Below are positions 1-64,000 of a stretch of DNA of 64,000 nt, piece by piece (position 1 is the first letter of the stretch; each line of letters begins with the position of its first letter). A program made the position numbers and the translations under genes. The stretch is taken from contig CALXPT010000002.1 of assembly GCA_944390355.1 (NCBI GenBank), forward strand, positions 124,001-188,000. The letters run 5' to 3'. The notes beneath the pieces were generated by a model. It had not been told where the DNA came from. It did no database searches and saw nothing but the letters and a program-made list of their open reading frames with translations. This stretch comes from an uncultured Alphaproteobacteria bacterium (GTDB lineage Bacteria > Pseudomonadota > Alphaproteobacteria > RF32 > CAG-239).

Positions 1-888
1 AGTAGGGCAGAGAGAATAGAGCGCATCAAACGCTATAAACAACTAAAAAAGATAGAACGCTGCAAAAAAATAGCCAGAGTCAATTTGCTGGCATTTAAGT
101 TTTTAACATTTGCGGCGATTCCGTCATTGACGGCATGTCCGGCCACCATGAGCGGCACAAATTCGCCGACATCGAATAATTATGCTTATTTGAAAGAAAA
201 TCAGCTGGCAGGGATGTTATCATCGGGAGATTTTTCATTAGATGATGCAATAAGTTTGGTAGCGGAAATCGACGGAGAACTTTTTCTGAGAGAATTAAAT
301 GCCCAGCACGATTCGATAACCTCGTTGCCCAAGGGGAAAGACCGTAATGCTTATATCCAAAGTTTATTCGGAAATATTAATTATTGCAACATAGCGGTGA
401 TAAAAGCGCTCAAAGCATCAGAGGCAGATTATTTTCAAGAATATTTGAATAACATTTCCAATCCGGCGTTGTGTGAAGCATTTGTAAATTATGTCCGGAA
501 AACCAATCCCGATTGCATACGAGCGGTTAAGAATATGAAAACCGCCGACTTAAAAAGGGGCGATGTTGTTGTTTTGCATGTAAAAAGGCGTAGTCCCAAT
601 GCGGTAACATCAAGCGGCCGTCACACGGTAACCTATGACGGCAAAGAGTTCATCAGTTTTAATTCAACCACACGTTATCAGGTAACATCGGAAGCCGGAG
701 ACGTGATAGACATGCAAAAATTGCGTCAAAAAGAGTTGCAAAAGAAAGTCAAGAACATGACGCATACACAAGCCTTGAGTTATCTAATTCATATTTCAAA
801 GCGTGTGGAAACGGCAGAAAGAAACAAAACCAAGAGCATTCAAAACCCAACATTGATTTTGGCAGGGCGGGGTGCACGTACGATTTAG
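1..888 (+). CDS. Putative lipoprotein with possible papain-like/NlpC-type C-terminal domain, 5' end outside window
   Basis: The reading frame is open from base 1, so the gene probably begins upstream. The only start-like codon near the N-terminus is a TTG at 85. Before it the frame encodes a very basic helix, then a hydrophobic stretch ending in the lipobox-like SLTAC, which suggests a lipoprotein signal peptide. The mature part is helical and polar. Near the C-terminus are a DCIRAV segment, a GDVVVLHV strand and SGRHTVTYDG followed by FISFNS. A Cys, a GD-strand and a His in this order resemble papain-like NlpC/CHAP amidases, but the match is weak and I infer no activity. The last 60 residues are basic. 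I do not recognise a family. Confidence 0.6.
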   Translation, partial: SRAERIERIKRYKQLKKIERCKKIARVNLLAFKFLTFAAIPSLTACPATMSGTNSPTSNNYAYLKENQLAGMLSSGDFSLDDAISLVAEIDGELFLRELNAQHDSITSLPKGKDRNAYIQSLFGNINYCNIAVIKALKASEADYFQEYLNNISNPALCEAFVNYVRKTNPDCIRAVKNMKTADLKRGDVVVLHVKRRSPNAVTSSGRHTVTYDGKEFISFNSTTRYQVTSEAGDVIDMQKLRQKELQKKVKNMTHTQALSYLIHISKRVETAERNKTKSIQNPTLILAGRGARTI

Positions 889-963
889 TTTGACAAATCA
901 GTATAAACAGGGTAGACCTAGGGCATAAAAATATCATTATGTCTAACCTTAAATTTTTGTGCC

Positions 964-1170
964 ATGAGTAAAGAACAAGAAATCATGCAGCAGCAATTTC
1001 CCGAACATGCACAGGAAATTGCCGAAAAAAATCTTGAACCAATGGTTGAAGATATCGAGCTACCATGCGGACATATCGTAAAAAATTGTCTGGTTTTGTG
1101 GATGCGTATTAATGGCTGTATGAAGCGTCTCGTTTATGAGATGAATAGCAAAATGGCTTATTGTCTCTAA
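964..1170 (+). CDS. Small hypothetical protein (68 aa)
   Basis: This is a short ATG-started frame ending just before a strong bidirectional terminator. The N-terminal half is acidic and Gln/Glu-rich. The C-terminal half has three cysteines and an amphipathic look (DIELPCGHIVKNCLVLW). No clear ribosome binding site precedes it. A TTGACA at 890-895 with a weak TAGACC at 913-918 could be its promoter. Its position between a promoter-like element and a terminator is the main support. It could also be a decayed remnant of a longer gene. Confidence 0.35.
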   Translation: MSKEQEIMQQQFPEHAQEIAEKNLEPMVEDIELPCGHIVKNCLVLWMRINGCMKRLVYEMNSKMAYCL

Positions 1171-1199
1171 ACCCAGACGCTTAGTCAAACTCAAAAAAA

Positions 1200-1236
1200 A
1201 CAGGCTCGCTTTCTAATAAAGCCAGCCTGCTTTTTT
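1200..1236. terminator. Bidirectional rho-independent terminator
   Basis: CAGGCT..CTTT and AAAG..AGCCTG form a stem, with an A-run on the left and six T on the right. It serves the small plus-strand ORF and the converging proS. Confidence 0.8.
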
Positions 1237-1250
1237 ATGAGAATATGAAA

Positions 1251-2768
1251 TTAATAGCTGCGTGCGTAAATAACGTCCATGGTTGCCGGTTTGCCTGTAA
1301 GCAAGCAAACACCTTCCGTTTCGCTTTGGTCAAACGGAATGCAGCGAATGGTAATTTTCATAGCTTTAAGCAGCTCTTCGCTGTTGGCATCACCGCTCCA
1401 CTTGCCGCGAACAAAAGCCACTTTGCCTTGCTTGCCGTCCTCAATCCAAACGTTGGATTGTTCAAAATACTTTTTGAACTCTTCTGGCGTTTTAATGTCG
1501 GTACGAATGTTGTGAGATAAGCGGTCTTTGGCTTTTTCAAACATTTCTTTTTGAATGTTTTCAAGACGTTCGGCGATGGTGCTGATGAATATATCTTTAG
1601 CTTCAACCTTTTTGCCTTCGGGTGTGCCGAGTTTCAAACGCTCTTTAACCATCACATTAGCCCCTTCCATGTCGCGCATACCGATTTCACAAATAACCGG
1701 TGCGCCTTTTCTTGTCCATTCCCAAAACTTGTCAACGGAAGATTTGTCGCGCTTGTCGATTTTGATGCGGATTTTCTCGGCAAATGGAGCTTTAGTTTTG
1801 AGTTGAGCCGCAATGTCGTTAATATAAGCCATAATGGCGTCGGTATCTTCCGCCTTTTTGATAACCGGAACCAAAACCACTTGGTAGGGGGCGATTTTAG
1901 GAGGCACAACCATACCTTCATCATCGGCATGAGTCATGATAACGCCGCCGATTAAGCGGGTTGAAACACCCCAAGAGGTTGTGTAAGCAAATTCAGATTC
2001 ATTATTTTTGTTAACAAAAGAGATGTTTGCTGATTTTGCAAAGTTTTGACCTAAAAAGTGAGAAGTTCCGGCTTGAAGAGCTTTTCCGTCTTGCATCATC
2101 GCTTCCACACAATAAGTGTCGACAGCCCCAGGGAATTTTTCATGTTCGGGCTTTTTGCCGACCAAAACAGGCATGGCAAGTGTGTTTTCACAAAGATCGC
2201 GATAAGCCTCAAGCATCCGTTTGGTTTCTTCTTCGGCCTCTTGAGCGGAGGCGTGGGCGGTGTGTCCTTCCTGCCACAAAAATTCACGAGTGCGCAAAAA
2301 CAGACGAGGCCTCATTTCCCAACGCACGACATTGGCCCATTGATTAACCAAAACCGGCAGGTCGCGATAAGACTTAACCCACTTAGAGAACGAGTCGGCA
2401 ATGATAGCTTCAGAGGTAGGACGCACAATAAGGGGTTCTTCAAGTTTGCCTTCAGGCACGAGCTTGCCGTCTTTCATCGCTAAGCGAGAATGTGTAACAA
2501 CGGCCATTTCTTTGGCAAAACCATCAACATGTTCGGCTTCTTTTTGAAAGAACGAGAGCGGAATAAACAGCGGGAAATAACAATTTTCATGATCCGTTTC
2601 TTTAATTTTTTCATCAAAAACATCCCGAATTCTTTCCCAAATTCCGTATCCCCAGTGTTTGATGACCATACACCCTGGAGAGGAAGAGTTTTCAGCCATA
2701 TCGGCTTCGTTAACAACATTTTGATACCACTCAGGATAATTTCCTGCTCTTGTATTTTTCAATCCCAT
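1251..2768 (-). CDS. proS: Prolyl-tRNA synthetase, archaeal/eukaryotic-type
   Basis: This cytoplasmic class II aminoacyl-tRNA synthetase (505 aa) charges tRNA-Pro. The PTSE signature (about residue 117), the motif 2 region RTREFLWQEGHTAHA (about 160-174) and the motif 3 region LIGGVIMTHADDEG are present. The protein ends in a C-terminal Tyr (YARSY), typical of the compact archaeal/eukaryotic-type ProRS that lacks the bacterial editing insertion and carries a C-terminal extension. The ATG has an AAGGA site eight bases upstream. It stands alone on the minus strand. Alphaproteobacteria usually carry a bacterial-type ProRS, so this copy looks acquired, probably from other gut bacteria. Family assignment is firm; the transfer is inference. 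Confidence 0.97.
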   Translation of the reverse strand: MGLKNTRAGNYPEWYQNVVNEADMAENSSSPGCMVIKHWGYGIWERIRDVFDEKIKETDHENCYFPLFIPLSFFQKEAEHVDGFAKEMAVVTHSRLAMKDGKLVPEGKLEEPLIVRPTSEAIIADSFSKWVKSYRDLPVLVNQWANVVRWEMRPRLFLRTREFLWQEGHTAHASAQEAEEETKRMLEAYRDLCENTLAMPVLVGKKPEHEKFPGAVDTYCVEAMMQDGKALQAGTSHFLGQNFAKSANISFVNKNNESEFAYTTSWGVSTRLIGGVIMTHADDEGMVVPPKIAPYQVVLVPVIKKAEDTDAIMAYINDIAAQLKTKAPFAEKIRIKIDKRDKSSVDKFWEWTRKGAPVICEIGMRDMEGANVMVKERLKLGTPEGKKVEAKDIFISTIAERLENIQKEMFEKAKDRLSHNIRTDIKTPEEFKKYFEQSNVWIEDGKQGKVAFVRGKWSGDANSEELLKAMKITIRCIPFDQSETEGVCLLTGKPATMDVIYARSY

Positions 2769-2801
2769 AAGTTTATTCCTTTTTTAATATCGCAATTAAA
2801 A

Positions 2802-2849
2802 TCCCGCAGCCCCAATGCCGCAGGATGACTTTTTCCAGAAAAAATCACC
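2802..2849 (-). promoter_or_regulatory. Overlapping hairpins in the proS leader
   Basis: Two inverted repeats share bases 2823-2825. TCCCGCAGC (2802-2810) can pair with GCCGCAGGA (2817-2825) using wobbles, and GGATGACTTTTT (2823-2834) with AAAAAATCACC (2840-2849). They are largely exclusive of each other and lie 30-80 bases upstream of the proS start. This could be an attenuator-like leader or a remnant repeat; function is unproven. Confidence 0.35.
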
Positions 2850-2999
2850 CTAAATTAGCAAATAAATTTTAATTTGTGAAGTAATATTTTAACAAGATTT
2901 TAACTGTAATAAAGTGTAGTTAATTGTGAATTGAAGAAAGACAAGATTTATGATACTTTTCTTCTCATCAAAAATGTACTAAAGAAAGGAATAAAAAAT

Positions 3000-3797
3000 A
3001 TGACCAATATTCATCCCTCAGCCGTTGTAGAACAAGGCGCAGAGATTGCCGCATCAGCAGAGATTGGGCCTTTTTGCTATGTTAGCTCACAGGCCAAAAT
3101 CGGCGAAAATGTGAGATTAATAGCCAGAGTAAGCGTTTTGGGCAATACCACGATTGGCGAGGGCACGGTTGTTTTTCCTGGAGCTTGCTTAGGCGGCGGT
3201 CCGCAGGATCACGGCAACGAATTTCAACCTGAGGCCAAATTGATAATCGGCAAAAGAAACGTGATTAGAGAAAACGTTACCATGCACGCCGGAACGCCGA
3301 AAGAACACTTTACCACCGTGGTTGGAGATGACGGAATGTTTATGGTCAATTCGCACATTGCCCATGATTGCGTGGTCGGCAACAATGTGATTATGACCAA
3401 CAATGCGGTAATCGGCGGCCACGTTCATTTGGCAGACGGTGTCATTTTGGGCGGAAATTCAGCCGTTCACCAGTTCTGTCATATCGGCCGCAAAGCAATG
3501 ATTGGTGGCTTGACCGGTATTGCCAGAGATGTCATCCCGTTTGCAATAGTTACGGGAGATAGGGGCAAATTGCGCGGTTTGAATGTAATTGGCTTAAAGA
3601 GAAGCGGCTATGACGAACATACCATAAAGTCGATTACGCGCGCCTATATGTACATATTCAAAGGCAAAGAAGATACCTTTGAAATAAGAGTAGAAAAAGC
3701 CAAAGAAAAATTCGCCGGCAATGAAATGGTTATGGAGCAGATTGCATTCATAGAAGAATCATTAAAAGGTCGCCGCAACATCTTGACGGCAGAATAA
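3000..3797 (+). CDS. lpxA: UDP-N-acetylglucosamine acyltransferase LpxA
   Basis: LpxA catalyses the first step of lipid A synthesis, acyl transfer from acyl-ACP to O-3 of UDP-GlcNAc, in the cytoplasm. I chose ATG 3000 because AAAGGA precedes it and the protein then starts MTNIHPSAVV at the usual family length (265 aa). An in-frame extension to 2931 lacks homology. The left-handed beta-helix hexapeptide repeats fill the first 190 residues. The catalytic His lies in HIAHDC (about residue 122), and GGNSAVHQFCHIGR is typical. The C-terminal helical domain follows. It is the first gene of an lpxA-lpxI-lpxB-comEC run, although a hairpin terminator separates it from lpxI. Confidence 0.98.
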   Translation: MTNIHPSAVVEQGAEIAASAEIGPFCYVSSQAKIGENVRLIARVSVLGNTTIGEGTVVFPGACLGGGPQDHGNEFQPEAKLIIGKRNVIRENVTMHAGTPKEHFTTVVGDDGMFMVNSHIAHDCVVGNNVIMTNNAVIGGHVHLADGVILGGNSAVHQFCHIGRKAMIGGLTGIARDVIPFAIVTGDRGKLRGLNVIGLKRSGYDEHTIKSITRAYMYIFKGKEDTFEIRVEKAKEKFAGNEMVMEQIAFIEESLKGRRNILTAE

Positions 3798-3810
3798 AAA
3801 ATAGTAATAT

Positions 3811-3859
3811 AAACGGGAAGTTAAGATAAAAAATAAAATTCTTAACTTCCTGTTTTTTT
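3811..3859 (+). terminator. Terminator between lpxA and lpxI
   Basis: AAACGGGAAGTTAAG (3811-3825) pairs with CTTAACTTCCTGTTT (3841-3855) with one wobble, and is followed by a T-run. It could partly uncouple lpxA from the downstream genes. Confidence 0.75.
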
Positions 3860-3876
3860 ATGTTTGAAGGACGCTT

Positions 3877-4713
3877 ATGACGAGTTATAGAAAATTAGGG
3901 ATAATCGCGGGCGGAGGAGCTTTCCCGCAAAAGCTGATTGAAACCTGCCAAAAAGAAGGAAGAGAATACTTTGTGTTGGCGATAGAGGGCAATGCGGATA
4001 AAAGCGTTTTTAAAGAAGACGTGCCGCACCAGTGGATAAGGATAGGACAGGCAGGTACGGGCTTTAAGCGTTTTCATGATGAGGGCGTGCAAGATGTAGT
4101 TATGATAGGCACGATTAAACGTCCGAGTTTTTTTGATTTGGTGCCGGATATGCGGACAACGGCGTTTTTTGCCAAGATAGGGTTAAAGTCAATAGGCGAT
4201 GACGGCATTTTAAGAGCACTCGTCAAAGAAATTGAGGGTGAAGGAATGCACGTTAAAGGCATCCACGAGGTAATGCCTGAGATATTGGTTAAGTCAGGTT
4301 TTTTAACTAAACATAAGCCTGATGAACAGGCAAAAGAGGATATCAAAAGAGGCATAGAAGTTTGCACGGAACTGGGGCGTCTGGACGTCGGACAAGCTGT
4401 TGTTGTGCAGCAAGGTCTGGTTTTGGGCGTTGAAGGGATTGAGGGTACGGATGAATTAATTCGCCGTTGCGGAGAATATAAGAGAAAAGGCGCGGGCGGT
4501 GTGTTGGTAAAACTCCGCAAACCTCAGCAAGATATGCGGGTTGATTTGCCGACCATCGGCCCGAGGACAATAAGCCGCGCCAAAGAAACCGGATTAAGGG
4601 GAATAGCCGTCCATGCCGGCAATGCGCTGATTGTCGATGAGGCGGAAACCCTAAAATTGGCGGAAAAAGAGGGCTTGTTTGTAATAGGAGTAAATCCGAG
4701 TGAGTACAAATAA
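3877..4713 (+). CDS. lpxI: UDP-2,3-diacylglucosamine diphosphatase LpxI
   Basis: LpxI hydrolyses UDP-2,3-diacylglucosamine to lipid X and UMP. It is the alphaproteobacterial replacement for LpxH. The 278-aa protein begins with the family signature LGIIAGGGAFPQ and contains IGTIKRPSF and the C-terminal GPRTISRAKETGLRGIAVHAG and ALIVDEAETL motifs (DUF1009). A GAAGGA site precedes the ATG. Its end overlaps the GTG start of lpxB by 14 bases, which suggests translational coupling. Confidence 0.97.
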   Translation: MTSYRKLGIIAGGGAFPQKLIETCQKEGREYFVLAIEGNADKSVFKEDVPHQWIRIGQAGTGFKRFHDEGVQDVVMIGTIKRPSFFDLVPDMRTTAFFAKIGLKSIGDDGILRALVKEIEGEGMHVKGIHEVMPEILVKSGFLTKHKPDEQAKEDIKRGIEVCTELGRLDVGQAVVVQQGLVLGVEGIEGTDELIRRCGEYKRKGAGGVLVKLRKPQQDMRVDLPTIGPRTISRAKETGLRGIAVHAGNALIVDEAETLKLAEKEGLFVIGVNPSEYK

Positions 4714-5872
4714 TCAAAAACTAAAAATATATATAATAGCCGGCGAACCATCGGGAGATTTGCTTGGGTCAAGATTGATGCGTGCATTAAAGAGCAAAAC
4801 CGATAGCAAAATCAAGTTTTATGGTATCGGCGGAGAAACCATGGAAAAAGAGGGGCTACACTCCTTATTTGACGTATCTGAATTGGCGGTTATGGGCTTG
4901 GCGGAGGTTATTCCGAGTATTCCGAAAATACTAAGAAGAATAAAAGAAACCGTGGATGATATAGCAAAGAAAAAGCCGGATGTCGTTATAACCATAGACA
5001 GCTGGAGTTTTTCAAGCCGCATTCACAAGGCTTTGCGTAAGAAAAATTTGGGCATACCGCAAGTTCATTATGTTGCGCCGCAAGTCTGGGCTTGGAAGAA
5101 AAAGCGCGCCCAAACGATGTATAAATATATCGACTTGCTGTTAACCTTGTTTCCCTATGAGCCAAAATATTTTACACCCTATAAGTTAGACGCGCGCTTT
5201 GTCGGCCATCCGGTGATAGAAAGCCCCGTGATAAAGGCGGATGTAAATGCATTTCGTAAAAAGTATAAAATCCCTGAGGACAAAAAGATAATCACCGTTT
5301 TACCGGGGTCGCGCAAAAATGAGGTTGCATTGCTACTGCCGACATTTTTAGATACGGTAAAGAAGTTGAAAGAAAAACATAAAGACCTGTTCTTTGTGAT
5401 ACCGACGGTTAAGACGGTGGAAGAAAGAGTTAAAAAAGCGGTCAAGAAAAGCAAGTTAAATATCTTGGTCGTAGATACGGAAGCGGATAGATACGGTGCA
5501 TTTAGAAGTTCATCGGCGGCGATAGCGGCTTCGGGTACGGTTGCTTTGGAGCTGGCAATATGCGATATTCCGCATATCATAGCTTATAAGGTGTCGCCGT
5601 TAACAGCCATGTTGGTAAGACGCTTTATCAAAATACAGTTTGTAAACTTATCAAACATATTGCTAGGCCGCGAGATTGTGCCGGAACTGTTGCAGGAACG
5701 CTGCGTTCCTGCAAGTATTTGCTCGTATATCGAACCGTTTTTGGAAAAACAAGGTGATTGGTATGACCGCCAAATGGAAGGTTTCAAAAAAGTGCGCCAA
5801 ATTTTGGGGCAGGGCGAGCAAACCCCGAGTGAAAATGCAGCGGATATCTTGCTTGAACACATCAAATGCTAG
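4700..5872 (+). CDS. lpxB: Lipid-A-disaccharide synthase LpxB
   Basis: LpxB joins lipid X and UDP-2,3-diacylglucosamine into the lipid A disaccharide at the inner face of the membrane. The start is a GTG inside the end of lpxI. Landmarks are AGEPSGDLLGSRLM near the N-terminus, YVAPQVWAWK (about residue 127), PGSRKNEV (about 201) and AASGTVALELA (about 274). At 390 aa it has normal length. The stop overlaps the comEC start (ATGCTAG), so lpxI, lpxB and comEC appear to be one translationally coupled unit. Confidence 0.97.
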   Translation: MSTNNQKLKIYIIAGEPSGDLLGSRLMRALKSKTDSKIKFYGIGGETMEKEGLHSLFDVSELAVMGLAEVIPSIPKILRRIKETVDDIAKKKPDVVITIDSWSFSSRIHKALRKKNLGIPQVHYVAPQVWAWKKKRAQTMYKYIDLLLTLFPYEPKYFTPYKLDARFVGHPVIESPVIKADVNAFRKKYKIPEDKKIITVLPGSRKNEVALLLPTFLDTVKKLKEKHKDLFFVIPTVKTVEERVKKAVKKSKLNILVVDTEADRYGAFRSSSAAIAASGTVALELAICDIPHIIAYKVSPLTAMLVRRFIKIQFVNLSNILLGREIVPELLQERCVPASICSYIEPFLEKQGDWYDRQMEGFKKVRQILGQGEQTPSENAADILLEHIKC

Positions 5873-7875
5873 AGAAGATAACAGACACATTTTTTGCTGA
5901 AAAAGAACGCTGGTTTTCGTGGATATCCGTTTTGTTCGGAATGGGTATCGGACTTTATTTCGGGCTGAGTGCAGAGCCGTCGCTGTGGTGGACATTAGGA
6001 ATCATCGAAATTTTTATTTTGATTGTTATTTTGTACCGCAAGTCAGAAGAAAAACTTTTATTTTTGAGTATACCGGCAATTGTTTTGGCGGGGTTTACTT
6101 ATATCCAACTGGACGCGGCCTATATTGCTAAAACACCGAGGCTTGAGGGAGAGGAGGCGATTTATGTCCAAGGCCGAATTTCAAACGTGGATTACAATTC
6201 CAAACAACGCCAAAGGATAACCTTGGAAAAGATGCAAAATTTTGCCGGAGAAGAAATCAAGGGCAGTTACAAAATCACCTTAATGCCTTATGCGGCAGAA
6301 AAAACTTTTCAGGTTGGAGAATGTGTGGAATTGGCGGCCAAAGTCATGCCGCCATACCCGACAACCATGGTCGGCGGCTACCAATTTGACAGGAAAACAT
6401 TTTTTGATAAAATCAACGGAACGGGCTATTCCTTGAGCCGTGTGTTTGTCATTCCGTGCGGCAAGTCGCAAATCACGGGCGAAAGCGTTATTGAAAAGAT
6501 AAGAAACAAAATCGTCAAACGGATAGAAAGCGTCCTACCGCAAGATGAAGCGGGAATTGCCTCAGCGTTGATAGCAGGCGTCAGAAACGGCATATCACAA
6601 CGTGTAACAAATAATTATCGAGATTCCGGCTTGGCACACTTCTTGTCCATTTCGGGCTTGCATATGAGTATGTTGGCGGGCTTTATGTTTTTACTGGTGA
6701 GATATGTCGTTGTGCTGATGCCGGGTTTGGCTTTACGGTATGACAGCAAGAAAATCGCCGCGGTGTTTGCGGTTGTGATGAGCTTTGTATATTTGCTTAT
6801 ATCGGGTTACTCCGTACCAACCCAAAGAGCGTTTTTGATGACCTTGATATTCTTAATCGGGGTGATGATAAGCCGCCGCTCTATTTCAATGCGAACAATT
6901 TCATGGGCGGCTTTGTGCGTTTTGATGGTGTCGCCGGTTGCCTTGATAACGCCGAGCTTTCAAATGTCTTTTGCGGCGGTAGTGGCTTTGATAGCTTTTT
7001 ATGAAAGTTGCCGGAGCTATGTGCAAATCAAAGTAAGAGATAAAAACATTTTCAAAATAGTGCTGGTTTATCTGTTTGGCATAGTGGTTTCGGATTTTAT
7101 CGCCAGCATAGCCACGTTGCCGTATTCGATTTATCACTTTAACCGAGTGGCGGTTTATACGTCGCTGGGCAATTTACTGGCCGGCCCGATAATCGGCTTG
7201 TGGATAATGCCGTTTGTCCTGATATCCATGTTGCTGATGCCCTTGGGACTTGATTATGTCCCGTTAAAGATTTTAGGATACGGAATACATTGGGTGAATG
7301 AGATAACGGCGTATGTTTCCGCTTTACCGCACGCGGGCGTTCCGGTGATGTCTATGCCGATGTGGGGTTTGGTAGCGATAACATTGGGCGGACTATGGCT
7401 GTGTTTATGGCAAAGAAAATGGCGGCACTTTGGCTGGATAGGAATCATGATAGGGAGCTTGAGCCTGTGTTTGACACAAACACCGGATGTTTTGATAGAT
7501 AGTTCGGGCAAGGCGATAGCGGTAAAGGATAAGGCGGATAATATGGTCGTCTTGCCATCACGGGGAAAAATGTTTATCAAAAATATATGGCTAGAAAAGA
7601 CTTCCAGCCCCAAACTCACGGATAAAGAGAAGAAAAAGCTGAGCAAAATCTGGCAGGGAAGAGAGGAAGATAAAAGCTGGCTTGACTTAAGTTGCGATAA
7701 AACAAGCTGTGTCTATAAGGATAAAGTTAAGATAATCAAAGGCAAAGGACTTGAGTTGAATAATCAAACCTTTGACCATGAAAGTTCAGGCGGCGCATCA
7801 ATTTATTTGGACGGAAGCCACATTACAATCCATACTGTTAGAGAATACACCGGACACAGGTATTGGAATGAATAA
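5866..7875 (+). CDS. comEC: ComEC/Rec2-family DNA uptake channel
   Basis: This polytopic inner-membrane protein (669 aa) has an N-terminal pair of membrane segments and an OB-like DUF4131 region (about 1-190). The Competence core (about 215-500) includes GLAHFLSISGLHMSMLAGF and SGYSVPTQRAFLM. After the last membrane segment about 130 residues remain. They do not show the metallo-beta-lactamase metal ligands seen in full-length ComEC, so this is a short form. ComEC carries single-stranded DNA into the cytoplasm. No other competence genes are in the window. It is coupled to lpxB by a 7-base overlap, and a terminator follows directly. Confidence 0.92.
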   Translation: MLEKITDTFFAEKERWFSWISVLFGMGIGLYFGLSAEPSLWWTLGIIEIFILIVILYRKSEEKLLFLSIPAIVLAGFTYIQLDAAYIAKTPRLEGEEAIYVQGRISNVDYNSKQRQRITLEKMQNFAGEEIKGSYKITLMPYAAEKTFQVGECVELAAKVMPPYPTTMVGGYQFDRKTFFDKINGTGYSLSRVFVIPCGKSQITGESVIEKIRNKIVKRIESVLPQDEAGIASALIAGVRNGISQRVTNNYRDSGLAHFLSISGLHMSMLAGFMFLLVRYVVVLMPGLALRYDSKKIAAVFAVVMSFVYLLISGYSVPTQRAFLMTLIFLIGVMISRRSISMRTISWAALCVLMVSPVALITPSFQMSFAAVVALIAFYESCRSYVQIKVRDKNIFKIVLVYLFGIVVSDFIASIATLPYSIYHFNRVAVYTSLGNLLAGPIIGLWIMPFVLISMLLMPLGLDYVPLKILGYGIHWVNEITAYVSALPHAGVPVMSMPMWGLVAITLGGLWLCLWQRKWRHFGWIGIMIGSLSLCLTQTPDVLIDSSGKAIAVKDKADNMVVLPSRGKMFIKNIWLEKTSSPKLTDKEKKKLSKIWQGREEDKSWLDLSCDKTSCVYKDKVKIIKGKGLELNNQTFDHESSGGASIYLDGSHITIHTVREYTGHRYWNE

Positions 7876-7922
7876 AAAAAAGCATCTCACTTAATAAAAA
7901 GTGAAATGCTTTTGTTTTTTTT
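7873..7922. terminator. Bidirectional terminator after comEC
   Basis: AAAGCAT.TCACTT and AAGTGA.ATGCTTT form a stem with one mismatch, flanked by A- and T-runs on both sides. It ends comEC and the converging carrier protein gene. Confidence 0.8.
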
Positions 7923-7931
7923 CACAAAGCC

Positions 7932-8252
7932 TTAGTTGTTGTTTATGGGCCTGCGACAAATAAAATATCCGACACAATCATAAACATCCCCGACAGACCT
8001 GACATATTCGGCAAAACAGCAGGGAATAGATATGTCAAATTTTTGCTCCAGTCTAAGCCACAATTCAACTAAATCAAGACTGCTAGCCCCAAGATTGTCA
8101 TACAAGTCGGCATCCGGCACAATATCGCCCAGCTTAGTCCAAGCCAAAACATTAAGAATAATTTGATTAACGTTTTCAACAATATCTTTTTTTGCATCAG
8201 AGCAATTTTGAAGGTTAATGTGATAAGCCCTCCAAGGTTTTTGTGATTTCAT
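7932..8252 (-). CDS. Acyl-carrier-protein-like protein
   Basis: This 106-aa protein has an ACP core in its second half. LYDNLGASSLDLVELWLRL (about residues 49-67) matches the phosphopantetheine attachment helix; the usual D-S-L is S-S-L here, and the Ser that would carry the arm is kept. The first 25 residues are basic and not typical of AcpP. The C-terminus has Cys residues and a basic tail. It is monocistronic and far from fatty acid genes, so it is unlikely to be the housekeeping AcpP. It may serve a specialised acyl or aminoacyl transfer. No Shine-Dalgarno site is visible; the leader is A/T-rich. Confidence 0.75.
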   Translation of the reverse strand: MKSQKPWRAYHINLQNCSDAKKDIVENVNQIILNVLAWTKLGDIVPDADLYDNLGASSLDLVELWLRLEQKFDISIPCCFAEYVRSVGDVYDCVGYFICRRPINNN

Positions 8253-8313
8253 AAATATAAATTTAATAATGAATAATCAAAATAATTAAAAATCACCATT
8301 ATGTTATATATTT

Positions 8314-8329
8314 CTTGACATTTGTCAAG
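8314..8329. promoter_or_regulatory. Palindrome in the carrier protein promoter region
   Basis: CTTGACATTTGTCAAG is a perfect 7-bp inverted repeat with a 2-base centre. It lies about 62 bases upstream of the carrier protein start. It contains a TTGACA that could be its minus-strand -35 box, so a repressor could bind there. The matching -10 box is not clear. Confidence 0.35.
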
Positions 8330-8345
8330 TTTTTGTAAAATGAAT

Positions 8346-8383
8346 AAAAAAATCCCGAAAAACCTTTAAATGGTTTTCGGGAT
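8346..8383 (-). terminator. Terminator of the repeat protein gene
   Basis: ATCCCGAAAAACC and GGTTTTCGGGAT form the stem. On the minus strand it is followed by a T-run (A-run at 8346-8352). Confidence 0.8.
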
Positions 8384-8397
8384 AAAAGAGATTGAAT

Positions 8398-9291
8398 TTA
8401 ATGCCTATAGAGCCTTGCATACAAAGCAGTCGAATCAATATTATCCAAAATACGATTTCTTAAAGCGTATTCAAATTCTTCGCGTATTTCTGGGGTCATG
8501 TTCCGATTGCAAAATATAGCACTTGCATCGCTATTAAGTTCTACTTCAATTTTTCCAAGACAACGGATAAGAGCCATGATTTCTTCATGATTGCCTCTTT
8601 TGATAATCTTTATTGAACCAACAGCATAATGCAATAAAGTACCATAAACGGCTAATCCGCCAGAATAGGTGTCGGTAAAACAAAAGTTTTGAATTCCCTT
8701 TATAATCTCATCATGGTCGCCACGGTCAATTAGTTTATCAGTCGATACAGCATCCAGATGTATCCCTTCGGGATAGTCAAGAAATGCCATAATCAATTCA
8801 TGATCCCCGAGTTCCAGAACGTTTTCAAAACCATAAACACCAAGCCCCGAGCCACAAGTGAAGCATTTATACCGAATAGCCTTTAAGATTTCATCTTTGT
8901 TATTTCTTTCAATTAATCTTGCACTTGTATTATTATCAAGATGAAAATTCGGATACTCGAAAAAAGCCATGATTTCTTCGTGGTTTTCTCTGTCTAAGAT
9001 TTTTGAAAAAACATCTTCAAAATAATCAATAACAGAGCTCTTAGTAAAACAACGATTATAAATCGCTGTCATGATTTCTTCGTGGTTGCCTCGGTCAATA
9101 AGCTTGAAACTTAATTCACGTTGTAGATGAATTCTCCCATGCAAATTAAGTAAAGCTATAATTTCTTCATGATTTCCTCTGTCAAGGATTTGAGCAAAAA
9201 CGTCACTAAGATCGTTTTGAGAAAAACAATTAATAACGTCCATAATCTCGTTGTGCATTCCTCTGGAAAGCATATTGTCTAAATAATTCAT
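8398..9291 (-). CDS. RGNHEEI-type tandem repeat protein
   Basis: This 297-aa protein consists of about eight degenerate repeats with the core (L/I)(I/D/E)RGNHEEI, near residues 9, 36, 65, 98, 128, 158, 188 and 228. The copies are spaced 28-40 residues. Hydrophobic helix positions follow each core (MALI, MAFF, MTAI). Such periodic helical units suggest an alpha-solenoid, used for protein binding. No signal peptide or enzyme motif is visible. Copies vary (RGMHNEI, RENHEEI, RNNKDEI, LGDHELI), so this is an old or fast-evolving array. It has its own promoter (9319-9346) and terminator. I do not recognise a named family; function is unknown. Confidence 0.8.
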   Translation of the reverse strand: MNYLDNMLSRGMHNEIMDVINCFSQNDLSDVFAQILDRGNHEEIIALLNLHGRIHLQRELSFKLIDRGNHEEIMTAIYNRCFTKSSVIDYFEDVFSKILDRENHEEIMAFFEYPNFHLDNNTSARLIERNNKDEILKAIRYKCFTCGSGLGVYGFENVLELGDHELIMAFLDYPEGIHLDAVSTDKLIDRGDHDEIIKGIQNFCFTDTYSGGLAVYGTLLHYAVGSIKIIKRGNHEEIMALIRCLGKIEVELNSDASAIFCNRNMTPEIREEFEYALRNRILDNIDSTALYARLYRH

Positions 9292-9318
9292 ACATATAAT
9301 AATTTAAAGTTTAGACAA

Positions 9319-9346
9319 AATATATCATATTTCAAAAATATGTCAA
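9319..9346 (-). promoter_or_regulatory. Sigma-70-like promoter of the repeat protein gene
   Basis: Read on the minus strand: TTGACA, 16 bases, TATATT, about 28 bases before the start codon. There is no obvious ribosome binding site after it. Confidence 0.6.
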
Positions 9347-9377
9347 TAAAATTTATGAAAAGAAGCAATATCTTGGC

Positions 9378-10967
9378 TTACTTAAAAGTTTCCTTGGTTT
9401 TAAGGAATTTGATTTTGGGGAAGTCTTCCTGCGCTTTATTCAGGTGCCAAGCGTTGCGCGCCAAAAATACCGGAGCTTCATCATGGTCTTGCGCCAAAGA
9501 AATCTGATTGGCATTGATAAATTTTTCAAGCGCGGCTTTGTCATCTGATTCCACCCAACGTGCCGTAACATATTGCGTCGGCTCAAATACAACAGGGATG
9601 TTGAATTCGTTTTTGATACGGTCGGCCATCACCTCAAATTGTAACACGCCAACCACACCGACAATCCATTCACCGCCGCTTACGGGCTTAAAGACGGAAG
9701 CCCCACCTTCTTCGGCAATCTGCATTAAGGCGTTGCCGAGGTGCTTGGACTTAAGTGGGTCAAGCGCGCGGACAGATTTGAGGAGTTCCGGAGCAAAACT
9801 CGGAATTCCCGTAAAGTTGAGTTTTTCGCCTTCGGTGAGGGTGTCGCCAATTCTTAATTGCCCATGGTTGGGAATACCGATAATATCGCCGGCATAAGCA
9901 TCTTCGGCCAGCTCGCGGTCTTGCGCCATAAACATCACCGGTGTCGGGATTTTGATTCCTTTGCCCGTGCGAATTTGTTGTAAGGTCATGCCTCTTTTGA
10001 AATGTCCTGAGCAAATACGCATAAACGCAATTCTGTCACGGTGTTTGGGGTCCATATTGGCCTGAATTTTGAAAATAAAACCGCTGACTTTTTTCTCATC
10101 GGGAAGGACTTCTCGTTCAACAGCGGGGTGAGGGCGTGGCGCAGGGGCGATTTCGTGCAAACCTTCCAAAACCTCGCGCACGCCAAAATTGTTGATGGCA
10201 CTTCCGAAAAAGACGGGGGTTAAGGCACCTGCAAGATAAAGATTGATGTCAAAAGCGGGGCAAAGCTCACGCACCATTTCCACATCTTCTCTGAGCTTGG
10301 CGACTGCGTGCGCAGGTAGAAGTTGGTCGAGTCTGGCATCATCTAAGCCTTGGCAGGTTTCAATCGTGGCGTTGATTTGCGATTTGTCGCCGTTTTTGTT
10401 CATCAAGATAAGGCGGTCGTTAAGCAAGTCATAACAACCGAGAAAATCTTTGCCCATGCCGATTGGCCAGCTTGCTGGCGTAACATCTAAGGCGAGCGTT
10501 TTTTCAATGTCGTCTAAGAGCATAAACGGGTCCAAACCTTCACGGTCAAGCTTGTTGATAAAGGTCAGAATAGGCACGTTGCGCAAGCGGCAAACTTCAA
10601 ACAACTTTTTAGTCTGAGATTCGATACCTTTTGCCGAGTCGAGAACCATAACGGCAGAATCAACCGCGGTCAACACACGATAAGTGTCTTCGGAAAAGTC
10701 TTCATGCCCCGGAGTATCCAACAGATTAAAGGTTATGCCGTTATATTCAAAATTCATCACGGAGGAAGCAACGGAAATTCCGCGCTCTTGCTCCACCTTC
10801 ATCCAGTCGGAATGGGCGTGTCTGGCTTCACCGCGGGCTTTAACCGCGCCGGCTTGTTGAATGGCACCGCCAAAGAGCAACAACTTTTCGGTCAAAGTGG
10901 TTTTACCGGCGTCAGGGTGAGAAATAATCGCAAAACATTTGCGAGGATTAACTTTATTTTCAGGCAT
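9378..10967 (-). CDS. prfC: Peptide chain release factor 3
   Basis: RF3 is the translational GTPase that removes RF1/RF2 from the ribosome after peptide release. G-motifs are visible: SHPDAGKTTLTEK (G1), DTPGHEDFSEDTYR (G3) and NKLDRE (G4). The rest has the elongation-factor-like domains and ends in a typical RF3 C-terminus. I chose the ATG at 10967 because AAGAG lies about 9 bases upstream and the protein then has the usual 529 residues. An upstream in-frame ATG at 10988 adds seven residues and cannot be excluded. It is monocistronic. Confidence 0.95.
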   Translation of the reverse strand: MPENKVNPRKCFAIISHPDAGKTTLTEKLLLFGGAIQQAGAVKARGEARHAHSDWMKVEQERGISVASSVMNFEYNGITFNLLDTPGHEDFSEDTYRVLTAVDSAVMVLDSAKGIESQTKKLFEVCRLRNVPILTFINKLDREGLDPFMLLDDIEKTLALDVTPASWPIGMGKDFLGCYDLLNDRLILMNKNGDKSQINATIETCQGLDDARLDQLLPAHAVAKLREDVEMVRELCPAFDINLYLAGALTPVFFGSAINNFGVREVLEGLHEIAPAPRPHPAVEREVLPDEKKVSGFIFKIQANMDPKHRDRIAFMRICSGHFKRGMTLQQIRTGKGIKIPTPVMFMAQDRELAEDAYAGDIIGIPNHGQLRIGDTLTEGEKLNFTGIPSFAPELLKSVRALDPLKSKHLGNALMQIAEEGGASVFKPVSGGEWIVGVVGVLQFEVMADRIKNEFNIPVVFEPTQYVTARWVESDDKAALEKFINANQISLAQDHDEAPVFLARNAWHLNKAQEDFPKIKFLKTKETFK

Positions 10968-11052
10968 AAACGAACACTCTTTTAACATAAAGGATTAACA
11001 AAATTAAGCCCGTTTTAGCGCATAAAACAAAATAATGCAAGCAAAAACCCAT

Positions 11053-11079
11053 AAAAAAAGGCAGTTAGAAAACTGCCTT
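11053..11079 (-). terminator. Terminator of the small exported protein gene
   Basis: AAGGCAGTT and AACTGCCTT with a 4-base loop, followed on the minus strand by seven T. Confidence 0.8.
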
Positions 11080-11097
11080 AAAGAAAAGAATAATTTT

Positions 11098-11466
11098 TTA
11101 GTGGACGTAACAGCGATATTTGCGCCCATGAGAGCGAATAATCACTTTCTGTCCGCAATAGACATTTTCCCAAGAAGATAGGGTCGTCCTAAAAACGCCT
11201 TCTTCAATTCCGTCTTGATAAATTCTGCCTTTATCGGACATAATTTCATCAGAGGAATCATCGCTTTTTCTTTTGTCTTCCAAAACAACTTTTCGTCCGT
11301 CATTTAGATGAAATGTAATGTACCTTTTCCCCTCAAAAGGTTTTCCGCTTTTTGTTATGATTTTAGTTGTAATTTTAACAACAGTCAAAGTATCATTAAC
11401 ATTTTTTGCCAAAATCGAACAAGGAATAAAGACCAATAGCAAAGCTGTAAAAATAAATTTTTTCAT
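11098..11466 (-). CDS. Small exported protein of unknown function
   Basis: The 122-aa product has a clear signal peptide (MKKFIFTALLLVFIPCSILA, then KN) that directs it out of the cytoplasm. The mature part is about 100 residues, strand-rich and basic, with YITFHLNDGRKVVLED and a C-terminal VIIRSHGRKYRCYVH. Two cysteines near the C-terminus could form a disulphide. The gene has its own sigma-70-like promoter and terminator. No Shine-Dalgarno site is seen; the leader reads AAATATTTTATAATTATG. I recognise no family. Confidence 0.7.
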   Translation of the reverse strand: MKKFIFTALLLVFIPCSILAKNVNDTLTVVKITTKIITKSGKPFEGKRYITFHLNDGRKVVLEDKRKSDDSSDEIMSDKGRIYQDGIEEGVFRTTLSSWENVYCGQKVIIRSHGRKYRCYVH

Positions 11467-11512
11467 AATTATAAAATATTTAGAGTTATATAATAATACA
11501 AAAACTGAAAGT

Positions 11513-11541
11513 TATATAACACCGCAATTTGTTCAAGTCAA
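11513..11541 (-). promoter_or_regulatory. Sigma-70-like promoter of the small exported protein gene
   Basis: Minus strand: TTGACT, 17 bases, TATATA, about 47 bases before the start codon. Confidence 0.65.
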
Positions 11542-11565
11542 GTTTTTTGTCTAACAAATACAGAT

Positions 11566-11588
11566 AAAAAAAGCGGGAATCCCCGCTT
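11566..11588 (-). terminator. Terminator of the TPR lipoprotein gene
   Basis: AAGCGGG and CCCGCTT with a 4-base loop, followed on the minus strand by seven T. Confidence 0.8.
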
Positions 11589-11607
11589 TGCTTAAATGAA
11601 GAAAAAA

Positions 11608-12900
11608 TTATCGAACAAACGGACTGGAAATATCCGGTACAATAATTTGTACTTCTTCAACCGTACCGCCCAAACTCTCCGTCTCGGAAGGAATTAATGG
11701 CTGCGGCTGGTTATCTGTCGCGGCAGTTTCAATAGCAACGGATTCGACTTTTTCTGCTGTTTGGTTAGGTTTTTCATCTTTTTTTACATCAGACTTTTTT
11801 TCCTCGACAGAAGAATTTTTAGGGATATTGTTCAAGCCCAAACCTTCTTCGATAGCTTTCTTTTCTTTGGCTTTTTCATTTTTGGTAATTAGGCCGAGTT
11901 CTGAGATAACCTCGAGCTTACGCAAATCTTTAGCCGCCGACATAATATCTTTGGAAGGAGCTTTGGGCTGCATTCTAAGCCTAGGCTCTGGGGGCAGGAT
12001 AGCGGTAATAATCAAGTCGCGTTCGGCCGAAAATTCTTTAGGCGTAATTGCGCGAGCTTCCATAGCCTCTCTGAGCGCATTAATACGCTCAATGATTAAG
12101 TCGGGAGACGGAACGGGAGCATTGATGCCGAAAGCAGGAGCTTTGTTGGATAAAGGAAGGAGACCGCCGATATTAGATTGTCTGGCTTCCAAAAATTCCT
12201 GTTTGGTAATCATGTCTTTTTCGGCGAGTTCCTGCATAATCAGGAAACGGGAGATGACATTTTTTTCATTATCGTCAAAAAGGAGTTCAACGGCTTTAAT
12301 ATCGGCATCGGCACTGGCTTGGTTATCGGCAACCAGTTTTTGCTGACGGGCAAACAAAGCTTCTTCCATAGCGGATTTTCCCTGACGAGCGGCTGCTTCT
12401 TTAGAGATATTAAAAGTCATGGCACCGTCTTTATTTTCAATCATAAATTCGGATTGCTGCATATTAAGGCGGCGGAGTCGCGTTTTGGCGATATCGGACA
12501 TTTTCTGAGGCATTCCGTCAGGAGAACCCAAGACAGTGGATTCGTTTTCACCGATAATGATTAAATCTTCGTAATATTGGCGAGCACGATTGAGCCTGCC
12601 GAGCTTCTCATACACCAAAGCCCCGACCATCAAAGCTTGGGGATGACGAGGATTTAAGCGCAAAGCTTGAATAACATAATTTTCGGCCTCATCGAATTTT
12701 CCTTGAGAATAAGCGACGGTAGCAAGTTGAGCATCGCTGTCGCCTTCGGTACCGTAAACTTCACCCTTAAACCAAGAGTGATTAGGCTTTTCATCACTAG
12801 GGAATTGAGAGCAGGCACCAAGGATGAGCAAGGACATCACCCCGCACAGAGCAGGGCGGGCGAAGAAGGACGATGATTTTGATAATAAATTTTCAGCCAC
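11608..12900 (-). CDS. TPR-repeat lipoprotein
   Basis: The start is the GTG at 12900, since a strong GGAAAGGAG lies just before it; an upstream ATG at 12927 lies before that site. The 430-aa product has a signal peptide ending in the lipobox LILGAC, so it should be lipidated. Residues about 50-115 hold at least two tetratricopeptide units (QGKFDEAENYVIQALRLNP, LGRLNRARQYYEDL). The middle is helical and the last 90 residues are charged and disordered (KNEKAKEKKAIEE). TPR lipoproteins act as adaptors for envelope or secretion machines. The partner is not shown by the neighbours, and I assign no symbol. Confidence 0.85.
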   Translation of the reverse strand: MAENLLSKSSSFFARPALCGVMSLLILGACSQFPSDEKPNHSWFKGEVYGTEGDSDAQLATVAYSQGKFDEAENYVIQALRLNPRHPQALMVGALVYEKLGRLNRARQYYEDLIIIGENESTVLGSPDGMPQKMSDIAKTRLRRLNMQQSEFMIENKDGAMTFNISKEAAARQGKSAMEEALFARQQKLVADNQASADADIKAVELLFDDNEKNVISRFLIMQELAEKDMITKQEFLEARQSNIGGLLPLSNKAPAFGINAPVPSPDLIIERINALREAMEARAITPKEFSAERDLIITAILPPEPRLRMQPKAPSKDIMSAAKDLRKLEVISELGLITKNEKAKEKKAIEEGLGLNNIPKNSSVEEKKSDVKKDEKPNQTAEKVESVAIETAATDNQPQPLIPSETESLGGTVEEVQIIVPDISSPFVR

Positions 12901-13006
12901 AATTTTCTCCTTTCCGAGAAACATCACGGAATAAGTTTAAACTCACAGACATATTAATAAATATCTGCAAAGAATACAATAATTTTAATAGGGCTGTTAA
13001 TTTTAC

Positions 13007-13034
13007 TTGATTTAATTAAAAAAATATGTAGTAT
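13007..13034 (+). promoter_or_regulatory. Promoter of tRNA-Leu
   Basis: TTGATT, 16 bases, TAGTAT; the predicted start lies about 10 bases before the mature tRNA. Confidence 0.55.
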
Positions 13035-13052
13035 TTTGACAACACTAACCGC

Positions 13053-13137
13053 GCAGACGTGGTGAAATTGGTAGACACGCCAGACTTAGGATCTGGTGCC
13101 TTGCGGTGTGAGAGTTCGAGTCTCTCCGTCTGCACCA
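13053..13137 (+). tRNA. tRNA-Leu (UAG)
   Basis: The acceptor stem GCAGACG pairs with CGTCTGC, and CCA is encoded at the 3' end. The D-arm has GGTAGAC. The anticodon stem CCAGA/TCTGG holds loop CTTAGGA, with anticodon TAG at 13087-13089. A long variable arm, as in class II tRNAs, and the T-loop TTCGAGT complete the cloverleaf. It reads CUN leucine codons, mainly CUA and CUG. Confidence 0.97.
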
Positions 13138-13191
13138 TCTTTTTTAGGAAAAAAGGTGGTTTAATTTTAGGAAAAGAAAGAGAAAACAATA

Positions 13192-14607
13192 ATGAATATT
13201 ACCGAGTTAAAATCTGAAGGCCTTAAGAGAGAATATAAGGTAACAATTCCGGCATCAGAAGTAGCCGTTGAGGTAGACAAGAAGTTGGCACAGGTAGCAA
13301 AGAGCATAAAACTCCCTGGGTTTCGCCCCGGAAAAGCGCCGATATCGGTTGTAAAGCAAAAATATCAAGCTTCTGTTTTGGGAGAAGTATTGGATGACAT
13401 GGTACGCACCAACACCGATAAAGTGATTGCCGATAAAAAACTTCGTCCGTCGATGATGCCCTCCGTCAAAATCAATTCTTTCGGCGAGGGAAAAGACATT
13501 GAATTTGAGATGAGCATGGAGATATTGCCGGAGATTAAACTAGGAGATATCACCAAATTATCAATCGAAAAGCCAATGGCGGAAGTTCCGGCGGAAGAAA
13601 TCGACAAAGCTTTGGGTTATTTAGCCAAGTCGCGTCGTGAAACCGTTAAGGTTGAAGAAGAGCGCGCCGCAAAGAAAGGTGATGTAACCGTAATTGACTT
13701 TGTCGGTTCGGTTGACGGCGTAGAGTTCAAGGGCGGCAAGGGCGAGGCTTATCCGCTTGAATTGGGTTCTGGTTCTTTTATCCCTGGGTTTGAAGATCAG
13801 TTGGTCGGCAAAAAAGTAGGGGATAAAGTAGATGTAAATGTTACTTTCCCTGAAAACTATCATGCCAAAGATTTAGCCGGCAAAGCAGCCGTGTTTGCAG
13901 TTGAGGTTAAGGAACTCCGCGAAAACAAGGAAGTCAAAATTGATGATGAATTTGCCAAATCTCTGGGTGAAAAGAGCTTGGATGAGTTGAAGCAAAAAGT
14001 TTCTGACCGCATCAAGGTTGACTATGAAGGTGCCGCGCGTTTAAAGATGAAACGCCAGATTTTGGATGCTTTGGATAAAGAATATTCATTTGAAGTGCCT
14101 GAAAATTTGGTTGATGCTGAGTATAAAGGTATTTTGGCTCAGTATGAACAGGCTAAAAAGTACAATCAGTTGGATGAAAGTGAAAAAGCTAAGTCCGAAG
14201 ATGAGTTAAAACAAGAATACAAAGACATCGCCGTCCGCCGTGTTAAATTAGGTTTGGTATTATCAGAAATCGGCAAAGACGCCAAAATCAACATTGAAGC
14301 GGATGATATTAACAAAGCAATAATGAATGAGGCCAGAAAATACCCTGGGCAAGAGCAGGTTGTTTTTGATTATTATCTGAAGAACAAGCAAGCTGTTGAA
14401 GCATTGAAAGCTCCGATTTTTGAAGAAAAAATCATTGACCACATTGTTTCAAAAGCCAATGTTGCCAATAAGACGGTAAGTGTTGAAGAATTGTACAGCT
14501 TTGAAGAGGAAGAAAAACCGGCCAAAAAGACCTCAAAGAAGGCGGCCAAGGCAGAAGCCGATGGAGAAGAAAAATCTTCAAAGAAAACAACGAAGAAAAG
14601 TGCTTAG
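13192..14607 (+). CDS. tig: Trigger factor (ribosome-bound chaperone and prolyl isomerase)
   Basis: Trigger factor shields nascent chains at the ribosome exit. The 471-aa protein has the ribosome-binding N-domain with the signature GFRPGKAP (about residues 43-50), an FKBP-type domain (about 160-245) and a helical chaperone C-domain. The last 30 residues form a Lys/Ala-rich tail (PAKKTSKKAAKAE, SSKKTTKKSA) that is longer than in E. coli. In many bacteria tig lies directly upstream of clpP-clpX; here clpPX is 19 kb away, so the cluster is split. A terminator follows. Confidence 0.97.
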   Translation: MNITELKSEGLKREYKVTIPASEVAVEVDKKLAQVAKSIKLPGFRPGKAPISVVKQKYQASVLGEVLDDMVRTNTDKVIADKKLRPSMMPSVKINSFGEGKDIEFEMSMEILPEIKLGDITKLSIEKPMAEVPAEEIDKALGYLAKSRRETVKVEEERAAKKGDVTVIDFVGSVDGVEFKGGKGEAYPLELGSGSFIPGFEDQLVGKKVGDKVDVNVTFPENYHAKDLAGKAAVFAVEVKELRENKEVKIDDEFAKSLGEKSLDELKQKVSDRIKVDYEGAARLKMKRQILDALDKEYSFEVPENLVDAEYKGILAQYEQAKKYNQLDESEKAKSEDELKQEYKDIAVRRVKLGLVLSEIGKDAKINIEADDINKAIMNEARKYPGQEQVVFDYYLKNKQAVEALKAPIFEEKIIDHIVSKANVANKTVSVEELYSFEEEEKPAKKTSKKAAKAEADGEEKSSKKTTKKSA

Positions 14608-14630
14608 TTTATGAAATAAGCAAATTAAAA

Positions 14631-14656
14631 GAAATCCGCCGTAAGGCGGTTTCTCT
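14631..14656 (+). terminator. Terminator-like hairpin after tig
   Basis: GAAATCCGCC and GGCGGTTTC form a stem with a GTAA loop. The following T-stretch is interrupted, so it is weaker than most in the window. Confidence 0.55.
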
Positions 14657-14700
14657 TTATAAAAAAATCAAACAATTAAATTCAAAAAGGTAGAAAATAT

Positions 14701-14738
14701 AAAAAAATAAGGTTACCGCAAAGGCAACCTTATTTTTT
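14701..14738. terminator. Bidirectional terminator between tig and coaD-HD
   Basis: AATAAGGTT..CC and GG..AACCTTATT form a stem with one mismatch, flanked by A- and T-runs. It ends the minus-strand fusion gene, overlapping its stop codon. Confidence 0.75.
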
Positions 14739-15873
14739 AGATAACGGGTGCTGTTTTAAGCCGACTAATTTCACCTTGAATATTTTTTCTAGCCTGTTCT
14801 TCAAACTTATCATAGAAAAACTCGGTTTGAAAAATCCGAGGACGTTGCAAAAATTTTTCCAATATAGCAATACGTCCGGTGCGATAGTCTTCCGATGAAA
14901 CAGTTGCATATTCTTTACGAACAGAGTGGCAATACCATTGCCATGCCGGTACGGAAGATGTTCCCAAAACACTCAAATCCAAATCGGCAATCAAAGCCTC
15001 TTCATCGTTACGAGCCGGTTTGTCATGCTTTGTTGCTAAAATCAGATTTTCAATCTTTTCACGATTAGCAATGCTGTGAAAATAAGATTGTTCAATCTGT
15101 TTCAAAGCCTCGGCTGATTTTTCTTCGTTATCAACAGCCAAAGGATTATACACATAATCATGCATAAAAATAGCTAAAACAAGCTCATCGAGATTACTCA
15201 AATCACTACTTCCGGTCGTATGGCGCTGATATATATGCAGCATATTCAGCATATAACCGATATGAGAAAGGTTATGATAAGCTCTGTCTTTATAGGCTTC
15301 AACAAGTTTAGCATAAAAAGCACCTCGACTTTCCTCTCGTTCAAAAGTAATAAAATGTTGCAAATAAGGCTTGAGATAAACTTCCATCAGCTTTTGATGA
15401 ACAAAAGGAGAGACATATTTCTGAACGGCGATAAACTCTCCATGTTGGCACAAACCTTTCACGGTCGAAGAAGAAATAGCAGAATCTTTAACAATGAAGG
15501 TTGTTTCAAGGTTAATACCACGGATTTTTCCGAGGTCGGCATTAATTTTGGCTAAAGATGTTTCTTCTGACAAGTCATGCGAATTTTTTCGAATACCGCG
15601 AATGAGCGTAAAGGCTTTTTCTTTCAATGCAATATCGACAGTTAAGCCGCTATCGGCCATGAGTACAACTTGATTGCTAAGCCAACTGGCTTCACGTAGG
15701 GTTTCTTCAATCATTTTCAAGCGTTCCTCGACACTGAAAAGAGGAATTTTTCCTGCATTTTTGCCGACATTGATAATGAACGCATCATAAGGTTCTAACA
15801 AAGCATCATAAACAATTTCCAAATGCACAAGCGTAAAAGGATCAAAAGATCCTGTAAAAAGTGCTTTTCTCAT
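14737..15873 (-). CDS. coaD: Fusion of phosphopantetheine adenylyltransferase (CoaD) and HD-type phosphohydrolase
   Basis: Residues 1-160 match CoaD, which makes dephospho-CoA from phosphopantetheine and ATP: ALFTGSFDPFTLVHLEIV carries the nucleotide-binding region (here T-x-x-H), then LIRGIRKNSHD, and AISSSTVKGL in place of the usual SSS(L/I)VKE. Residues about 180-370 match the COG4339 group of predicted metal-dependent HD phosphohydrolases: YHNLSHI, then IFMHDYVYNP (the HD pair) and ADLDLSVLG. Normal CoaD is about 160 aa; this is 378 aa in one frame. The HD substrate is unknown, perhaps a nucleotide or CoA-related phosphate. It has its own promoter and no visible Shine-Dalgarno site. Confidence 0.88.
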   Translation of the reverse strand: MRKALFTGSFDPFTLVHLEIVYDALLEPYDAFIINVGKNAGKIPLFSVEERLKMIEETLREASWLSNQVVLMADSGLTVDIALKEKAFTLIRGIRKNSHDLSEETSLAKINADLGKIRGINLETTFIVKDSAISSSTVKGLCQHGEFIAVQKYVSPFVHQKLMEVYLKPYLQHFITFEREESRGAFYAKLVEAYKDRAYHNLSHIGYMLNMLHIYQRHTTGSSDLSNLDELVLAIFMHDYVYNPLAVDNEEKSAEALKQIEQSYFHSIANREKIENLILATKHDKPARNDEEALIADLDLSVLGTSSVPAWQWYCHSVRKEYATVSSEDYRTGRIAILEKFLQRPRIFQTEFFYDKFEEQARKNIQGEISRLKTAPVI

Positions 15874-15920
15874 AATTATAAAATTTAAAATAAGTGAATA
15901 ATAGTAAAATAGACGACGCG

Positions 15921-15949
15921 AAGATAAAGACTTTTTGTCAATATGTCAA
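15921..15949 (-). promoter_or_regulatory. Sigma-70-like promoter of coaD-HD
   Basis: Minus strand: TTGACA, 17 bases, TATCTT, about 48 bases before the start codon. Confidence 0.65.
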
Positions 15950-15959
15950 GAGTTAAAAA

Positions 15960-15990
15960 TAAAAAAAAGGCTCTGAAATAAATCAGAGCC
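15960..15990 (-). terminator. Terminator of perR-rbr
   Basis: AGGCTCTGA and TCAGAGCCT with a 6-base loop; on the minus strand eight T follow. Confidence 0.85.
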
Positions 15991-16011
15991 TCTGTGCAGG
16001 AAAAGTAGAAA

Positions 16012-16551
16012 TTAGAACTTTTCTTGCAATTCGAAGAAATAAGCTTGCGGGTGGTCGCAAACAGGGCATTTTTCCGGAGCTTTTGGGCTTTCAACACGAT
16101 GTCCGCAGTTAGCGCATTCCCAAATAACTTTTGTCGGACGTTCAAAAACTTTGCCGTCAACAAGAGCATTCAAGAGAGCCTGATATCTTTCTTCGTGTCC
16201 TTTTTCAATTTGAGCCACAGCTTCAAAGAGGTAAGCAATTTTAGTAAAACCTTCTTCATGAGCTTCTTTAGCCATACGTTTATACATATCGGTCCACTCA
16301 TAATTTTCACCTGCTGCAGCATCTTTAAGATTAGTCATGGTGTCGGAAATTTCACCGCCATTCAAGAGTTTGAACCAAATTTTAGCATGTTCTTTTTCGT
16401 TGTTGGCGGTTTGCTCAAATTTGTCTGCAATAATATTGTAGCCTTCTTTTTTAGCCTTGGAAGCATAATAGGTGTATTTGTTGCGAGCCATAGATTCGCC
16501 GGCAAAAGCTTCTTTGAGGTTTTTCTCGGTTTTAGAACCTTTTAATTCCAT
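16012..16551 (-). CDS. rbr: Rubrerythrin
   Basis: Rubrerythrin reduces hydrogen peroxide in anaerobes using a di-iron centre and a rubredoxin-like iron site. The 179-aa protein has the di-iron helices ([53 protein letters not shown]). The C-terminal rubredoxin-type Cys4 knuckle has CANCGHR and CPVCDH. A GGAG site precedes the ATG. It lies 12 bases after perR and forms an operon with it. The function fits the divergent flavodiiron gene: peroxide and oxygen removal under PerR control. Confidence 0.97.
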
Positions 16552-16563
16552 AATTTAATCTCC

Positions 16564-16944
16564 TTAATTAGAATTTTGACAATCAGAACAAAGTCCCTTA
16601 AATGTCAGCTCGGTGGATTGCGCCTCCAAGCCGGTTAAAGATTTGAGTTTGAGTTCCAAATCTTGAGCGACATTATAGGGTACATCATATACTTTATTGC
16701 AACAAGTGCAAATAAAATGATAGTGTTTTTCAACACAATGGTCATAATGGACGGAGCCATCAAGACCGGAAATTTTGCGAACCGCTCCACATTCAACAAG
16801 CAGGTTAAGGTTGCGATAAACGGTGGCAAGACTGATAGAGGGCATAAGGGGGCGCACAAGTTCATAGAGCTTGTCTGCGGTAGGATGAACGGGATTTTGC
16901 CTCAACACATCCAAAATAAGTTCCCTTTGCTTAGAATAGTTCAT
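16564..16944 (-). CDS. perR: Fur-family regulator, PerR-like
   Basis: The 126-aa protein has the winged helix (TADKLYELV, ISLATVYRNLNLLVECG) and the dimerisation domain with HYHFICTCC and a C-terminal CSDC, giving two Cys-X2-Cys pairs for structural zinc. The HPTAD motif near residue 19 and the YDH...EKHYHF ligands are as in PerR/Fur. A shorter N-terminus than E. coli Fur and linkage to rubrerythrin favour the peroxide sensor PerR over an iron sensor, but the two cannot be separated by sequence alone. It is divergent from fprA across a Fur/PerR-type palindrome. Confidence 0.9.
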   Translation of the reverse strand: MNYSKQRELILDVLRQNPVHPTADKLYELVRPLMPSISLATVYRNLNLLVECGAVRKISGLDGSVHYDHCVEKHYHFICTCCNKVYDVPYNVAQDLELKLKSLTGLEAQSTELTFKGLCSDCQNSN

Positions 16945-17078
16945 AAATTTTCCCTTTATTACTCAGTTATATTACTTATCGCTCAAAATAACCATTTACA
17001 GCCCCGTTGTCCGCCTTCGCTCCTCTGTCGCCCTGCAATCGGTAGCCCTTTCGATATAGGGTAGCGCACCGTTAAAAA

Positions 17079-17099
17079 TGATAATGATTATTATTATCA
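17079..17099. promoter_or_regulatory. Fur/PerR-type operator
   Basis: This 21-bp element is a near-perfect palindrome with TGATAAT and ATTATCA arms and only two mismatched pairs besides the centre. It matches the classical Fur box (GATAATGATAATCATTATC) at most positions and fits the PerR box pattern too. It lies 75 bases upstream of fprA, in the region shared with perR-rbr. Confidence 0.75.
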
Positions 17100-17112
17100 A
17101 TAAAAATATATG

Positions 17113-17141
17113 TTGTCAATTCAAAAATTGCATATTATTTA
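17113..17141 (+). promoter_or_regulatory. Candidate promoter of fprA
   Basis: TTGTCA, 17 bases, TATTTA, just downstream of the Fur/PerR palindrome and about 32 bases before the start codon. Confidence 0.5.
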
Positions 17142-17173
17142 TAAATAAGAATAACACAACAAAGGAGATAAAA

Positions 17174-18358
17174 ATGAAAGGCGTTGAGATAAAAAAAGAC
17201 ATCTATTGGGTAGGGGCTAAAGATTGGAATTTACAAGAGTTTCACGGTTACGCCACACCGCACGGCTCAACCTATAACTCATATTTGATTATGGATGAAA
17301 AAATCACATTGGTTGACGGTGTTAAGCATTATATGGTGAATGAGCAAATTGAGAGAATCAAGAGCCTGACGGATTTTTCCAAGATAGCATATATTGTGGT
17401 AAACCATGTTGAAATGGATCACTCCGGCAGCATTCCGCAATTGATGAAATTGGCTCCGCAAGCCACCATTATCACCAATTCCGCCGGAAAGCAGGCCTTG
17501 GAAGCCCACTTTGATACGACAGGATGGAATTATGAAATAATCAAAATGGGAGATAGTGTTTCAATCGGCAAACGAACCCTAACCTTTATGACCACGCCGA
17601 TGTTGCATTGGCCGGATTCGATGATGACTTATGTAAAGGAAGATAAGTTACTATTGCCGAATGACGGATTCGGACAGCACTATTGCGGAGACGAGCTGTT
17701 TTTCAAAGATGCACCGAGAGAGGTTGTCTTGCATGATGCGCAAAGCTATTTTGCCAATATCTTGTATCCTTACGTTGCACAAGCGGAAAAAGCACTGCAA
17801 ACAGCGGCAAGCCTGAATTTGGATATAGATATGATTGCGCCGTCGCACGGCTTGATTTGGAGCGGCAAGGAAGAAGTTGAGTTAATCCTCGGCTTGTATG
17901 ACAAATGGGCTAAAGGTGAAAACAAGGGCAAAGCGGTTATTGTGTATGACACCATGTGGGGCGCAACCGAAAAATTGGCAGAAACGGCCATGGGTGTATT
18001 TCAAGATGCGGGCATTCCGGTCAGCAAATATTGCTTAAGAACGCACGAAATGTCAGAGATTATAGCCGACTTTCCCGATGCGGAATATATCTTGATAGGC
18101 AACCCGACTTTGAACAATCAGCTTTATCCGAGAGTCGCGGGATTTGTAACATATCTGCGTGGTTTGGCACCTAAGGGCAAAAAAGGCTTGGCCTTTGGCT
18201 CTTATGGCTGGAAACCTGGGGTGGTTAAGCAGATTCAGTCTGTGTTTGAAGAACTGGGCTGGCAAACGGTTGAACCATTTGATGAAAAATACACGCCGAA
18301 ATCAGATGTTCTGGAGCGTTTCAAAGAACGGGTGAAAGAGCTGATAGCCTTGAAGTAA
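17174..18358 (+). CDS. fprA: Flavodiiron protein (oxygen/NO reductase)
   Basis: The start is ATG 17174, which has AAAGGAG seven bases upstream; the frame continues upstream without homology. Residues 1-245 form the metallo-beta-lactamase-like di-iron domain: NHVEMDHSG holds the H-x-E-x-D-H ligands, then a later His in MLHWPDSMM, D in LPNDGFGQH, and H in APSHGLIW. Residues about 255-394 form a flavodoxin domain (VIVYDTMWGATEKLA, GNPTLNNQLYP, FGSYGW). The protein reduces O2 to water, or NO to N2O, with electrons from rubredoxin-like donors. At 394 aa it is a simple class A enzyme. Linkage to perR and rbr supports an oxygen-scavenging role. Confidence 0.95.
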   Translation: MKGVEIKKDIYWVGAKDWNLQEFHGYATPHGSTYNSYLIMDEKITLVDGVKHYMVNEQIERIKSLTDFSKIAYIVVNHVEMDHSGSIPQLMKLAPQATIITNSAGKQALEAHFDTTGWNYEIIKMGDSVSIGKRTLTFMTTPMLHWPDSMMTYVKEDKLLLPNDGFGQHYCGDELFFKDAPREVVLHDAQSYFANILYPYVAQAEKALQTAASLNLDIDMIAPSHGLIWSGKEEVELILGLYDKWAKGENKGKAVIVYDTMWGATEKLAETAMGVFQDAGIPVSKYCLRTHEMSEIIADFPDAEYILIGNPTLNNQLYPRVAGFVTYLRGLAPKGKKGLAFGSYGWKPGVVKQIQSVFEELGWQTVEPFDEKYTPKSDVLERFKERVKELIALK

Positions 18359-18365
18359 AAGAAAG

Positions 18366-18401
18366 AAAAAGTGCTGAGAATTAAATCTCGGCACTTTTTT
18401 T
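18366..18401. terminator. Bidirectional terminator between fprA and hydE
   Basis: AAAAAGTGCTGAGA and TCTCGGCACTTTTT with a 6-base loop. It lies after the fprA stop and overlaps the last codons of the converging hydE. Confidence 0.8.
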
Positions 18402-19418
18402 GTGCGCGCCGTAATCTTGACCGATAGTTCGTCCGATGGAGATGAGTTTTTGCTTGAAAGAGACAAGAGCATCACAAGAGGCAAGATTAGTACTTGATTT
18501 TCCGGGGTAAAGCTCATAGTGTTGCCGCACGTCCGAGAGCGTAACATTGGGCATAATAACATTTGCGCCGGATTGCAGGGCTTTGAGCTGCCCGTTTGGT
18601 TCAAGAGTTTCCATAGCGGTAGTTGCCGGAATGTTTATGTCGGGCAAGATAAGGCGGGTAAGAGCCATAACTTTGCAAGCCAGCGTAAAAGTACCGCCTT
18701 CGGCTTGGGCAAGGGGCGTATCGGGATGAGGGATAAGCGGGCCGATTCCAACCATGTCAGCACCGATTTCTTTAAAGAAGAGAATATCATCGGCAAGGGA
18801 TTCGATTGTCTGATTGGGAAGGCCGACCAAACATCCCGTTCCTGTTTCAAGCCCGACGGATTTAATATCGAGCAAGCATTGCTTGCGTTTGTTCCAAGAC
18901 ATATCGGGGTCGTATTTTTCATAAAGAGCTTTGTCGGTTGTTTCAATGCGCAGGAGAAAGCGGTCGCATCCGGCATTTTTATAAGCAAGATAGTCGTCAT
19001 GAGTTTTTTCGCCGATACTAAGCGTGAGGGCGGTATCTAAAGTTTTAATCCGGCGGATAAGCGCGCAAAGCCTTTCTTGAGAGAACCACAAATCTTCCCC
19101 CGATTGCAGGACGATTGTTTTAAGCCCGAGTTGAGTAACGGCATATTCTGCAAGATGAAATATCGAGTCTTCATCAAGCCGATAACGGATGATATTTTTG
19201 TTATCGCGCCGCAACCCGCAGTAACAGCAGTTATTTTGACAGATGTTTGAAAATTCGATAAGCGCGCGTAAATGAATTTCATCACCGACAAATTTTTTGC
19301 GTATTTCATCGGCAGCCTTGAATAAGACTTCATTACAATCGTCATTACTCAACAAAGAAACAATCTCTTGCTTGTTGAGTCGATGAGAAAAAACCGCTTT
19401 ACTAATTAAATTATACAT
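18381..19418 (-). CDS. hydE: HydE-type radical SAM enzyme ([FeFe]-hydrogenase maturase)
   Basis: The 345-aa protein has the radical SAM cluster motif Cx3Cx2C in SNICQNNCCYCGLR (about residues 57-70), followed by IIRYRL as in HydE. A BioB-like TIM barrel follows (LQSGEDLWFS, GTGCLVGLPNQTIESLADD, GIGPLIPHPDTPL). HydE takes part in building the diiron subsite of [FeFe]-hydrogenases with HydF and HydG. Neither partner nor a hydrogenase is in this window, so they must lie elsewhere or the enzyme has another job. GGATTGAG precedes the ATG. Relatives such as PylB and the BioB-like group are less likely given the NKNIIRYRL motif. Confidence 0.85.
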   Translation of the reverse strand: MYNLISKAVFSHRLNKQEIVSLLSNDDCNEVLFKAADEIRKKFVGDEIHLRALIEFSNICQNNCCYCGLRRDNKNIIRYRLDEDSIFHLAEYAVTQLGLKTIVLQSGEDLWFSQERLCALIRRIKTLDTALTLSIGEKTHDDYLAYKNAGCDRFLLRIETTDKALYEKYDPDMSWNKRKQCLLDIKSVGLETGTGCLVGLPNQTIESLADDILFFKEIGADMVGIGPLIPHPDTPLAQAEGGTFTLACKVMALTRLILPDINIPATTAMETLEPNGQLKALQSGANVIMPNVTLSDVRQHYELYPGKSSTNLASCDALVSFKQKLISIGRTIGQDYGAHKKSAEI

Positions 19419-19445
19419 AATCTCAATCCAAACACCCGAAGTTAT

Positions 19446-19481
19446 AAAAAAATGCTCTCACCATAGAAAGTGAAAGCATTT
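19446..19481 (-). terminator. Terminator of the GT4 glycosyltransferase gene
   Basis: AAATGCT.TCAC and GTGA.AGCATTT; on the minus strand a T-run follows. Confidence 0.75.
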
Positions 19482-19497
19482 CATAAAAATAAGAACA

Positions 19498-21054
19498 CTA
19501 ATAACCATTTCCGGATTTAAGGAAATACATCATATTTGTATTCATGGCATTAGCAAATCTCAGATTTTTTTTTTGCAAGATCTTTCGACCATCGAGAACC
19601 CCTTGAACCAGATTATCTTTTTGTAAAGAAATTTTCTGCCATGTTAAATTCTCAGAAACGAAATTATAGCCGTTTTCAGAAATCTTATCGCAAAGTTCCT
19701 TATTATTAAGGAGCAGCTTCAAAGCCTTAACTTGACGCCAACGGTCTTCTTCTTGAGAAGGAGCATAAATTCCGATAGCCTTGCTGTAATCCTGATTGTC
19801 ATCGCGAATATCGGCACAATGAGCATAATCGTTAAAACCACTTCGACCGACGATGACAGCAGTTTTGCAGCCCATAGCTTCAATAGGCACCATACCGAAG
19901 GCCTCATTCAGACTAGACATAACAAAAACAGTAGAGGCTTTATAGACTTGAGCCATTTCTTGTTGGTTGAGAGAAGGCAAAAAGATGACTCGATCAGCAA
20001 AATCTCTAGTAATCTCCTTACATTCTTCCGTAACGGAATTTCCTTTTTCTCCGCTAACCATATAAATAACCGAAGGGTCGTCTTTCATAATTTCGACCAT
20101 AGATCTTGAGAGTTCGCTGAAACCTTTATCTCGAACCACACGCCCTAAGGAAGAAACAACTTTTTTTCCCATCAAGTCAATATGAGCAGCATTTCCGTCC
20201 AAGTCTCTGTATTCGAACTGATGTTTTAATTTATTTTTCTCTTGAGCGGAAACAGGATAAAATAACTGGTCATTATATCCCGGAGGAATAACGGTAATTT
20301 TATTAATATCTTGCAAATAAGGTTTAGCAATTAATCTTGTTTCTTCATCTGGAGATGTAGCGACAATAATATCTGCTTTATAGAAAGCATCTGTTTCATC
20401 TTTAATTCTTTGTTCAAAATTGTGCCATTTCCATTCTTCAAGAGAAATAATTCCTTTGGAAAGTTGAGGTAAATTGCGTTCATATTTTTTATGACCGAGA
20501 GAATGGCTGGTAACAAGCATAACAGGTCTGTTTCCCGTTTCACGTTCAATTCTGTCACAAAGCATACCAGCCGCCATCATACCATCGCGATAGTGTCCTT
20601 CAACCACCTCAATATTTTCCAACTGATTTTCTTTTTTATAAAAGTCGACCAAATTTTCAATAATTTCAGGGAGATAATCTCTGATTTCTTCTTTGGGAAC
20701 AAAATTAAAATTTCCACCTGCAGGCACACGCAAAACACGACTTCTGATTTTGGGGGTATCATGCCATTGCTGCTCAACGGTATAATTAATATCTTTTCCC
20801 AAATCTTTAAGTTCGCCGCCGAACTGAGGGCAAATACGAGGATCAACTCTTCTGGTAACCAAATCGACATCATAGCCATCGGCACTTGCAGCTAAAGCTT
20901 TAACATAATAGACCTGACCGCCGGTATCTTGTCCCGTAATAACCTTTTTAGCAATAACATGGGTGGTGGGAAAACCCTTTTCATCATTTTCAAAACCCCA
21001 ATCACCTTCAACCAAACCATGAGTTGAAAACATAACTTTTAATTTTCTAGACAT
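19498..21054 (-). CDS. Sucrose-phosphate-synthase-like GT4 glycosyltransferase
   Basis: The 518-aa GT-B enzyme begins with a region typical of sucrose synthases and sucrose-phosphate synthases: DTGGQVYYVKALA (about residues 43-55), VTRRVDPR and EGHYRDGM. Its donor-binding half has VSSLGRVVRDKGFSELSRS and the E-x7-E-type motif NEAFGMVPIEAMGC. Such enzymes transfer glucose or a related sugar from a nucleotide donor, in plants and cyanobacteria to fructose-6-phosphate. The acceptor here cannot be told from sequence, and a phosphatase partner is not adjacent. The first 40 residues hold an insertion absent from many short forms. It has its own terminator and lies alone. Confidence 0.8.
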   Translation of the reverse strand: MSRKLKVMFSTHGLVEGDWGFENDEKGFPTTHVIAKKVITGQDTGGQVYYVKALAASADGYDVDLVTRRVDPRICPQFGGELKDLGKDINYTVEQQWHDTPKIRSRVLRVPAGGNFNFVPKEEIRDYLPEIIENLVDFYKKENQLENIEVVEGHYRDGMMAAGMLCDRIERETGNRPVMLVTSHSLGHKKYERNLPQLSKGIISLEEWKWHNFEQRIKDETDAFYKADIIVATSPDEETRLIAKPYLQDINKITVIPPGYNDQLFYPVSAQEKNKLKHQFEYRDLDGNAAHIDLMGKKVVSSLGRVVRDKGFSELSRSMVEIMKDDPSVIYMVSGEKGNSVTEECKEITRDFADRVIFLPSLNQQEMAQVYKASTVFVMSSLNEAFGMVPIEAMGCKTAVIVGRSGFNDYAHCADIRDDNQDYSKAIGIYAPSQEEDRWRQVKALKLLLNNKELCDKISENGYNFVSENLTWQKISLQKDNLVQGVLDGRKILQKKNLRFANAMNTNMMYFLKSGNGY

Positions 21055-21269
21055 ACAAAACTCCTAAAGTCTTCAATAATTAAAACTAATGGAGTTACAT
21101 TAACAAAGAGCGGAGTTGAATCAATTCATACAAAAAGTTATCAACAATTTTTTAAATTATGCGACAAAAATAAAGCAACAAAACTTAGGATAATCCCTTG
21201 ACTAAAAAAATAAGAAGAGTAATACATTGCAGGTTGCCAAAAGACAGAAAGAATAAAGAGGAAAAAAAG

Positions 21270-23027
21270 ATGGAATGGATAAAGAAATTAATATCAATGT
21301 ATGAGAAAAATTATAGTCCGAAATTATTGGAAATAGTCAGGACACAGGGCTACAGTGCAAAGAGATTCAAGCAAGATTTATCAGCCGGATTAACCGTTTC
21401 GGTGATATCGATTCCTTTATCCATGGCTTTAGCAATAGCCTCGGGCGTTTCTCCGGCGCAAGGATTATATACGGCAATTGTTGCCGGATTCTTTATTGCA
21501 ATGTTTGCCGGCGGACGCTATCAAATCGGCGGCCCGACGGGCGCATTTGCCATTGTGATATTGGGCGTGTTGAATGGCTATGGTTATCAAGGTTTACTGA
21601 TGACGATGCTGATAACCGGAGCAGTCTTGATTATTGCCGGATTACTCAAACTCGGAACATATATAAAATATATTCCTTATCCGGTAGTTTTGGGTTTTAC
21701 GGCCGGTATCGGCTTGTTGCTGATATCAACTCAGTTTCAGGATTTGCTGGGATTAAAGATAGACAATGTACCCTCGGCGGTTATTCCGCGCTGGGGGGTA
21801 TATCTGAGTAATTTGGATAAAGCTACGGTTGGCTCTGTTTTCATAGCTATGATATCGTTTGGTATAATATTTTATGTTCAAAAAAATAAACCGCAGTTGC
21901 CGGCTTATCTGGTATGCGTGGGTGCATCAATTGTCATGGTAATGATATTAAAGATATTTGGGGTAGAGGTAGACACAATCGGCAGCCGCTTTGGCGGAAT
22001 TCCGCATTTTCTGCCTGCGCCTAAAGTTCCGGATTTTGATTGGAATATGTTTTTTGATATTTTGCCGAGCGGTTTAACCATAGCCTTTTTGGCTGCGATA
22101 GAGTCTTTGCTTTGCGCCACGGTTGCCGACGGTATGAGCGGTGATAACCACAATCCGAATGCTGAGTTGATAGGAGAAGGATTAGCAAATATAATTTGTA
22201 TGTTTTTTGGAGGAATTCCGGCCACATCAGCCATAGCGAGAACGGCCACATGCTTGAAAGCCAAGGCCTATTCACCGGTTGCGGGAATGATGAACGCCGT
22301 GTTTATATTAGTATTCATGATATTACTTGCGCCTTTGGCAAAATATATTCCGTTATCATGCTTGGCGGCGGTGTTAACCTTGGTAGGCTGGAATATGCTA
22401 GGAATTGGCAAAATGCTTAAAGTCATAGAAGGTCCGAGGGGCGACCGCTATACCTTGTTGGTTACGCTGAGTTTGACCTTGTTGGCGGATTTGAATACAG
22501 CCATAAGCGTAGGATTTATAATGTCGAGCATAATATTTATGCATAGAATGAGCCGCGAAATGGAAATAGAAACCGATGAAGCCACGTTGACAGAAAGCTC
22601 CGGCGGGCGAGATTTAACGCAGTTTTTGGCCAAAGACGGCGTCATGTCGTTAAGGTTGTCAGGTCCGTTATTTTTCGGAGCCGCCAGTCAGGTTTCAAAT
22701 TATTTGAAAAACTTGCCGCAAGCACCAAAAGTTCTGATATTGCGCATGGGTTATGTTCCGATTGTAGATGCAACAGGGGCTCATATTATAGTAGATTTCA
22801 TTCGCAAGGTTCAGCAATATGACACCAAAATAATTTTCTCAAATGTCAAGAAGCAACCTCGCCGTGTTTTAAAGGAGGCTTTTCATCTTGAAGGGATAAC
22901 CAATAGGAACATATCAACGGCATCAAATTTTGAAAATGCGCTCAAAATGGCCAAACGCTATTTAAGAGAGGAAAAAGAACAAAATAAGCAAAGATTTACA
23001 AATAATGATAACAAGTCAGAGAATTAA
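21270..23027 (+). CDS. SulP-family anion transporter with STAS domain
   Basis: The start chosen is ATG 21270, after an AAGAGG site; a longer frame from a TTG at 21198 is rich in Lys/Arg and lacks homology. The 585-aa protein has about 12-14 membrane segments with the SulP signature near SVISIPLSMALAIASGVSP (about residues 45-63), YTAIVAGF, and GPTGAFAIVI. A cytoplasmic STAS domain follows (about 470-560: LSGPLFFGAAS, LRMGYVPIVDATGAH). The family moves sulfate, bicarbonate or dicarboxylates; the substrate is not predictable. It starts a three-gene unit with two unknown proteins (spacings 63 and 9 bases). Confidence 0.93.
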   Translation: MEWIKKLISMYEKNYSPKLLEIVRTQGYSAKRFKQDLSAGLTVSVISIPLSMALAIASGVSPAQGLYTAIVAGFFIAMFAGGRYQIGGPTGAFAIVILGVLNGYGYQGLLMTMLITGAVLIIAGLLKLGTYIKYIPYPVVLGFTAGIGLLLISTQFQDLLGLKIDNVPSAVIPRWGVYLSNLDKATVGSVFIAMISFGIIFYVQKNKPQLPAYLVCVGASIVMVMILKIFGVEVDTIGSRFGGIPHFLPAPKVPDFDWNMFFDILPSGLTIAFLAAIESLLCATVADGMSGDNHNPNAELIGEGLANIICMFFGGIPATSAIARTATCLKAKAYSPVAGMMNAVFILVFMILLAPLAKYIPLSCLAAVLTLVGWNMLGIGKMLKVIEGPRGDRYTLLVTLSLTLLADLNTAISVGFIMSSIIFMHRMSREMEIETDEATLTESSGGRDLTQFLAKDGVMSLRLSGPLFFGAASQVSNYLKNLPQAPKVLILRMGYVPIVDATGAHIIVDFIRKVQQYDTKIIFSNVKKQPRRVLKEAFHLEGITNRNISTASNFENALKMAKRYLREEKEQNKQRFTNNDNKSEN

Positions 23028-23090
23028 GTTGATTCTTTAAACAATAGGATGATAATATATGACAAATTTGATAAATTAAGGAGAAATATC

Positions 23091-23648
23091 ATGATGTTGT
23101 TATCATTCTTAACGGTGATAATTTTAATATCGGCAACAAATGCTTATGCCAATCCGGCTTGTGCCGTATGTACGGTGGCCGTTGGGGCTTCATTGGAAAT
23201 TGCCAGAAGCTTGGGTGTTGATGATTGCGTTGTCGGAATATGGGCCGGAGCTTTGCTTGCATTATTAGGCTATTGGTTGATATTGTGGTTTGATAAGAAA
23301 GAGTGGAACTTTTGGGGCAGAAACGCGCTTTTGATGATAATCAGCGTTGGTTCAATAGGCTTTATGTATATATCTGAAATTACCTATTCGCCGAGAGTTA
23401 TATGGCACGTATTCTATCTTGACCCACTGTTATTTAGCACGATTTTGGGAGCATTGGTGTTTATTTACGCCTCAAAGTTCTACCAGTGGATGAAGAAAAA
23501 CAACGGCGGACACGCGCATTTTCCGTTTGAAAAAGTAGTCGTTCCGGTTGTAGCCTTAGCCTTGTTCAGCGCATATTTTTATTATAACCCGATGACATCG
23601 GGCGCAAATCCGGCCGCAAGTACTGAGGCTTTGCTTGAAAATTTTTAG
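23091..23648 (+). CDS. Membrane protein with N-terminal CxxC, partner of SulP
   Basis: AAGGAG precedes ATG 23091; the reading frame extends 14 codons further upstream but would lose this site. The 185-aa protein has a signal-like first segment ending in AYA, then NPACAVCTVAVGASLEIA with a Cys-x2-Cys, and a further Cys at VDDC. Four membrane segments follow at about 47-67, 76-95, 107-127 and 150-168. The Cys pair near the outer face could bind a metal, or form a redox disulphide. I do not recognise a named family. Tight placement between SulP and the next gene suggests all three work together. Confidence 0.8.
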   Translation: MMLLSFLTVIILISATNAYANPACAVCTVAVGASLEIARSLGVDDCVVGIWAGALLALLGYWLILWFDKKEWNFWGRNALLMIISVGSIGFMYISEITYSPRVIWHVFYLDPLLFSTILGALVFIYASKFYQWMKKNNGGHAHFPFEKVVVPVVALALFSAYFYYNPMTSGANPAASTEALLENF

Positions 23649-23657
23649 GAGAAGACA

Positions 23658-24239
23658 ATGAGTAAGAATGATAAAATTAAAGAATTTGTTGAAAGAATAG
23701 ATTCCTCTAAAAAAGTTAATCCAAAGGATTTGTCTTCCGATCAGGATTTGAGTATCGCGATTATGAATCTAATCAGTATTGAGGAACATCTGGTTTTTTC
23801 CGGAGCAAAAACGGGGAAAAGTTCTTTTTATGATTTGATAGAAGATATCAGAGAGAAAAGAAAAACCTTGATGCAAAAAATAATTCCCTCATATGAGGGA
23901 GAGGTTTGGTGTATTTCCAAGCATTTGCTGGCCTCATCCATGAGATTAATGGAAGTCGGCACCAAGCAGCAGTCTTTGGGTCATAAGGAAGAGGCTTATA
24001 AGTTGTTTGACCAAGCCTATGAGCTTTATTGCCTGTTCTGGGGCTTGAATATGAATATGTTGAATGTCGACGATGTAAAGTGGATAAAAGACAGCACGGA
24101 AGATATAAAGAAGATTTCATCCCGTTTAAGTAGCGAGGAAAAAGTCTCGGCAAAAGTCGAGACCACGGCAGAGAAGCCGAGCGCATTGGCAAAAATGAAA
24201 GCCTTTGTCCGCAAAGCCGTAGATTGTTGCATAGAATAA
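23658..24239 (+). CDS. Soluble helical protein, third gene of the SulP unit
   Basis: The 193-aa protein starts 9 bases after the membrane protein and has an AGGAGAAG site. It is entirely helical, with no signal peptide or membrane segment. EEHLVFSGAKTGKSSFYDLIEDIREKRKTLMQKI and LMEVGTKQQSLGHKEEAYKLFDQAYELYCLFWGL appear as two helical hairpins, the second like a single TPR. The C-terminus is basic and ends in DCCIE. I do not recognise a named family. A terminator follows, closing the three-gene unit. It is probably a cytoplasmic regulatory or adaptor subunit, which is inference. Confidence 0.75.
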   Translation: MSKNDKIKEFVERIDSSKKVNPKDLSSDQDLSIAIMNLISIEEHLVFSGAKTGKSSFYDLIEDIREKRKTLMQKIIPSYEGEVWCISKHLLASSMRLMEVGTKQQSLGHKEEAYKLFDQAYELYCLFWGLNMNMLNVDDVKWIKDSTEDIKKISSRLSSEEKVSAKVETTAEKPSALAKMKAFVRKAVDCCIE

Positions 24240-24250
24240 CAATAAAAAAT

Positions 24251-24289
24251 AAGGAGCGGCTGATGAAAAAAAAGCGGCTCCTTTTTTTT
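24251..24289 (+). terminator. Terminator of the SulP unit
   Basis: AAGGAGCGGCT pairs with AGCGGCTCCTT with one mismatch, then eight T. Confidence 0.75.
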
Positions 24290-24380
24290 GTGTCTCAAAA
24301 GTCATAAAAAACTTTTGCATTTTTGTTAAAATGTAATAAATTAAAGCAATATGGCCATTTATAAAATTATGAGAAAGTAA

Positions 24381-26843
24381 ATGTTTAAAACTTTATCTTC
24401 ATTAATCAGTACATTATTCTTCTTTGCCGTTATCGGAGTTATAGTTCTCATCACCATACTCTGGAAAATAAGTCAGGATTTGCCGGACTATCATCAATTA
24501 GAAAAATATGAACCGCCGGTAACCACCAGATTATATGCAGGTAACGGAGAGTTGCTGATGGAATATGCGGCGCAAAAACGCTTTTTTGTGCCGGAGAGCA
24601 AGATTCCGACCAAGGTCAAACAAGCATTTATAGCTGCGGAAGATAAAAAATTTTATGACCACGCGGGAATAGATTTTATAGGAATAATTCGAGCCGTTTT
24701 AAGCAATATAAAGAATTTAGGCTCGGGTCGTCGACCCTCAGGAGCTTCGACCATAACCCAACAGGTAGCCAAAAATTTCTTGCTGTCGTCAGAGTTATCA
24801 ATCACCCGCAAGATTAAAGAAGCCATTTTGGCAACAAGGATGGAACAGGCCTTTACAAAGGAGCATATTTTAGAGCTGTACTTAAATGAAATTTATTTAG
24901 GCAATCGCTCATACGGGGTTGGCGCGGCGGCCTTAAATTATTTTGGCAAGTCATTAAATGATTTGGAATTGGAAGAGATAGCCTATCTGGCAGCATTGCC
25001 GAAAGGGCCGAACAACTATAACCCCAAAACGCGATATGAAGCAGCCGTCGGACGTCGCAACTGGGTTTTGGATAGAATGGCAGAAGACGGCTATATCAGC
25101 GAAGAAGAAGCCGAAACCGCAAAGAATAAACCGCTGAAAACGGTAGACAGAGGCTCGGAATATGTCTCGGACGCCGATTATTTCAGCGAAGAAGTTCGCC
25201 GCGAAATAGAGCAGTTGTTCGGAGAAGATGCCTTGTATGAAGGCGGCTTGATAGTCCGAACGACCTTAGACCCGAAGTTGCAAAAAATAGCCACGGATTC
25301 GTTCAAAAAGGAGGTCAAAAATTATGACATCAGACATGGCTACCGCGGACCGATAATCAATTTGAATATCAACAGTGATTATAATGAAGCCTTTCAAGCG
25401 GTTGCAATGCCCAAAGGAGCGGATAAAACATGGCAAATGGCAATAGTTAAAGATGTGTATGTCGATAGGGCGGAAATAAAGACCAAGGAAGGCGCATATG
25501 GAATAATCCCGCTTGAGTTAGTCAAATGGGCCAGAAAGAACTTAAAAGAACAGACAATAGGAGGGGAACCCAAAAGCGTAAAAGATGTTTTGCATCAAGG
25601 CGATGTTATTTTGGTAGAAAAAGTTTCGGCTAAAGAGATCAAGAAAAATAAGTTGTCCGAAGACAGTTTCTATCTGCGCCAAGTTCCGGATATAGACGGT
25701 GGCGTCATAGCACTAGACCCCCATACCGGTAAGGTGTTGGCTTTGGTTGGAGGATATGATTTTGACCGCTCACAGTTTAATCGAGCCACACAAGCCAGAA
25801 GACAAACCGGCTCATCATTTAAACCGATAGTGTATCTGGCTGCATTGGAGAATGGTTATTCTCCCACGGATTTGATTTTGGATGCGCCGTTTGTATTAGA
25901 TCAGGGAGCAGGTCTGCCGAAATGGAAACCGGCAAACTATTCAAAGCATTTTGACGGTTTAATAACATTGCGACAAGGTGTTGAAAAATCAAGAAATTTG
26001 ATGACGGTTCGCTTAGCGCAAGACCTCGGAATGAAAAAAGTTTCGGAATATGCAAGGAAACTCGGGGTGAATGATAATTTGCCCGAGTTATTGTCAATGT
26101 CGTTAGGAGCCGGCGATACAAGATTGATTGATTTGTCCACGGCATATGCCATGATGGTAAACGGCGGCAAAAAAATAAAACCGTATTTTATTGAACAAAT
26201 TCAAGACAGAAACGGAAATACAATATATAAACAAGATAAAAGGAAATGCCCGACCTGTAAGGCTCAAAAATGGGAAAATCAGCCAATTCCTGTTTTGGAA
26301 GATGAGAGAGAGCAGGTTATAGACCCCTTATCAGCCTATCAAATGGTCAGCATTTTGGAAGGCGTAGCAACCAGAGGAACCGCGGCAAGACTTCGTTGGT
26401 TGAAAAAGCACCTGGCCGGCAAAACGGGAACATCTAACGACAGCAAAGAAGCGTGGTTTATGGGATTTTCACCGGATTTGGTAATGGGAACATATTTAGG
26501 GTTTGATGAACCGCGCACGCTGGGGCGTCGCGAAACCGGATCTTCTGCTGCATTGCCGGTATTTTACGACTTTATGGAACAAGCCTTAAAAGACAAACCG
26601 GATACACCATTTAGAATACCAAACGGAATTCGGTTGGTACGTATAAATTACAAAACCGGAAAACCGGCACAGCCGCAAGATCGGTCGGTAATTGTTGAGG
26701 CGTTGAAACCTGATTTTGATTTTAATAACAATCAACGAGTTATCGGTGAAGATACATCTGCCGATGAACAAAAATCGACTGGCGGCACCGTAATATATAA
26801 TGACGGAGCCAAGATTGATTTTCAATTAGGAACGCAATATTAA
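24381..26843 (+). CDS. mrcA: Penicillin-binding protein 1A (bifunctional peptidoglycan synthase)
   Basis: This 820-aa inner-membrane enzyme has one N-terminal membrane helix (about 10-30). The GT51 glycosyltransferase domain (about 60-230) has AAEDKKFYDHAGID, with the catalytic Glu, and GASTITQQVAKN. A PBP1A-type OB-like insertion follows (about 310-430). The transpeptidase domain has the SxxK in GSSFKP, the SxN in KSRN and KTGTS. It polymerises glycan strands and cross-links them. It begins a long plus-strand run with prfB only 11 bases behind. Confidence 0.97.
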   Translation: MFKTLSSLISTLFFFAVIGVIVLITILWKISQDLPDYHQLEKYEPPVTTRLYAGNGELLMEYAAQKRFFVPESKIPTKVKQAFIAAEDKKFYDHAGIDFIGIIRAVLSNIKNLGSGRRPSGASTITQQVAKNFLLSSELSITRKIKEAILATRMEQAFTKEHILELYLNEIYLGNRSYGVGAAALNYFGKSLNDLELEEIAYLAALPKGPNNYNPKTRYEAAVGRRNWVLDRMAEDGYISEEEAETAKNKPLKTVDRGSEYVSDADYFSEEVRREIEQLFGEDALYEGGLIVRTTLDPKLQKIATDSFKKEVKNYDIRHGYRGPIINLNINSDYNEAFQAVAMPKGADKTWQMAIVKDVYVDRAEIKTKEGAYGIIPLELVKWARKNLKEQTIGGEPKSVKDVLHQGDVILVEKVSAKEIKKNKLSEDSFYLRQVPDIDGGVIALDPHTGKVLALVGGYDFDRSQFNRATQARRQTGSSFKPIVYLAALENGYSPTDLILDAPFVLDQGAGLPKWKPANYSKHFDGLITLRQGVEKSRNLMTVRLAQDLGMKKVSEYARKLGVNDNLPELLSMSLGAGDTRLIDLSTAYAMMVNGGKKIKPYFIEQIQDRNGNTIYKQDKRKCPTCKAQKWENQPIPVLEDEREQVIDPLSAYQMVSILEGVATRGTAARLRWLKKHLAGKTGTSNDSKEAWFMGFSPDLVMGTYLGFDEPRTLGRRETGSSAALPVFYDFMEQALKDKPDTPFRIPNGIRLVRINYKTGKPAQPQDRSVIVEALKPDFDFNNNQRVIGEDTSADEQKSTGGTVIYNDGAKIDFQLGTQY

Positions 26844-26854
26844 GGAAAGAAAAG

Positions 26855-27971
26855 ATGAGAGCAGAATTAGTAGAGTTAATCGCGGAAATAGAAAAATCGG
26901 TCAAACTTTTGCGGAGGTCGGTTTGACTACGAAAATGCCAAAATAAGATTGGAAGAGCTTGATTCGCTTTCTCAGGATACCGCGCTGTGGAATGATGCCG
27001 CCCGCGCCCAAAAGCTTATGAGGGAAAAAACAAACCTTGAAGATAAAATCAAAGGCTTCGAGCATATACAAAATACATTAAATGAATTAAAAGAAATGGC
27101 CGAGTTGGCCGAAAGTGATAACGATGAACATCTGGAGCAAGATGTTTTAAATCAACTTCAAGAACTAAAAAACGACGCAAAGCATATGGAACTGGAAGCT
27201 TTGCTTTGCGGAGAAGTAGATGGTAATGACGCATATTTGGAAGTCCATGCCGGTTCGGGTGGTACGGAAGCGCAGGATTGGGCGGAAATGCTGCTGAGAA
27301 TGTATAGCCGATGGGCGGAACAGCATCATTATAAAGTAGAATATATGGAAGAAACCGAAGGAGAAGTTGCCGGGCTAAAGTCAGCAACGATAAAAATTTC
27401 GGGACACAACGCTTATGGCTGGCTCAAATCAGAAACGGGCGTGCACCGATTAGTCAGAATATCACCGTTTGATGCGGCGGGAAGACGGCACACAAGCTTT
27501 GCTTCTATAGGGGTATATCCGGTAGTAGATGATGAAATAGAGATTAAAATAAATGAATCAGATTGCCGGATTGACACATATCGTTCATCGGGAGCCGGCG
27601 GGCAGCATATTAACAAAACGGATTCAGCTGTTCGTATCACGCATATACCGACCGGCATTGTTGTTTCCTGTCAAACGCAACGTTCACAATTTCAAAATCG
27701 CGAGATAGCATGGAAAATGCTAAAATCGCGTTTATATGAAATAGAGTTAAAAAAACGAGAGGAAAAAGAACAAGAAAAAAGAGATGCGCAAGGAGACATC
27801 GGCTGGGGATATCAAATTCGCTCTTATGTGCTCCAACCATACAAGATGGTTAAGGATTTACGGACAGAAGCGGAAACATCCGATACCAAAGCGGTTTTGG
27901 ACGGAGATTTAGATATGTTTTTAGCCGCGGCACTGGCAAGTAAGGTAGGTCCGAATGAAGAAAATAATTAA
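26855..27971 (+). CDS. prfB: Peptide chain release factor 2, with programmed +1 frameshift
   Basis: The first 23 codons run from ATG 26855 (with AAGGA upstream) to GTT at 26921-26923 and meet an in-frame TGA at 26924-26926. Skipping T 26924 continues into the main frame, giving LRRSV-DYENAKIRLEEL, which aligns with the E. coli RF2 junction. The complete product is 371 aa. It has the stop-codon reading tripeptide SPF (in RISPFDAAGRRHT) and the catalytic GGQ (GAGGQHINKTDS). RF2 ends translation at UGA and UAA. The frameshift gives autoregulation: low RF2 favours slippage at its own UGA. The slippery codon is GUU, not the usual CUU. Confidence 0.96.
26912..26927 (+). promoter_or_regulatory. prfB recoding site (SD-like element, slippery codon, UGA C)
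   Basis: CGGAGG, a 3-base spacer TCG, then GTT TGA C. The 3-base distance between the SD-like element and the slippery codon and the TGAC context match the E. coli site (AGGGGG TAT CTT TGA C). Only the slippery codon differs. Confidence 0.9.
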
Positions 27972-28782
27972 TCGTATGTTGTTTGTATTAATCGCCATAT
28001 ATGTAATTTTTTGCGCAACGGTATATTTTTTTCCGGAGCTGTTTTTCTACAACCCGAGCAAAGAACACGCGAATTTAGAAAACATAAAAGACGAAGAGAT
28101 AAAAATAGAAGAAGTCAATTATGAATCAAAAGACGGAACAAAATTATATGGCTGGTATGTTGCGCCGAAATCCCAAAAGGAAATAATAGTTTTTTTACAT
28201 GGCAATTCGTATAATATAGAAAAGTTTTTTTATAAGATGCTTCCTCTGCTTAAAGAAGGATACGGCGTTTTCATGGGAGAATACAGAGGTTTTGGCGGAG
28301 TTAAAGGTAAAATTCGGCAAAAAGGCTTGGATGAAGATGCTGTAGCCGGAGTTGAGTACCTCCGCGCACAAGGTTGGAAAAATAATGAAATAATAGTGTA
28401 CGGAATGTCTCTTGGTTCCCATACGGCAACGAATATAGTATATGAATTACAACAAGAGACACCGTTCCGAGCGTTGATATTGGAAGTTCCGTTTGATAGT
28501 TTGCTAAATGTCGTTAAAACCATCGTGCCTGCACCTTTGCCGTTTAATTTGATAGTAAAAGATAAATATGACAATACGCAAATGATTAAAGAAATAAAGT
28601 CGCCGATTTTAGTTATGGGTGGAGGCAAGGACACGCTTGTTCCGGTAGAATTGGCTAAAAATCTCTATAACTTGGCTCCCGAACCGAAAGATATGATTAT
28701 TTATCCGGAGGCCAAGCACCACAATCTTTTTGAATATAAAAATTATCAAGACATCATAAATTGGTTGGATAAGTTAAAATAA
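27955..28782 (+). CDS. Membrane-anchored alpha/beta hydrolase (Bem46/YfhR-like)
   Basis: The 275-aa protein has an N-terminal membrane anchor (about 8-26), then an alpha/beta-hydrolase fold. The oxyanion segment is VFLHGNSYNIEKF, the nucleophile elbow YGMSLGS (Ser about residue 152), the acid GGGKDTLVP, and the catalytic His in AKHHNLF. The family includes YfhR and Bem46, whose substrates are not well defined; peptidase or lipase-like activity is possible. It starts inside the last 17 bases of prfB, and its TAA shares its final A with the ATG of the next gene, so expression is coupled to both. Confidence 0.9.
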   Translation: MKKIINRMLFVLIAIYVIFCATVYFFPELFFYNPSKEHANLENIKDEEIKIEEVNYESKDGTKLYGWYVAPKSQKEIIVFLHGNSYNIEKFFYKMLPLLKEGYGVFMGEYRGFGGVKGKIRQKGLDEDAVAGVEYLRAQGWKNNEIIVYGMSLGSHTATNIVYELQQETPFRALILEVPFDSLLNVVKTIVPAPLPFNLIVKDKYDNTQMIKEIKSPILVMGGGKDTLVPVELAKNLYNLAPEPKDMIIYPEAKHHNLFEYKNYQDIINWLDKLK

Positions 28783-31700
28783 TGGCAAAGAGAGCGCAAC
28801 GAAAGAATATAAAGAAATATAAGACCACCAAGATATTAGATTATTTTGGCGTTGCGTTTCTGAGTCTGTTGTTATTGTTTATCTGGCAGTTATACAAAGG
28901 GCCGATAGCGGTACCGTTTTTGAAGCCATACATAATACAAGCCTTGAGTACGGAAGATGAAACATATCAAGTTTCTCTGGAAAGTGTCAATATAGAATTG
29001 GTACGTTCAATTCAGCCGATAAAAATTATCGCCAAGAATATAGTATACAAGAAGGAAGACGACAGTTTTATAATTAATGCGCCGCGCACATCGGTTTCAT
29101 TTAGCATCAGAGCATTGTTGCGAGGAATAATTGCGCCGTCGTCGATTGAAGTCGAAGCCCCGAGCATATATGCATTTACGAGCTATGGAATAGAAAAAAA
29201 TAAGACCGAAGAGATAAACAAGAAAAAGATAGAATACTATATAAACATGGCGGAGGATTTTCTTGAAAAATATAATAATGATGACAAATATGCGGTCGAA
29301 AATTATATAAACACAATAGAAATAAAGAATGCCAATGTCGAATTTCATGAAGTAGATTTAGGGCGCAAATGGGTATTAACGGATGCAAACTACAGTTACG
29401 AGAGAAGGCACGGCGGTTTGCATACGGAAGCGAGTGCGTTAATAGACATAAACAACAAGATAGCCTCAGCGGGAATAGAATGTGCATTAGATACCCAAAC
29501 CAAGAACATGGGTTTAAAGGTTTATTTTTCAGATATAGTTCCGGCCGATATAATGAACAACTTTATAGAAAAGAAAAAACAAAAGGAGCTTTATCAAATA
29601 AATTTGCCGTTAAGCGGTTCTCTGAGTGGAAATATAGCATTAGGCAATCTCTTAAAGCATAAAGATAACATGATAGAAGGATTAGATGAGGCGATTAAAT
29701 CGATAGATTTTGGGCTTGAAGGCGGACAAGGCAGCATTAATTTCACCGAAGACAAGAAGATGCGCTATGATGTATCATCATTTAAGCTCGACGGCGAAAT
29801 TAAAGGAAAATTGGATGAATTAAGCATTAATAATGCCAAATTTGATTTAGACGGTCAAGAAGCCCGATTAAGCCTTAAAATAAAAGGCTTAAAGAAATAT
29901 ACATTGGAAAATTCGCTCAAAGACATCAAGGCCTCGATGACGGCAAAAATCAAGAAATTAAAGTTAGACGACTTAACCAAATATTGGCCGAGATATTTAG
30001 GAGAGAGCGGCTGGATATGGTGTAAAGAAAGCTTGTTTGACGGAGAGGCAAAGAATGCCGAATTTCAATTTGATTTTGCATACGATAATAAAGCAAAAAG
30101 CGTAGTATTTAAGGATTTGACCGGACAAGTGGAAGCCGAAAACGCCACAATATTATATTTAACGGGCATGCCGGTAATCAAGAATTCATACGGACTGGCA
30201 AAATTTACGAAAGACAGTATAGATATAGAAATAGACAAGGCAATTTCCGAAGGTGTGATTTTGAACGGAGGCTATGTTAAATTATATGATTTAGATAAAG
30301 AAGACAACTATGCGGATATAAAATTGGTAGCAGAATCAACAATAACGGATGTTTTGAAATTAATAGATAATCCGCCGCTGAACTTTGTGAAAGAAATGGG
30401 GATTCCGGCCGAAAAACTCAAAGGCAACGCCCAAACGGATTTAAGTCTGAATTTTGAATTAAAAGACGACTTAAAGCCCGAAGAAGTAAAAGTAGATGTA
30501 AAGGCGCGGTTGAGTGATGTAACAATAAACAAAGTGATAGAAGATAAAAATTTAACGGCAGAAGAACTCAATCTTGAGGTCAACAACAATAATTTAACCC
30601 TAAGCGGCAAAGCAAATTTTGATGAGATTCCGTTAGAATTGGTATGGAAGGAGAATTTTCATCAAAAAACAAATAAAAGCCAATACGAGATTTTGTTTAA
30701 ATTGGATGATAAAATCAAGCAAAAGCTGGGTATAGACATAGATATCTTGAATCCTCCGTATATAGAAGGATATGCGATGATAAAATCCACAATAGACATG
30801 TCGGATAAGAAAGAAGCAAAAATAGCCATAGACGCGGACATACGGCACGCGGCAATAGATTATTCGTTTTTAGGTTTCAGAAAATTGTACGGAGAGGAGG
30901 GAACAATAACCGCCGAAGTGATATTGAACGAAGATAAAATAAGTTCAATACCGTCATTTGCCTTAATCAAACCGGATTTCAAATTAGATGGTTCAATAAC
31001 ACTGAGTAAAGACGGACAACTGGAAAAAGCAAATATTTCACACATCCGCGGCCCGAAGACCAATGCGAGGGCCAAGATAGAATGGACGGGAGACAAAAAC
31101 AATCCGTTAATTAAGATAAATGTTTCGGGAAACAGCTATGATTTGAGCACTTTTTTTGACCGCCGTGCCGAACAGGAGCAAGAAGCATACGCCAGACAGC
31201 AAGAGAAAAAGAATGCGGATGCTACGGATAATGATTGGGAAAACATAACCAGTGCCGACATTAACATTGCGGTGAACAAACTTTGGACCAACCCGAAAGT
31301 ACCGATAACTAACTTTGCCGGAGCGGCAAAATTACGTCATGGTATAGGCGTTCACGAGGTTCATATGGTCGGCAATTATGGCGACAGCAAAGAAGTCAAA
31401 CTCAAAGCGGACTATTCGCCGCGCCCGAATAATGAGTATTATCTGTCGATAAGCAGTAACAATGCCGGCAGCACGTTCAAAGTCCTAAGAATATATGATA
31501 ATATAAGCGGAGGCAATTTAAAGATAGAAGGCAAACGAGACGCACAAAAAGAATTTGTGGGACATGCCTCAATACGCGATTTTAATCTGCATAACACGCC
31601 TGTTTTGGCCAAGGTTTTGAGTGTGGCATCATTAACGGGAATAGTAGGAATGTTGTCAGGCGAGGGAATAGCATTTTCGCATTTAGACGCACCATTTGAA

Positions 31701-32033
31701 TATAAGAACAAAGTACTAACGGTAGAAGACGGCAAAGCATTTGGAAATGTATTGGGAATAACCATGAACGGAAGCTATAATTGGAACACGGAAGAAATAA
31801 AAGGAAAAGGAGTAATTGCGCCGGCATACAGCATAAATAGTTTTCTCGGGAAGATACCTTTAGTCGGAAGTTTGTTAGCCGGAAAAGACGGGACGGTATT
31901 TGCCGCCAATTATTCGGTCAAAGGAAACATTGCAGATGCCGAGGTTGATATTAATCCGTTATCAGCCTTAAGCCCAGGCTCACTCAAAGATTTATTTTCA
32001 TCAATGTTCGGAAGTGAAAATGGCAACAATTAA
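28782..32033 (+). CDS. AsmA-like/DUF3971 inner-membrane protein
   Basis: This 1083-aa protein has a basic N-terminus and one membrane helix (about 22-42), then a very long beta-strand-rich periplasmic part. The N-terminal region fits DUF3971, and the C-terminal region (about 930-1070: GMLSGEGIAFSHLDAPFEY, VLGITMNGSYN, IGKGVIAP-like strands) fits the AsmA-like C-terminal domain. Members of this group (YhdP, TamB, AsmA) are thought to bridge the periplasm and move phospholipid to the outer membrane. Two MCE proteins later in the window serve a related purpose. Start and stop overlap the neighbouring genes. Confidence 0.88.
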   Translation: MAKRAQRKNIKKYKTTKILDYFGVAFLSLLLLFIWQLYKGPIAVPFLKPYIIQALSTEDETYQVSLESVNIELVRSIQPIKIIAKNIVYKKEDDSFIINAPRTSVSFSIRALLRGIIAPSSIEVEAPSIYAFTSYGIEKNKTEEINKKKIEYYINMAEDFLEKYNNDDKYAVENYINTIEIKNANVEFHEVDLGRKWVLTDANYSYERRHGGLHTEASALIDINNKIASAGIECALDTQTKNMGLKVYFSDIVPADIMNNFIEKKKQKELYQINLPLSGSLSGNIALGNLLKHKDNMIEGLDEAIKSIDFGLEGGQGSINFTEDKKMRYDVSSFKLDGEIKGKLDELSINNAKFDLDGQEARLSLKIKGLKKYTLENSLKDIKASMTAKIKKLKLDDLTKYWPRYLGESGWIWCKESLFDGEAKNAEFQFDFAYDNKAKSVVFKDLTGQVEAENATILYLTGMPVIKNSYGLAKFTKDSIDIEIDKAISEGVILNGGYVKLYDLDKEDNYADIKLVAESTITDVLKLIDNPPLNFVKEMGIPAEKLKGNAQTDLSLNFELKDDLKPEEVKVDVKARLSDVTINKVIEDKNLTAEELNLEVNNNNLTLSGKANFDEIPLELVWKENFHQKTNKSQYEILFKLDDKIKQKLGIDIDILNPPYIEGYAMIKSTIDMSDKKEAKIAIDADIRHAAIDYSFLGFRKLYGEEGTITAEVILNEDKISSIPSFALIKPDFKLDGSITLSKDGQLEKANISHIRGPKTNARAKIEWTGDKNNPLIKINVSGNSYDLSTFFDRRAEQEQEAYARQQEKKNADATDNDWENITSADINIAVNKLWTNPKVPITNFAGAAKLRHGIGVHEVHMVGNYGDSKEVKLKADYSPRPNNEYYLSISSNNAGSTFKVLRIYDNISGGNLKIEGKRDAQKEFVGHASIRDFNLHNTPVLAKVLSVASLTGIVGMLSGEGIAFSHLDAPFEYKNKVLTVEDGKAFGNVLGITMNGSYNWNTEEIKGKGVIAPAYSINSFLGKIPLVGSLLAGKDGTVFAANYSVKGNIADAEVDINPLSALSPGSLKDLFSSMFGSENGNN

Positions 32034-32493
32034 AATAGGCTTGGATTTTCATGGTGTAATAGATACAAACCCCGAGTATTTCAGAGAGTTCAGCAGCAAA
32101 GCACGGCAGAGGGGGTGGGAAATTCATGTTATAACGGGAGGTCCCTACAAACAAGTCAAAGCAAAGTTGGATAATTGGCAAATATGCTATAATAAAATTT
32201 TTGCGATTTATGATTATTATGCCGCGCAGCATATGGTTAAAAATAAAGAAGACGGAAGTTTTACAATTCCTTCAGAATTGTGGAATAGCATAAAAGCCAA
32301 ATATTGTCAGGAAAATAAAATATCCATACAAATAGATGACAGTCATGAGTACGGAAATTCATTCTTGACGCCGTATTGTAAATTTGATAATAAAGAACGG
32401 CAGTGCGAAACACTTAACGGTTATCACATTGATTTAAAAGAAGACATAGAGCGAACGTTAGATGAAATGGAAAAATTTTTAATAACATCATAA
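32020..32493 (+). CDS. HAD-like protein with altered DxD motif
   Basis: The ATG at 32020 lies within the end of the AsmA-like gene and has GGAAG eight bases upstream; a GTG two codons earlier is the alternative. The 157-aa protein begins MATIKIGLDFHGVID, which resembles motif I of HAD phosphatases, but the second acidic residue is His (D-F-H instead of D-x-D). HVITGGPYKQV fits motif II (T) and IQIDDSHEYGN the motif IV acids. The missing general acid/base Asp means phosphatase activity is uncertain. It is coupled to the AsmA-like gene. Confidence 0.75.
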   Translation: MATIKIGLDFHGVIDTNPEYFREFSSKARQRGWEIHVITGGPYKQVKAKLDNWQICYNKIFAIYDYYAAQHMVKNKEDGSFTIPSELWNSIKAKYCQENKISIQIDDSHEYGNSFLTPYCKFDNKERQCETLNGYHIDLKEDIERTLDEMEKFLITS

Positions 32494-32580
32494 AAAATGA
32501 ATTTGTTAATCATTTGTTGATGAAATTAAGTGTAAAGTAACCATAATTGTCAACAAATATATTGTATAAGGGAAAAGATA

Positions 32581-33216
32581 ATGGCTTACAAAAGCTTACT
32601 TGAAGTTTACGATAATACGCTGGTTCCGATGGTAATAGAACAAACCTCGCGCGGCGAACGCTCATTTGATATATATTCAAGATTGTTGAAAGAGAGAATC
32701 ATCTTTTTAACCGGTGAAGTAAATGACGCAGTTTCTTCCTTGGTTTGCGCACAGCTTCTTTTCTTGGAATCCGAAAATCCTAAAAAGGATATATATATGT
32801 ACATCAATTCCCCGGGAGGAGTAGTAACATCGGGAATGGCCATGTATGATACGATGCAATATATCAGCTGTGATGTCAACACGTTATGTATAGGACAGGC
32901 CTGCTCCATGGGTTCTCTGCTGTTAACCGGCGGCACAAAGGGAAAGAGAGCCGCCTTGCCGCATTCAAGAATAATGATACACCAACCATCCGGCGGCGCA
33001 CAAGGCAAAGCCTCGGATATTGAGATTCAGGCAAATGAAATTTTGAAAATGAAAAAGATGTTAAACGAGTTGTATGTCAAGCATACGGGGCAGAAGTTAA
33101 GTCATATAGAAAAGGCAATGGATAGAGATAACTTTATGTCGCCGGAAGAAGCCTTAAGTTTCGGACTGATAGACAGAATAGTAGAACAACGCGAAGGAAT
33201 AGTAAAAGGTAAATAA
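32581..33216 (+). CDS. clpP: ClpP protease subunit
   Basis: ClpP is the serine protease chamber that degrades substrates fed by ClpX. The 211-aa product has the catalytic Ser in [11 protein letters not shown] (about residue 108), His in [11 protein letters not shown] (about 133) and Asp in [14 protein letters not shown] (about 182). The N-terminal loop and [12 protein letters not shown] are typical. The ATG follows AAGGGA. It is two bases upstream of clpX, which shows a common operon. The upstream 80 bases are very A/T-rich; no confident promoter was found there. Confidence 0.98.
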
Positions 33217-33218
33217 AA

Positions 33219-34508
33219 ATGAGTGAAACAACGGATAATAATAAAGGAGAAACACTTCACTGTTCTTTTTGTGGCAAGAGCCAAGATGAAGTCAAAAAAC
33301 TTGTAGCCGGCCGAGGTGTTTATATCTGTGATGAATGTATCGAGGTATGCATAAACATTGTTGCCGATGAATTAAACGAAATGGAAGAAGGTAAAGAAAC
33401 CAACTCGATAGAAAATCTGCCGACCCCATCCAAGATAAAAGAATTTTTGGACCAATATGTCATCGGGCAAGATTATGCCAAAAAGGTTTTGTCCGTTGCC
33501 GTATACAATCACTATAAGAGATTAAACAGCAAAAAAACATCAAAAGATATAGACATTCAAAAGTCGAATGTAATTTTAATCGGCTCGACTGGAAGCGGAA
33601 AAACCCTGTTGGCACAAACTCTGGCAAAAGTTTTGGACGTCCCGTTTGCCATATCCGATGCAACGACTTTAACAGAGGCCGGTTATGTCGGAGAGGATGT
33701 CGAAAACATAATTTTGAAATTGGTTCAAAATGCCAATTATGATATCGAAAAGGCACAAAGGGGTATCGTTTATATCGATGAAATAGATAAGATAAGCCGC
33801 AAGTCTGACGGCCCGTCGATTACAAGAGATGTTTCGGGAGAAGGTGTCCAACAAGCATTGCTTAAAATCATAGAAGGGACAATCGCCAATGTTCCGCCTC
33901 AAGGAGGCAGAAAACATCCGCAACAAGAATTTTTGCATGTTGATACCACCAACATTTTGTTTATCTGCGGCGGCGCATTTGCCGGATTGGAAAAAATAGT
34001 CGCGAACCGAGGCTCGGAAACATCAATCGGTTTTGGAGCAAAGGTTGAATCACCGGAAGATAGAGGAATCGGAGAGATAATCAAAGATGTCCAACCCGAA
34101 GATTTGCTGAAATATGGCTTAATACCGGAGTTTATCGGCCGCTTGCCGATTATAGCAACTTTGGGAGATTTGAACGAAGAAGCATTAGTGAGAGTTTTAA
34201 CCGAACCGAAGAATGCTCTGGTGAAACAGTATAAGACTTTGTTTGATATGGAAAACGTAAAATTAACCATAACGGATAAGGCCTTGATAGCAATCGCCAA
34301 AAAAGCAATAGAGCGCAAAACGGGCGCGCGCGGCTTAAGAGCAATCATGGAAGAAAATCTTTTGGAATTGATGTATGAAATTCCGGATGAAAAAGATTTA
34401 ACCGAAATCGTGATTGATGAAAAGGTCATCAACGACGGAGCTAAACCCAAACTCATCAAAGGCGAGAAGGGAAAGAAAGAAGAAAAAGAAGAGCAAAAAA
34501 CCGCATAA
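33219..34508 (+). CDS. clpX: ClpX ATPase subunit
   Basis: ClpX unfolds tagged proteins and threads them into ClpP. The 429-aa protein has the N-terminal zinc-binding domain ([15 protein letters not shown]), Walker A GSTGSGKT, the pore-loop YVGEDVE, Walker [11 protein letters not shown], and sensor residues near [14 protein letters not shown]. The C-terminal 20 residues are Lys/Glu-rich. It lies directly after clpP. The transcript probably ends at the hairpin at 34531-34560. Confidence 0.98.
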
Positions 34509-34530
34509 AGAAAATTTGAAAGATAAAAAA

Positions 34531-34561
34531 GAAAGGGCACCGTTAAAACGATGCCCTTTTA
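34531..34561. terminator. Bidirectional terminator between clpX and the DEAH helicase
   Basis: AAAGGGCA..CGT and ACG..TGCCCTTT form a stem with small mismatches, with T- and A-runs on both sides. The right arm overlaps the last codons of the minus-strand helicase gene. Confidence 0.75.
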
Positions 34562-37017
34562 AGATTAGAGAAAGAAATTTTCTCAGCCGAAACACCCTCA
34601 ACCGAAACAGTTGAATCAAAATTATCATTTTGAGAGGAAATATGAATTTCTTTGAGTTTGGAATTAAAGCTAATCCCGTTGGACTTATCCCCGACAATAT
34701 GAGCCTTGACGACCAAATCAGGATTTTGAATATCAATGTAGGAAGCCACAACCGGATTAATGGTTAAATTAACTTCGTTTCCGTTGATAAGGCCGAGATT
34801 CTTGAGCTTATCTTCACTAATGTTAACCGTTCCGTAAAAATTAGGCCGTTCCCGCCCAAGGATATCGAACAAATCAAAATCTTTTTTAGGGTTGGGAATA
34901 GACAAGACATTAGAAATGAGGTCGCGTTCTTGCTCTTTTTTAAGCGTATCGCTCCAAAAAGCATCCGGAATATTGTTTTTTTCGATAAAGGCTTTAAATT
35001 CCGCAATGCCTTTTTCTTTAAGAATGTTCAATGCGTTGGCGACACGGGCATTAAACCCATCGGCAACAAAATCTTTCAATTCGTAATTGCTTATATAAGA
35101 AGAATCTAATATATGAAAATCTTTGTCGCTGTCAACACTTGAAATAATCTCAGGATTTTTAAGAATAAATTTTTTAATATCGTCCGTTGATAAAGAAGTA
35201 ACATTTTCATAAATCGTAAAGGAGCGTCCGCCGTTTTTGGGCGTAATCACCCGCGGCTCGGCCAAGAAATTGTTGGAGCCGGAAACTGCGGAAGAATTAG
35301 AAATCTCATAAGAGTCTCGGTTAAAAATGTTTTGTCTGTCGATATTAAGTTTTTCAATATGACCGGCGATGAGGCATTGACGCAATTTGTCATAATCAAA
35401 CTCAAGCATATCGGTAGAAAAACGTACGCCGAGCCTGTGTCTCAAATCACGAATAAGCTCTTTAGTTTCAAAAAAGCGTTTTTTGTTAACGTTGTATTTA
35501 TAAAAGATTTTATTCGTTTCATCTTCAAGCTTTTTCCTTTGCACACCGTCGCGTTTGAGTTTTTTCAAAGCTTTGTCTGCAGCAAGAAAAGCTTTGAGTC
35601 CGTCAAACAGGTCGGAAGAATCATCCAGCCCATGCCCCTGACGGAAGTTTTGTCGCAAATTTCCCTGTTCGGCGATTGCAACCATAACAAGAGCTTGAGG
35701 CAGACAATATTCTCTGCTTTGGGCGTATTTGAGAGTAACGGCATTTTCCACGGTAACCGGCAAGTCGTTGGCAAACTTTCCGAGCTTGGTGAGGTGACCG
35801 TCTTCATCAATGAGTTTAAGCCTTTTAAGTTTTGCTTTGGCGGCCAATAATTGTCCATGGTCGATATATGCATCAAAATTCAAGTCCTCGGCTTTCAAAT
35901 CAAAGCTAGCACAGTCCATAATCAAAGAAGAAAGCGGCAAACGAGAAATTTCCGGTGTGGTTTCTTTCGCGCGGTTTTTCCATCTAGTGTAAGACGCTAA
36001 AACAAAGATACCGTCAGTAAAGCGGCAGACACGTCCTTTTTGCTGTTGCAAACGCCATTGCGGTAGGTCTTGCTCTTTAAGAGCGATAGCCCCGCTTGAG
36101 GTAACAAAAAGGTCTTTTCCTTTTCCGGAAGTAATACCTGCATCCAACCAAGGAATATTCATACCGCTTTCAATAACATTTGTACCGATAATAATTTTTC
36201 TAAAACCGTTCTTGGGTGATTTAAGAGCTTTGTCGCGTTCTTTTTTATCCATTTCACCATAGATGGAAGCCACCTCAACGTCTTTAATGTCTTTTTCTAA
36301 CAAGAGTGTTTCAATTTTATCTTTGGTTTCTTCAATGTTTGCGACACCGGATTCAAAAATGGCAATACCTTTGCGCTTTTTGTTCATGAGCAAATCGATA
36401 GAGTGTTCGGCAGCATCTTTGCTGTTGTCTTCAATGATTTCACAGTCATAAGTTCTGCCTTGTGCTTCAAAGGTATTGGGATTAAAGTCTCGCCAATATT
36501 CTTTTTGCTTTTCAAGGTTGATAGTAGCACTCATTTCAATAAGACGCAAAGCATCACCTTGCTTTTTACGATAGTGGAGCAGGGCTTTGGCAATGGACAT
36601 ATCCATAGAAGCCTCATGAACTTCATCGAGCACAATATTTTTTTCATAAAAAATCATACCGGAGCTGATGGCATAACCATAAGTGGCAAAAATAATTTTA
36701 GAATTTTTGCTAAACAGAGGCTCATCGCCGCCTTGAGTACCCACTGCATAACCCACCTCTTCGCCAAGGGTTCCGCCGGAGAGTTCGGAAACGGTTTCTG
36801 CGGCGTTAATCGCTAAAAATTTTCTTGGAACGAGCACAACAACACGCTCGTTGTCAGGAATTTTATCAGCAAGTTTGGCAGGGATTGTTAAAGTCTTACC
36901 GCTACCGGTAGGAGAAGAAATGATGGTAACATTATTATCAACCGAATCCATCACCGCATCGGAAATCTCATTAACCGGCAAATCCTTAAGTTTATCATTA
37001 TATAGCGCTTCAAACAT
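34543..37017 (-). CDS. DEAH-box (HrpA/HrpB-like) helicase
   Basis: The ATG at 37017 follows GGGAG by eight bases; an earlier in-frame TTG lies upstream of that site. The 824-aa protein has Walker A SSPTGSGKT (about residue 35), DEVH (motif II), SAT (motif III), GTNVIESGMNIPWLDAGI (motifs IV/V) and QQQKGRVCR in place of the usual Q-x2-GR-x-GR motif VI. A helical HA2-like region follows (about 330-480), then a long C-terminal part with no family I recognise. HrpA/B enzymes are RNA helicases linked to ribosome and mRNA work. The unusual motif VI and C-terminus set it apart. A long structured leader lies just upstream. Confidence 0.85.
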   Translation of the reverse strand: MFEALYNDKLKDLPVNEISDAVMDSVDNNVTIISSPTGSGKTLTIPAKLADKIPDNERVVVLVPRKFLAINAAETVSELSGGTLGEEVGYAVGTQGGDEPLFSKNSKIIFATYGYAISSGMIFYEKNIVLDEVHEASMDMSIAKALLHYRKKQGDALRLIEMSATINLEKQKEYWRDFNPNTFEAQGRTYDCEIIEDNSKDAAEHSIDLLMNKKRKGIAIFESGVANIEETKDKIETLLLEKDIKDVEVASIYGEMDKKERDKALKSPKNGFRKIIIGTNVIESGMNIPWLDAGITSGKGKDLFVTSSGAIALKEQDLPQWRLQQQKGRVCRFTDGIFVLASYTRWKNRAKETTPEISRLPLSSLIMDCASFDLKAEDLNFDAYIDHGQLLAAKAKLKRLKLIDEDGHLTKLGKFANDLPVTVENAVTLKYAQSREYCLPQALVMVAIAEQGNLRQNFRQGHGLDDSSDLFDGLKAFLAADKALKKLKRDGVQRKKLEDETNKIFYKYNVNKKRFFETKELIRDLRHRLGVRFSTDMLEFDYDKLRQCLIAGHIEKLNIDRQNIFNRDSYEISNSSAVSGSNNFLAEPRVITPKNGGRSFTIYENVTSLSTDDIKKFILKNPEIISSVDSDKDFHILDSSYISNYELKDFVADGFNARVANALNILKEKGIAEFKAFIEKNNIPDAFWSDTLKKEQERDLISNVLSIPNPKKDFDLFDILGRERPNFYGTVNISEDKLKNLGLINGNEVNLTINPVVASYIDIQNPDLVVKAHIVGDKSNGISFNSKLKEIHISSQNDNFDSTVSVEGVSAEKISFSNLKRASF

Positions 37018-37077
37018 GTAACAATCTCCCAAAACAACATAGCTATAAATATATCACAAAAGAGGTCTTAAATAAAC

Positions 37078-37102
37078 AAAAAAACCACCCTAAAAAGGTG
37101 GT
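37078..37102 (-). terminator. Terminator of the candidate structured RNA
   Basis: ACCACC and GGTGGT with a 7-base loop, followed on the minus strand by seven T. It lies 60 bases upstream of the helicase start, so it could also act as an attenuator. Confidence 0.8.
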
Positions 37103-37370
37103 CGGGAAGTTCGTAAATCATATTGAGTCAGATGATTCCGCAAATTTTTAAAACAAATGTCCCCAATTGCCAGACATTGTCTCTGTACATATATCTGCAG
37201 CTCCCCGACCATGGACATGTCACACGATCAAGGGGAATATAATACCGCCGAAAGGAATTTCATCCCCAAAGCGATTTTATCGGTGTTATATTCCATCCAC
37301 CGGACTCAATATGAAGGACTTACGACAGTCCCATACCTTTTCAGGTATGACCACGAAAAACCGTGATACA
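37078..37370 (-). ncRNA. Candidate structured RNA (about 290 nt)
   Basis: The 480-base gap between the helicase and ppiD has no credible gene. On the minus strand it has a promoter (37377-37405) and a terminator (37078-37102). Between them, 37118-37129 and 37303-37314 are a perfect 12-bp inverted pair, extended by 37111-37115/37321-37325 and 37104-37107/37329-37332. An inner helix pairs 37234-37247 with 37281-37294 (14 bp, one G-U). Near the 5' end are hairpins CATACCT..AGGTATG and CACG..CGTG. It has no tRNA-like T-loop and no RNase P, SRP or tmRNA signature that I can see. It may be an independent ncRNA or a regulatory leader of the helicase. Confidence 0.75.
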
Positions 37371-37376
37371 AGGATA

Positions 37377-37405
37377 ATAATAGCATAGGATTAAAATAAA
37401 GTAAA
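37377..37405 (-). promoter_or_regulatory. Promoter of the candidate structured RNA
   Basis: Minus strand: TTTACT, 17 bases, TATTAT. Predicted transcription start near 37370. Confidence 0.65.
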
Positions 37406-37440
37406 GATGTTTTTATACAAAAAAATATAAAAATAGCCAC

Positions 37441-37476
37441 AAAAAAATCCGTTTTCGAAAAAGAGAAAACGGATTT
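37441..37476 (-). terminator. Terminator of ppiD
   Basis: AAATCCGTTTTC and GAAAACGGATTT, followed on the minus strand by seven T. It separates ppiD from the RNA promoter. Confidence 0.85.
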
Positions 37477-37496
37477 AGCAGATAAAACGAAAGCAA

Positions 37497-39359
37497 TTAG
37501 TCAGCCAAGCCCAATAATTTGTACTTGACGCGAACATCATAATTTTCGGCAAAACCGTCAATCAATGTGTCCGAAACCTCCGTCACAAGCTCACGACGAA
37601 CCTGATTTCGGATATCCGCTTTTTCCTGATCGGTCAGCTTCTTTTTATAGTCCACCATCTCGGAGGTTACGGCAATAATTTTGCTGCCGTTAATTTCAAT
37701 AAGTTTCGGAACATTAAGCCCTTCTTGGAAAAGCGCAACGATTTGAGAAGAGGGCAGCATTTCAAAACTTTCGGACTTTTTAATAGGCTTAGACTTATAA
37801 AGTTTCAAGCCCAAACGACCGGCCACGTCTTGAATATTTTCACCGTTGTCTAACTCATTCATGACATCATTAGTGAGTTCCAAGGCCATGGCATCACGTT
37901 CATTAGCAGTCCATAGTTCAATAATTTTAGACTTAACGTCGTTTAACGGCAAGAGATGAGAGTCATAAATTTTGTTAACTTTAACCAATGCATAACCGGT
38001 GTCAGTCTCAATAATTTGTGAGATTTCTCCGACATTATAAGAAAAAGCGGCATCAACAATATCGGAAGACAAAGTTTTGTTATTGGCATAGTGCCCGTCT
38101 TCGGTTAAACCGGAAATATTGAAAATACTGAGATTTAATTCTTTGGCAAGATTTTCAAAAGTGGCACCGGCACCGATTTTATCTTCGATTTGGTTAGAAA
38201 ATTCATAAGAAATATCATAAGCTTTTTCTTTTTTAATAGAATCAGCAGCTTTCTGGCGAGCTTTTCCGGCCTCCATTTTAGTAGCTTTGGTTTCGGAAAT
38301 AACTTTGGCGATATGCCATCCGAATTCGGAATGAATAGGTCCGACAATAGTATTTAACGGAGCGGAGAACACCTCATCGGCAATTTCTTCAAGCAGCATA
38401 TCTTTGGAAACGGAACCAAGATTGGTATCTTGTTCAGATTGCTGGGCCAAAGACTTAGCAACCTGATAAAAATCCGCCCCGTTTTTGAGTTCATTGAGAG
38501 CTTTTTGAGCCGTATCTTCATCATTAAAGGCCATTTGCAAGACCTTACGTTTGGCAGGAGTTTCGAACAAATCGGCATGCTGCTTGTAATAGGCCTCGAT
38601 TTCGGCATCGCTGGGCTGATATTGATGAGCGATTTCATCGGTAGAAATTTCGATATAAGAGATGTCTCTTTTTTCGGGAGCCATAAAACGATCGGAAAAA
38701 TCTTGATAATATTGTTCTAATTCATCATTAGAAATTTGCCGAGTTGTTTTCATCTGGGAAGGAACAATTTTAACATAAGAGAAAATTCTTTCTTGGTTTT
38801 CGATTTTTCCGAGCAAATCGGTCAGGAAAGCCGGCACATTGATGCGTCGGGCAGGATTTTGCACCAACATCTGACGTTCGATATCCAAACGCAAGGCTTT
38901 AACATAATCTTGTTCGCTCCAACCGGTAGCATTAAGCATCATGTTAAAACGGTTTCTGTCAAAGCGGCCGTTAGCATCCATAAATTCGCTCTGGGAATAA
39001 ATAATTTTGCGGATTAAATCATCACCGATGACAATATCATTTTGCTGTGCGGTAACTTGAATAATGGCATTAGCGACTTCGCGTTGAACAATGCTCAAAA
39101 GCAGAGTGTTTCGCACTTCATCGTTAATATCCAAATTATCACCGAACATTTTTCTGGCACTGTTAAGCTCTTTGTCGAAGAGATAAGAGATTTCTCCTTG
39201 AGAGAGTTCAATATTGTCAACCTTAATAACATTGCGATTCTCACCGGCGCTGTTAATATAGCCGGAAATACCGAACAACGACATGAAACTCAGAGCCGTT
39301 AAGATAAAAATAGACTTAGCCACCCAAGAATCCTGCATTTTTCTGATTTTACTCATCAT
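37497..39359 (-). CDS. ppiD: PpiD/SurA-type periplasmic peptidyl-prolyl isomerase
   Basis: The ATG at 39359 has AAGGA 11 bases upstream; longer forms add a second hydrophobic stretch without homology. The 620-aa protein has one membrane helix (about 14-34), SurA-like helical regions and a parvulin-type domain (about 240-350: KVLQMAFNDEDTAQKALNEL, FGWHIAKV). PpiD is anchored in the inner membrane and helps fold exported and outer membrane proteins near the Sec translocon. It faces tpiA-secG, a typical alphaproteobacterial arrangement that places it next to a Sec component. Confidence 0.9.
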   Translation of the reverse strand: MMSKIRKMQDSWVAKSIFILTALSFMSLFGISGYINSAGENRNVIKVDNIELSQGEISYLFDKELNSARKMFGDNLDINDEVRNTLLLSIVQREVANAIIQVTAQQNDIVIGDDLIRKIIYSQSEFMDANGRFDRNRFNMMLNATGWSEQDYVKALRLDIERQMLVQNPARRINVPAFLTDLLGKIENQERIFSYVKIVPSQMKTTRQISNDELEQYYQDFSDRFMAPEKRDISYIEISTDEIAHQYQPSDAEIEAYYKQHADLFETPAKRKVLQMAFNDEDTAQKALNELKNGADFYQVAKSLAQQSEQDTNLGSVSKDMLLEEIADEVFSAPLNTIVGPIHSEFGWHIAKVISETKATKMEAGKARQKAADSIKKEKAYDISYEFSNQIEDKIGAGATFENLAKELNLSIFNISGLTEDGHYANNKTLSSDIVDAAFSYNVGEISQIIETDTGYALVKVNKIYDSHLLPLNDVKSKIIELWTANERDAMALELTNDVMNELDNGENIQDVAGRLGLKLYKSKPIKKSESFEMLPSSQIVALFQEGLNVPKLIEINGSKIIAVTSEMVDYKKKLTDQEKADIRNQVRRELVTEVSDTLIDGFAENYDVRVKYKLLGLAD

Positions 39360-39548
39360 GGCGAGATATATCCTTAAAATTAATAAAACGAATAAAAAAA
39401 ACTGACAGGAGAATAATATAAAAAGCAAAGTTCTTCAAGATAAATAAACAAAGCGTTAACAAAAATATTGCAAAAATAATTTTTTTAGTGGAAATAAAAA
39501 AAATCTTATGCTACAACACAAGCATTATAACAACAAAAAGAGGGAAAA

Positions 39549-40313
39549 ATGGCTAGAAAGAAACTGATTGCCGGCAACTGGAAGATGAACGGCTTGTTGG
39601 CGGATGGAACAACTTTGGCAAAAGGCATAGCGGAAGAAGTAAAAAAAATAGGCAAACCGCAATGTGAATTTTTGGTATGCCCGCCGTTTACGTTGTTAAG
39701 CGCGGTCAAAAAAGCTCTGCGCGGAGCAAAGGTTGCGCTAGGTGCACAGGATTGCTCGAGTGAGGATAAGGGAGCCCATACCGGAGATGTCAGCCCCGTG
39801 ATGTTGAAAGATTGCGGTTGCCAATATGTCATATTGGGACATTCGGAAAGAAGAGCCGATCATAAAGAGAGCTCGGAATTAGTAAACAAAAAAGCCCAAG
39901 CCGCCCATAAACATGACCTAAAAACAATAATTTGTGTCGGCGAGACCTTAGAGGAAAGAGAGGCCGGAAAAGCCCTTGAGATATGCACGACACAGGTTAT
40001 CGATTCTGTGCCGGATACCTCGACATGGCAAAACACGGTTATAGCTTATGAGCCTGTATGGGCAATCGGCACCGGAAAGATTCCGACGACCAAAGATGTT
40101 GAAGAAATTCATGCCGCAATCCGTAAAACGTTATCCAAAAAATTGGGCAAAGGCAACGCTAACAAAATGAGAATTTTGTACGGCGGATCGGTAAAACCCA
40201 ATAATGCCAAAGAACTTTTGTCGTTGGAAGATGTTGATGGTGCATTAATCGGGGGAGCCAGCTTAAAAGTAGAAGATTTCTTAGGCATAGCTAAGAACGC
40301 CGGCGTCTGCTAG
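39549..40313 (+). CDS. tpiA: Triosephosphate isomerase
   Basis: This glycolytic enzyme interconverts dihydroxyacetone phosphate and glyceraldehyde-3-phosphate. The 254-aa protein has the catalytic Lys in GNWKMNG, His in LGHSERR, Glu in AYEPVWAIGTG and the phosphate-binding YGGSVKPNNA and IGGASL. AGAGGGA precedes the ATG. secG follows after 19 bases. Confidence 0.98.
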   Translation: MARKKLIAGNWKMNGLLADGTTLAKGIAEEVKKIGKPQCEFLVCPPFTLLSAVKKALRGAKVALGAQDCSSEDKGAHTGDVSPVMLKDCGCQYVILGHSERRADHKESSELVNKKAQAAHKHDLKTIICVGETLEEREAGKALEICTTQVIDSVPDTSTWQNTVIAYEPVWAIGTGKIPTTKDVEEIHAAIRKTLSKKLGKGNANKMRILYGGSVKPNNAKELLSLEDVDGALIGGASLKVEDFLGIAKNAGVC

Positions 40314-40332
40314 TCAAAAAAAGGAAAAGGAT

Positions 40333-40671
40333 ATGGAAACAGTATTACTCGTAATTCATTTATTAGTAGCAATCTTTTTGGTTTGCTTTATCTTAATGCA
40401 ACGCTCGGGCGGCGGTGCTCTGGATGGTTTGGGCGGTGGCAACGGCGCATCAAACTTTTTGAACGCTCGCGGCACGGGAAATTTTTTAACCCGCACAACG
40501 GCAATTTTGGCGACAATATTTTTCATCACCAGTATTTCGTTGTCGCTTTATTACAAGAACATAGAGCGTCAGTCAAATTCACTTTTGGATAAAGCCGCCG
40601 TAGCCGAAACGCAAGAACCGGCGTCTCCGGCCAACCCCGAAGTTCCGAGCGTACCGGAAGCGGAAAAATAA
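40333..40671 (+). CDS. secG: Protein translocase subunit SecG
   Basis: SecG is the small accessory subunit of the SecYEG channel. The 112-aa protein has two membrane segments (about 3-22 and 53-73) with the conserved loop LMQRSGGGALDGLGGGNGASNFL. The C-terminal 30 residues are Pro/Glu-rich and extend beyond the E. coli length. AAAAGGA precedes the start. The spacing after tpiA suggests a shared transcript. Confidence 0.96.
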   Translation: METVLLVIHLLVAIFLVCFILMQRSGGGALDGLGGGNGASNFLNARGTGNFLTRTTAILATIFFITSISLSLYYKNIERQSNSLLDKAAVAETQEPASPANPEVPSVPEAEK

Positions 40672-40695
40672 ATGAGAAATTTCATTCAACATAAT

Positions 40696-40722
40696 AAAGG
40701 CACCTTAGCTTAGGTGCCTTTA
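40696..40722 (+). terminator. Terminator after secG
   Basis: AAAGGCACCT and AGGTGCCTTT with a 6-base loop; the T-run is short, so it could be leaky into pyrG, whose start is about 25 bases away. Confidence 0.6.
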
Positions 40723-40747
40723 TCACTTTAAAAACAGGAAAAAATGT

Positions 40748-42415
40748 ATGACAATGACTAACAAAATAGATGAAATCCTAAATAAAAAGACCAAGTTTAT
40801 TTTTATCACCGGAGGCGTAGTATCTTCACTGGGAAAAGGACTGGCTTCGGCATCATTAGCCTCAGTATTGCAATCAAGAGGTTTTAAGGTACGCCTGCGC
40901 AAACTGGACCCCTATTTAAATGTAGACCCCGGAACAATGAGCCCGTATCAACATGGCGAAGTTTTTGTAACCGATGACGGCACGGAAGCAGACCTTGACC
41001 TTGGGCACTATGAGCGTTTTTCAGGAGTTCCGGCCAAAAGAACCGATAGTGTAACCACCGGTATAATTTATCAAAGAGTGATAGATAAAGAACGTCATGG
41101 CGATTATTTAGGAGCTACCATTCAGGTTGTTCCGCATGTAACCAATGAAATAAAGGACTTTATAGTATCCGACATCACGGACGAAGATTTTGTCTTATGC
41201 GAAATAGGAGGGACGGTCGGCGATATTGAAGGCCAGCCATATCTTGAGGCTATCCGCCAATTAGCTTACGAAATGGGACGGAGCCGCATGATGTTTATTC
41301 ATGTAACATTGTTGCCGTATATACCGGCCGCCGGAGAATTGAAAACCAAACCGACGCAGCATTCTGTCAAAAAACTGCAGGAATATGGTATTCAACCGGA
41401 TATGTTGCTGTGCCGTACTCAAATTGAAATGCCGGCGAATGAAAAAAGGAAATTGGCTCTGTTTTGTAACGTCAGAGAAGAAAACGTCATTCAGGCACTT
41501 GATGCGCAAAGTATATATCAAGTACCGATAAACTATTCGCGCGAAGGAATGGATGAGGCAGTGTGCCGTTATTTTGGTATCACGGATGCCAAACCGGCCG
41601 ATTTAAGCAAATGGGAACATATCGTGAATGTCTTAAAAAATCCGGAAGGTACGGTAACCATAGGCGTAGTTGGCAAATATACGCAGTTACTGGAAGCATA
41701 TAAGTCTTTGAATGAGGCTTTGGTACACGGGGGTATAGCCAATAACTATAAAGTCAAAATCAAATGGATAGATTCCGAAAAGCTTGAGAGCGAGGACGCG
41801 GAAGAAGAGTTATCGGATGTCAGCGGAATTTTAGTCCCCGGAGGATTCGGGCAACGCGGAACGGAAGGCAAAATCAAAGCAATTAAATACGCCCGAGAAC
41901 ATAAAGTTCCGTTTTTAGGAATTTGTTTTGGAATGCAAATGGCGGTTATAGAAACCATGAGAAATGTAGCAGGTATCAAAAATGCCGGAACAACGGAATT
42001 TTCGCAAAATTGCGAACCTGTGGTTGGTTTGATGACCGAATGGGACAAAGACGGAGCCAAGCAAATCCGCCATAAAGACGGAGATTTAGGCGGAACAATG
42101 CGCTTAGGAGCATATGAGTGCGTTTTGGCAAAAGATTCAAAAGTTGCACAAATTTATGGTAAGGAGCATATTTCCGAAAGACATCGCCATCGTTATGAAG
42201 TTAATATCAAATACGAACCGATATTAAACAAGAGTTCGATGAGTATTGTGGGGCGTTCACCGGACGGAAAGCTGCCTGAGATTGTAGAAATCAAAGAACA
42301 TCCGTGGTTTATAGGGGTGCAATTTCATCCGGAGTTAAAATCCAAACCCTTTGCGCCGCACCCGTTGTTTGTGTCTTTTGTAAAAGCCTCAATAGATAAC
42401 AGCCGCTTGCTGTAA
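40748..42415 (+). CDS. pyrG: CTP synthase
   Basis: CTP synthase makes CTP from UTP, ATP and glutamine. The 555-aa protein has the synthase domain with [10 protein letters not shown] (P-loop, about residues 22-31) and [11 protein letters not shown]. The glutaminase domain has the nucleophile in FLGICFGMQ and the His-Glu pair in QFHPELK. AGGAAAAA precedes the start region; ATG 40748 and the ATG two codons later are both possible, the former chosen. A leaky terminator lies between secG and pyrG. Confidence 0.98.
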
Positions 42416-42431
42416 ATAAAAAACGAGAAGC

Positions 42432-42471
42432 AAATGCTTATGAGTTAAAGATGATTCATAAGCATTTTTTT
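42432..42471 (+). terminator. Terminator of pyrG
   Basis: AAATGCTTATGA and TCATAAGCATTT with a 12-base loop, then a T-run. Confidence 0.8.
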
Positions 42472-42491
42472 GTATATTAAATATAAAGGTA

Positions 42492-42520
42492 TTTGCAAAT
42501 CATATTTTTATTTGTTATAA
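42492..42520 (+). promoter_or_regulatory. Candidate promoter of pagP
   Basis: TTTGCA, 17 bases, TTATAA, about 36 bases before the start codon. Confidence 0.45.
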
Positions 42521-42556
42521 AAACGGAGAACAGAAGAACGTTGAAAGTAAAAATAA

Positions 42557-43159
42557 ATGAAAAAACTTTGCACAATATTGGCGATTATAATTATGGGAAC
42601 AACCACTAAGGTTCAAGCCGCCGAAAATAATGAGCAAATCCCGACCAAAAGTTGGAATATATTTAGTGAAGAAGGGAGAAATTATATTTTATCCCGTGCA
42701 AAGTATAACTTTTCAGAGACATGGAAATCAGATAGCTATGACGCATATATACCGCTGTACGCATGGCATAACCGCTTAACCTACGACCAAGAACATATAG
42801 ATAAATACAACGAAAATCCATGGGGCTTTGGTATTGGCAAATATCGCTATGATGAAGACGGCGATTGGCATGGGCTTTATGCCATGGCTTTTAAGGATTC
42901 AAATGACTATCTTGAAACAATGTTTGGCTATGCTTATCAAAAGAACTGGTTTGTGAATTGCAATCGCGATTTGAGAGTAGGCTTGGGTTTTACGGTTGGT
43001 TTAACCCAACGGCATGAATATAAATACATTCCGGTACCATTGCCACTGCCTTTGGCCGGACTTGAATACGGACGCTTTGCATTGCAGGCTGCTTATGTCC
43101 CTGGGCTAAAAAATGATGGCAATGTCTTGTTTACATGGATGAGATTTCGAATAAATTAG
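42557..43159 (+). CDS. pagP: Lipid A palmitoyltransferase PagP
   Basis: PagP is an outer membrane beta-barrel enzyme that moves palmitate from phospholipids to lipid A. The 200-aa protein has a signal peptide ending in VQA. The amphipathic helix region is followed by the catalytic His in YIPLYAWH (about residue 71). NPWGFG, then WHGLYAMAFKDS contains the Asp and Ser of the active site, as in enterobacterial PagP. GLGFTVGLTQR and the C-terminal TWMRFRIN strand match too. PagP is familiar in enterics, Bordetella and Legionella, and unexpected in an alphaproteobacterium, so transfer is likely. It is a single gene with its own promoter. Confidence 0.95.
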   Translation: MKKLCTILAIIIMGTTTKVQAAENNEQIPTKSWNIFSEEGRNYILSRAKYNFSETWKSDSYDAYIPLYAWHNRLTYDQEHIDKYNENPWGFGIGKYRYDEDGDWHGLYAMAFKDSNDYLETMFGYAYQKNWFVNCNRDLRVGLGFTVGLTQRHEYKYIPVPLPLPLAGLEYGRFALQAAYVPGLKNDGNVLFTWMRFRIN

Positions 43160-43160
43160 C

Positions 43161-43189
43161 TTGATTTTTTACAAAAATTGCGATATAGA
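43161..43189 (+). promoter_or_regulatory. Candidate promoter of the 333-aa gene
   Basis: TTGATT, 17 bases, TATAGA, about 48 bases before the start codon. Confidence 0.55.
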
Positions 43190-43215
43190 CATAATGCGAT
43201 TATAAACATTATGTC
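43188..43215 (+). promoter_or_regulatory. Inverted repeat in the leader of the 333-aa gene
   Basis: GACATAATG (43188-43196) and CATTATGTC (43207-43215) are a perfect 9-bp inverted pair starting at the -10 box. This could be an operator covering the transcription start, or a hairpin at the very 5' end of the mRNA. Confidence 0.45.
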
Positions 43216-43236
43216 TTACTTAATTATTATTAAATT

Positions 43237-44238
43237 ATGGAAAATAAAGTAATAGAAGCTGTCGAAAAGCTGAGAGAGTTGTCCCCGATTGTAAAAAATT
43301 GTTATGAATTGAACGAAGTGCAGAGAACATTGCTGGCTGACAAAACTTGGATTACGTGCTTAAAAAATGCGCGTGATAAAAAGATATCTTCGGTATTGGC
43401 AAGCACACACCCGTTCAAACACAATTTAATTGATGCTGATGCAATGGGAACGGAAGAGCTGGCAAAAGAGATAGAAAACGCAAAATTCATCTGGGAAGAA
43501 AATGAAGAAAACAGCGTTATCATTTGCCCGCAGAATTTGGCTCTTCAAGCAGAAGATGCAGGAAAAGTCTTGTTTGTTTCTGATAACTTTTGTCAGGATA
43601 TTTTGGCCTCTTTGGCAAGATGTGAGCAAATAAACGAGGTGGCAACTACGGCGGATAAAATTCTCAATCATTGGGTCATAAAGCCATATCAACAGATAAT
43701 GATATACGGCGATGCACTGATTTCGGGAATATACGCCGCTTATGCCGCTTTGGAAATCAAACAAAATTACGGGAAATACCCCTTAATTTTGCTCTATCAT
43801 GACAATGCGCTCAGGAATATAGACAATACGGATGCCAACGGCGAACTTTTACAAAAACTGGGAATACCGGTATTTAGTAAGATAACGGAAACGGATATCT
43901 ACGAAATACCGGAACAGACATTGTTCATCACCCCGTGGCCCAGATTGTTGCATACACAAAAGGTCGTGGAAAGAAGCCGTGCCGATATTTATACCGTCTC
44001 GGATGAAGACTTTAAGAAAAATGATAATCTGTCGCTATATTATATGGATGTCTCCATGCAGGAATTAAGCAAACAAAAGGGGCGCAATGTGTGCCGACAG
44101 TTATGGAAAAGGGCAAAAGCCTCACATAAATTTGAAGGCAAATCACAGGAAACAGTCCAAAGTGAACTATCCGCCGCAATTAAATCTTTGGTAAGAGAAT
44201 ACAAACCAAGATTAGATGAAAGATACGGAAAGATTTAA
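43237..44238 (+). CDS. Hypothetical protein (333 aa), possible Rossmann-like
   Basis: The protein is soluble, without signal peptide. The middle has an alternating strand-helix pattern: QIMIYGDALISGIYAAYAAL, PLILLYHDNALRN, LGIPVFSK, EQTLFITPWPRLLHTQKV. This loosely recalls the YdcF/DUF218 type, with a strand ending in a Gly and a helix, but no motif decides it. The C-terminus is basic and helical. It has a consensus-like promoter, a leader palindrome and its own terminator. No Shine-Dalgarno site is visible. I do not recognise a family; any enzyme role is a guess. Confidence 0.7.
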   Translation: MENKVIEAVEKLRELSPIVKNCYELNEVQRTLLADKTWITCLKNARDKKISSVLASTHPFKHNLIDADAMGTEELAKEIENAKFIWEENEENSVIICPQNLALQAEDAGKVLFVSDNFCQDILASLARCEQINEVATTADKILNHWVIKPYQQIMIYGDALISGIYAAYAALEIKQNYGKYPLILLYHDNALRNIDNTDANGELLQKLGIPVFSKITETDIYEIPEQTLFITPWPRLLHTQKVVERSRADIYTVSDEDFKKNDNLSLYYMDVSMQELSKQKGRNVCRQLWKRAKASHKFEGKSQETVQSELSAAIKSLVREYKPRLDERYGKI

Positions 44239-44257
44239 CCGACAGCTTAAAAGAACC

Positions 44258-44293
44258 AAAAAACTCTTTAGGGTAAGCCTAAAGAGTTTTTTT
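44258..44293 (+). terminator. Terminator of the 333-aa gene
   Basis: AAAACTCTTTAGG and CCTAAAGAGTTTT with a short loop, then a T-run. Confidence 0.85.
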
Positions 44294-44378
44294 GTGATTA
44301 GAAAGAGGAGAATGCTTGAGAAAATAAAAAAATATGATATAAAAAAAACAATTAGAACTCATAAAGGAAGTAAAAGAG

Positions 44379-45230
44379 ATGGAACAAAGAACCATAAGAA
44401 TAGGCAATTTTGAGATAAGCAACAACCTCCCGATGGCATTGCTTGCAGGTCCCTGCCAAATAGAGAGCCGCCAACACGCCATAGACATGGCCGGCGCAAT
44501 GGTTGAAATAACCAAAGAGCTTGGGATAAATTATGTTTTCAAGGCCTCGTTTGATAAGGCAAACCGCTCATCCATAAACACACCGAGGGGCGTAGGATTG
44601 GAAGAAGGATTGAGAACGTTTGCCGAAATCAAAAAGCTGTATAATAATATTCCGATAGTAACGGATATTCATGAAAAAGAACAGTGCGAGATTGTTGCAC
44701 CTTATGTTGATATTTTGCAAATACCGGCGTTTTTGTGCCGTCAAACCGATTTGGTGGTGGCAGCAGCCAAGACCGGAAAGGTTGTCAACATTAAAAAAGG
44801 TCAGTTTTTAGCCCCGTGGGATATGAAAAATATTGTAAAAAAAGCCGAAGATTCTGGAAATAAGAACGTTTGCGTAACGGAACGCGGAGCATCCTTTGGA
44901 TACAATACATTGGTAACCGACTTCCGTGGCTTGCCCAGAATGGCCAAAGACACAGGATGCCCTGTGATATTTGACGCGACCCACTCGGTACAAATGCCCG
45001 GAGGCCAAGGAACAACATCGGGCGGACAGAGAGAATATGCACCGGTTTTGGCTCGTGCGGCCGTTGCGGTAGGGGTCGCAGCAGTCTTTATCGAAACGCA
45101 TGATAATCCCGATAAAGCCTTATCGGACGGTCCGAACATGATTCCGCTGCATAACATGAAACAGGTTTTGAGTGAATTAATGGCTTATGATAAATTGACC
45201 AAGACCATAGTAAAAGATTATTTGAAATAA
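44379..45230 (+). CDS. kdsA: 3-deoxy-8-phosphooctulonate synthase
   Basis: KdsA joins phosphoenolpyruvate and arabinose-5-phosphate into Kdo-8-phosphate for the lipopolysaccharide core. The 283-aa TIM-barrel enzyme begins with LAGPCQIES; Cys at this position, instead of Asn, is the mark of the metal-dependent class. [22 protein letters not shown] and [18 protein letters not shown] are the other conserved segments. It lies three bases before recO. It completes the LPS set with lpxA, lpxI and lpxB. Confidence 0.97.
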
Positions 45231-45233
45231 CCG

Positions 45234-45953
45234 ATGCAGTTTTCGGATGAAGGATATATCATAAAGATGCTGAAATATGGTGAGAGTTCGCTAATTCTCA
45301 CCGTATTAACGCGTAACAACGGCAAGATTATCGGCAGCATAAAAAACGCTTTAAACAAGAACAATATATCGATATATCAATTAGGGAACAGCCTGAATTT
45401 AAACGTTTACGCGAGGTTGGAAGAAGGGCTCTATACTATTCATGCTGATTTACTGAAAGCCAATGCCGTCAACTTTATGTTTGATGAAAAAAAACTTTAT
45501 GCGCTGAGTTCCTTGTGCGAACTTTGCAACGCCTGCCTTCCTGAAAAAGAGAATATAGAAAGTTTTTATAATGTGATAGAAGATTTTTTTAATCATATAC
45601 ATGAAGAAGATTGGCTATCATACTATTCTTATTTTGAATTTTATCTTCTTGAGTACCTTGGGGTCGGGCTTGACTTATCCGAATGTGCGGTTACCGGCCA
45701 AAAGAGAGACCTAAAATATGTATCTCCCAAAAGCGGAAAAGCCGTTTCGGCCGAAGCCGGAGCCCCGTATGCAGAGCGTCTGTTTGCATATCCCGAATAT
45801 ATTTTGCAAAAGAACTATCACCCGAAGTTGCAAGAAGTTGACAATCTCCTAAAAATGACGGAGTTTTTCCTAAATAAAAATTTTTTTCGCCAACACGGCT
45901 TGAAATTTCCCCAAAACCGTGCTAACTTGCGTAATAAAATGCTAAATTTATAA
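45234..45953 (+). CDS. recO: DNA repair protein RecO
   Basis: RecO helps load RecA onto single-stranded DNA with RecF and RecR. The 239-aa protein has the N-terminal OB domain ([29 protein letters not shown]) and a helical C-domain. The region around [22 protein letters not shown] fits the zinc-binding-like loop but keeps only one of its cysteines. It is three bases behind kdsA. parC follows after 17 bases, an order common in alphaproteobacteria. Confidence 0.93.
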
Positions 45954-45970
45954 ACCGAGCGGAAGATAAA

Positions 45971-48205
45971 ATGACAGAACAAGTTGTTGAAAAAGAAGAA
46001 AAAATAAAAAATGTGCATTTGGCGGAAGAACTAAGCACACGCTATTTATCTTATGCCATGTCAACAATAGTTTCTCGTTCATTGCCGGACGTGAGAGACG
46101 GGTTAAAGCCGGTGCATCGGCGTTTGCTGTATGCCATGCGGCAATTACATTTAGACCCCAAATCAGGTTTCAAGAAATGCGCGCGTGTTGTGGGCGATGT
46201 TATCGGTAAATATCATCCCCACGGCGATAGTGCGGTTTATGGGGCAATGGTGCGCTTGGCACAAGATTTTTCGGTGCGTTATCCTTTGGTCGACGGACAA
46301 GGAAATTTCGGAAACATAGACGGAGACGGCGCAGCAGCCATGCGATATACCGAGGCACGTTTGACCGAATTTGCCATGGCCTTGATGGAGGGGTTGAATG
46401 AAAACGCCGTTGATTTTATGGAAACCTATGACGGAGAAGAATCAGAACCTGTCGTAATGCCTTCCATGGTGCCAAATCTGCTTTGTAACGGCTCATCAGG
46501 CATAGCCGTCGGAATGGCCACCAACATTCCGCCGCATAATTTGAGCGAAGTCTGTGATGCATTGCTGTATTTGATAGAGAAGCCCGACTGTGAGATAGAG
46601 CCGTTGGTGCAAAGAATCAAAGGACCGGATTTTCCGACCGGCGGCATTATTGTCGATAAATTTGAAACAATATTAAATAACTATAAACAGGGGCGGGGCT
46701 TTTTCCGTATCCGTGCAAAGTGGGAAACCGAGGACTTAGGTCACGGCCAATATCAAATTATCGTCAAAGAAATTCCCTATCAGGTCATAAAGTCAAAATT
46801 AATAGAAAAGATAGCCGAATTATTGGTTGACAAGAAAATACCGTTGTTATCGGATGTCAGGGATGAATCCGCCCAAGATATTAGAATAGTGCTGGAACCC
46901 AAGAACAGAACGGTAGATGCAAATTTGCTAATGGAACATCTCTTCCGCCAAACCGAGTTGGAAACCCGTTTCAGTATGAATATGAATGTCCTTGATTCCG
47001 AGGGTGTGCCGCATGTTATGGACATTAAGACCGTTTTGAGAGAATTTTTAGACCATCGCCATATTGTTTTGCAACGGAGGGTAAAATACCGTTTAGATAA
47101 GATATTGGCACGTCTGGAAATTTTATCGGGATATTTGATAGCTTATCTAAACTTAGATGAAATCATTCGAATTATCAGGGAAGAAGATGAACCCAAAGCC
47201 GTTATGATGGCAAAGTTTAACTTAACCGATAATCAGTCCGAAGCCATATTGAATATGAAACTACGCTCATTAAGAAAGTTGGAAGAAAGCGAGATTAAAC
47301 AAGAGTACGACGATTTAAGTGCCGAAAAAGAAGAATTGGAAGGCCTGACGATTGATGAAAGCAAACGCTGGGAGGCCATAGCCGGAGAAATTAAATTGAT
47401 CAAAGAAAAATTTGGTAAGAAAACGGCGTTAGGCCGCCGTCGGACAGATTTTTCCGAAGTCCCCGATACGATAGAAGTACCGCTCGAAGCGATTATAGAA
47501 AAAGAACCGATAACGATTATTTTATCACAAAAAGGCTGGATACGTTGCCTAAAAGGATATGTTGATTTAACGGAAGATTTTAAGTTTAAAGATGATGATG
47601 CGTTGCAAATAGCCCTTCATGCACAAACGACCGATAAAATCATCATTTTTGACACGGCGGGCAAGTTTTATACCATTCCGGCCAATGACATACCGAGCGG
47701 AAGAGGTTTCGGACAGCCCTTGCGATTGATGATAGATTTGGGTATTTCAGATTCGGTAAGTTCAATGTTTGTATTTGAGGCAGGCGCGAGTTACGTTATA
47801 GCCTCGAACACGGGACGAGGATTTGTTGTCGATGAAAATCATATTTTGGCACAAACCAGAAACGGTCGCAAAATAATGAATCTTGCCGAAAACGAGCAAT
47901 CGGTATTTTGCCGCAAGATAACGGGAGATATGGTGGCGATAATCGGCGAGAACCGAAAGTTATTGGTATTTAAAATAGAAGAGATACCGACCATGGCGCG
48001 TGGCCGCGGCGTAACATTGCAAAAATATAAGGAAGGCCAACTTTCGGATATACAAATATTCAAAGAAACGGAAGGTTTTACATATATAAGAGCTGGCGGC
48101 ACAAAAACAGAGACGGATTTGCTCTCATGGTTGGGACACCGAGCCCAAGTAGGCAAGTTAGCCCCGTTTGGTTTCCCCAAAAATAACAAATTTTTGAAAG
48201 ATTAG
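45971..48205 (+). CDS. parC: DNA topoisomerase IV subunit A
   Basis: ParC decatenates replicated chromosomes with ParE. The 744-aa protein has the breakage-reunion domain (about 30-480) with the catalytic Tyr in [11 protein letters not shown], and the quinolone-region segment [13 protein letters not shown]. The C-terminal beta-pinwheel has imperfect GRG-type blades. Its length and the single-gene context favour ParC over GyrA, whose C-terminal domain is longer. The next small gene begins three bases behind the stop. Confidence 0.93.
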
Positions 48206-48208
48206 CGA

Positions 48209-48388
48209 GTGGAAGAAGTATTGTTCGAATACATACAGCAGGGCTCCTATGTCAAGGTAACGGCCGTAGAGCCGAAAACATTGATAGAGGCGAGTGTTGT
48301 TGTTCCGGCCTCTTTAAGTCAAGAGCAAATGCAGTTGCAGGCACTCCGCCGCCTCAAATATGTAATGGATAAACAAAACGAAGAATAA
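48209..48388 (+). CDS. DUF6898-type small protein downstream of parC
   Basis: This 59-aa gene has a GTG start three bases after parC. It translates as MEEVLFEYIQQGSYVKVTAV..., with VVVPASLSQEQMQLQALRRL later on. This matches a small alphaproteobacterial family found directly after parC (GREVYFEF, VKVTAID, GPA-type motif, then a C-terminal helix with ALRKL). Role is unknown. The start is within a few bases of the parC stop, so it should be translated with it. The short length and GTG start make it easy to miss. Confidence 0.8.
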   Translation: MEEVLFEYIQQGSYVKVTAVEPKTLIEASVVVPASLSQEQMQLQALRRLKYVMDKQNEE

Positions 48389-48487
48389 GCATGTAAATAA
48401 CTGCCTTAAATTCCTTTAAATCCGAAAAAAAAGATTCTATGATAGCAAAAAATTTGTTTGATATAAGCAGGGGAATAGGGGAAATTT

Positions 48488-51400
48488 ATGTCAACACAGC
48501 AAAACAAAAAAGCTTCTCTCAACGATGAAACAGAGGCTCAAGCCACATGGTTAACCAAAAATTTGTATAAATTCATGATATGGACAAGTGCAATCTGGGT
48601 TGCAGTTGTCTTGTATTATATAACACAGTTTTTCGGCTGGTCGAATTTATTTTTAATGATGCCGGACGAATTTGGCGGATTTTTAGCCGGCGTAACATTG
48701 CCCCTAGCCATATTATGGGTTGTGGTTGCCTACATAGACAGAGGAGCAAGTTTTAAGAATGAAGCCAAGCTGTTACGAGCATATATGAACCAGTTGGTTT
48801 ATCCGGAGGAGGGGGGAGCCCAAACAGCCAAGGCCATTGCCGATGGAATTCGCTCACAGGTAATTGACTTGCAAGAGGCAACAAAGTTAGCGACGGCACA
48901 AACGGATGAAATCAAGAAGGCCTTGGAATCAAGGATAGAAGATTTTTCAAAATTAGTGGCCGTATTAGATAAATATTCTTCCCAAACCGTACAAGAATTT
49001 TCAAACACCATTCGCCAGCTGTCATCAACCTTTGATGAAATGAACACGAGAGCATTGAACAACGGCGAGCAATTTAGAGCAATGGCCAATAACGTTTCCC
49101 AGCTATTCGGTGCGTTGAACAAAGAATCAGATAACTTTATGAATAACATATTGCCCAATATTAACGAAATAAGATATTCGGCAGAGTTGTTGGAAAAAGT
49201 TTCGGATGAAAGCAACAAGAAATTAATTTCGGCCAATGAGACGATATTGGACATGACCGAAAAATCACAAAATAATATAGCCAAAGCATCAGAGATATTA
49301 GAAACACAAGCGCAAAAGATAGAAAACATTTCAAGAAAAGCAATTGCCGATTGCGATAATTTGCGCAAAAACATTGATAATAGTGTGAACACGTTAGCAG
49401 ATGTCATGCAAACGCAAAATGAAACAATGCAGGGATATATAGCATCATTAAATAACAATGCGGACACGTTGGGAGAAAAGTTTGTCGCACAGGGAGAGAT
49501 AGTTAAACAAGAGATAGACAAGGTTATCTCAAGAGCCAATGTCGCCGAAGAGAGTATAGGATTACAAGTCAGATCCTTAAGTTCGGTGGCTGAAGAAATA
49601 ACAAATTCAATGCAGAGTGTAGAAAATACGATAAAAGAACATTCGGAAGAACTTGAAAAAACAACAAACATAGCCCTTTCCAATACCAATACGGTTATAG
49701 AGAATTTGAAAAAAAGCGCATCAACCATAGCGGAAACGGCCGATAAGTCGATTTTGAGTATCTCCGCGGTGAATGATGACATCACCAGATGTAATGATAA
49801 ATTAATAGCCGACAATAAAGAAGTCTTATCCAACCTAAATAATGTTTCAAAAGAAATTAAAGATAAGAACGAACTCATAAAACTTCAAACGGATAATACG
49901 TTAAATCAATTCAGTACGATAGCAGCAACGATGAAACGGAGTGCAGATAGCATATCCGAAACATCATCAATAATCGTAACTCAAAGTAAAGTTAGTGAAA
50001 ATGCATTAACCCAGCAACAAAGACAAGTAAGTACTCTAACCTCAAATATAGAAGAATTCAAAAGCGAATTAAAACGAGAGATAGATGAGCTGTCTCGTGC
50101 ATCGGCATTAATGAACGAAGACGCAAGAAACACGATAAGTGCATTAAAAGAGCAAATGGAAGAAACATTAGCGACATCAGAAAATATTATTTCCAAAACC
50201 AATGAAATGGAACAACATCTGCGCAAACAAACAGCGGAGTATGTAACGGAAACAGACAAGGCGTTTGATAAAATGTCGCATATCGGAAATATACTGGAAG
50301 AGCACTACAAAAAAGTAGATGTATTAAATGATAGTATAGTAAACAAAACTCAAAATCTTTCAGATATTTTGGCATCTCAAGCAGATGTAGTTAATAAGTC
50401 GACCGAGAAGACGGAGCAAACGCACAAAGAATTGTTGTCATCATTCACGACACAAAGCAATTTGTTGAGCAACATGGCAGAGACCACTATCGGTTACGTT
50501 GCAGATGTTGTTAAAGTTTTTGATGAGAAGGCCGAAAGCATAAATATATTGTTCAAGCATCAGGAAAGTGAATTTAATAACATATGCGACAAGATAAGTG
50601 AAAATACAAATAATATCGGCTCAGCATTAAAGAAACAAATATCGGTCATAGAGCAGAGTGCCGATAGAGTATTCTCACGTCTGGCAATTTTGGAAGAAGA
50701 TGCCAATAAGCGTTCGGGAACGATTAATGCATCGGTAGAGCAAGTAATTGAAAAATTAATGAATGTTAATAAGACTGTCGAAGAACAAAAAGATGATGTA
50801 ATTCATATAATGAGCGGTTTAGAAAACAAGTTACAAGGCATCAAAGCTACGATGGGAGAGTTTTCCGATATATTTGAGCATGTCAAAGACGGAGCAGACA
50901 GCGTATCCTCGGATATAATGGATAATTGCCGTCGCTTGATTTCTGCAACGGACAACATGGCAACCGGCAGCAAAAATGTAATGTTAGCCATGGAAACGCA
51001 CGTCAAAACATTAGATGAGGCGTTGGTGAGAACACAAAATCAAAGTAGTGTCATAAAAGATACCTTAGCGCAACAAGCAGATAATTTGATAGATATTGTC
51101 AATGTTGTAGCAACCCAAAATCGCCTAAGTGAGGCATCATTATCCCAGCAATACAAATACTTGTCTGATGTATCATCAGGAGTTGCGGAAAAATTAAATA
51201 ATGTAAATGAGTTATTTAAGGAAACCGGCAACAATATGAGTGAAACAACAACCAAAATAGCAGTTGAAATAAATGCGTTGGGAGATAAGTTGCTGAAATC
51301 TTGCGAAGATATATTGAAAGTAAGCAAAAGTTCAGTAAAGAACATCGAACAAGTATCACTATCGCTCAACCAAACGGCAGAAGATTTGAATAACTCGGTA

Positions 51401-52426
51401 CAAGCCTCGACACAAAAAGTAGGAACCGTCATGAAGGATTATGAAAAATACATTTCGAACTTCAACACAGTAACGGCAGAGGCGAGCACGGGAGTAATTG
51501 AAATAAATAATTTGATTTCGGAACAAAATGACAAGATGCTTAATCTCTCAGCCGGAACAAAAGAACTGGTAAATTATTTCAATACGGTCTTGAATGATGC
51601 CTCAATGGCTTTATCGGAAAGAGCCAATCACGCCTATGACAAGGTCAAAGGATTAGGAGATAGTTTGAAAAAGCTTGGCTTGCAGATAGAAGAGACATCA
51701 AAGCAAAGTTCAGGCAGTTTAGATGCTGCCGGAAACAAACTCCGCGCCTCGATTAGTGAGATTTCTGCAAATGCCGAAAGAATCTCTAATGATATCCGTT
51801 CATCAGGGGAGGTATTCCTAAAGCAATCAAACGTCTTATCAACAGCAAGTGATAATGCCCTTGAAAAGGTAACCCAAGCCGTCAATGCATTAATATCAAG
51901 CTCTAAAGAATTTTCCGCTAAAGGTGAAGATATTTTACAAAAATCAAACGGCTTTAATGTTTTGTTCAAAAAGCAATTGCAGGTTCTAAATGATACGTCG
52001 GCAAGAGCGGAAAACAAAATCAAAGATTTGGAAAATCTCTACGAAGGCATAAGAGTAGATACATTCTTGAAAAACGCTTCATATGTACTGGAACGTCTGG
52101 AATCAGCCGCTGTAGATATCAACCGGATATTTAATCCGAATGCCGAAGAAGAACTCTGGAAAAAATATTATAACGGAGACACCTCGGTATTTGTCAGACA
52201 TTTGGCGCGCACCATGAGTCGCAGTCAAATAGTTGCAATTAAAACGGAATATGAGAAGAATGCGGAATTCCGTAATGTTGTAATGAATTATTTAACCGAT
52301 TTCGAAACTTTGGTCGGAAAAGCCAAAGATAGCGAAAAATCAGGATTATTGCTATCGGTCATATCCGGAGCTGATGTCGGAAAACTGTACTATATTTTAG
52401 CAAAATCATTGGATAGAATTAATTAA
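48488..52426 (+). CDS. Giant membrane-anchored coiled-coil protein (TipN/GPR-like)
   Basis: The 1312-aa protein has two membrane segments (about 29-50 and 60-82), then about 1100 residues of near-continuous helix with heptad-like patterns, very rich in Asn, Ser, Glu, Lys. The end (about 1195-1312: VLERLESAAVDINRIFNP, FVRHLARTMSR, FRNVVMNYLTDFETLV, LLLSVISGADVGKLYYILAKS) looks globular and conserved. The layout, two N-terminal membrane segments plus a huge coiled coil, resembles the alphaproteobacterial pole-marking proteins TipN and GPR, and also methyl-accepting proteins, but no signalling domain is seen. It is the first gene before a disordered protein and dusB. Polar or envelope scaffold is an inference. 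Confidence 0.8.
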   Translation: MSTQQNKKASLNDETEAQATWLTKNLYKFMIWTSAIWVAVVLYYITQFFGWSNLFLMMPDEFGGFLAGVTLPLAILWVVVAYIDRGASFKNEAKLLRAYMNQLVYPEEGGAQTAKAIADGIRSQVIDLQEATKLATAQTDEIKKALESRIEDFSKLVAVLDKYSSQTVQEFSNTIRQLSSTFDEMNTRALNNGEQFRAMANNVSQLFGALNKESDNFMNNILPNINEIRYSAELLEKVSDESNKKLISANETILDMTEKSQNNIAKASEILETQAQKIENISRKAIADCDNLRKNIDNSVNTLADVMQTQNETMQGYIASLNNNADTLGEKFVAQGEIVKQEIDKVISRANVAEESIGLQVRSLSSVAEEITNSMQSVENTIKEHSEELEKTTNIALSNTNTVIENLKKSASTIAETADKSILSISAVNDDITRCNDKLIADNKEVLSNLNNVSKEIKDKNELIKLQTDNTLNQFSTIAATMKRSADSISETSSIIVTQSKVSENALTQQQRQVSTLTSNIEEFKSELKREIDELSRASALMNEDARNTISALKEQMEETLATSENIISKTNEMEQHLRKQTAEYVTETDKAFDKMSHIGNILEEHYKKVDVLNDSIVNKTQNLSDILASQADVVNKSTEKTEQTHKELLSSFTTQSNLLSNMAETTIGYVADVVKVFDEKAESINILFKHQESEFNNICDKISENTNNIGSALKKQISVIEQSADRVFSRLAILEEDANKRSGTINASVEQVIEKLMNVNKTVEEQKDDVIHIMSGLENKLQGIKATMGEFSDIFEHVKDGADSVSSDIMDNCRRLISATDNMATGSKNVMLAMETHVKTLDEALVRTQNQSSVIKDTLAQQADNLIDIVNVVATQNRLSEASLSQQYKYLSDVSSGVAEKLNNVNELFKETGNNMSETTTKIAVEINALGDKLLKSCEDILKVSKSSVKNIEQVSLSLNQTAEDLNNSVQASTQKVGTVMKDYEKYISNFNTVTAEASTGVIEINNLISEQNDKMLNLSAGTKELVNYFNTVLNDASMALSERANHAYDKVKGLGDSLKKLGLQIEETSKQSSGSLDAAGNKLRASISEISANAERISNDIRSSGEVFLKQSNVLSTASDNALEKVTQAVNALISSSKEFSAKGEDILQKSNGFNVLFKKQLQVLNDTSARAENKIKDLENLYEGIRVDTFLKNASYVLERLESAAVDINRIFNPNAEEELWKKYYNGDTSVFVRHLARTMSRSQIVAIKTEYEKNAEFRNVVMNYLTDFETLVGKAKDSEKSGLLLSVISGADVGKLYYILAKSLDRIN

Positions 52427-52428
52427 TA

Positions 52429-52992
52429 ATGAACAGCAAAATTTACACGACAGAAATTAACCGATTGCTGGAGAACATATCGTCTTCAGCCAATCGGTTA
52501 GTCAGCAAAAAATTTCCGAACGCTCAACAATCAAATACGGAAAATCAAAAAGGATTTTCACCGGTTGATATAGCCACGCCGTCGGCCTCATATCTTGAAG
52601 CAAAGGCCTCATTTAATGTACAGGAATATGTTTCAGCCAATCCATATAAAGATACGGGAGCGGAAAAATATAAACGGAACATTTACGGCAATTCTCAGCA
52701 AAACCAAGCAACGGCAGAAACAACATCGGCAGAAGGAACGAATTTTGCGGCATTTATGCCGGAAATAACACCGCAGAACAAGAACATGGTCTATAATCAG
52801 GCCAGCAATATCTACAATGCACCGTTAAAAGCGGAACAGCAAAACATTACGCAAACGGCACAAGATTTTTCGTATTCGAGACTTGATTATGCGTTGAATG
52901 CATATAACTATGTCAAAGAAGTCAATCAAGAACCGAAAATATTAATAAATTTAATGCACCCGAACAACCGCAATTTTCACTTTGAGGCCTAA
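52429..52992 (+). CDS. Disordered Asn/Gln-rich protein
   Basis: The 187-aa protein starts three bases after the giant coiled-coil gene, and its TAA shares its final A with the ATG of dusB. It has no signal peptide or membrane segment. The middle 100 residues are rich in Asn, Gln, Ala and Thr and look disordered. The ends are more ordered: INRLLENISSSANRLVSKK at the start and DYALNAYNYVKEV near the end. Translation coupling suggests it works with the coiled-coil protein. I do not recognise a family. Confidence 0.75.
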   Translation: MNSKIYTTEINRLLENISSSANRLVSKKFPNAQQSNTENQKGFSPVDIATPSASYLEAKASFNVQEYVSANPYKDTGAEKYKRNIYGNSQQNQATAETTSAEGTNFAAFMPEITPQNKNMVYNQASNIYNAPLKAEQQNITQTAQDFSYSRLDYALNAYNYVKEVNQEPKILINLMHPNNRNFHFEA

Positions 52993-53963
52993 TGAAGATA
53001 TTAGATTTGAAAAGCAAAGTATTTATGGCACCGATGGCGGGAATAACAGATAAACCGCTGCGCCGTCTGGTTTCATCGTTAGGAGCGGGGAACATGGTTT
53101 CCGAAATGGTAGCCATACAAGCCATACAACGCAAAAATCCCAAAACCTATCGCATTGCGGATGTACGAGATGAACCCTATCCGGTAATAGTGCAATTGGT
53201 TGGCGGAAAACCGGAGCAATTTGCCGATGCCGCAAGACTGGCCGCAGATTTGGGAGCATATTCCATTGATATAAACATGGGCTGTCCGGTCAAAAAAATC
53301 GTGAATAACAATTCCGGCTCCGCACTGATGAAAGATTTGCCGTTAGCCTCAAAAATCATAAAAGAAGTTGTCAAAGCCACCCCGCTCAAAGTCAGTGTCA
53401 AATTTCGTAAGGGCTGGGATATAAATAATGTAAACGCCGTCGAATTTGCCCAAATGTGCGAAGACAGCGGAGCTTCATATATCACGGTACACGGTCGCAC
53501 ACGGAGTGCATTTTATTCAGGTACGGCAGACTGGGACATCATCCGAGCCGTTAAACAATCCGTAAAGATTCCCATTATCGGCAACGGCGACATAAATACG
53601 GTTTACGACGCTCAAAGAATGATAGATGAAACAGGGGTGGACGGCGTGATGATAGGTCGAGCGGCACTTGGCAATCCATGGCTCATCAGCCAAACCCATG
53701 CATATTTGGAAAACAAAGAACTCCCGAGAAAAATTCCCGTTTCGGAAATCAAACGATTTATGCTAAAACATATAGAACTTTTGAGTGAATATTATGGACA
53801 AGAAATGGGGCTGGCCATTTCAAGAAAATTCGTATGTTGGTATTGCAAAAATTTACGAGAAGCCAAACGCTTTCGAGAAATATATACCAAAATAAATGAT
53901 TATAACGAGGCGATGAAAACAATTGACGAGTATTTTGACGGTTTTGGAGAAGAAGAAAGATGA
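52992..53963 (+). CDS. dusB: tRNA-dihydrouridine synthase B
   Basis: DusB is an FMN enzyme that reduces uridine to dihydrouridine in tRNA. The 323-aa protein has APMAGITDKPLRRL, the catalytic Cys in INMGCPVKKI (about residue 98), VKFRKGWD, HGRTRSAFYSG and IGNGDI. Its ATG overlaps the preceding stop, and its own end overlaps trkA by four bases. In alphaproteobacteria dusB is usually followed by ntrB and ntrC; here trkA follows directly. Confidence 0.97.
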   Translation: MKILDLKSKVFMAPMAGITDKPLRRLVSSLGAGNMVSEMVAIQAIQRKNPKTYRIADVRDEPYPVIVQLVGGKPEQFADAARLAADLGAYSIDINMGCPVKKIVNNNSGSALMKDLPLASKIIKEVVKATPLKVSVKFRKGWDINNVNAVEFAQMCEDSGASYITVHGRTRSAFYSGTADWDIIRAVKQSVKIPIIGNGDINTVYDAQRMIDETGVDGVMIGRAALGNPWLISQTHAYLENKELPRKIPVSEIKRFMLKHIELLSEYYGQEMGLAISRKFVCWYCKNLREAKRFREIYTKINDYNEAMKTIDEYFDGFGEEER

Positions 53964-55318
53964 AAATCATAGTCTGTGGAGCCGGCCGCATCGGCAAAAG
54001 CATGGTAAGCTTTTTATCTTATGGTAATAATGATATTATCGTAATTGATACCGACCAGCAAAAATTAGATGAAATCTCCAAAGAATGGGACATTATGCCA
54101 ATTTTAGGCAATGCTGCTCACCCTGATATCTTGGAAAAAGCCGAAGCCAACGATGCGGATATGATTTTGGCAGTAACCAATTCGGATGAAACAAATTTGG
54201 TCAGTTGTCAGGTTGCCGATTGCCTTTTTAATGTCCGCCAAAAAGTTGCGCGTATAGATTCACCGGAGTTTTTAAATCCGATATGGTGCGAACTGTATAA
54301 TCCCAAACATATAAACGTAGATTTATTAATTTCGCCGGATATGGCAATTGCCGAAACGATTTACGAAATTATCAAGATTCCGGGAGCCTCATCGGTCATG
54401 CCGTTAGCCGAAAAATTACTATATATGCTATCAGTGCGCTGTCAGGCAGGTTCTCCTTTAATAAAAACCCCGTTAGAACATATAGAGATGATAGCCCCCG
54501 AGATAAAAATATCCGCGGTAAGCGTTGTCAGAAACGGCAAGAACTTTATTCCTTCGGGCGAATTTTGCTTAGAAGAAGGGGATGAGTTATACTTTTTGGT
54601 TGAAAGCAAAGACATAGATGCCGCCATCACAGCCTTTGGCTGTATGCGTCCGAATAACGAAAAAGTTCTAATTTTCGGCGGCAATCAAGTAGCCTATTAT
54701 CTGGCACAAAAAATAGAAGAAGATGACAGTATTTTAAGTTGTAAGATTATTGAAGATGATAAAAGACGAGCAAGATACTTGGCGCAAAATCTGGAACACA
54801 CGCCTGTAATTTACGGAGAAATGCTGAGTGATGTGATTTTAGAAGAAGCTGACGTGGATTCGGTGGATGTAACCATATCTGCCACATTGCGAGATAAAGA
54901 TAATCTGCTGACTTCTTTAATTGCAAAGAAAAACGGAGCCAAAACAACCATTTCCGTAGTTAATTCCAAGGCCTATAACACGCTGGTCAGCAATTTGAGT
55001 GATAGTATTATAGTCGATGGCTCATCGGTAACGGTCTCGGCAATATTAAAAGAATTGCGCAAAGCCCAAATCAAACAAGCGCACTCTTTGGGAAGGGGCT
55101 TAGGAGAGATTTGGGAGATTGAAATAGATGAACATTCAGTCAATGCCAATAAGAAAATAAATGATTTGGATTTGCCGGAAAACAGCAAGATATGCGCCAT
55201 AGTCCGCGACAGGCAAATCATCTATCCGGATATTTATGCCAAAATTCTTCCCGCGGATCGGCTGATATTATTCAGTAGTTCCAAAGCAATCAAAAAAGTC
55301 GAAAAGATTTTTTCATAA
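53960..55318 (+). CDS. trkA: TrkA potassium-uptake regulator
   Basis: TrkA is the cytoplasmic NAD-binding regulator of the TrkH/G potassium channel. The 452-aa protein has two RCK modules. The first begins with IIVCGAGRIGKSMVSFL (Rossmann GxGxxG) and VIDTDQQKLDE; the second with VLIFGGNQVAYYLAQ and DDKRRARYLA, where the glycine pattern is weaker. TrkA_C domains follow each. It overlaps dusB and lies upstream of hfq. TrkH is not in this window. Confidence 0.95.
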   Translation: MKIIVCGAGRIGKSMVSFLSYGNNDIIVIDTDQQKLDEISKEWDIMPILGNAAHPDILEKAEANDADMILAVTNSDETNLVSCQVADCLFNVRQKVARIDSPEFLNPIWCELYNPKHINVDLLISPDMAIAETIYEIIKIPGASSVMPLAEKLLYMLSVRCQAGSPLIKTPLEHIEMIAPEIKISAVSVVRNGKNFIPSGEFCLEEGDELYFLVESKDIDAAITAFGCMRPNNEKVLIFGGNQVAYYLAQKIEEDDSILSCKIIEDDKRRARYLAQNLEHTPVIYGEMLSDVILEEADVDSVDVTISATLRDKDNLLTSLIAKKNGAKTTISVVNSKAYNTLVSNLSDSIIVDGSSVTVSAILKELRKAQIKQAHSLGRGLGEIWEIEIDEHSVNANKKINDLDLPENSKICAIVRDRQIIYPDIYAKILPADRLILFSSSKAIKKVEKIFS

Positions 55319-55387
55319 ATACCTTTACTAATTAAAAATTTTATAATTAAATAAGAACAATAAACAAAAAGAATAAAGGATAAAAAA

Positions 55388-55627
55388 ATGTTAAAGAATG
55401 TTCAGGAAGATTTTTTAAAAGACTTAAGCCAAAACAAAATCGCCGTAACGGTTTTTTTGGTAAACGGCGTAAAATTGCAGGGTATAATCACATGGTTTGA
55501 CGCCGAATCTTTGTTATTACGCCGAGACGGACACACACAACTGATTTTCAAACATGCCATATCCACAATAATGCCGGGGTCTCCCGTTAATATAGATATC
55601 ACGGAAAACACACAGAAATCGGAATAA
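55388..55627 (+). CDS. hfq: RNA chaperone Hfq
   Basis: Hfq is the hexameric Sm-like protein that pairs small RNAs with mRNAs. The 79-aa product has Sm1 ([20 protein letters not shown]-like, with QG at the usual place) and Sm2 [10 protein letters not shown] (canonical YKHAIST). The C-terminal tail is short and acidic. AAAGGA precedes the ATG. hflX follows after two bases. Confidence 0.98.
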
Positions 55628-55629
55628 CC

Positions 55630-56940
55630 TTGAGTGAGTTTCAAATCCAAGAACGAGCACCGACAAGAGCCTGCGTCATATTTCCCAATGTTGCAACATC
55701 AAAGGATAATCTTTCACCGACAGCGCGGTTAGAAGAGGCGGTTGGGTTAGCGCATTCAATTAACTTAGAGGTAGCGCACAGCGAGGTAATAAAACTTCGA
55801 GAAATAAAAGCCGGAAATTTTTTTGGTGAGGGGAATATAGAACGATTAACCCAAATCATAACCGAACAAAAAATAGAACTGCTAATTGTCGATTCTTCTC
55901 TAAGCCCGATTCAACAGCGCAATTTAGAGAAAAAACTCAAAATCAAGGTTATAGATAGAACTGCGCTTATTCTGGAAATTTTTGGAGAACGAGCCCAAAC
56001 CAAAGAAGGAAAACTTCAGGTAGAATTAGCGCATTTGACCTACCAAAGGAGTCGTCTGGTTCGAAGTTGGACACACTTGGAAAGACAACGCGGCGGGGCC
56101 GGATTTCTGGGCGGCCCCGGAGAAACGCAAATAGAGCTGGATAGACGTATTATTGACGACAAGATTACCCGCATAAAAAAAGATTTGGAAAAAGTCCGCC
56201 GTACACGAGAGTTGCAGCGTTCCGCACGAGAAAAAATTCCCTATCCGATAGTAGCTTTGGTGGGCTATACCAATGCCGGCAAATCAACGCTTTTTAACAA
56301 ATTATCTCAGGCCGATGTTTTTGCCAAAGACCTGCTGTTTGCCACTCTTGATACAACGATGCGTCGCATAGAACTTCCCTCAAGAAGAGAAGTTATTCTA
56401 TCCGATACGGTTGGTTTTATATCCGACTTGCCGCATGAATTAATCATGTCGTTCCGCGCAACATTAGAAGAAGTTTTAGCCGCCCACATTATTGTCCATG
56501 TACGAGACATCTCAAATCCGGATACATTACTGCAAAAGAAAGACGTATTAAGTGTGTTGGAACATCTGGGCTTAAATCATATAGAAAAAAACAAAAATTA
56601 TATTGAAGTTCTCAATAAATCTGATTTACTGGATAGAGAACAACAAAATTACTATAAAGAAAAAGCCCGAAAAAATCCGAATTTATTATTGATTTCCGCG
56701 GTTACGGGCGAAGGGTTAACAGACTTTTTGACGCTGATAGATAAAAAACTTTCTGCAAACGAAACGCAGCTTGAGATAGAAATTCCGATAATTGATGGAA
56801 AATCCATATCGTGGTTGTATGAAAACGCAGAAATAACGGACAAAAAAATAATCGGAACAAAAATAAAATTCCGGTGCAAAATATCACATAAAAATTGTGC
56901 TAAATTGCAACAAATGTTGAAAAATACACCTCAAATATAA
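55630..56940 (+). CDS. hflX: GTPase HflX
   Basis: HflX is a ribosome-associated GTPase that splits stalled ribosomes. The 436-aa protein has the N-terminal HflX domain (EAVGLAHSINLEV, AGNFFGEGN, QRNLEKKLKIKVIDRTALIL), the glycine-rich linker RGGAGFLGGPGE and the G-domain with GYTNAGKST (G1), DTVGF (G3) and NKSD (G4). The start is TTG at 55630, directly after hfq; no ATG gives the conserved N-terminus. It ends the dusB-hfq cluster. Confidence 0.96.
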   Translation: MSEFQIQERAPTRACVIFPNVATSKDNLSPTARLEEAVGLAHSINLEVAHSEVIKLREIKAGNFFGEGNIERLTQIITEQKIELLIVDSSLSPIQQRNLEKKLKIKVIDRTALILEIFGERAQTKEGKLQVELAHLTYQRSRLVRSWTHLERQRGGAGFLGGPGETQIELDRRIIDDKITRIKKDLEKVRRTRELQRSAREKIPYPIVALVGYTNAGKSTLFNKLSQADVFAKDLLFATLDTTMRRIELPSRREVILSDTVGFISDLPHELIMSFRATLEEVLAAHIIVHVRDISNPDTLLQKKDVLSVLEHLGLNHIEKNKNYIEVLNKSDLLDREQQNYYKEKARKNPNLLLISAVTGEGLTDFLTLIDKKLSANETQLEIEIPIIDGKSISWLYENAEITDKKIIGTKIKFRCKISHKNCAKLQQMLKNTPQI

Positions 56941-56971
56941 TTGATAATTGAGTCGGTAGTTTTCATGATAC

Positions 56972-57010
56972 AAAAAAACAAGCGGCTTCAAATAAAAAGC
57001 CGCTTTTAAA
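56972..57010. terminator. Bidirectional terminator after hflX
   Basis: AAGCGGCTT and AAGCCGCTT with an 8-base loop, with A-run before and T-rich stretch after. It also serves the converging Cys-rich gene. Confidence 0.7.
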
Positions 57011-57025
57011 TTTTGAAATAAAAAA

Positions 57026-57400
57026 TTATTTAGGTTCCGGCACAGACAACGGTTCCGGCATAGGGCGGGGCGCATCTTTGGACAGAGGCCTTGCATGATG
57101 AGGAAACGGACGATGTTCCCCTTTCATCCGAGGTTCCGGTTCTCTTCTGGGAGCAGGAGGCACTTGCCCGCAATTACAATCCGGCACAATGTTAACGGGT
57201 GCATTTGTTTGAGCACAACCACACCCCATCATGCCGCAATTACAAGGATTTACAACAGGAGCATTCATGGCAAAAGGGCAATCGGCTCTATGCATTCCAC
57301 CCCTAAAACCATATGGATGAGATAAGGATTTACCGACAAAAACACCAACGGCAAACAATACCGCTCCACCGATAATCATATACAAAACATTTTTTTCCAT
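57026..57400 (-). CDS. Membrane-anchored Cys/Pro-rich small protein
   Basis: ATG 57400 follows a GGAG by eight bases; a start further upstream would lack this site. The 124-aa protein has one membrane segment (about 5-24), then a region with seven Cys in about 45 residues: DCPF, NPCNCGMMGCGC and DCNCG. The last 45 residues are Pro, Arg and His-rich (PAPRREPEP, HRPFPHHARP). Paired Cys-x-Cys motifs suggest metal binding or disulphide links in the periplasm. I recognise no family. It has its own promoter and terminator. Confidence 0.75.
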   Translation of the reverse strand: MEKNVLYMIIGGAVLFAVGVFVGKSLSHPYGFRGGMHRADCPFAMNAPVVNPCNCGMMGCGCAQTNAPVNIVPDCNCGQVPPAPRREPEPRMKGEHRPFPHHARPLSKDAPRPMPEPLSVPEPK

Positions 57401-57420
57401 AATTAATTCTCCTTTTTTAT

Positions 57421-57449
57421 GTATAACCACTATAAAAACAAAATATCAA
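57421..57449 (-). promoter_or_regulatory. Promoter of the Cys-rich gene
   Basis: Minus strand: TTGATA, 17 bases, TTATAC, about 20 bases before the start codon. Confidence 0.5.
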
Positions 57450-57499
57450 GATTATATTAATAAACGCTAATTTTTTGATTATTTTTTTAGGGGGAAGAA

Positions 57500-58339
57500 A
57501 TGTTAAATTTTGAACCATTGGCAATAGATAAGATGCCTAGGTATCAACAATTATATAACCAAAGTGATGGACAAAGTCTAGCTAACTCTTTTTACTATAT
57601 GTGGATGAATTCCAAGCAACAACCTTGCGAATGGGCTTTTGAAGATGATATTTGTTGGATAAGAACAAGCATAAATAACAAAATATATTATAAAGCACCA
57701 GTAGGAAATATATCAAAATACAATATCAAAGAACTGTTAAAAAAGCTTCCGCCAAAATCAGAGCTGATAGATATACCGGAGACATTGGCACCGGAACTTA
57801 TCAAAAACGGTTACTTCCATTTACACGAAGTTCCGACGGAACAAGAAATCAGTTTTTCGGTTCAAGACTTGGAAGAACTCCCCGGAGATGCTTACCATGT
57901 GAAAAGACAGCATCTGAAATATTTTTTATGGGCTTATGAATATAAACAAGATGAAATCCGCCCGAAATACATCCCCGACATCAAACGAATGATAAAAAAA
58001 CAGATAGATAGTCCGGAAAAAAAAGAAAACTATAATCAAATTTGCAAAATTTTAGACAACTGGAAAATATTTAAGGATTATTTGGAAGGAAGGGTATTTG
58101 TAATAAAAAAACAAGTACAAAGTGTCATAATCGGAGAGAAGACGAGCAAAAATTATATGCTGATACATGTTGAGGCCGAAAATCCGAGAATAAAAGGACT
58201 TGTAGCGGCAACTCAAAAATTTTATCTTGAAAAATTTAATACCATCAAGCAGGCAAATTTTGGCAAAATATTCATACCTGCCAGCCGGTACAATTTGCCG
58301 CGAAATATCGTATCAAAATACAAACTGCAGTTAGAATGA
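57500..58339 (+). CDS. DUF2156-family protein (phosphatidylglycerol lysyltransferase C-domain-like)
   Basis: AGGGGGAAG precedes the ATG. The 279-aa soluble protein opens with NFEPLAIDKMPRYQQLYNQ..SLANSFYYMWMNS, the pattern of DUF2156 proteins. The YHVKRQHLKYFLWAYEY segment and the C-terminal VEAENPRIKGLVAATQKFYLEKF fit the paired GNAT-like domain. Relatives include the C-terminal domain of MprF, which adds lysine to phosphatidylglycerol, but short forms have no membrane domain and their role is unknown. It stands alone with its own terminator. Confidence 0.8.
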   Translation: MLNFEPLAIDKMPRYQQLYNQSDGQSLANSFYYMWMNSKQQPCEWAFEDDICWIRTSINNKIYYKAPVGNISKYNIKELLKKLPPKSELIDIPETLAPELIKNGYFHLHEVPTEQEISFSVQDLEELPGDAYHVKRQHLKYFLWAYEYKQDEIRPKYIPDIKRMIKKQIDSPEKKENYNQICKILDNWKIFKDYLEGRVFVIKKQVQSVIIGEKTSKNYMLIHVEAENPRIKGLVAATQKFYLEKFNTIKQANFGKIFIPASRYNLPRNIVSKYKLQLE

Positions 58340-58342
58340 CGA

Positions 58343-58366
58343 AAGCCGCCTTGGGGCGGCTTAATT
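58343..58366 (+). terminator. Terminator of the DUF2156 gene
   Basis: AAGCCGCC and GGCGGCTT, followed by a weak T-stretch; near-symmetric, so it may also work for the converging glycosyltransferase gene. Confidence 0.6.
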
Positions 58367-58390
58367 TAACAAATACAAGCGTAAATAAAT

Positions 58391-59341
58391 TTATTCTAAA
58401 GAATTAAGCGGGTTAACGACGCGGCGAACACCATCAAGAGCCAAGAAATCGCCTTTCATTTTTTCCAACGCGGAAAGATTAGGAAGTTGAGGAGAAATTT
58501 TGCAGCGAAGATACCGAACAAAAGCCGACGAAAACCAAGGAAATTTGCGCGTTTTGCGAATCATCTTCCAATAGGCTGAAACCGCTTTGCCATACATTAA
58601 TTTTTGAGCATTTTCGGGCAGAGAAGGATTATCCGTCAAAACGTAATAATAAGCCAGAAAACGGTCATGGTCAAGTTGCAGCTTATTTCCGGAAAAATTT
58701 CCGATTTCTCTGGGAACGAGTACGACATTTGCATCAATTTTAATGACACCGTCGGCATGAATGGCAGCCCGAATGGGAATAGATTCGTCTTGAATAAAGA
58801 CGCGCTCATCGGCACCTTTGGCTTTTTTCAAAACGTCGGTTTTAATAATCTGTCCCATTCGTGTAAAACGACCACGAAGAACACCGAGTAACGCATTTTT
58901 TTGATAAGTGTAACCAAAATCTTCAAGAGTCTCATCTTCAAGTTCTTGGGGAAACTTTCCTGTTTTCTGGAAACATCCATAAACCATATCAGCGTTTAAC
59001 TCTTGCGCTAAATCGAGCATTTTTCGAGTAGAATCAATCGGAAATATATCATCGGAATCAAGCATACGAACATATTTTCCATGCGCAAGAGATATACCTT
59101 GATTAGTTCTTGGACTAATTCCTCGATTATCTTTATTTTCGACAATAATAACGTTTGGAACACCTTTGGTATATTTTTTGATAATTTCAACCGATTTATC
59201 GGTAGATAAATCATCAATAAAAATGAACTCGGGATTCTCCAATCCTGTTTGCCCGAGCAGAGACTTAAGAACCGACGGCAAATAATATTCTTTATTATAG
59301 ACCGTCATAACAAAACTGACATCAATAGGCTTTTCAGACAT
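58391..59341 (-). CDS. Family 2 glycosyltransferase
   Basis: The 316-aa GT-A enzyme has VSFVMTVYNKEYYLPSVL at the N-terminus, FIDDLSTDKSVEI, NRGISPRTNQG and the divalent metal motif MLDSDD (about residues 93-98). The QDESIPIRAA segment is the likely base-bearing region. It transfers a sugar from a nucleotide donor, probably to an envelope glycan. AAGGTG precedes the ATG. It follows the DUF2155 gene by 11 bases, so it is part of the MCE/DUF2155 run. Confidence 0.93.
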   Translation of the reverse strand: MSEKPIDVSFVMTVYNKEYYLPSVLKSLLGQTGLENPEFIFIDDLSTDKSVEIIKKYTKGVPNVIIVENKDNRGISPRTNQGISLAHGKYVRMLDSDDIFPIDSTRKMLDLAQELNADMVYGCFQKTGKFPQELEDETLEDFGYTYQKNALLGVLRGRFTRMGQIIKTDVLKKAKGADERVFIQDESIPIRAAIHADGVIKIDANVVLVPREIGNFSGNKLQLDHDRFLAYYYVLTDNPSLPENAQKLMYGKAVSAYWKMIRKTRKFPWFSSAFVRYLRCKISPQLPNLSALEKMKGDFLALDGVRRVVNPLNSLE

Positions 59342-59352
59342 TACGCACCTTC

Positions 59353-60345
59353 TTATTGTAACAAATCAGGAAGATCCAAATCATCCGTAGAATTTTCAAA
59401 AAGAGCCGCCTCATCGGAAACATCCTCCGAATGAACCTCTGCCTCATTCTTATCTTCGACATCCGTTGAAACATTGTCTGAAACGACAGAAACGGATTCG
59501 CCGAGAGACTCATTATCTGCTTGATAAGGGACATATTCGGTGTTTTCCGGAGCATTACCGGCAGGAGTATCAAGAGAAGGCTCAAAGATGAGCGTTTCGG
59601 GCTTACCGTCATTATTTTCATCTTCATCACTTTCTTGAGTGAAAAATACCTTAAGTTTTTCATCTTCGGAAACAGCAGGCTCAACGGATACCGCCTCAGA
59701 CTTTTCAACTGTTTGTTTTTTCTCTTGATTTTCAGAAGCATTTTCTTCGGCAGAAGAAGTCATTTCATCGCTGGTCTGAATTTTTTCATCCAAAGGTTGG
59801 GAATTATCCTCTTGTAAAGCGGCTGGCATCGGAGAAATTTCAACATCCAACACATCTTCAATACCGCCTTTGGCTGCATCATCGCCATCAGAGGCGGTTT
59901 CTTGCTGTTTCATGGGAATTTCATCACGTTTAAGCAATTCATCATCACTTAACAGCTTATTTTTGTCGACCTCGGTATCCACGCATTGCAAAAGCCACAC
60001 ATCATAAATCGGGTGAGCAACGGCATTCAGGGCAGGGCTTGAAGAGACCATCCAACCTTTAAAGATATTAAGCAAACTACCGTCTTCATGCTTATCGACC
60101 ACATCAACAAAAGCAAAATTATCGGGAGTTTCTTCGGGCGGGCGCGTTTTGCAACTACGCACGACAATAGAAAAGCTGCCAAATTCCACTTCACCGTTAA
60201 CCGGCACATCAATAACACTGACTCTGCCGGTTAGTTTATTCATGGCTTGGAGCTTAGCGGTATTTTTATCAATCTCTTTAGCATCAAGAGGTTGACTTAC
60301 AAGAACCGCACCAAGCAGAGCAATTTTGAAAAAATTATTATTCAT
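59353..60345 (-). CDS. DUF2155 protein with long acidic tail
   Basis: ATG 60345 overlaps the end of mlaD by eight bases. The product (330 aa) has a signal peptide (MNNNFFKIALLGAVLVSQPLDA). Residues about 30-135 are the DUF2155 domain: LNKLTGRVS-like, EFGSFSIVVRSCKTRPPEETPDN, FKGWMVSSSPALNAVAHPIYDVWLLQC. About 190 residues of acidic, Ser/Glu-rich, disordered sequence follow, which most family members lack. DUF2155 genes lie beside MlaD in many alphaproteobacteria. The function is unknown, but context suggests a role in envelope lipid transport. Confidence 0.88.
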   Translation of the reverse strand: MNNNFFKIALLGAVLVSQPLDAKEIDKNTAKLQAMNKLTGRVSVIDVPVNGEVEFGSFSIVVRSCKTRPPEETPDNFAFVDVVDKHEDGSLLNIFKGWMVSSSPALNAVAHPIYDVWLLQCVDTEVDKNKLLSDDELLKRDEIPMKQQETASDGDDAAKGGIEDVLDVEISPMPAALQEDNSQPLDEKIQTSDEMTSSAEENASENQEKKQTVEKSEAVSVEPAVSEDEKLKVFFTQESDEDENNDGKPETLIFEPSLDTPAGNAPENTEYVPYQADNESLGESVSVVSDNVSTDVEDKNEAEVHSEDVSDEAALFENSTDDLDLPDLLQ

Positions 60346-60802
60346 CAGACTTACCGCCGTTATCCGTAACCATAAAGATAATTTCACCGACCATATCTTC
60401 TAAAGTTTTAAAATCCTTAACATATCGAATATTGTCGCCGTTTTTAAGATATTCTTTTTCATGCCCCGGTTCAATTTTAATAAACTTGTCGCCGATAAGT
60501 CCGTCGCCGACAATCACCGCGGTACTGTCAACCGGAAGTTTGACATCTGAACCGATGCTCATGACAATATCGGCATCATAAGTCTCATTGTCAAGCTTTT
60601 GAGAAATAACCGTGCCGACCTTAATACCGTTAATACGCACATCCGAGCCGACATTAAGTCCGCCGACTTTAAGGAATTTAGCGTGAACTTCATAGCCTTT
60701 AACGACTTGCAGATTTGAAACGTTATAAGCAAAATACAGGAAAAAAGCCGCGACAAACAAGACAACGGCGCCCATAATAGTTTCCATAGGTCTTTTATTC
60801 AT
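60338..60802 (-). CDS. mlaD: MlaD-type MCE lipid-transport protein
   Basis: The 154-aa protein has one membrane segment (about 7-26), then one MCE domain: VHAKFLKVGGLNVGSDVRINGIKVGTV, ADIVMSIGSDVKLPVDSTA, GLIGDKFIKIEPG. MlaD is the substrate-binding subunit of the MlaFEDB phospholipid transporter, in the periplasm. No MlaE or MlaF gene is in this window. Only 18 bases separate it from the second MCE gene upstream. Confidence 0.92.
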   Translation of the reverse strand: MNKRPMETIMGAVVLFVAAFFLYFAYNVSNLQVVKGYEVHAKFLKVGGLNVGSDVRINGIKVGTVISQKLDNETYDADIVMSIGSDVKLPVDSTAVIVGDGLIGDKFIKIEPGHEKEYLKNGDNIRYVKDFKTLEDMVGEIIFMVTDNGGKSDE

Positions 60803-60820
60803 GATATCTATCCTTCCGAA

Positions 60821-61336
60821 TTATTTAGATTCTTCTTTTTTTGAGGATTTACCGATAGAAATGATTCTGTCAATCAATTCTTCAATAACCATAGCATCTT
60901 GAGTGTAAGCAAATTCTCCCCCCGGCTGAATAAAATCGGGCGAGCCCCCTGGTTCGATTTCGATATACTTGCTTCCCATGATACCCGCGCTGACAATAGA
61001 AGCACTGCTGTCATCGGGAATTTTAACATTATCATCGAGTTCCAAGGTCAAGATAGCCTTAAAATCCGCATCAAGCTTAGCATCAACCACCTGACCGATG
61101 GTAACGCCGGCCAATCTGACCTTATCACCGACCAACAATCCGTCGGTACGGTTAAAACGGGCATTAATTTCATAAGATTGCCCATGATTAACCTCTGCGG
61201 TAGATTTTCTGCCATAAACCACGAACAAAGTAATCAAGACGACGACCAAAGCGGCATAGAGTCCTGTTTTCAATGCATAAGATTCTTCTTTTGAATAAGT
61301 TTCCGGCACTTTCATATACTCCTCAATAAAACTCAT
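60821..61336 (-). CDS. Second MlaD-type MCE protein
   Basis: The 171-aa protein has a membrane segment (about 24-43) and one MCE domain: YEINARFNRTDGLLVGDKVRLAGVTIGQV, LTLELDDNVKIPDDSSASIV, GIMGSKYIEIEPGG. It differs clearly from the following mlaD, so the pair are old paralogues. GAGGAG lies only three bases before a second ATG (61315), so the start could be there; ATG 61336 is used. It heads the two-MCE, DUF2155, GT2 run. Confidence 0.9.
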   Translation of the reverse strand: MSFIEEYMKVPETYSKEESYALKTGLYAALVVVLITLFVVYGRKSTAEVNHGQSYEINARFNRTDGLLVGDKVRLAGVTIGQVVDAKLDADFKAILTLELDDNVKIPDDSSASIVSAGIMGSKYIEIEPGGSPDFIQPGGEFAYTQDAMVIEELIDRIISIGKSSKKEESK

Positions 61337-61465
61337 CTTTATATATTGATAGAATAAAATAACCGATTTGTCATCAATCTTTTTAATAAAATAAAATAGT
61401 TGTTAAAATTTAAAAAAAATCCGCTAGAATAACAAAGAGGAAAGAAACGATTCAAAGGAAAAAAA

Positions 61466-62194
61466 ATGATAACGGTCAAAGGCTTATGCAAGAATTTTGA
61501 ACATATTGAGGCCTTAAAAGATATAAACTTTACCATAAGTCGAGGGGAGATAGTCGCCCTTTTAGGGCCGAACGGAGCGGGAAAAACGACCCTGATTCGC
61601 CTATTAACCGGACTTTTATCCCCAAGCGAAGGCGAAATTTTCTACAATGATGAAAAACTATCAACCAATAGAGTAGCCGTTCTCTCCCAAATAGGCTACA
61701 TCCCCGAGAATGCTCCTATATATAAGGATATGAGTACATACGAATTTTTACATTACACGGCACAATTAAAAAATCTTTCGGCAGACATCTTTGAAGAGCG
61801 ATTAAAACAGCTGATAAAATCACTGGAATTGACGGAAGCCATGAACCGACAGATAGGAGAACTCTCAAAAGGCTTCCGCCACAGAGTAGCGATTGCTGCG
61901 GCGGTATTGCACGCCCCCGATATTCTGATATTGGACGAACCGTCGGAAGGTTTGGATCCCAATCAAAAATTTGCCCTGCGCAAATTTATTCAAAAATTTG
62001 CCGCGAGAGGGCTGGTAATCATTTCCACGCACATTATGGAAGATGTTGAAGCACTTGCCGGCCGCATAATTTTGTTAAACAACGGACGTATTATTGAAGA
62101 CACCACACCGTTTAAGTTAAAATACAAAATGCCCGACAAAGATTTGTCCTCAGCATTTCGTCGTATCACATCATCTCAGCAGGCCCAATCATGA
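61466..62194 (+). CDS. ABC transporter ATP-binding protein (GldA-like)
   Basis: The 242-aa protein has Walker A LGPNGAGKTTL (about residues 34-44), the signature LSKGFRHRVAIA (an LSGGQ variant), Walker B ILILDEPSEGLDP and the switch His in ISTHIMED. It is the ATPase of a Gld-type exporter and overlaps the permease by four bases. It is coupled to a membrane and an auxiliary subunit. The substrate is unknown; in Bacteroidetes GldAFG supports gliding, but here it is likely another export role. Confidence 0.92.
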   Translation: MITVKGLCKNFEHIEALKDINFTISRGEIVALLGPNGAGKTTLIRLLTGLLSPSEGEIFYNDEKLSTNRVAVLSQIGYIPENAPIYKDMSTYEFLHYTAQLKNLSADIFEERLKQLIKSLELTEAMNRQIGELSKGFRHRVAIAAAVLHAPDILILDEPSEGLDPNQKFALRKFIQKFAARGLVIISTHIMEDVEALAGRIILLNNGRIIEDTTPFKLKYKMPDKDLSSAFRRITSSQQAQS

Positions 62195-62880
62195 AACAAC
62201 AACTGACAGCCGTTTTCACCAAAGAGTTTTTTGCATATTTCAGCAATTTCACCGCATATTTTATCATTATAATTTATGCGGGACTAACACTGATAACCAC
62301 ATTTTATTTCGGCCGATTTTTTAACATGGATAACGCCGGATTAACATCGTTTTTCAGTTATCAACCCGAAATTTTATCAATAATAATCCCCGGAATATGT
62401 ATGCACCTGTGGTCGGATGAATATCGTTTGGGAACAATAGAATTTTTGCTGACGCAGCCGGTAGAATATAAAGTTTTAATATTAGGAAAATATTTTGCAT
62501 CTTGCACCTTTGTTTTGTTGTTGGCATTATCAACCGTATTTCTGCCGTTAATAACATCATTCTATGGCTCATTAAATATTTCAACCGTTATAAGCGGCTA
62601 TATAGGTTTAATTTTTGTAATAATGAGCTTTTGCGCCTTGAGTAATTTAATCTCAATGCTAAGCACGCGTCCGGTTATAAGCTTTTTAGCTGCCTTCATC
62701 CTCATTCGTTTACTGATGATGCTTAATTTAGAAGGCTGGCAAGATTACGGATTTACGCAAAATTATTACAATATAATAAGCGGCAGATTGGCCTTATCAT
62801 CAATAATGTATTTTATCTTAATGACGCTGTTGTCATTATGGGCAGAACAAGCAGTCATATCAAACAAAAAAACACTCTAG
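62191..62880 (+). CDS. ABC-2-type permease (GldF-like)
   Basis: The 229-aa protein has about six membrane segments and the ABC-2 pattern (FTKEFFAYFSNFTAYFIIIIYAG at the N-terminus, DEYRLGTIEFLLTQPV in the first loop). It starts within the end of the ATPase gene (ATGA overlap) and ends ten bases before the auxiliary gene. The three form one transporter. Confidence 0.9.
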   Translation: MKQQLTAVFTKEFFAYFSNFTAYFIIIIYAGLTLITTFYFGRFFNMDNAGLTSFFSYQPEILSIIIPGICMHLWSDEYRLGTIEFLLTQPVEYKVLILGKYFASCTFVLLLALSTVFLPLITSFYGSLNISTVISGYIGLIFVIMSFCALSNLISMLSTRPVISFLAAFILIRLLMMLNLEGWQDYGFTQNYYNIISGRLALSSIMYFILMTLLSLWAEQAVISNKKTL

Positions 62881-62889
62881 GAGAAAACC

Positions 62890-64000
62890 ATGAAAAGAAA
62901 AATCCGACTTTTGCTTTTTTTTCTGTTTATCACAAGTGCTTTTTTGTTGTTAAATTATTCCATAACGACACTTTGGGGTGAGACTTATGTCGATATGAGC
63001 GGCAACCAAAGTCATACGTTGTCAGAAGCAAGCAAACAAATTCTCAATGACTTGAAAATCAAACAAACGATAAGACTGTATATATCGCCGCAAATAGCAA
63101 AAGACTATCCGCAAACGAGCCAATACAGCCGTTACGTGGCAGACTTGCTCAAACGCTACGCCAAACAATCCGGAGACAAACTGAGTTTTGAGCAAATAGA
63201 AATAGAACCGTATTCCAAAGAAGAAGATGACGCCAAAGCATATGGGCTAAAAACATTTTTAAGCCGCGACGGCAAAATAAATCTCTATTTCGGAGCCGTA
63301 ATATTTAATGAAAACGGCGAAGAACGGGTTATTCCAAACTTTGTAGAATTGCGGCGTCCTTATCTTGAAAATGATATATCCGAAATCATCTACCGCTTAT
63401 CAAAAGGCTCCTCAAAAAATACAATCGGTTTAATCGCGCCGGAATGGAATCTCTATTATACCGCAAACGGTTTTTTGGATGGCAATAAAAACCTCAACAT
63501 ACTAAACAAACTCTCCGAAAATTATAACATTCAGGTTATTTCGGAATATGCCCTTCAAATCGGATTGAACATAAACACCTTAATTTTGGTTAATCCCTCG
63601 CATGACTTGCCAAATGTCAGCAGGTACGCTTTAGACCAGTTTGTTTTAAGAGGCGGCAATCTGATTATATTAACGGATGCGGTTGATGAAAGAACGCATT
63701 TGCTCAATAATGATAAAAAAATCAACCAATTACTCAAAAATTGGGGCATAACGTTTTCTTCAGAAATCACAATCGGCAATTTGAATGCGGCAGAAAGTAT
63801 TTTACTTAACGGCAAGCAGATAAAATACCCGACATGGCTCGCCGTTAAAGAAGATGCCTTCAACCAAGAATCCCCCTTAACCAGAAATCTCAAAACCCTG
63901 ATATTTCGCTCACCAGCAGGAATTAAAATCAACGAAAAACAGCGAGAAGGCGTAAAGGTAACTCCCTTGGTAACTTTGCAAAAATACAACACGGAAATAG
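62890..64000 (+). CDS. GldG-like ABC transporter auxiliary protein, 3' end outside window
   Basis: The ATG at 62890 follows TAGGAG. The product begins MKRKIRLLLFFLFITSAFLL, a membrane anchor, then a periplasmic domain: DMSGNQSHTLSEASKQILNDL, TIRLYISPQIAKDYP, LKRYAKQSGDKLSFEQIEIEP and LKTFLSRDGKINLYFGAVIF. This is the pattern of the GldG/COG3225 auxiliary component, with GNLIILTDAVDER-like text later. The frame is open to base 64000, so the last part is missing. It completes the GldA-F-G type exporter. Confidence 0.9.
   Translation, partial: MKRKIRLLLFFLFITSAFLLLNYSITTLWGETYVDMSGNQSHTLSEASKQILNDLKIKQTIRLYISPQIAKDYPQTSQYSRYVADLLKRYAKQSGDKLSFEQIEIEPYSKEEDDAKAYGLKTFLSRDGKINLYFGAVIFNENGEERVIPNFVELRRPYLENDISEIIYRLSKGSSKNTIGLIAPEWNLYYTANGFLDGNKNLNILNKLSENYNIQVISEYALQIGLNINTLILVNPSHDLPNVSRYALDQFVLRGGNLIILTDAVDERTHLLNNDKKINQLLKNWGITFSSEITIGNLNAAESILLNGKQIKYPTWLAVKEDAFNQESPLTRNLKTLIFRSPAGIKINEKQREGVKVTPLVTLQKYNTEI

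Follow-up and report, generated by a model that had tools for sequence, protein, structure and literature searches.

A C4-like leader RNA akin to sRNA-Xcc1 precedes diverse genes in gut Alphaproteobacteria and may act as a transcription attenuator

The window (the whole 64,000-nt stretch of alphaproteobacterial DNA analyzed here) contains a gap between the stop codon of a PpiD-like gene, near 37497, and the ATG of a helicase gene at 37017. On the minus strand, this gap encodes a structured RNA (Table 1). The original prediction had placed here an RNA of about 290 nt with its own promoter and terminator, and these elements are indeed present: the promoter TTTACT-17-TATTAT, which also carries an extended TG, the intrinsic terminator (37103-37083) followed by seven T, and the helicase start codon 60 nt past the U-tract. 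The minus strand from 37372 to 37078 folds with an energy of -107.3 kcal/mol (z = -5.45), which was equaled by 0 of 200 shuffles. A second intrinsic terminator, at 37445-37476, belongs to the upstream PpiD-like gene and thus insulates the leader RNA from it.

Table 1. Elements of the leader RNA and its downstream gene in the window
Feature	Position	Strand	Basis
Promoter TTTACT-17-TATTAT, extended -10 (TG)	37377..37405	minus	sequence
Entire leader RNA, from 5' domain D1 through core C to the terminator, about 290 nt	37078..37372	minus	
P2 hairpin CAUACC/GGUAUG	37332..37349	minus	fold and alignment of relatives
P3 hairpin; loop UCGUA (37325-37321) is word b1	37316..37331	minus	95% paired, double changes in 4/5 pairs
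P4 5' strand (word a1), core of the 12-bp helix	37303..37310	minus	double changes in 8/8 pairs
P5 hairpin CGGUG/CACCG	37281..37302	minus	100% paired, 4/5 pairs covary
P6 hairpin; UCGGGG strand common with P1 (mutually exclusive)	37203..37235	minus	99.6% paired, little covariation
P1 5' strand GGUCGGGGAG, where the Xcc1-like core begins	37201..37210	minus	aligns weakly with RF02221, in register
P7/P8 arm with conserved internal loop UAUGUNCAGA...UUUAAAA	37138..37200	minus	double changes in P7 8/8, P8 6/6
P9 stem AAUCAU/AUGAUU	37116..37137	minus	99.6% paired, mostly invariant
P4 3' strand (word a'), inside the P9 loop	37122..37129	minus	38-copy alignment
b' strand UACGA, partner of the P3 loop (pseudoknot PK1)	37111..37115	minus	98.4% paired, double changes in 4/5
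P1 3' strand CUUCCCGACC; final three nt (ACC) also form the terminator base	37100..37109	minus	
Intrinsic terminator GACCACC/GGGUGGU and T7	37078..37103	minus	hairpin 37103-37083
Shine-Dalgarno GGGAG (37030-37026) and ATG of the downstream gene	37015..37030	minus	sequence
Downstream gene, DEAD/DEAH-box helicase	34543..37017	minus	Pfam DEAD 5e-13, Helicase_C 3e-11

An Rfam search of the window returned no family at threshold, and its best weak match was sRNA-Xcc1 (RF02221). As anticipated from the letters alone, neither Rfam nor ARAGORN found a tmRNA, RNase P RNA, SRP RNA, or classic riboswitch. The suggestion of a divergent 6S RNA had to be dropped, given the lack of an Rfam match and the multi-copy position as a gene leader described below. 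In the gap between terminator and helicase gene, positions 37030-37051 (minus strand AGCTATGTTGTTTT) gave a plus-strand match to CRISPR-DR22 of 19.3 bits against a cut-off of 50, which is probably due to chance.

A DNA search turned up relatives in 69 of 130 related genomes, in many cases as partial matches to the 3' end. The copy counts given here come from R1, a covariance model built on the 3' half of the RNA. R1 detected 8 copies in the window's own genome and copies in 92 of the 101 genomes of its family; genomes having any match carried from one to at least 33. Across the class, copies were found in 25 of 240 sampled genomes from about twenty families, and among 299 genomes drawn across the phylum matches were confined to the same class. 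The named relatives are mostly uncultured rumen or gut Alphaproteobacteria.

These copies are placed as gene leaders. A Shine-Dalgarno sequence and start codon within 60 nt past the terminator were found for 130 of 154 copies as compared to 121 of 1540 random positions (8%), and the median distance from terminator end to gene start was 27 nt, so that the 60 nt seen in the window is long for the family. The best promoter match clusters 120 to 160 nt upstream of the core stem (148 alpha copies), and no such cluster appears in shuffles. The downstream proteins are diverse, including glycosyltransferases, BspA-like LRR surface proteins, outer-membrane proteins, HTH regulators, nucleases, and a helicase. 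A leader specific to the helicase gene was rejected, because the RNA recurs before many unrelated genes.

Several individual loci showed further features. Contig C1 (L033, G000:C1) holds two R1 copies separated by about 650 nt, and a downstream XRE regulator recurs in near-identical form on C19 (L034, G000:C19), pointing to recent duplications. The copy L046 ends within P8 near 5060-5100 and continues as an open reading frame, which reflects either an assembly chimera or a deletion. In other alphaproteobacterial families, copies L141, L145, L147, and L414-L419 carry an extra hairpin with a conserved GCGGGGGCGUACCGC between core and gene; the genes behind L147, L415, L416, and L418 encode XRE-type regulators, as do genes behind copies in the window's genome.

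We tested the fold on an alignment (A5) of 38 divergent copies. Standard pairs filled 97.2% of pair cells and double changes occurred in 39 of 58 pairs, a result matched by 0 of 500 shuffles. The covariation score was 0.452 as compared to 0.190 ± 0.006 for shuffles, and slid controls were also far lower. Because the structure is conserved to this extent, a chance origin of the fold is excluded. Judged from the alignment, the RNA consists of two domains, D1 (P2, P3, one P4 strand, and P5) and the core C (P1, P7/P8, and P9). Covariation shows that the two are docked via two short variable pairings, PK1 and P4. PK1 reads UCGUA/UACGA in the window and is formed by different standard pairs in other copies. 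Support for PK1 and P4 was taken from fixed-column counts, which replaced a looser helix test with too high a null (259/459).

Of the two long helices that had been proposed, the perfect 12-bp helix (37303-37314 with 37118-37129) stands in its inner 8 bp, where the compensatory changes expected in related genomes were found at all eight pairs over the 38 relatives; the four outer pairs overlap the P9 stem. The inner 14-bp helix fared less well: on the transcribed strand, its supposed G-U pair is a C·A mismatch, and the relatives favor the local hairpin P5 instead. What persists of it is a weakly supported loop pairing, in which the P5 loop GGAAUAUAA is pairable with 37242-37234 (88% paired, with hardly any covariation).

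At the 3' end, P1 and P6 compete for one strand, and each is near 100% paired among the relatives. The terminator in turn takes in three nucleotides of the P1 3' strand, which are 96.9% paired and show double changes. In the window copy, the terminator hairpin has an energy of -9.5 kcal/mol including this overlap and -2.5 kcal/mol excluding it; the family medians are -9.8 and -3.2 kcal/mol. A full terminator stem formed in 123 of 126 copies with P6 enforced as compared to 53 of 126 with P1 enforced, and the P6 (terminated) state was favored by a median of 6 kcal/mol in energies calculated without pseudoknots. The leader thus has the arrangement of an attenuator, with a terminator right before the gene that is mutually exclusive with another conserved helix. 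Among a new RNA class, a divergent 6S RNA, and a leader-attenuator, the three proposals made at the outset, the last has the strongest support, which comes from the position of about 150 copies and from the overlap of P1 with the terminator in them.

We propose that the alpha-type leader is a default-off attenuator, opened by docking of D1 on C and formation of P1. A single transcript would carry D1, with b1 in the P3 loop and a1 in the P4 strand, followed by the core with P1, P7/P8, a' in the P9 loop, and b', and then the terminator and the gene. Docking of D1 on C would favor folding of P1, which would remove the base of the terminator and let RNA polymerase continue into the gene; the rival hairpin P6 would allow the complete terminator to form and transcription to end. 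The putative competition between P1 and the terminator is read from the three shared bases and the pseudoknot-free energies. Alternatively, the terminators might be constitutive, with the genes expressed by leak. The mutually exclusive helices before an intrinsic terminator and a gene resemble terminator/antiterminator attenuators and riboswitches. In contrast to these, the alpha leader has no known ligand, leader peptide, or protein, and its domain contact is made by freely varying words.

These guide words differ between copies of the same genome, being alike in only 5 of 70 copy pairs, a pattern consistent with cis pairing. The a and b words of the alpha family have no general copy at the adjacent ribosome site. 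A slight enrichment was seen there, which we traced by eye to one group of surface-protein genes with AATCATATG at the start codon. A free trans target in the window's own genome was likewise rejected: the 12-nt a word has one further exact match (L413, G000:C23:552-563), which is about the chance level. It lies upstream of a gene reading as ribosomal protein S10, away from the ribosome site, and is probably a chance match.

The core of the RNA points to sRNA-Xcc1. The window sequence scored 22.7 bits on RF02221 (E = 0.18), below the gathering cut-off of 53, and aligned in register with its 3' half. A distant alpha copy, L153, reached 56.2 bits on the same model exactly at its R1 match. The window family also shows the architecture of RF02221, namely, the P1 closing stem, an inner arm, a second hairpin, b', and a downstream hairpin. 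A C4 covariance model gave no match in the window. Because both the C4 and sRNA-Xcc1 models stay below threshold there, the case for kinship is made by architecture and one bridging copy. The proposal of a new RNA class thus holds in so far as the RNA is absent from Rfam at threshold, but its core is akin to sRNA-Xcc1 and its design is that of C4.

Xcc1-type copies in other proteobacteria and on viral contigs carry D1 as well, with the P3 loop and PK1, P4, and P5; the 87-nt Rfam model therefore represents the 3' part alone. Both types share P1, the P7/P8 arm, P9 with a variable loop, the b' segment, and a hairpin after P1, next to the 5' domain with its P3-loop pseudoknot, P4, and P5, and both occur in multiple copies with a gene downstream. 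They differ in the conserved loop letters, which are UAUGUNCAGA / UUUAAAG in the alpha type and AAUACAAUACC / GGGGAAUA in sRNA-Xcc1. The alpha type further differs in having the terminator and P6, in that ribosome-site words are not general, and in downstream genes other than phage regulators. In Xanthomonas, sRNA-Xcc1 has been described by Northern blot and RACE as an 88-nt species, with its start at P1 (PMC2996969). Promoter matches of Xcc1-type copies cluster upstream of D1, with no peak between D1 and C, suggesting that in such copies the 88-nt RNA is probably cut from a longer transcript. The Xcc1-type motif matched at least 120 viral contigs, and two non-alpha genomes (G604 with 9 matches and G418 with 6) are rich in such RNAs. 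A search of 50,697 phage records gave no match for the alpha type, and its pattern was absent from the viral contigs searched; on these searches, we rejected phages as the source of this type itself.

In phage-type copies, the guide words recur beside the Shine-Dalgarno sequence of the adjoining gene. Among 90 non-redundant copies, 69% had a bipartite match of at least 12 nt in their own ribosome-site region as compared to 4.3% for the regions of others, and 0 of 500 permutations reached the observed mean. In 67 of the 90 copies, as compared to 12 of 879 in the null, D1 and the ribosome site have in common a word of 6 nt or longer that is complementary to core sequence, with 55 distinct words in all. 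For instance, the ribosome site behind L367 contains TTCGAAAA and CAAACAG, followed by GGAG, and both words are complementary to the L367 core. The Pfam-matched downstream proteins belong to the antirepressor families Bro-N, P22_AR, Rha, KilA-N, AntA, and ORF6N. This arrangement suggests that the phage-type core, able to bind either D1 or the second b/a word copy at the ribosome-binding site, would repress the gene when bound at that site.

In phage P1, the a' and b' segments of C4 pair at the ribosome site of ant, and C4 matures at its P1 stem (PMC5320573, PMC12197685). Phage-type sRNA-Xcc1 appears to be built on this design. Xcc1-type copies share with C4 (RF01695; clan CL00128 with c4-2) the three stems, a loop a' and a segment b' facing a target word pair, the presence of these target words at a ribosome site, a probable mature 5' end at the P1 stem, and an antirepressor downstream. 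The window family likewise has three stems, a variable a' loop, and pairing of a' and b' to an upstream word pair (P4, PK1). In contrast, the ribosome-site target is lost in the alpha family, where the output is a terminator, and the window's gene is a DEAH helicase instead of the antirepressor found at this position in Xcc1-type copies. The C4 model matched none of 56 relatives, a search in which the positive controls went unmatched as well, and Rfam places sRNA-Xcc1 outside the C4 clan. At L248 (2890-2958, minus strand), a c4-2-like RNA scoring 34.8 bits against a cut-off of 41 has an Xcc1-type RNA about 1.3 kb away, and C4, isrK, and sRNA-Xcc1 are annotated as neighbors in Xylella (PMC12189769). 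The C4-derived Group 1 sRNAs of Acinetobacter baumannii (21 per genome; PMC5320573) resemble the alpha copies in their chromosomal multiplication, variable a' loops, and longer precursor; however, they are described as sRNAs with unknown targets, whereas each alpha copy has an intrinsic terminator and serves as the leader of the gene next to it. In work up to 2025, sRNA-Xcc1 features as an sRNA linked to virulence or vesicles whose targets are unknown (PMC12189769, PMC12444791, PMC8780938), and the papers naming it that we consulted, a set without its 2011 paper, state no C4-like mechanism.

Taken together, we consider it fairly probable that the window's RNA derives from the design of phage immunity RNAs seen in C4 and sRNA-Xcc1 and, now resident in the host, would serve as a chromosomal transcription-attenuation leader. 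In rumen-family copies, including that of the window, the second word copy would generally have been lost and the decision moved to transcription.

We find it unlikely that the RNA instead acts autonomously in trans, as sRNA-Xcc1 is annotated, with the terminated RNA of about 290 nt or a processed core binding other mRNAs through a' and b' and the downstream gene being incidental or expressed by leak. A promoter and terminator of its own, freely varying, guide-like words, and the known 88-nt species (PMC2996969) would suit such a role. However, 84% of copies lie 10 to 60 nt upstream of a same-strand start codon, which leaves little space for a separate gene promoter. The single other genomic match of the a word, upstream of the S10 gene, and the words not being generally repeated at the adjacent ribosome site also speak against it.

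A metabolite or ion riboswitch, with D1 and C forming an aptamer that governs the terminator and a ligand bound at the P7/P8 internal loop and around P9, appears less probable still. The complex pseudoknotted fold has strictly conserved unpaired positions in the alignment of relatives, and its output platforms are exchangeable (a terminator in the alpha family, a ribosome-site copy in phages), as would be expected of a riboswitch; yet the downstream genes share no common pathway. Moreover, the interdomain contact is built from freely varying words, and in phages the RNA is directed at antirepressors; this agrees better with immunity control by RNA-RNA pairing than with ligand sensing. Least probable is a dispersed repeat, in which RNA and promoter move together like a MITE or cassette and conservation reflects recent copying: near-identical copies do stand ahead of different genes (L044/L048; L033/L034) and sRNA-Xcc1 occurs in integron cassettes (PMC12444791), but double changes in PK1, P4, and P7 over the 38 divergent copies indicate long selection on structure, guide words are unlike within genomes, and placement is directional, nearly always ahead of a start codon.

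Returning to the phage-derived leader, a broader reading, which we judge as likely to be right as wrong, is that one lineage of gut Alphaproteobacteria adopted an RNA immunity module of temperate phages and multiplied it across the genome as self-paired transcription switches with private code words before surface, glycan, and regulatory genes. The phage form would be sRNA-Xcc1, a C4-like RNA repressing antirepressors and previously described only in its 3' part. On this reading, sRNA-Xcc1 would gain a testable mechanism and its known structure is extended about twofold. A phage-type design for lysogeny control would be found as ordinary leaders of host genes, with its output shifted from translation to transcription, and the private words may represent a natural collection of programmable RNA switches.
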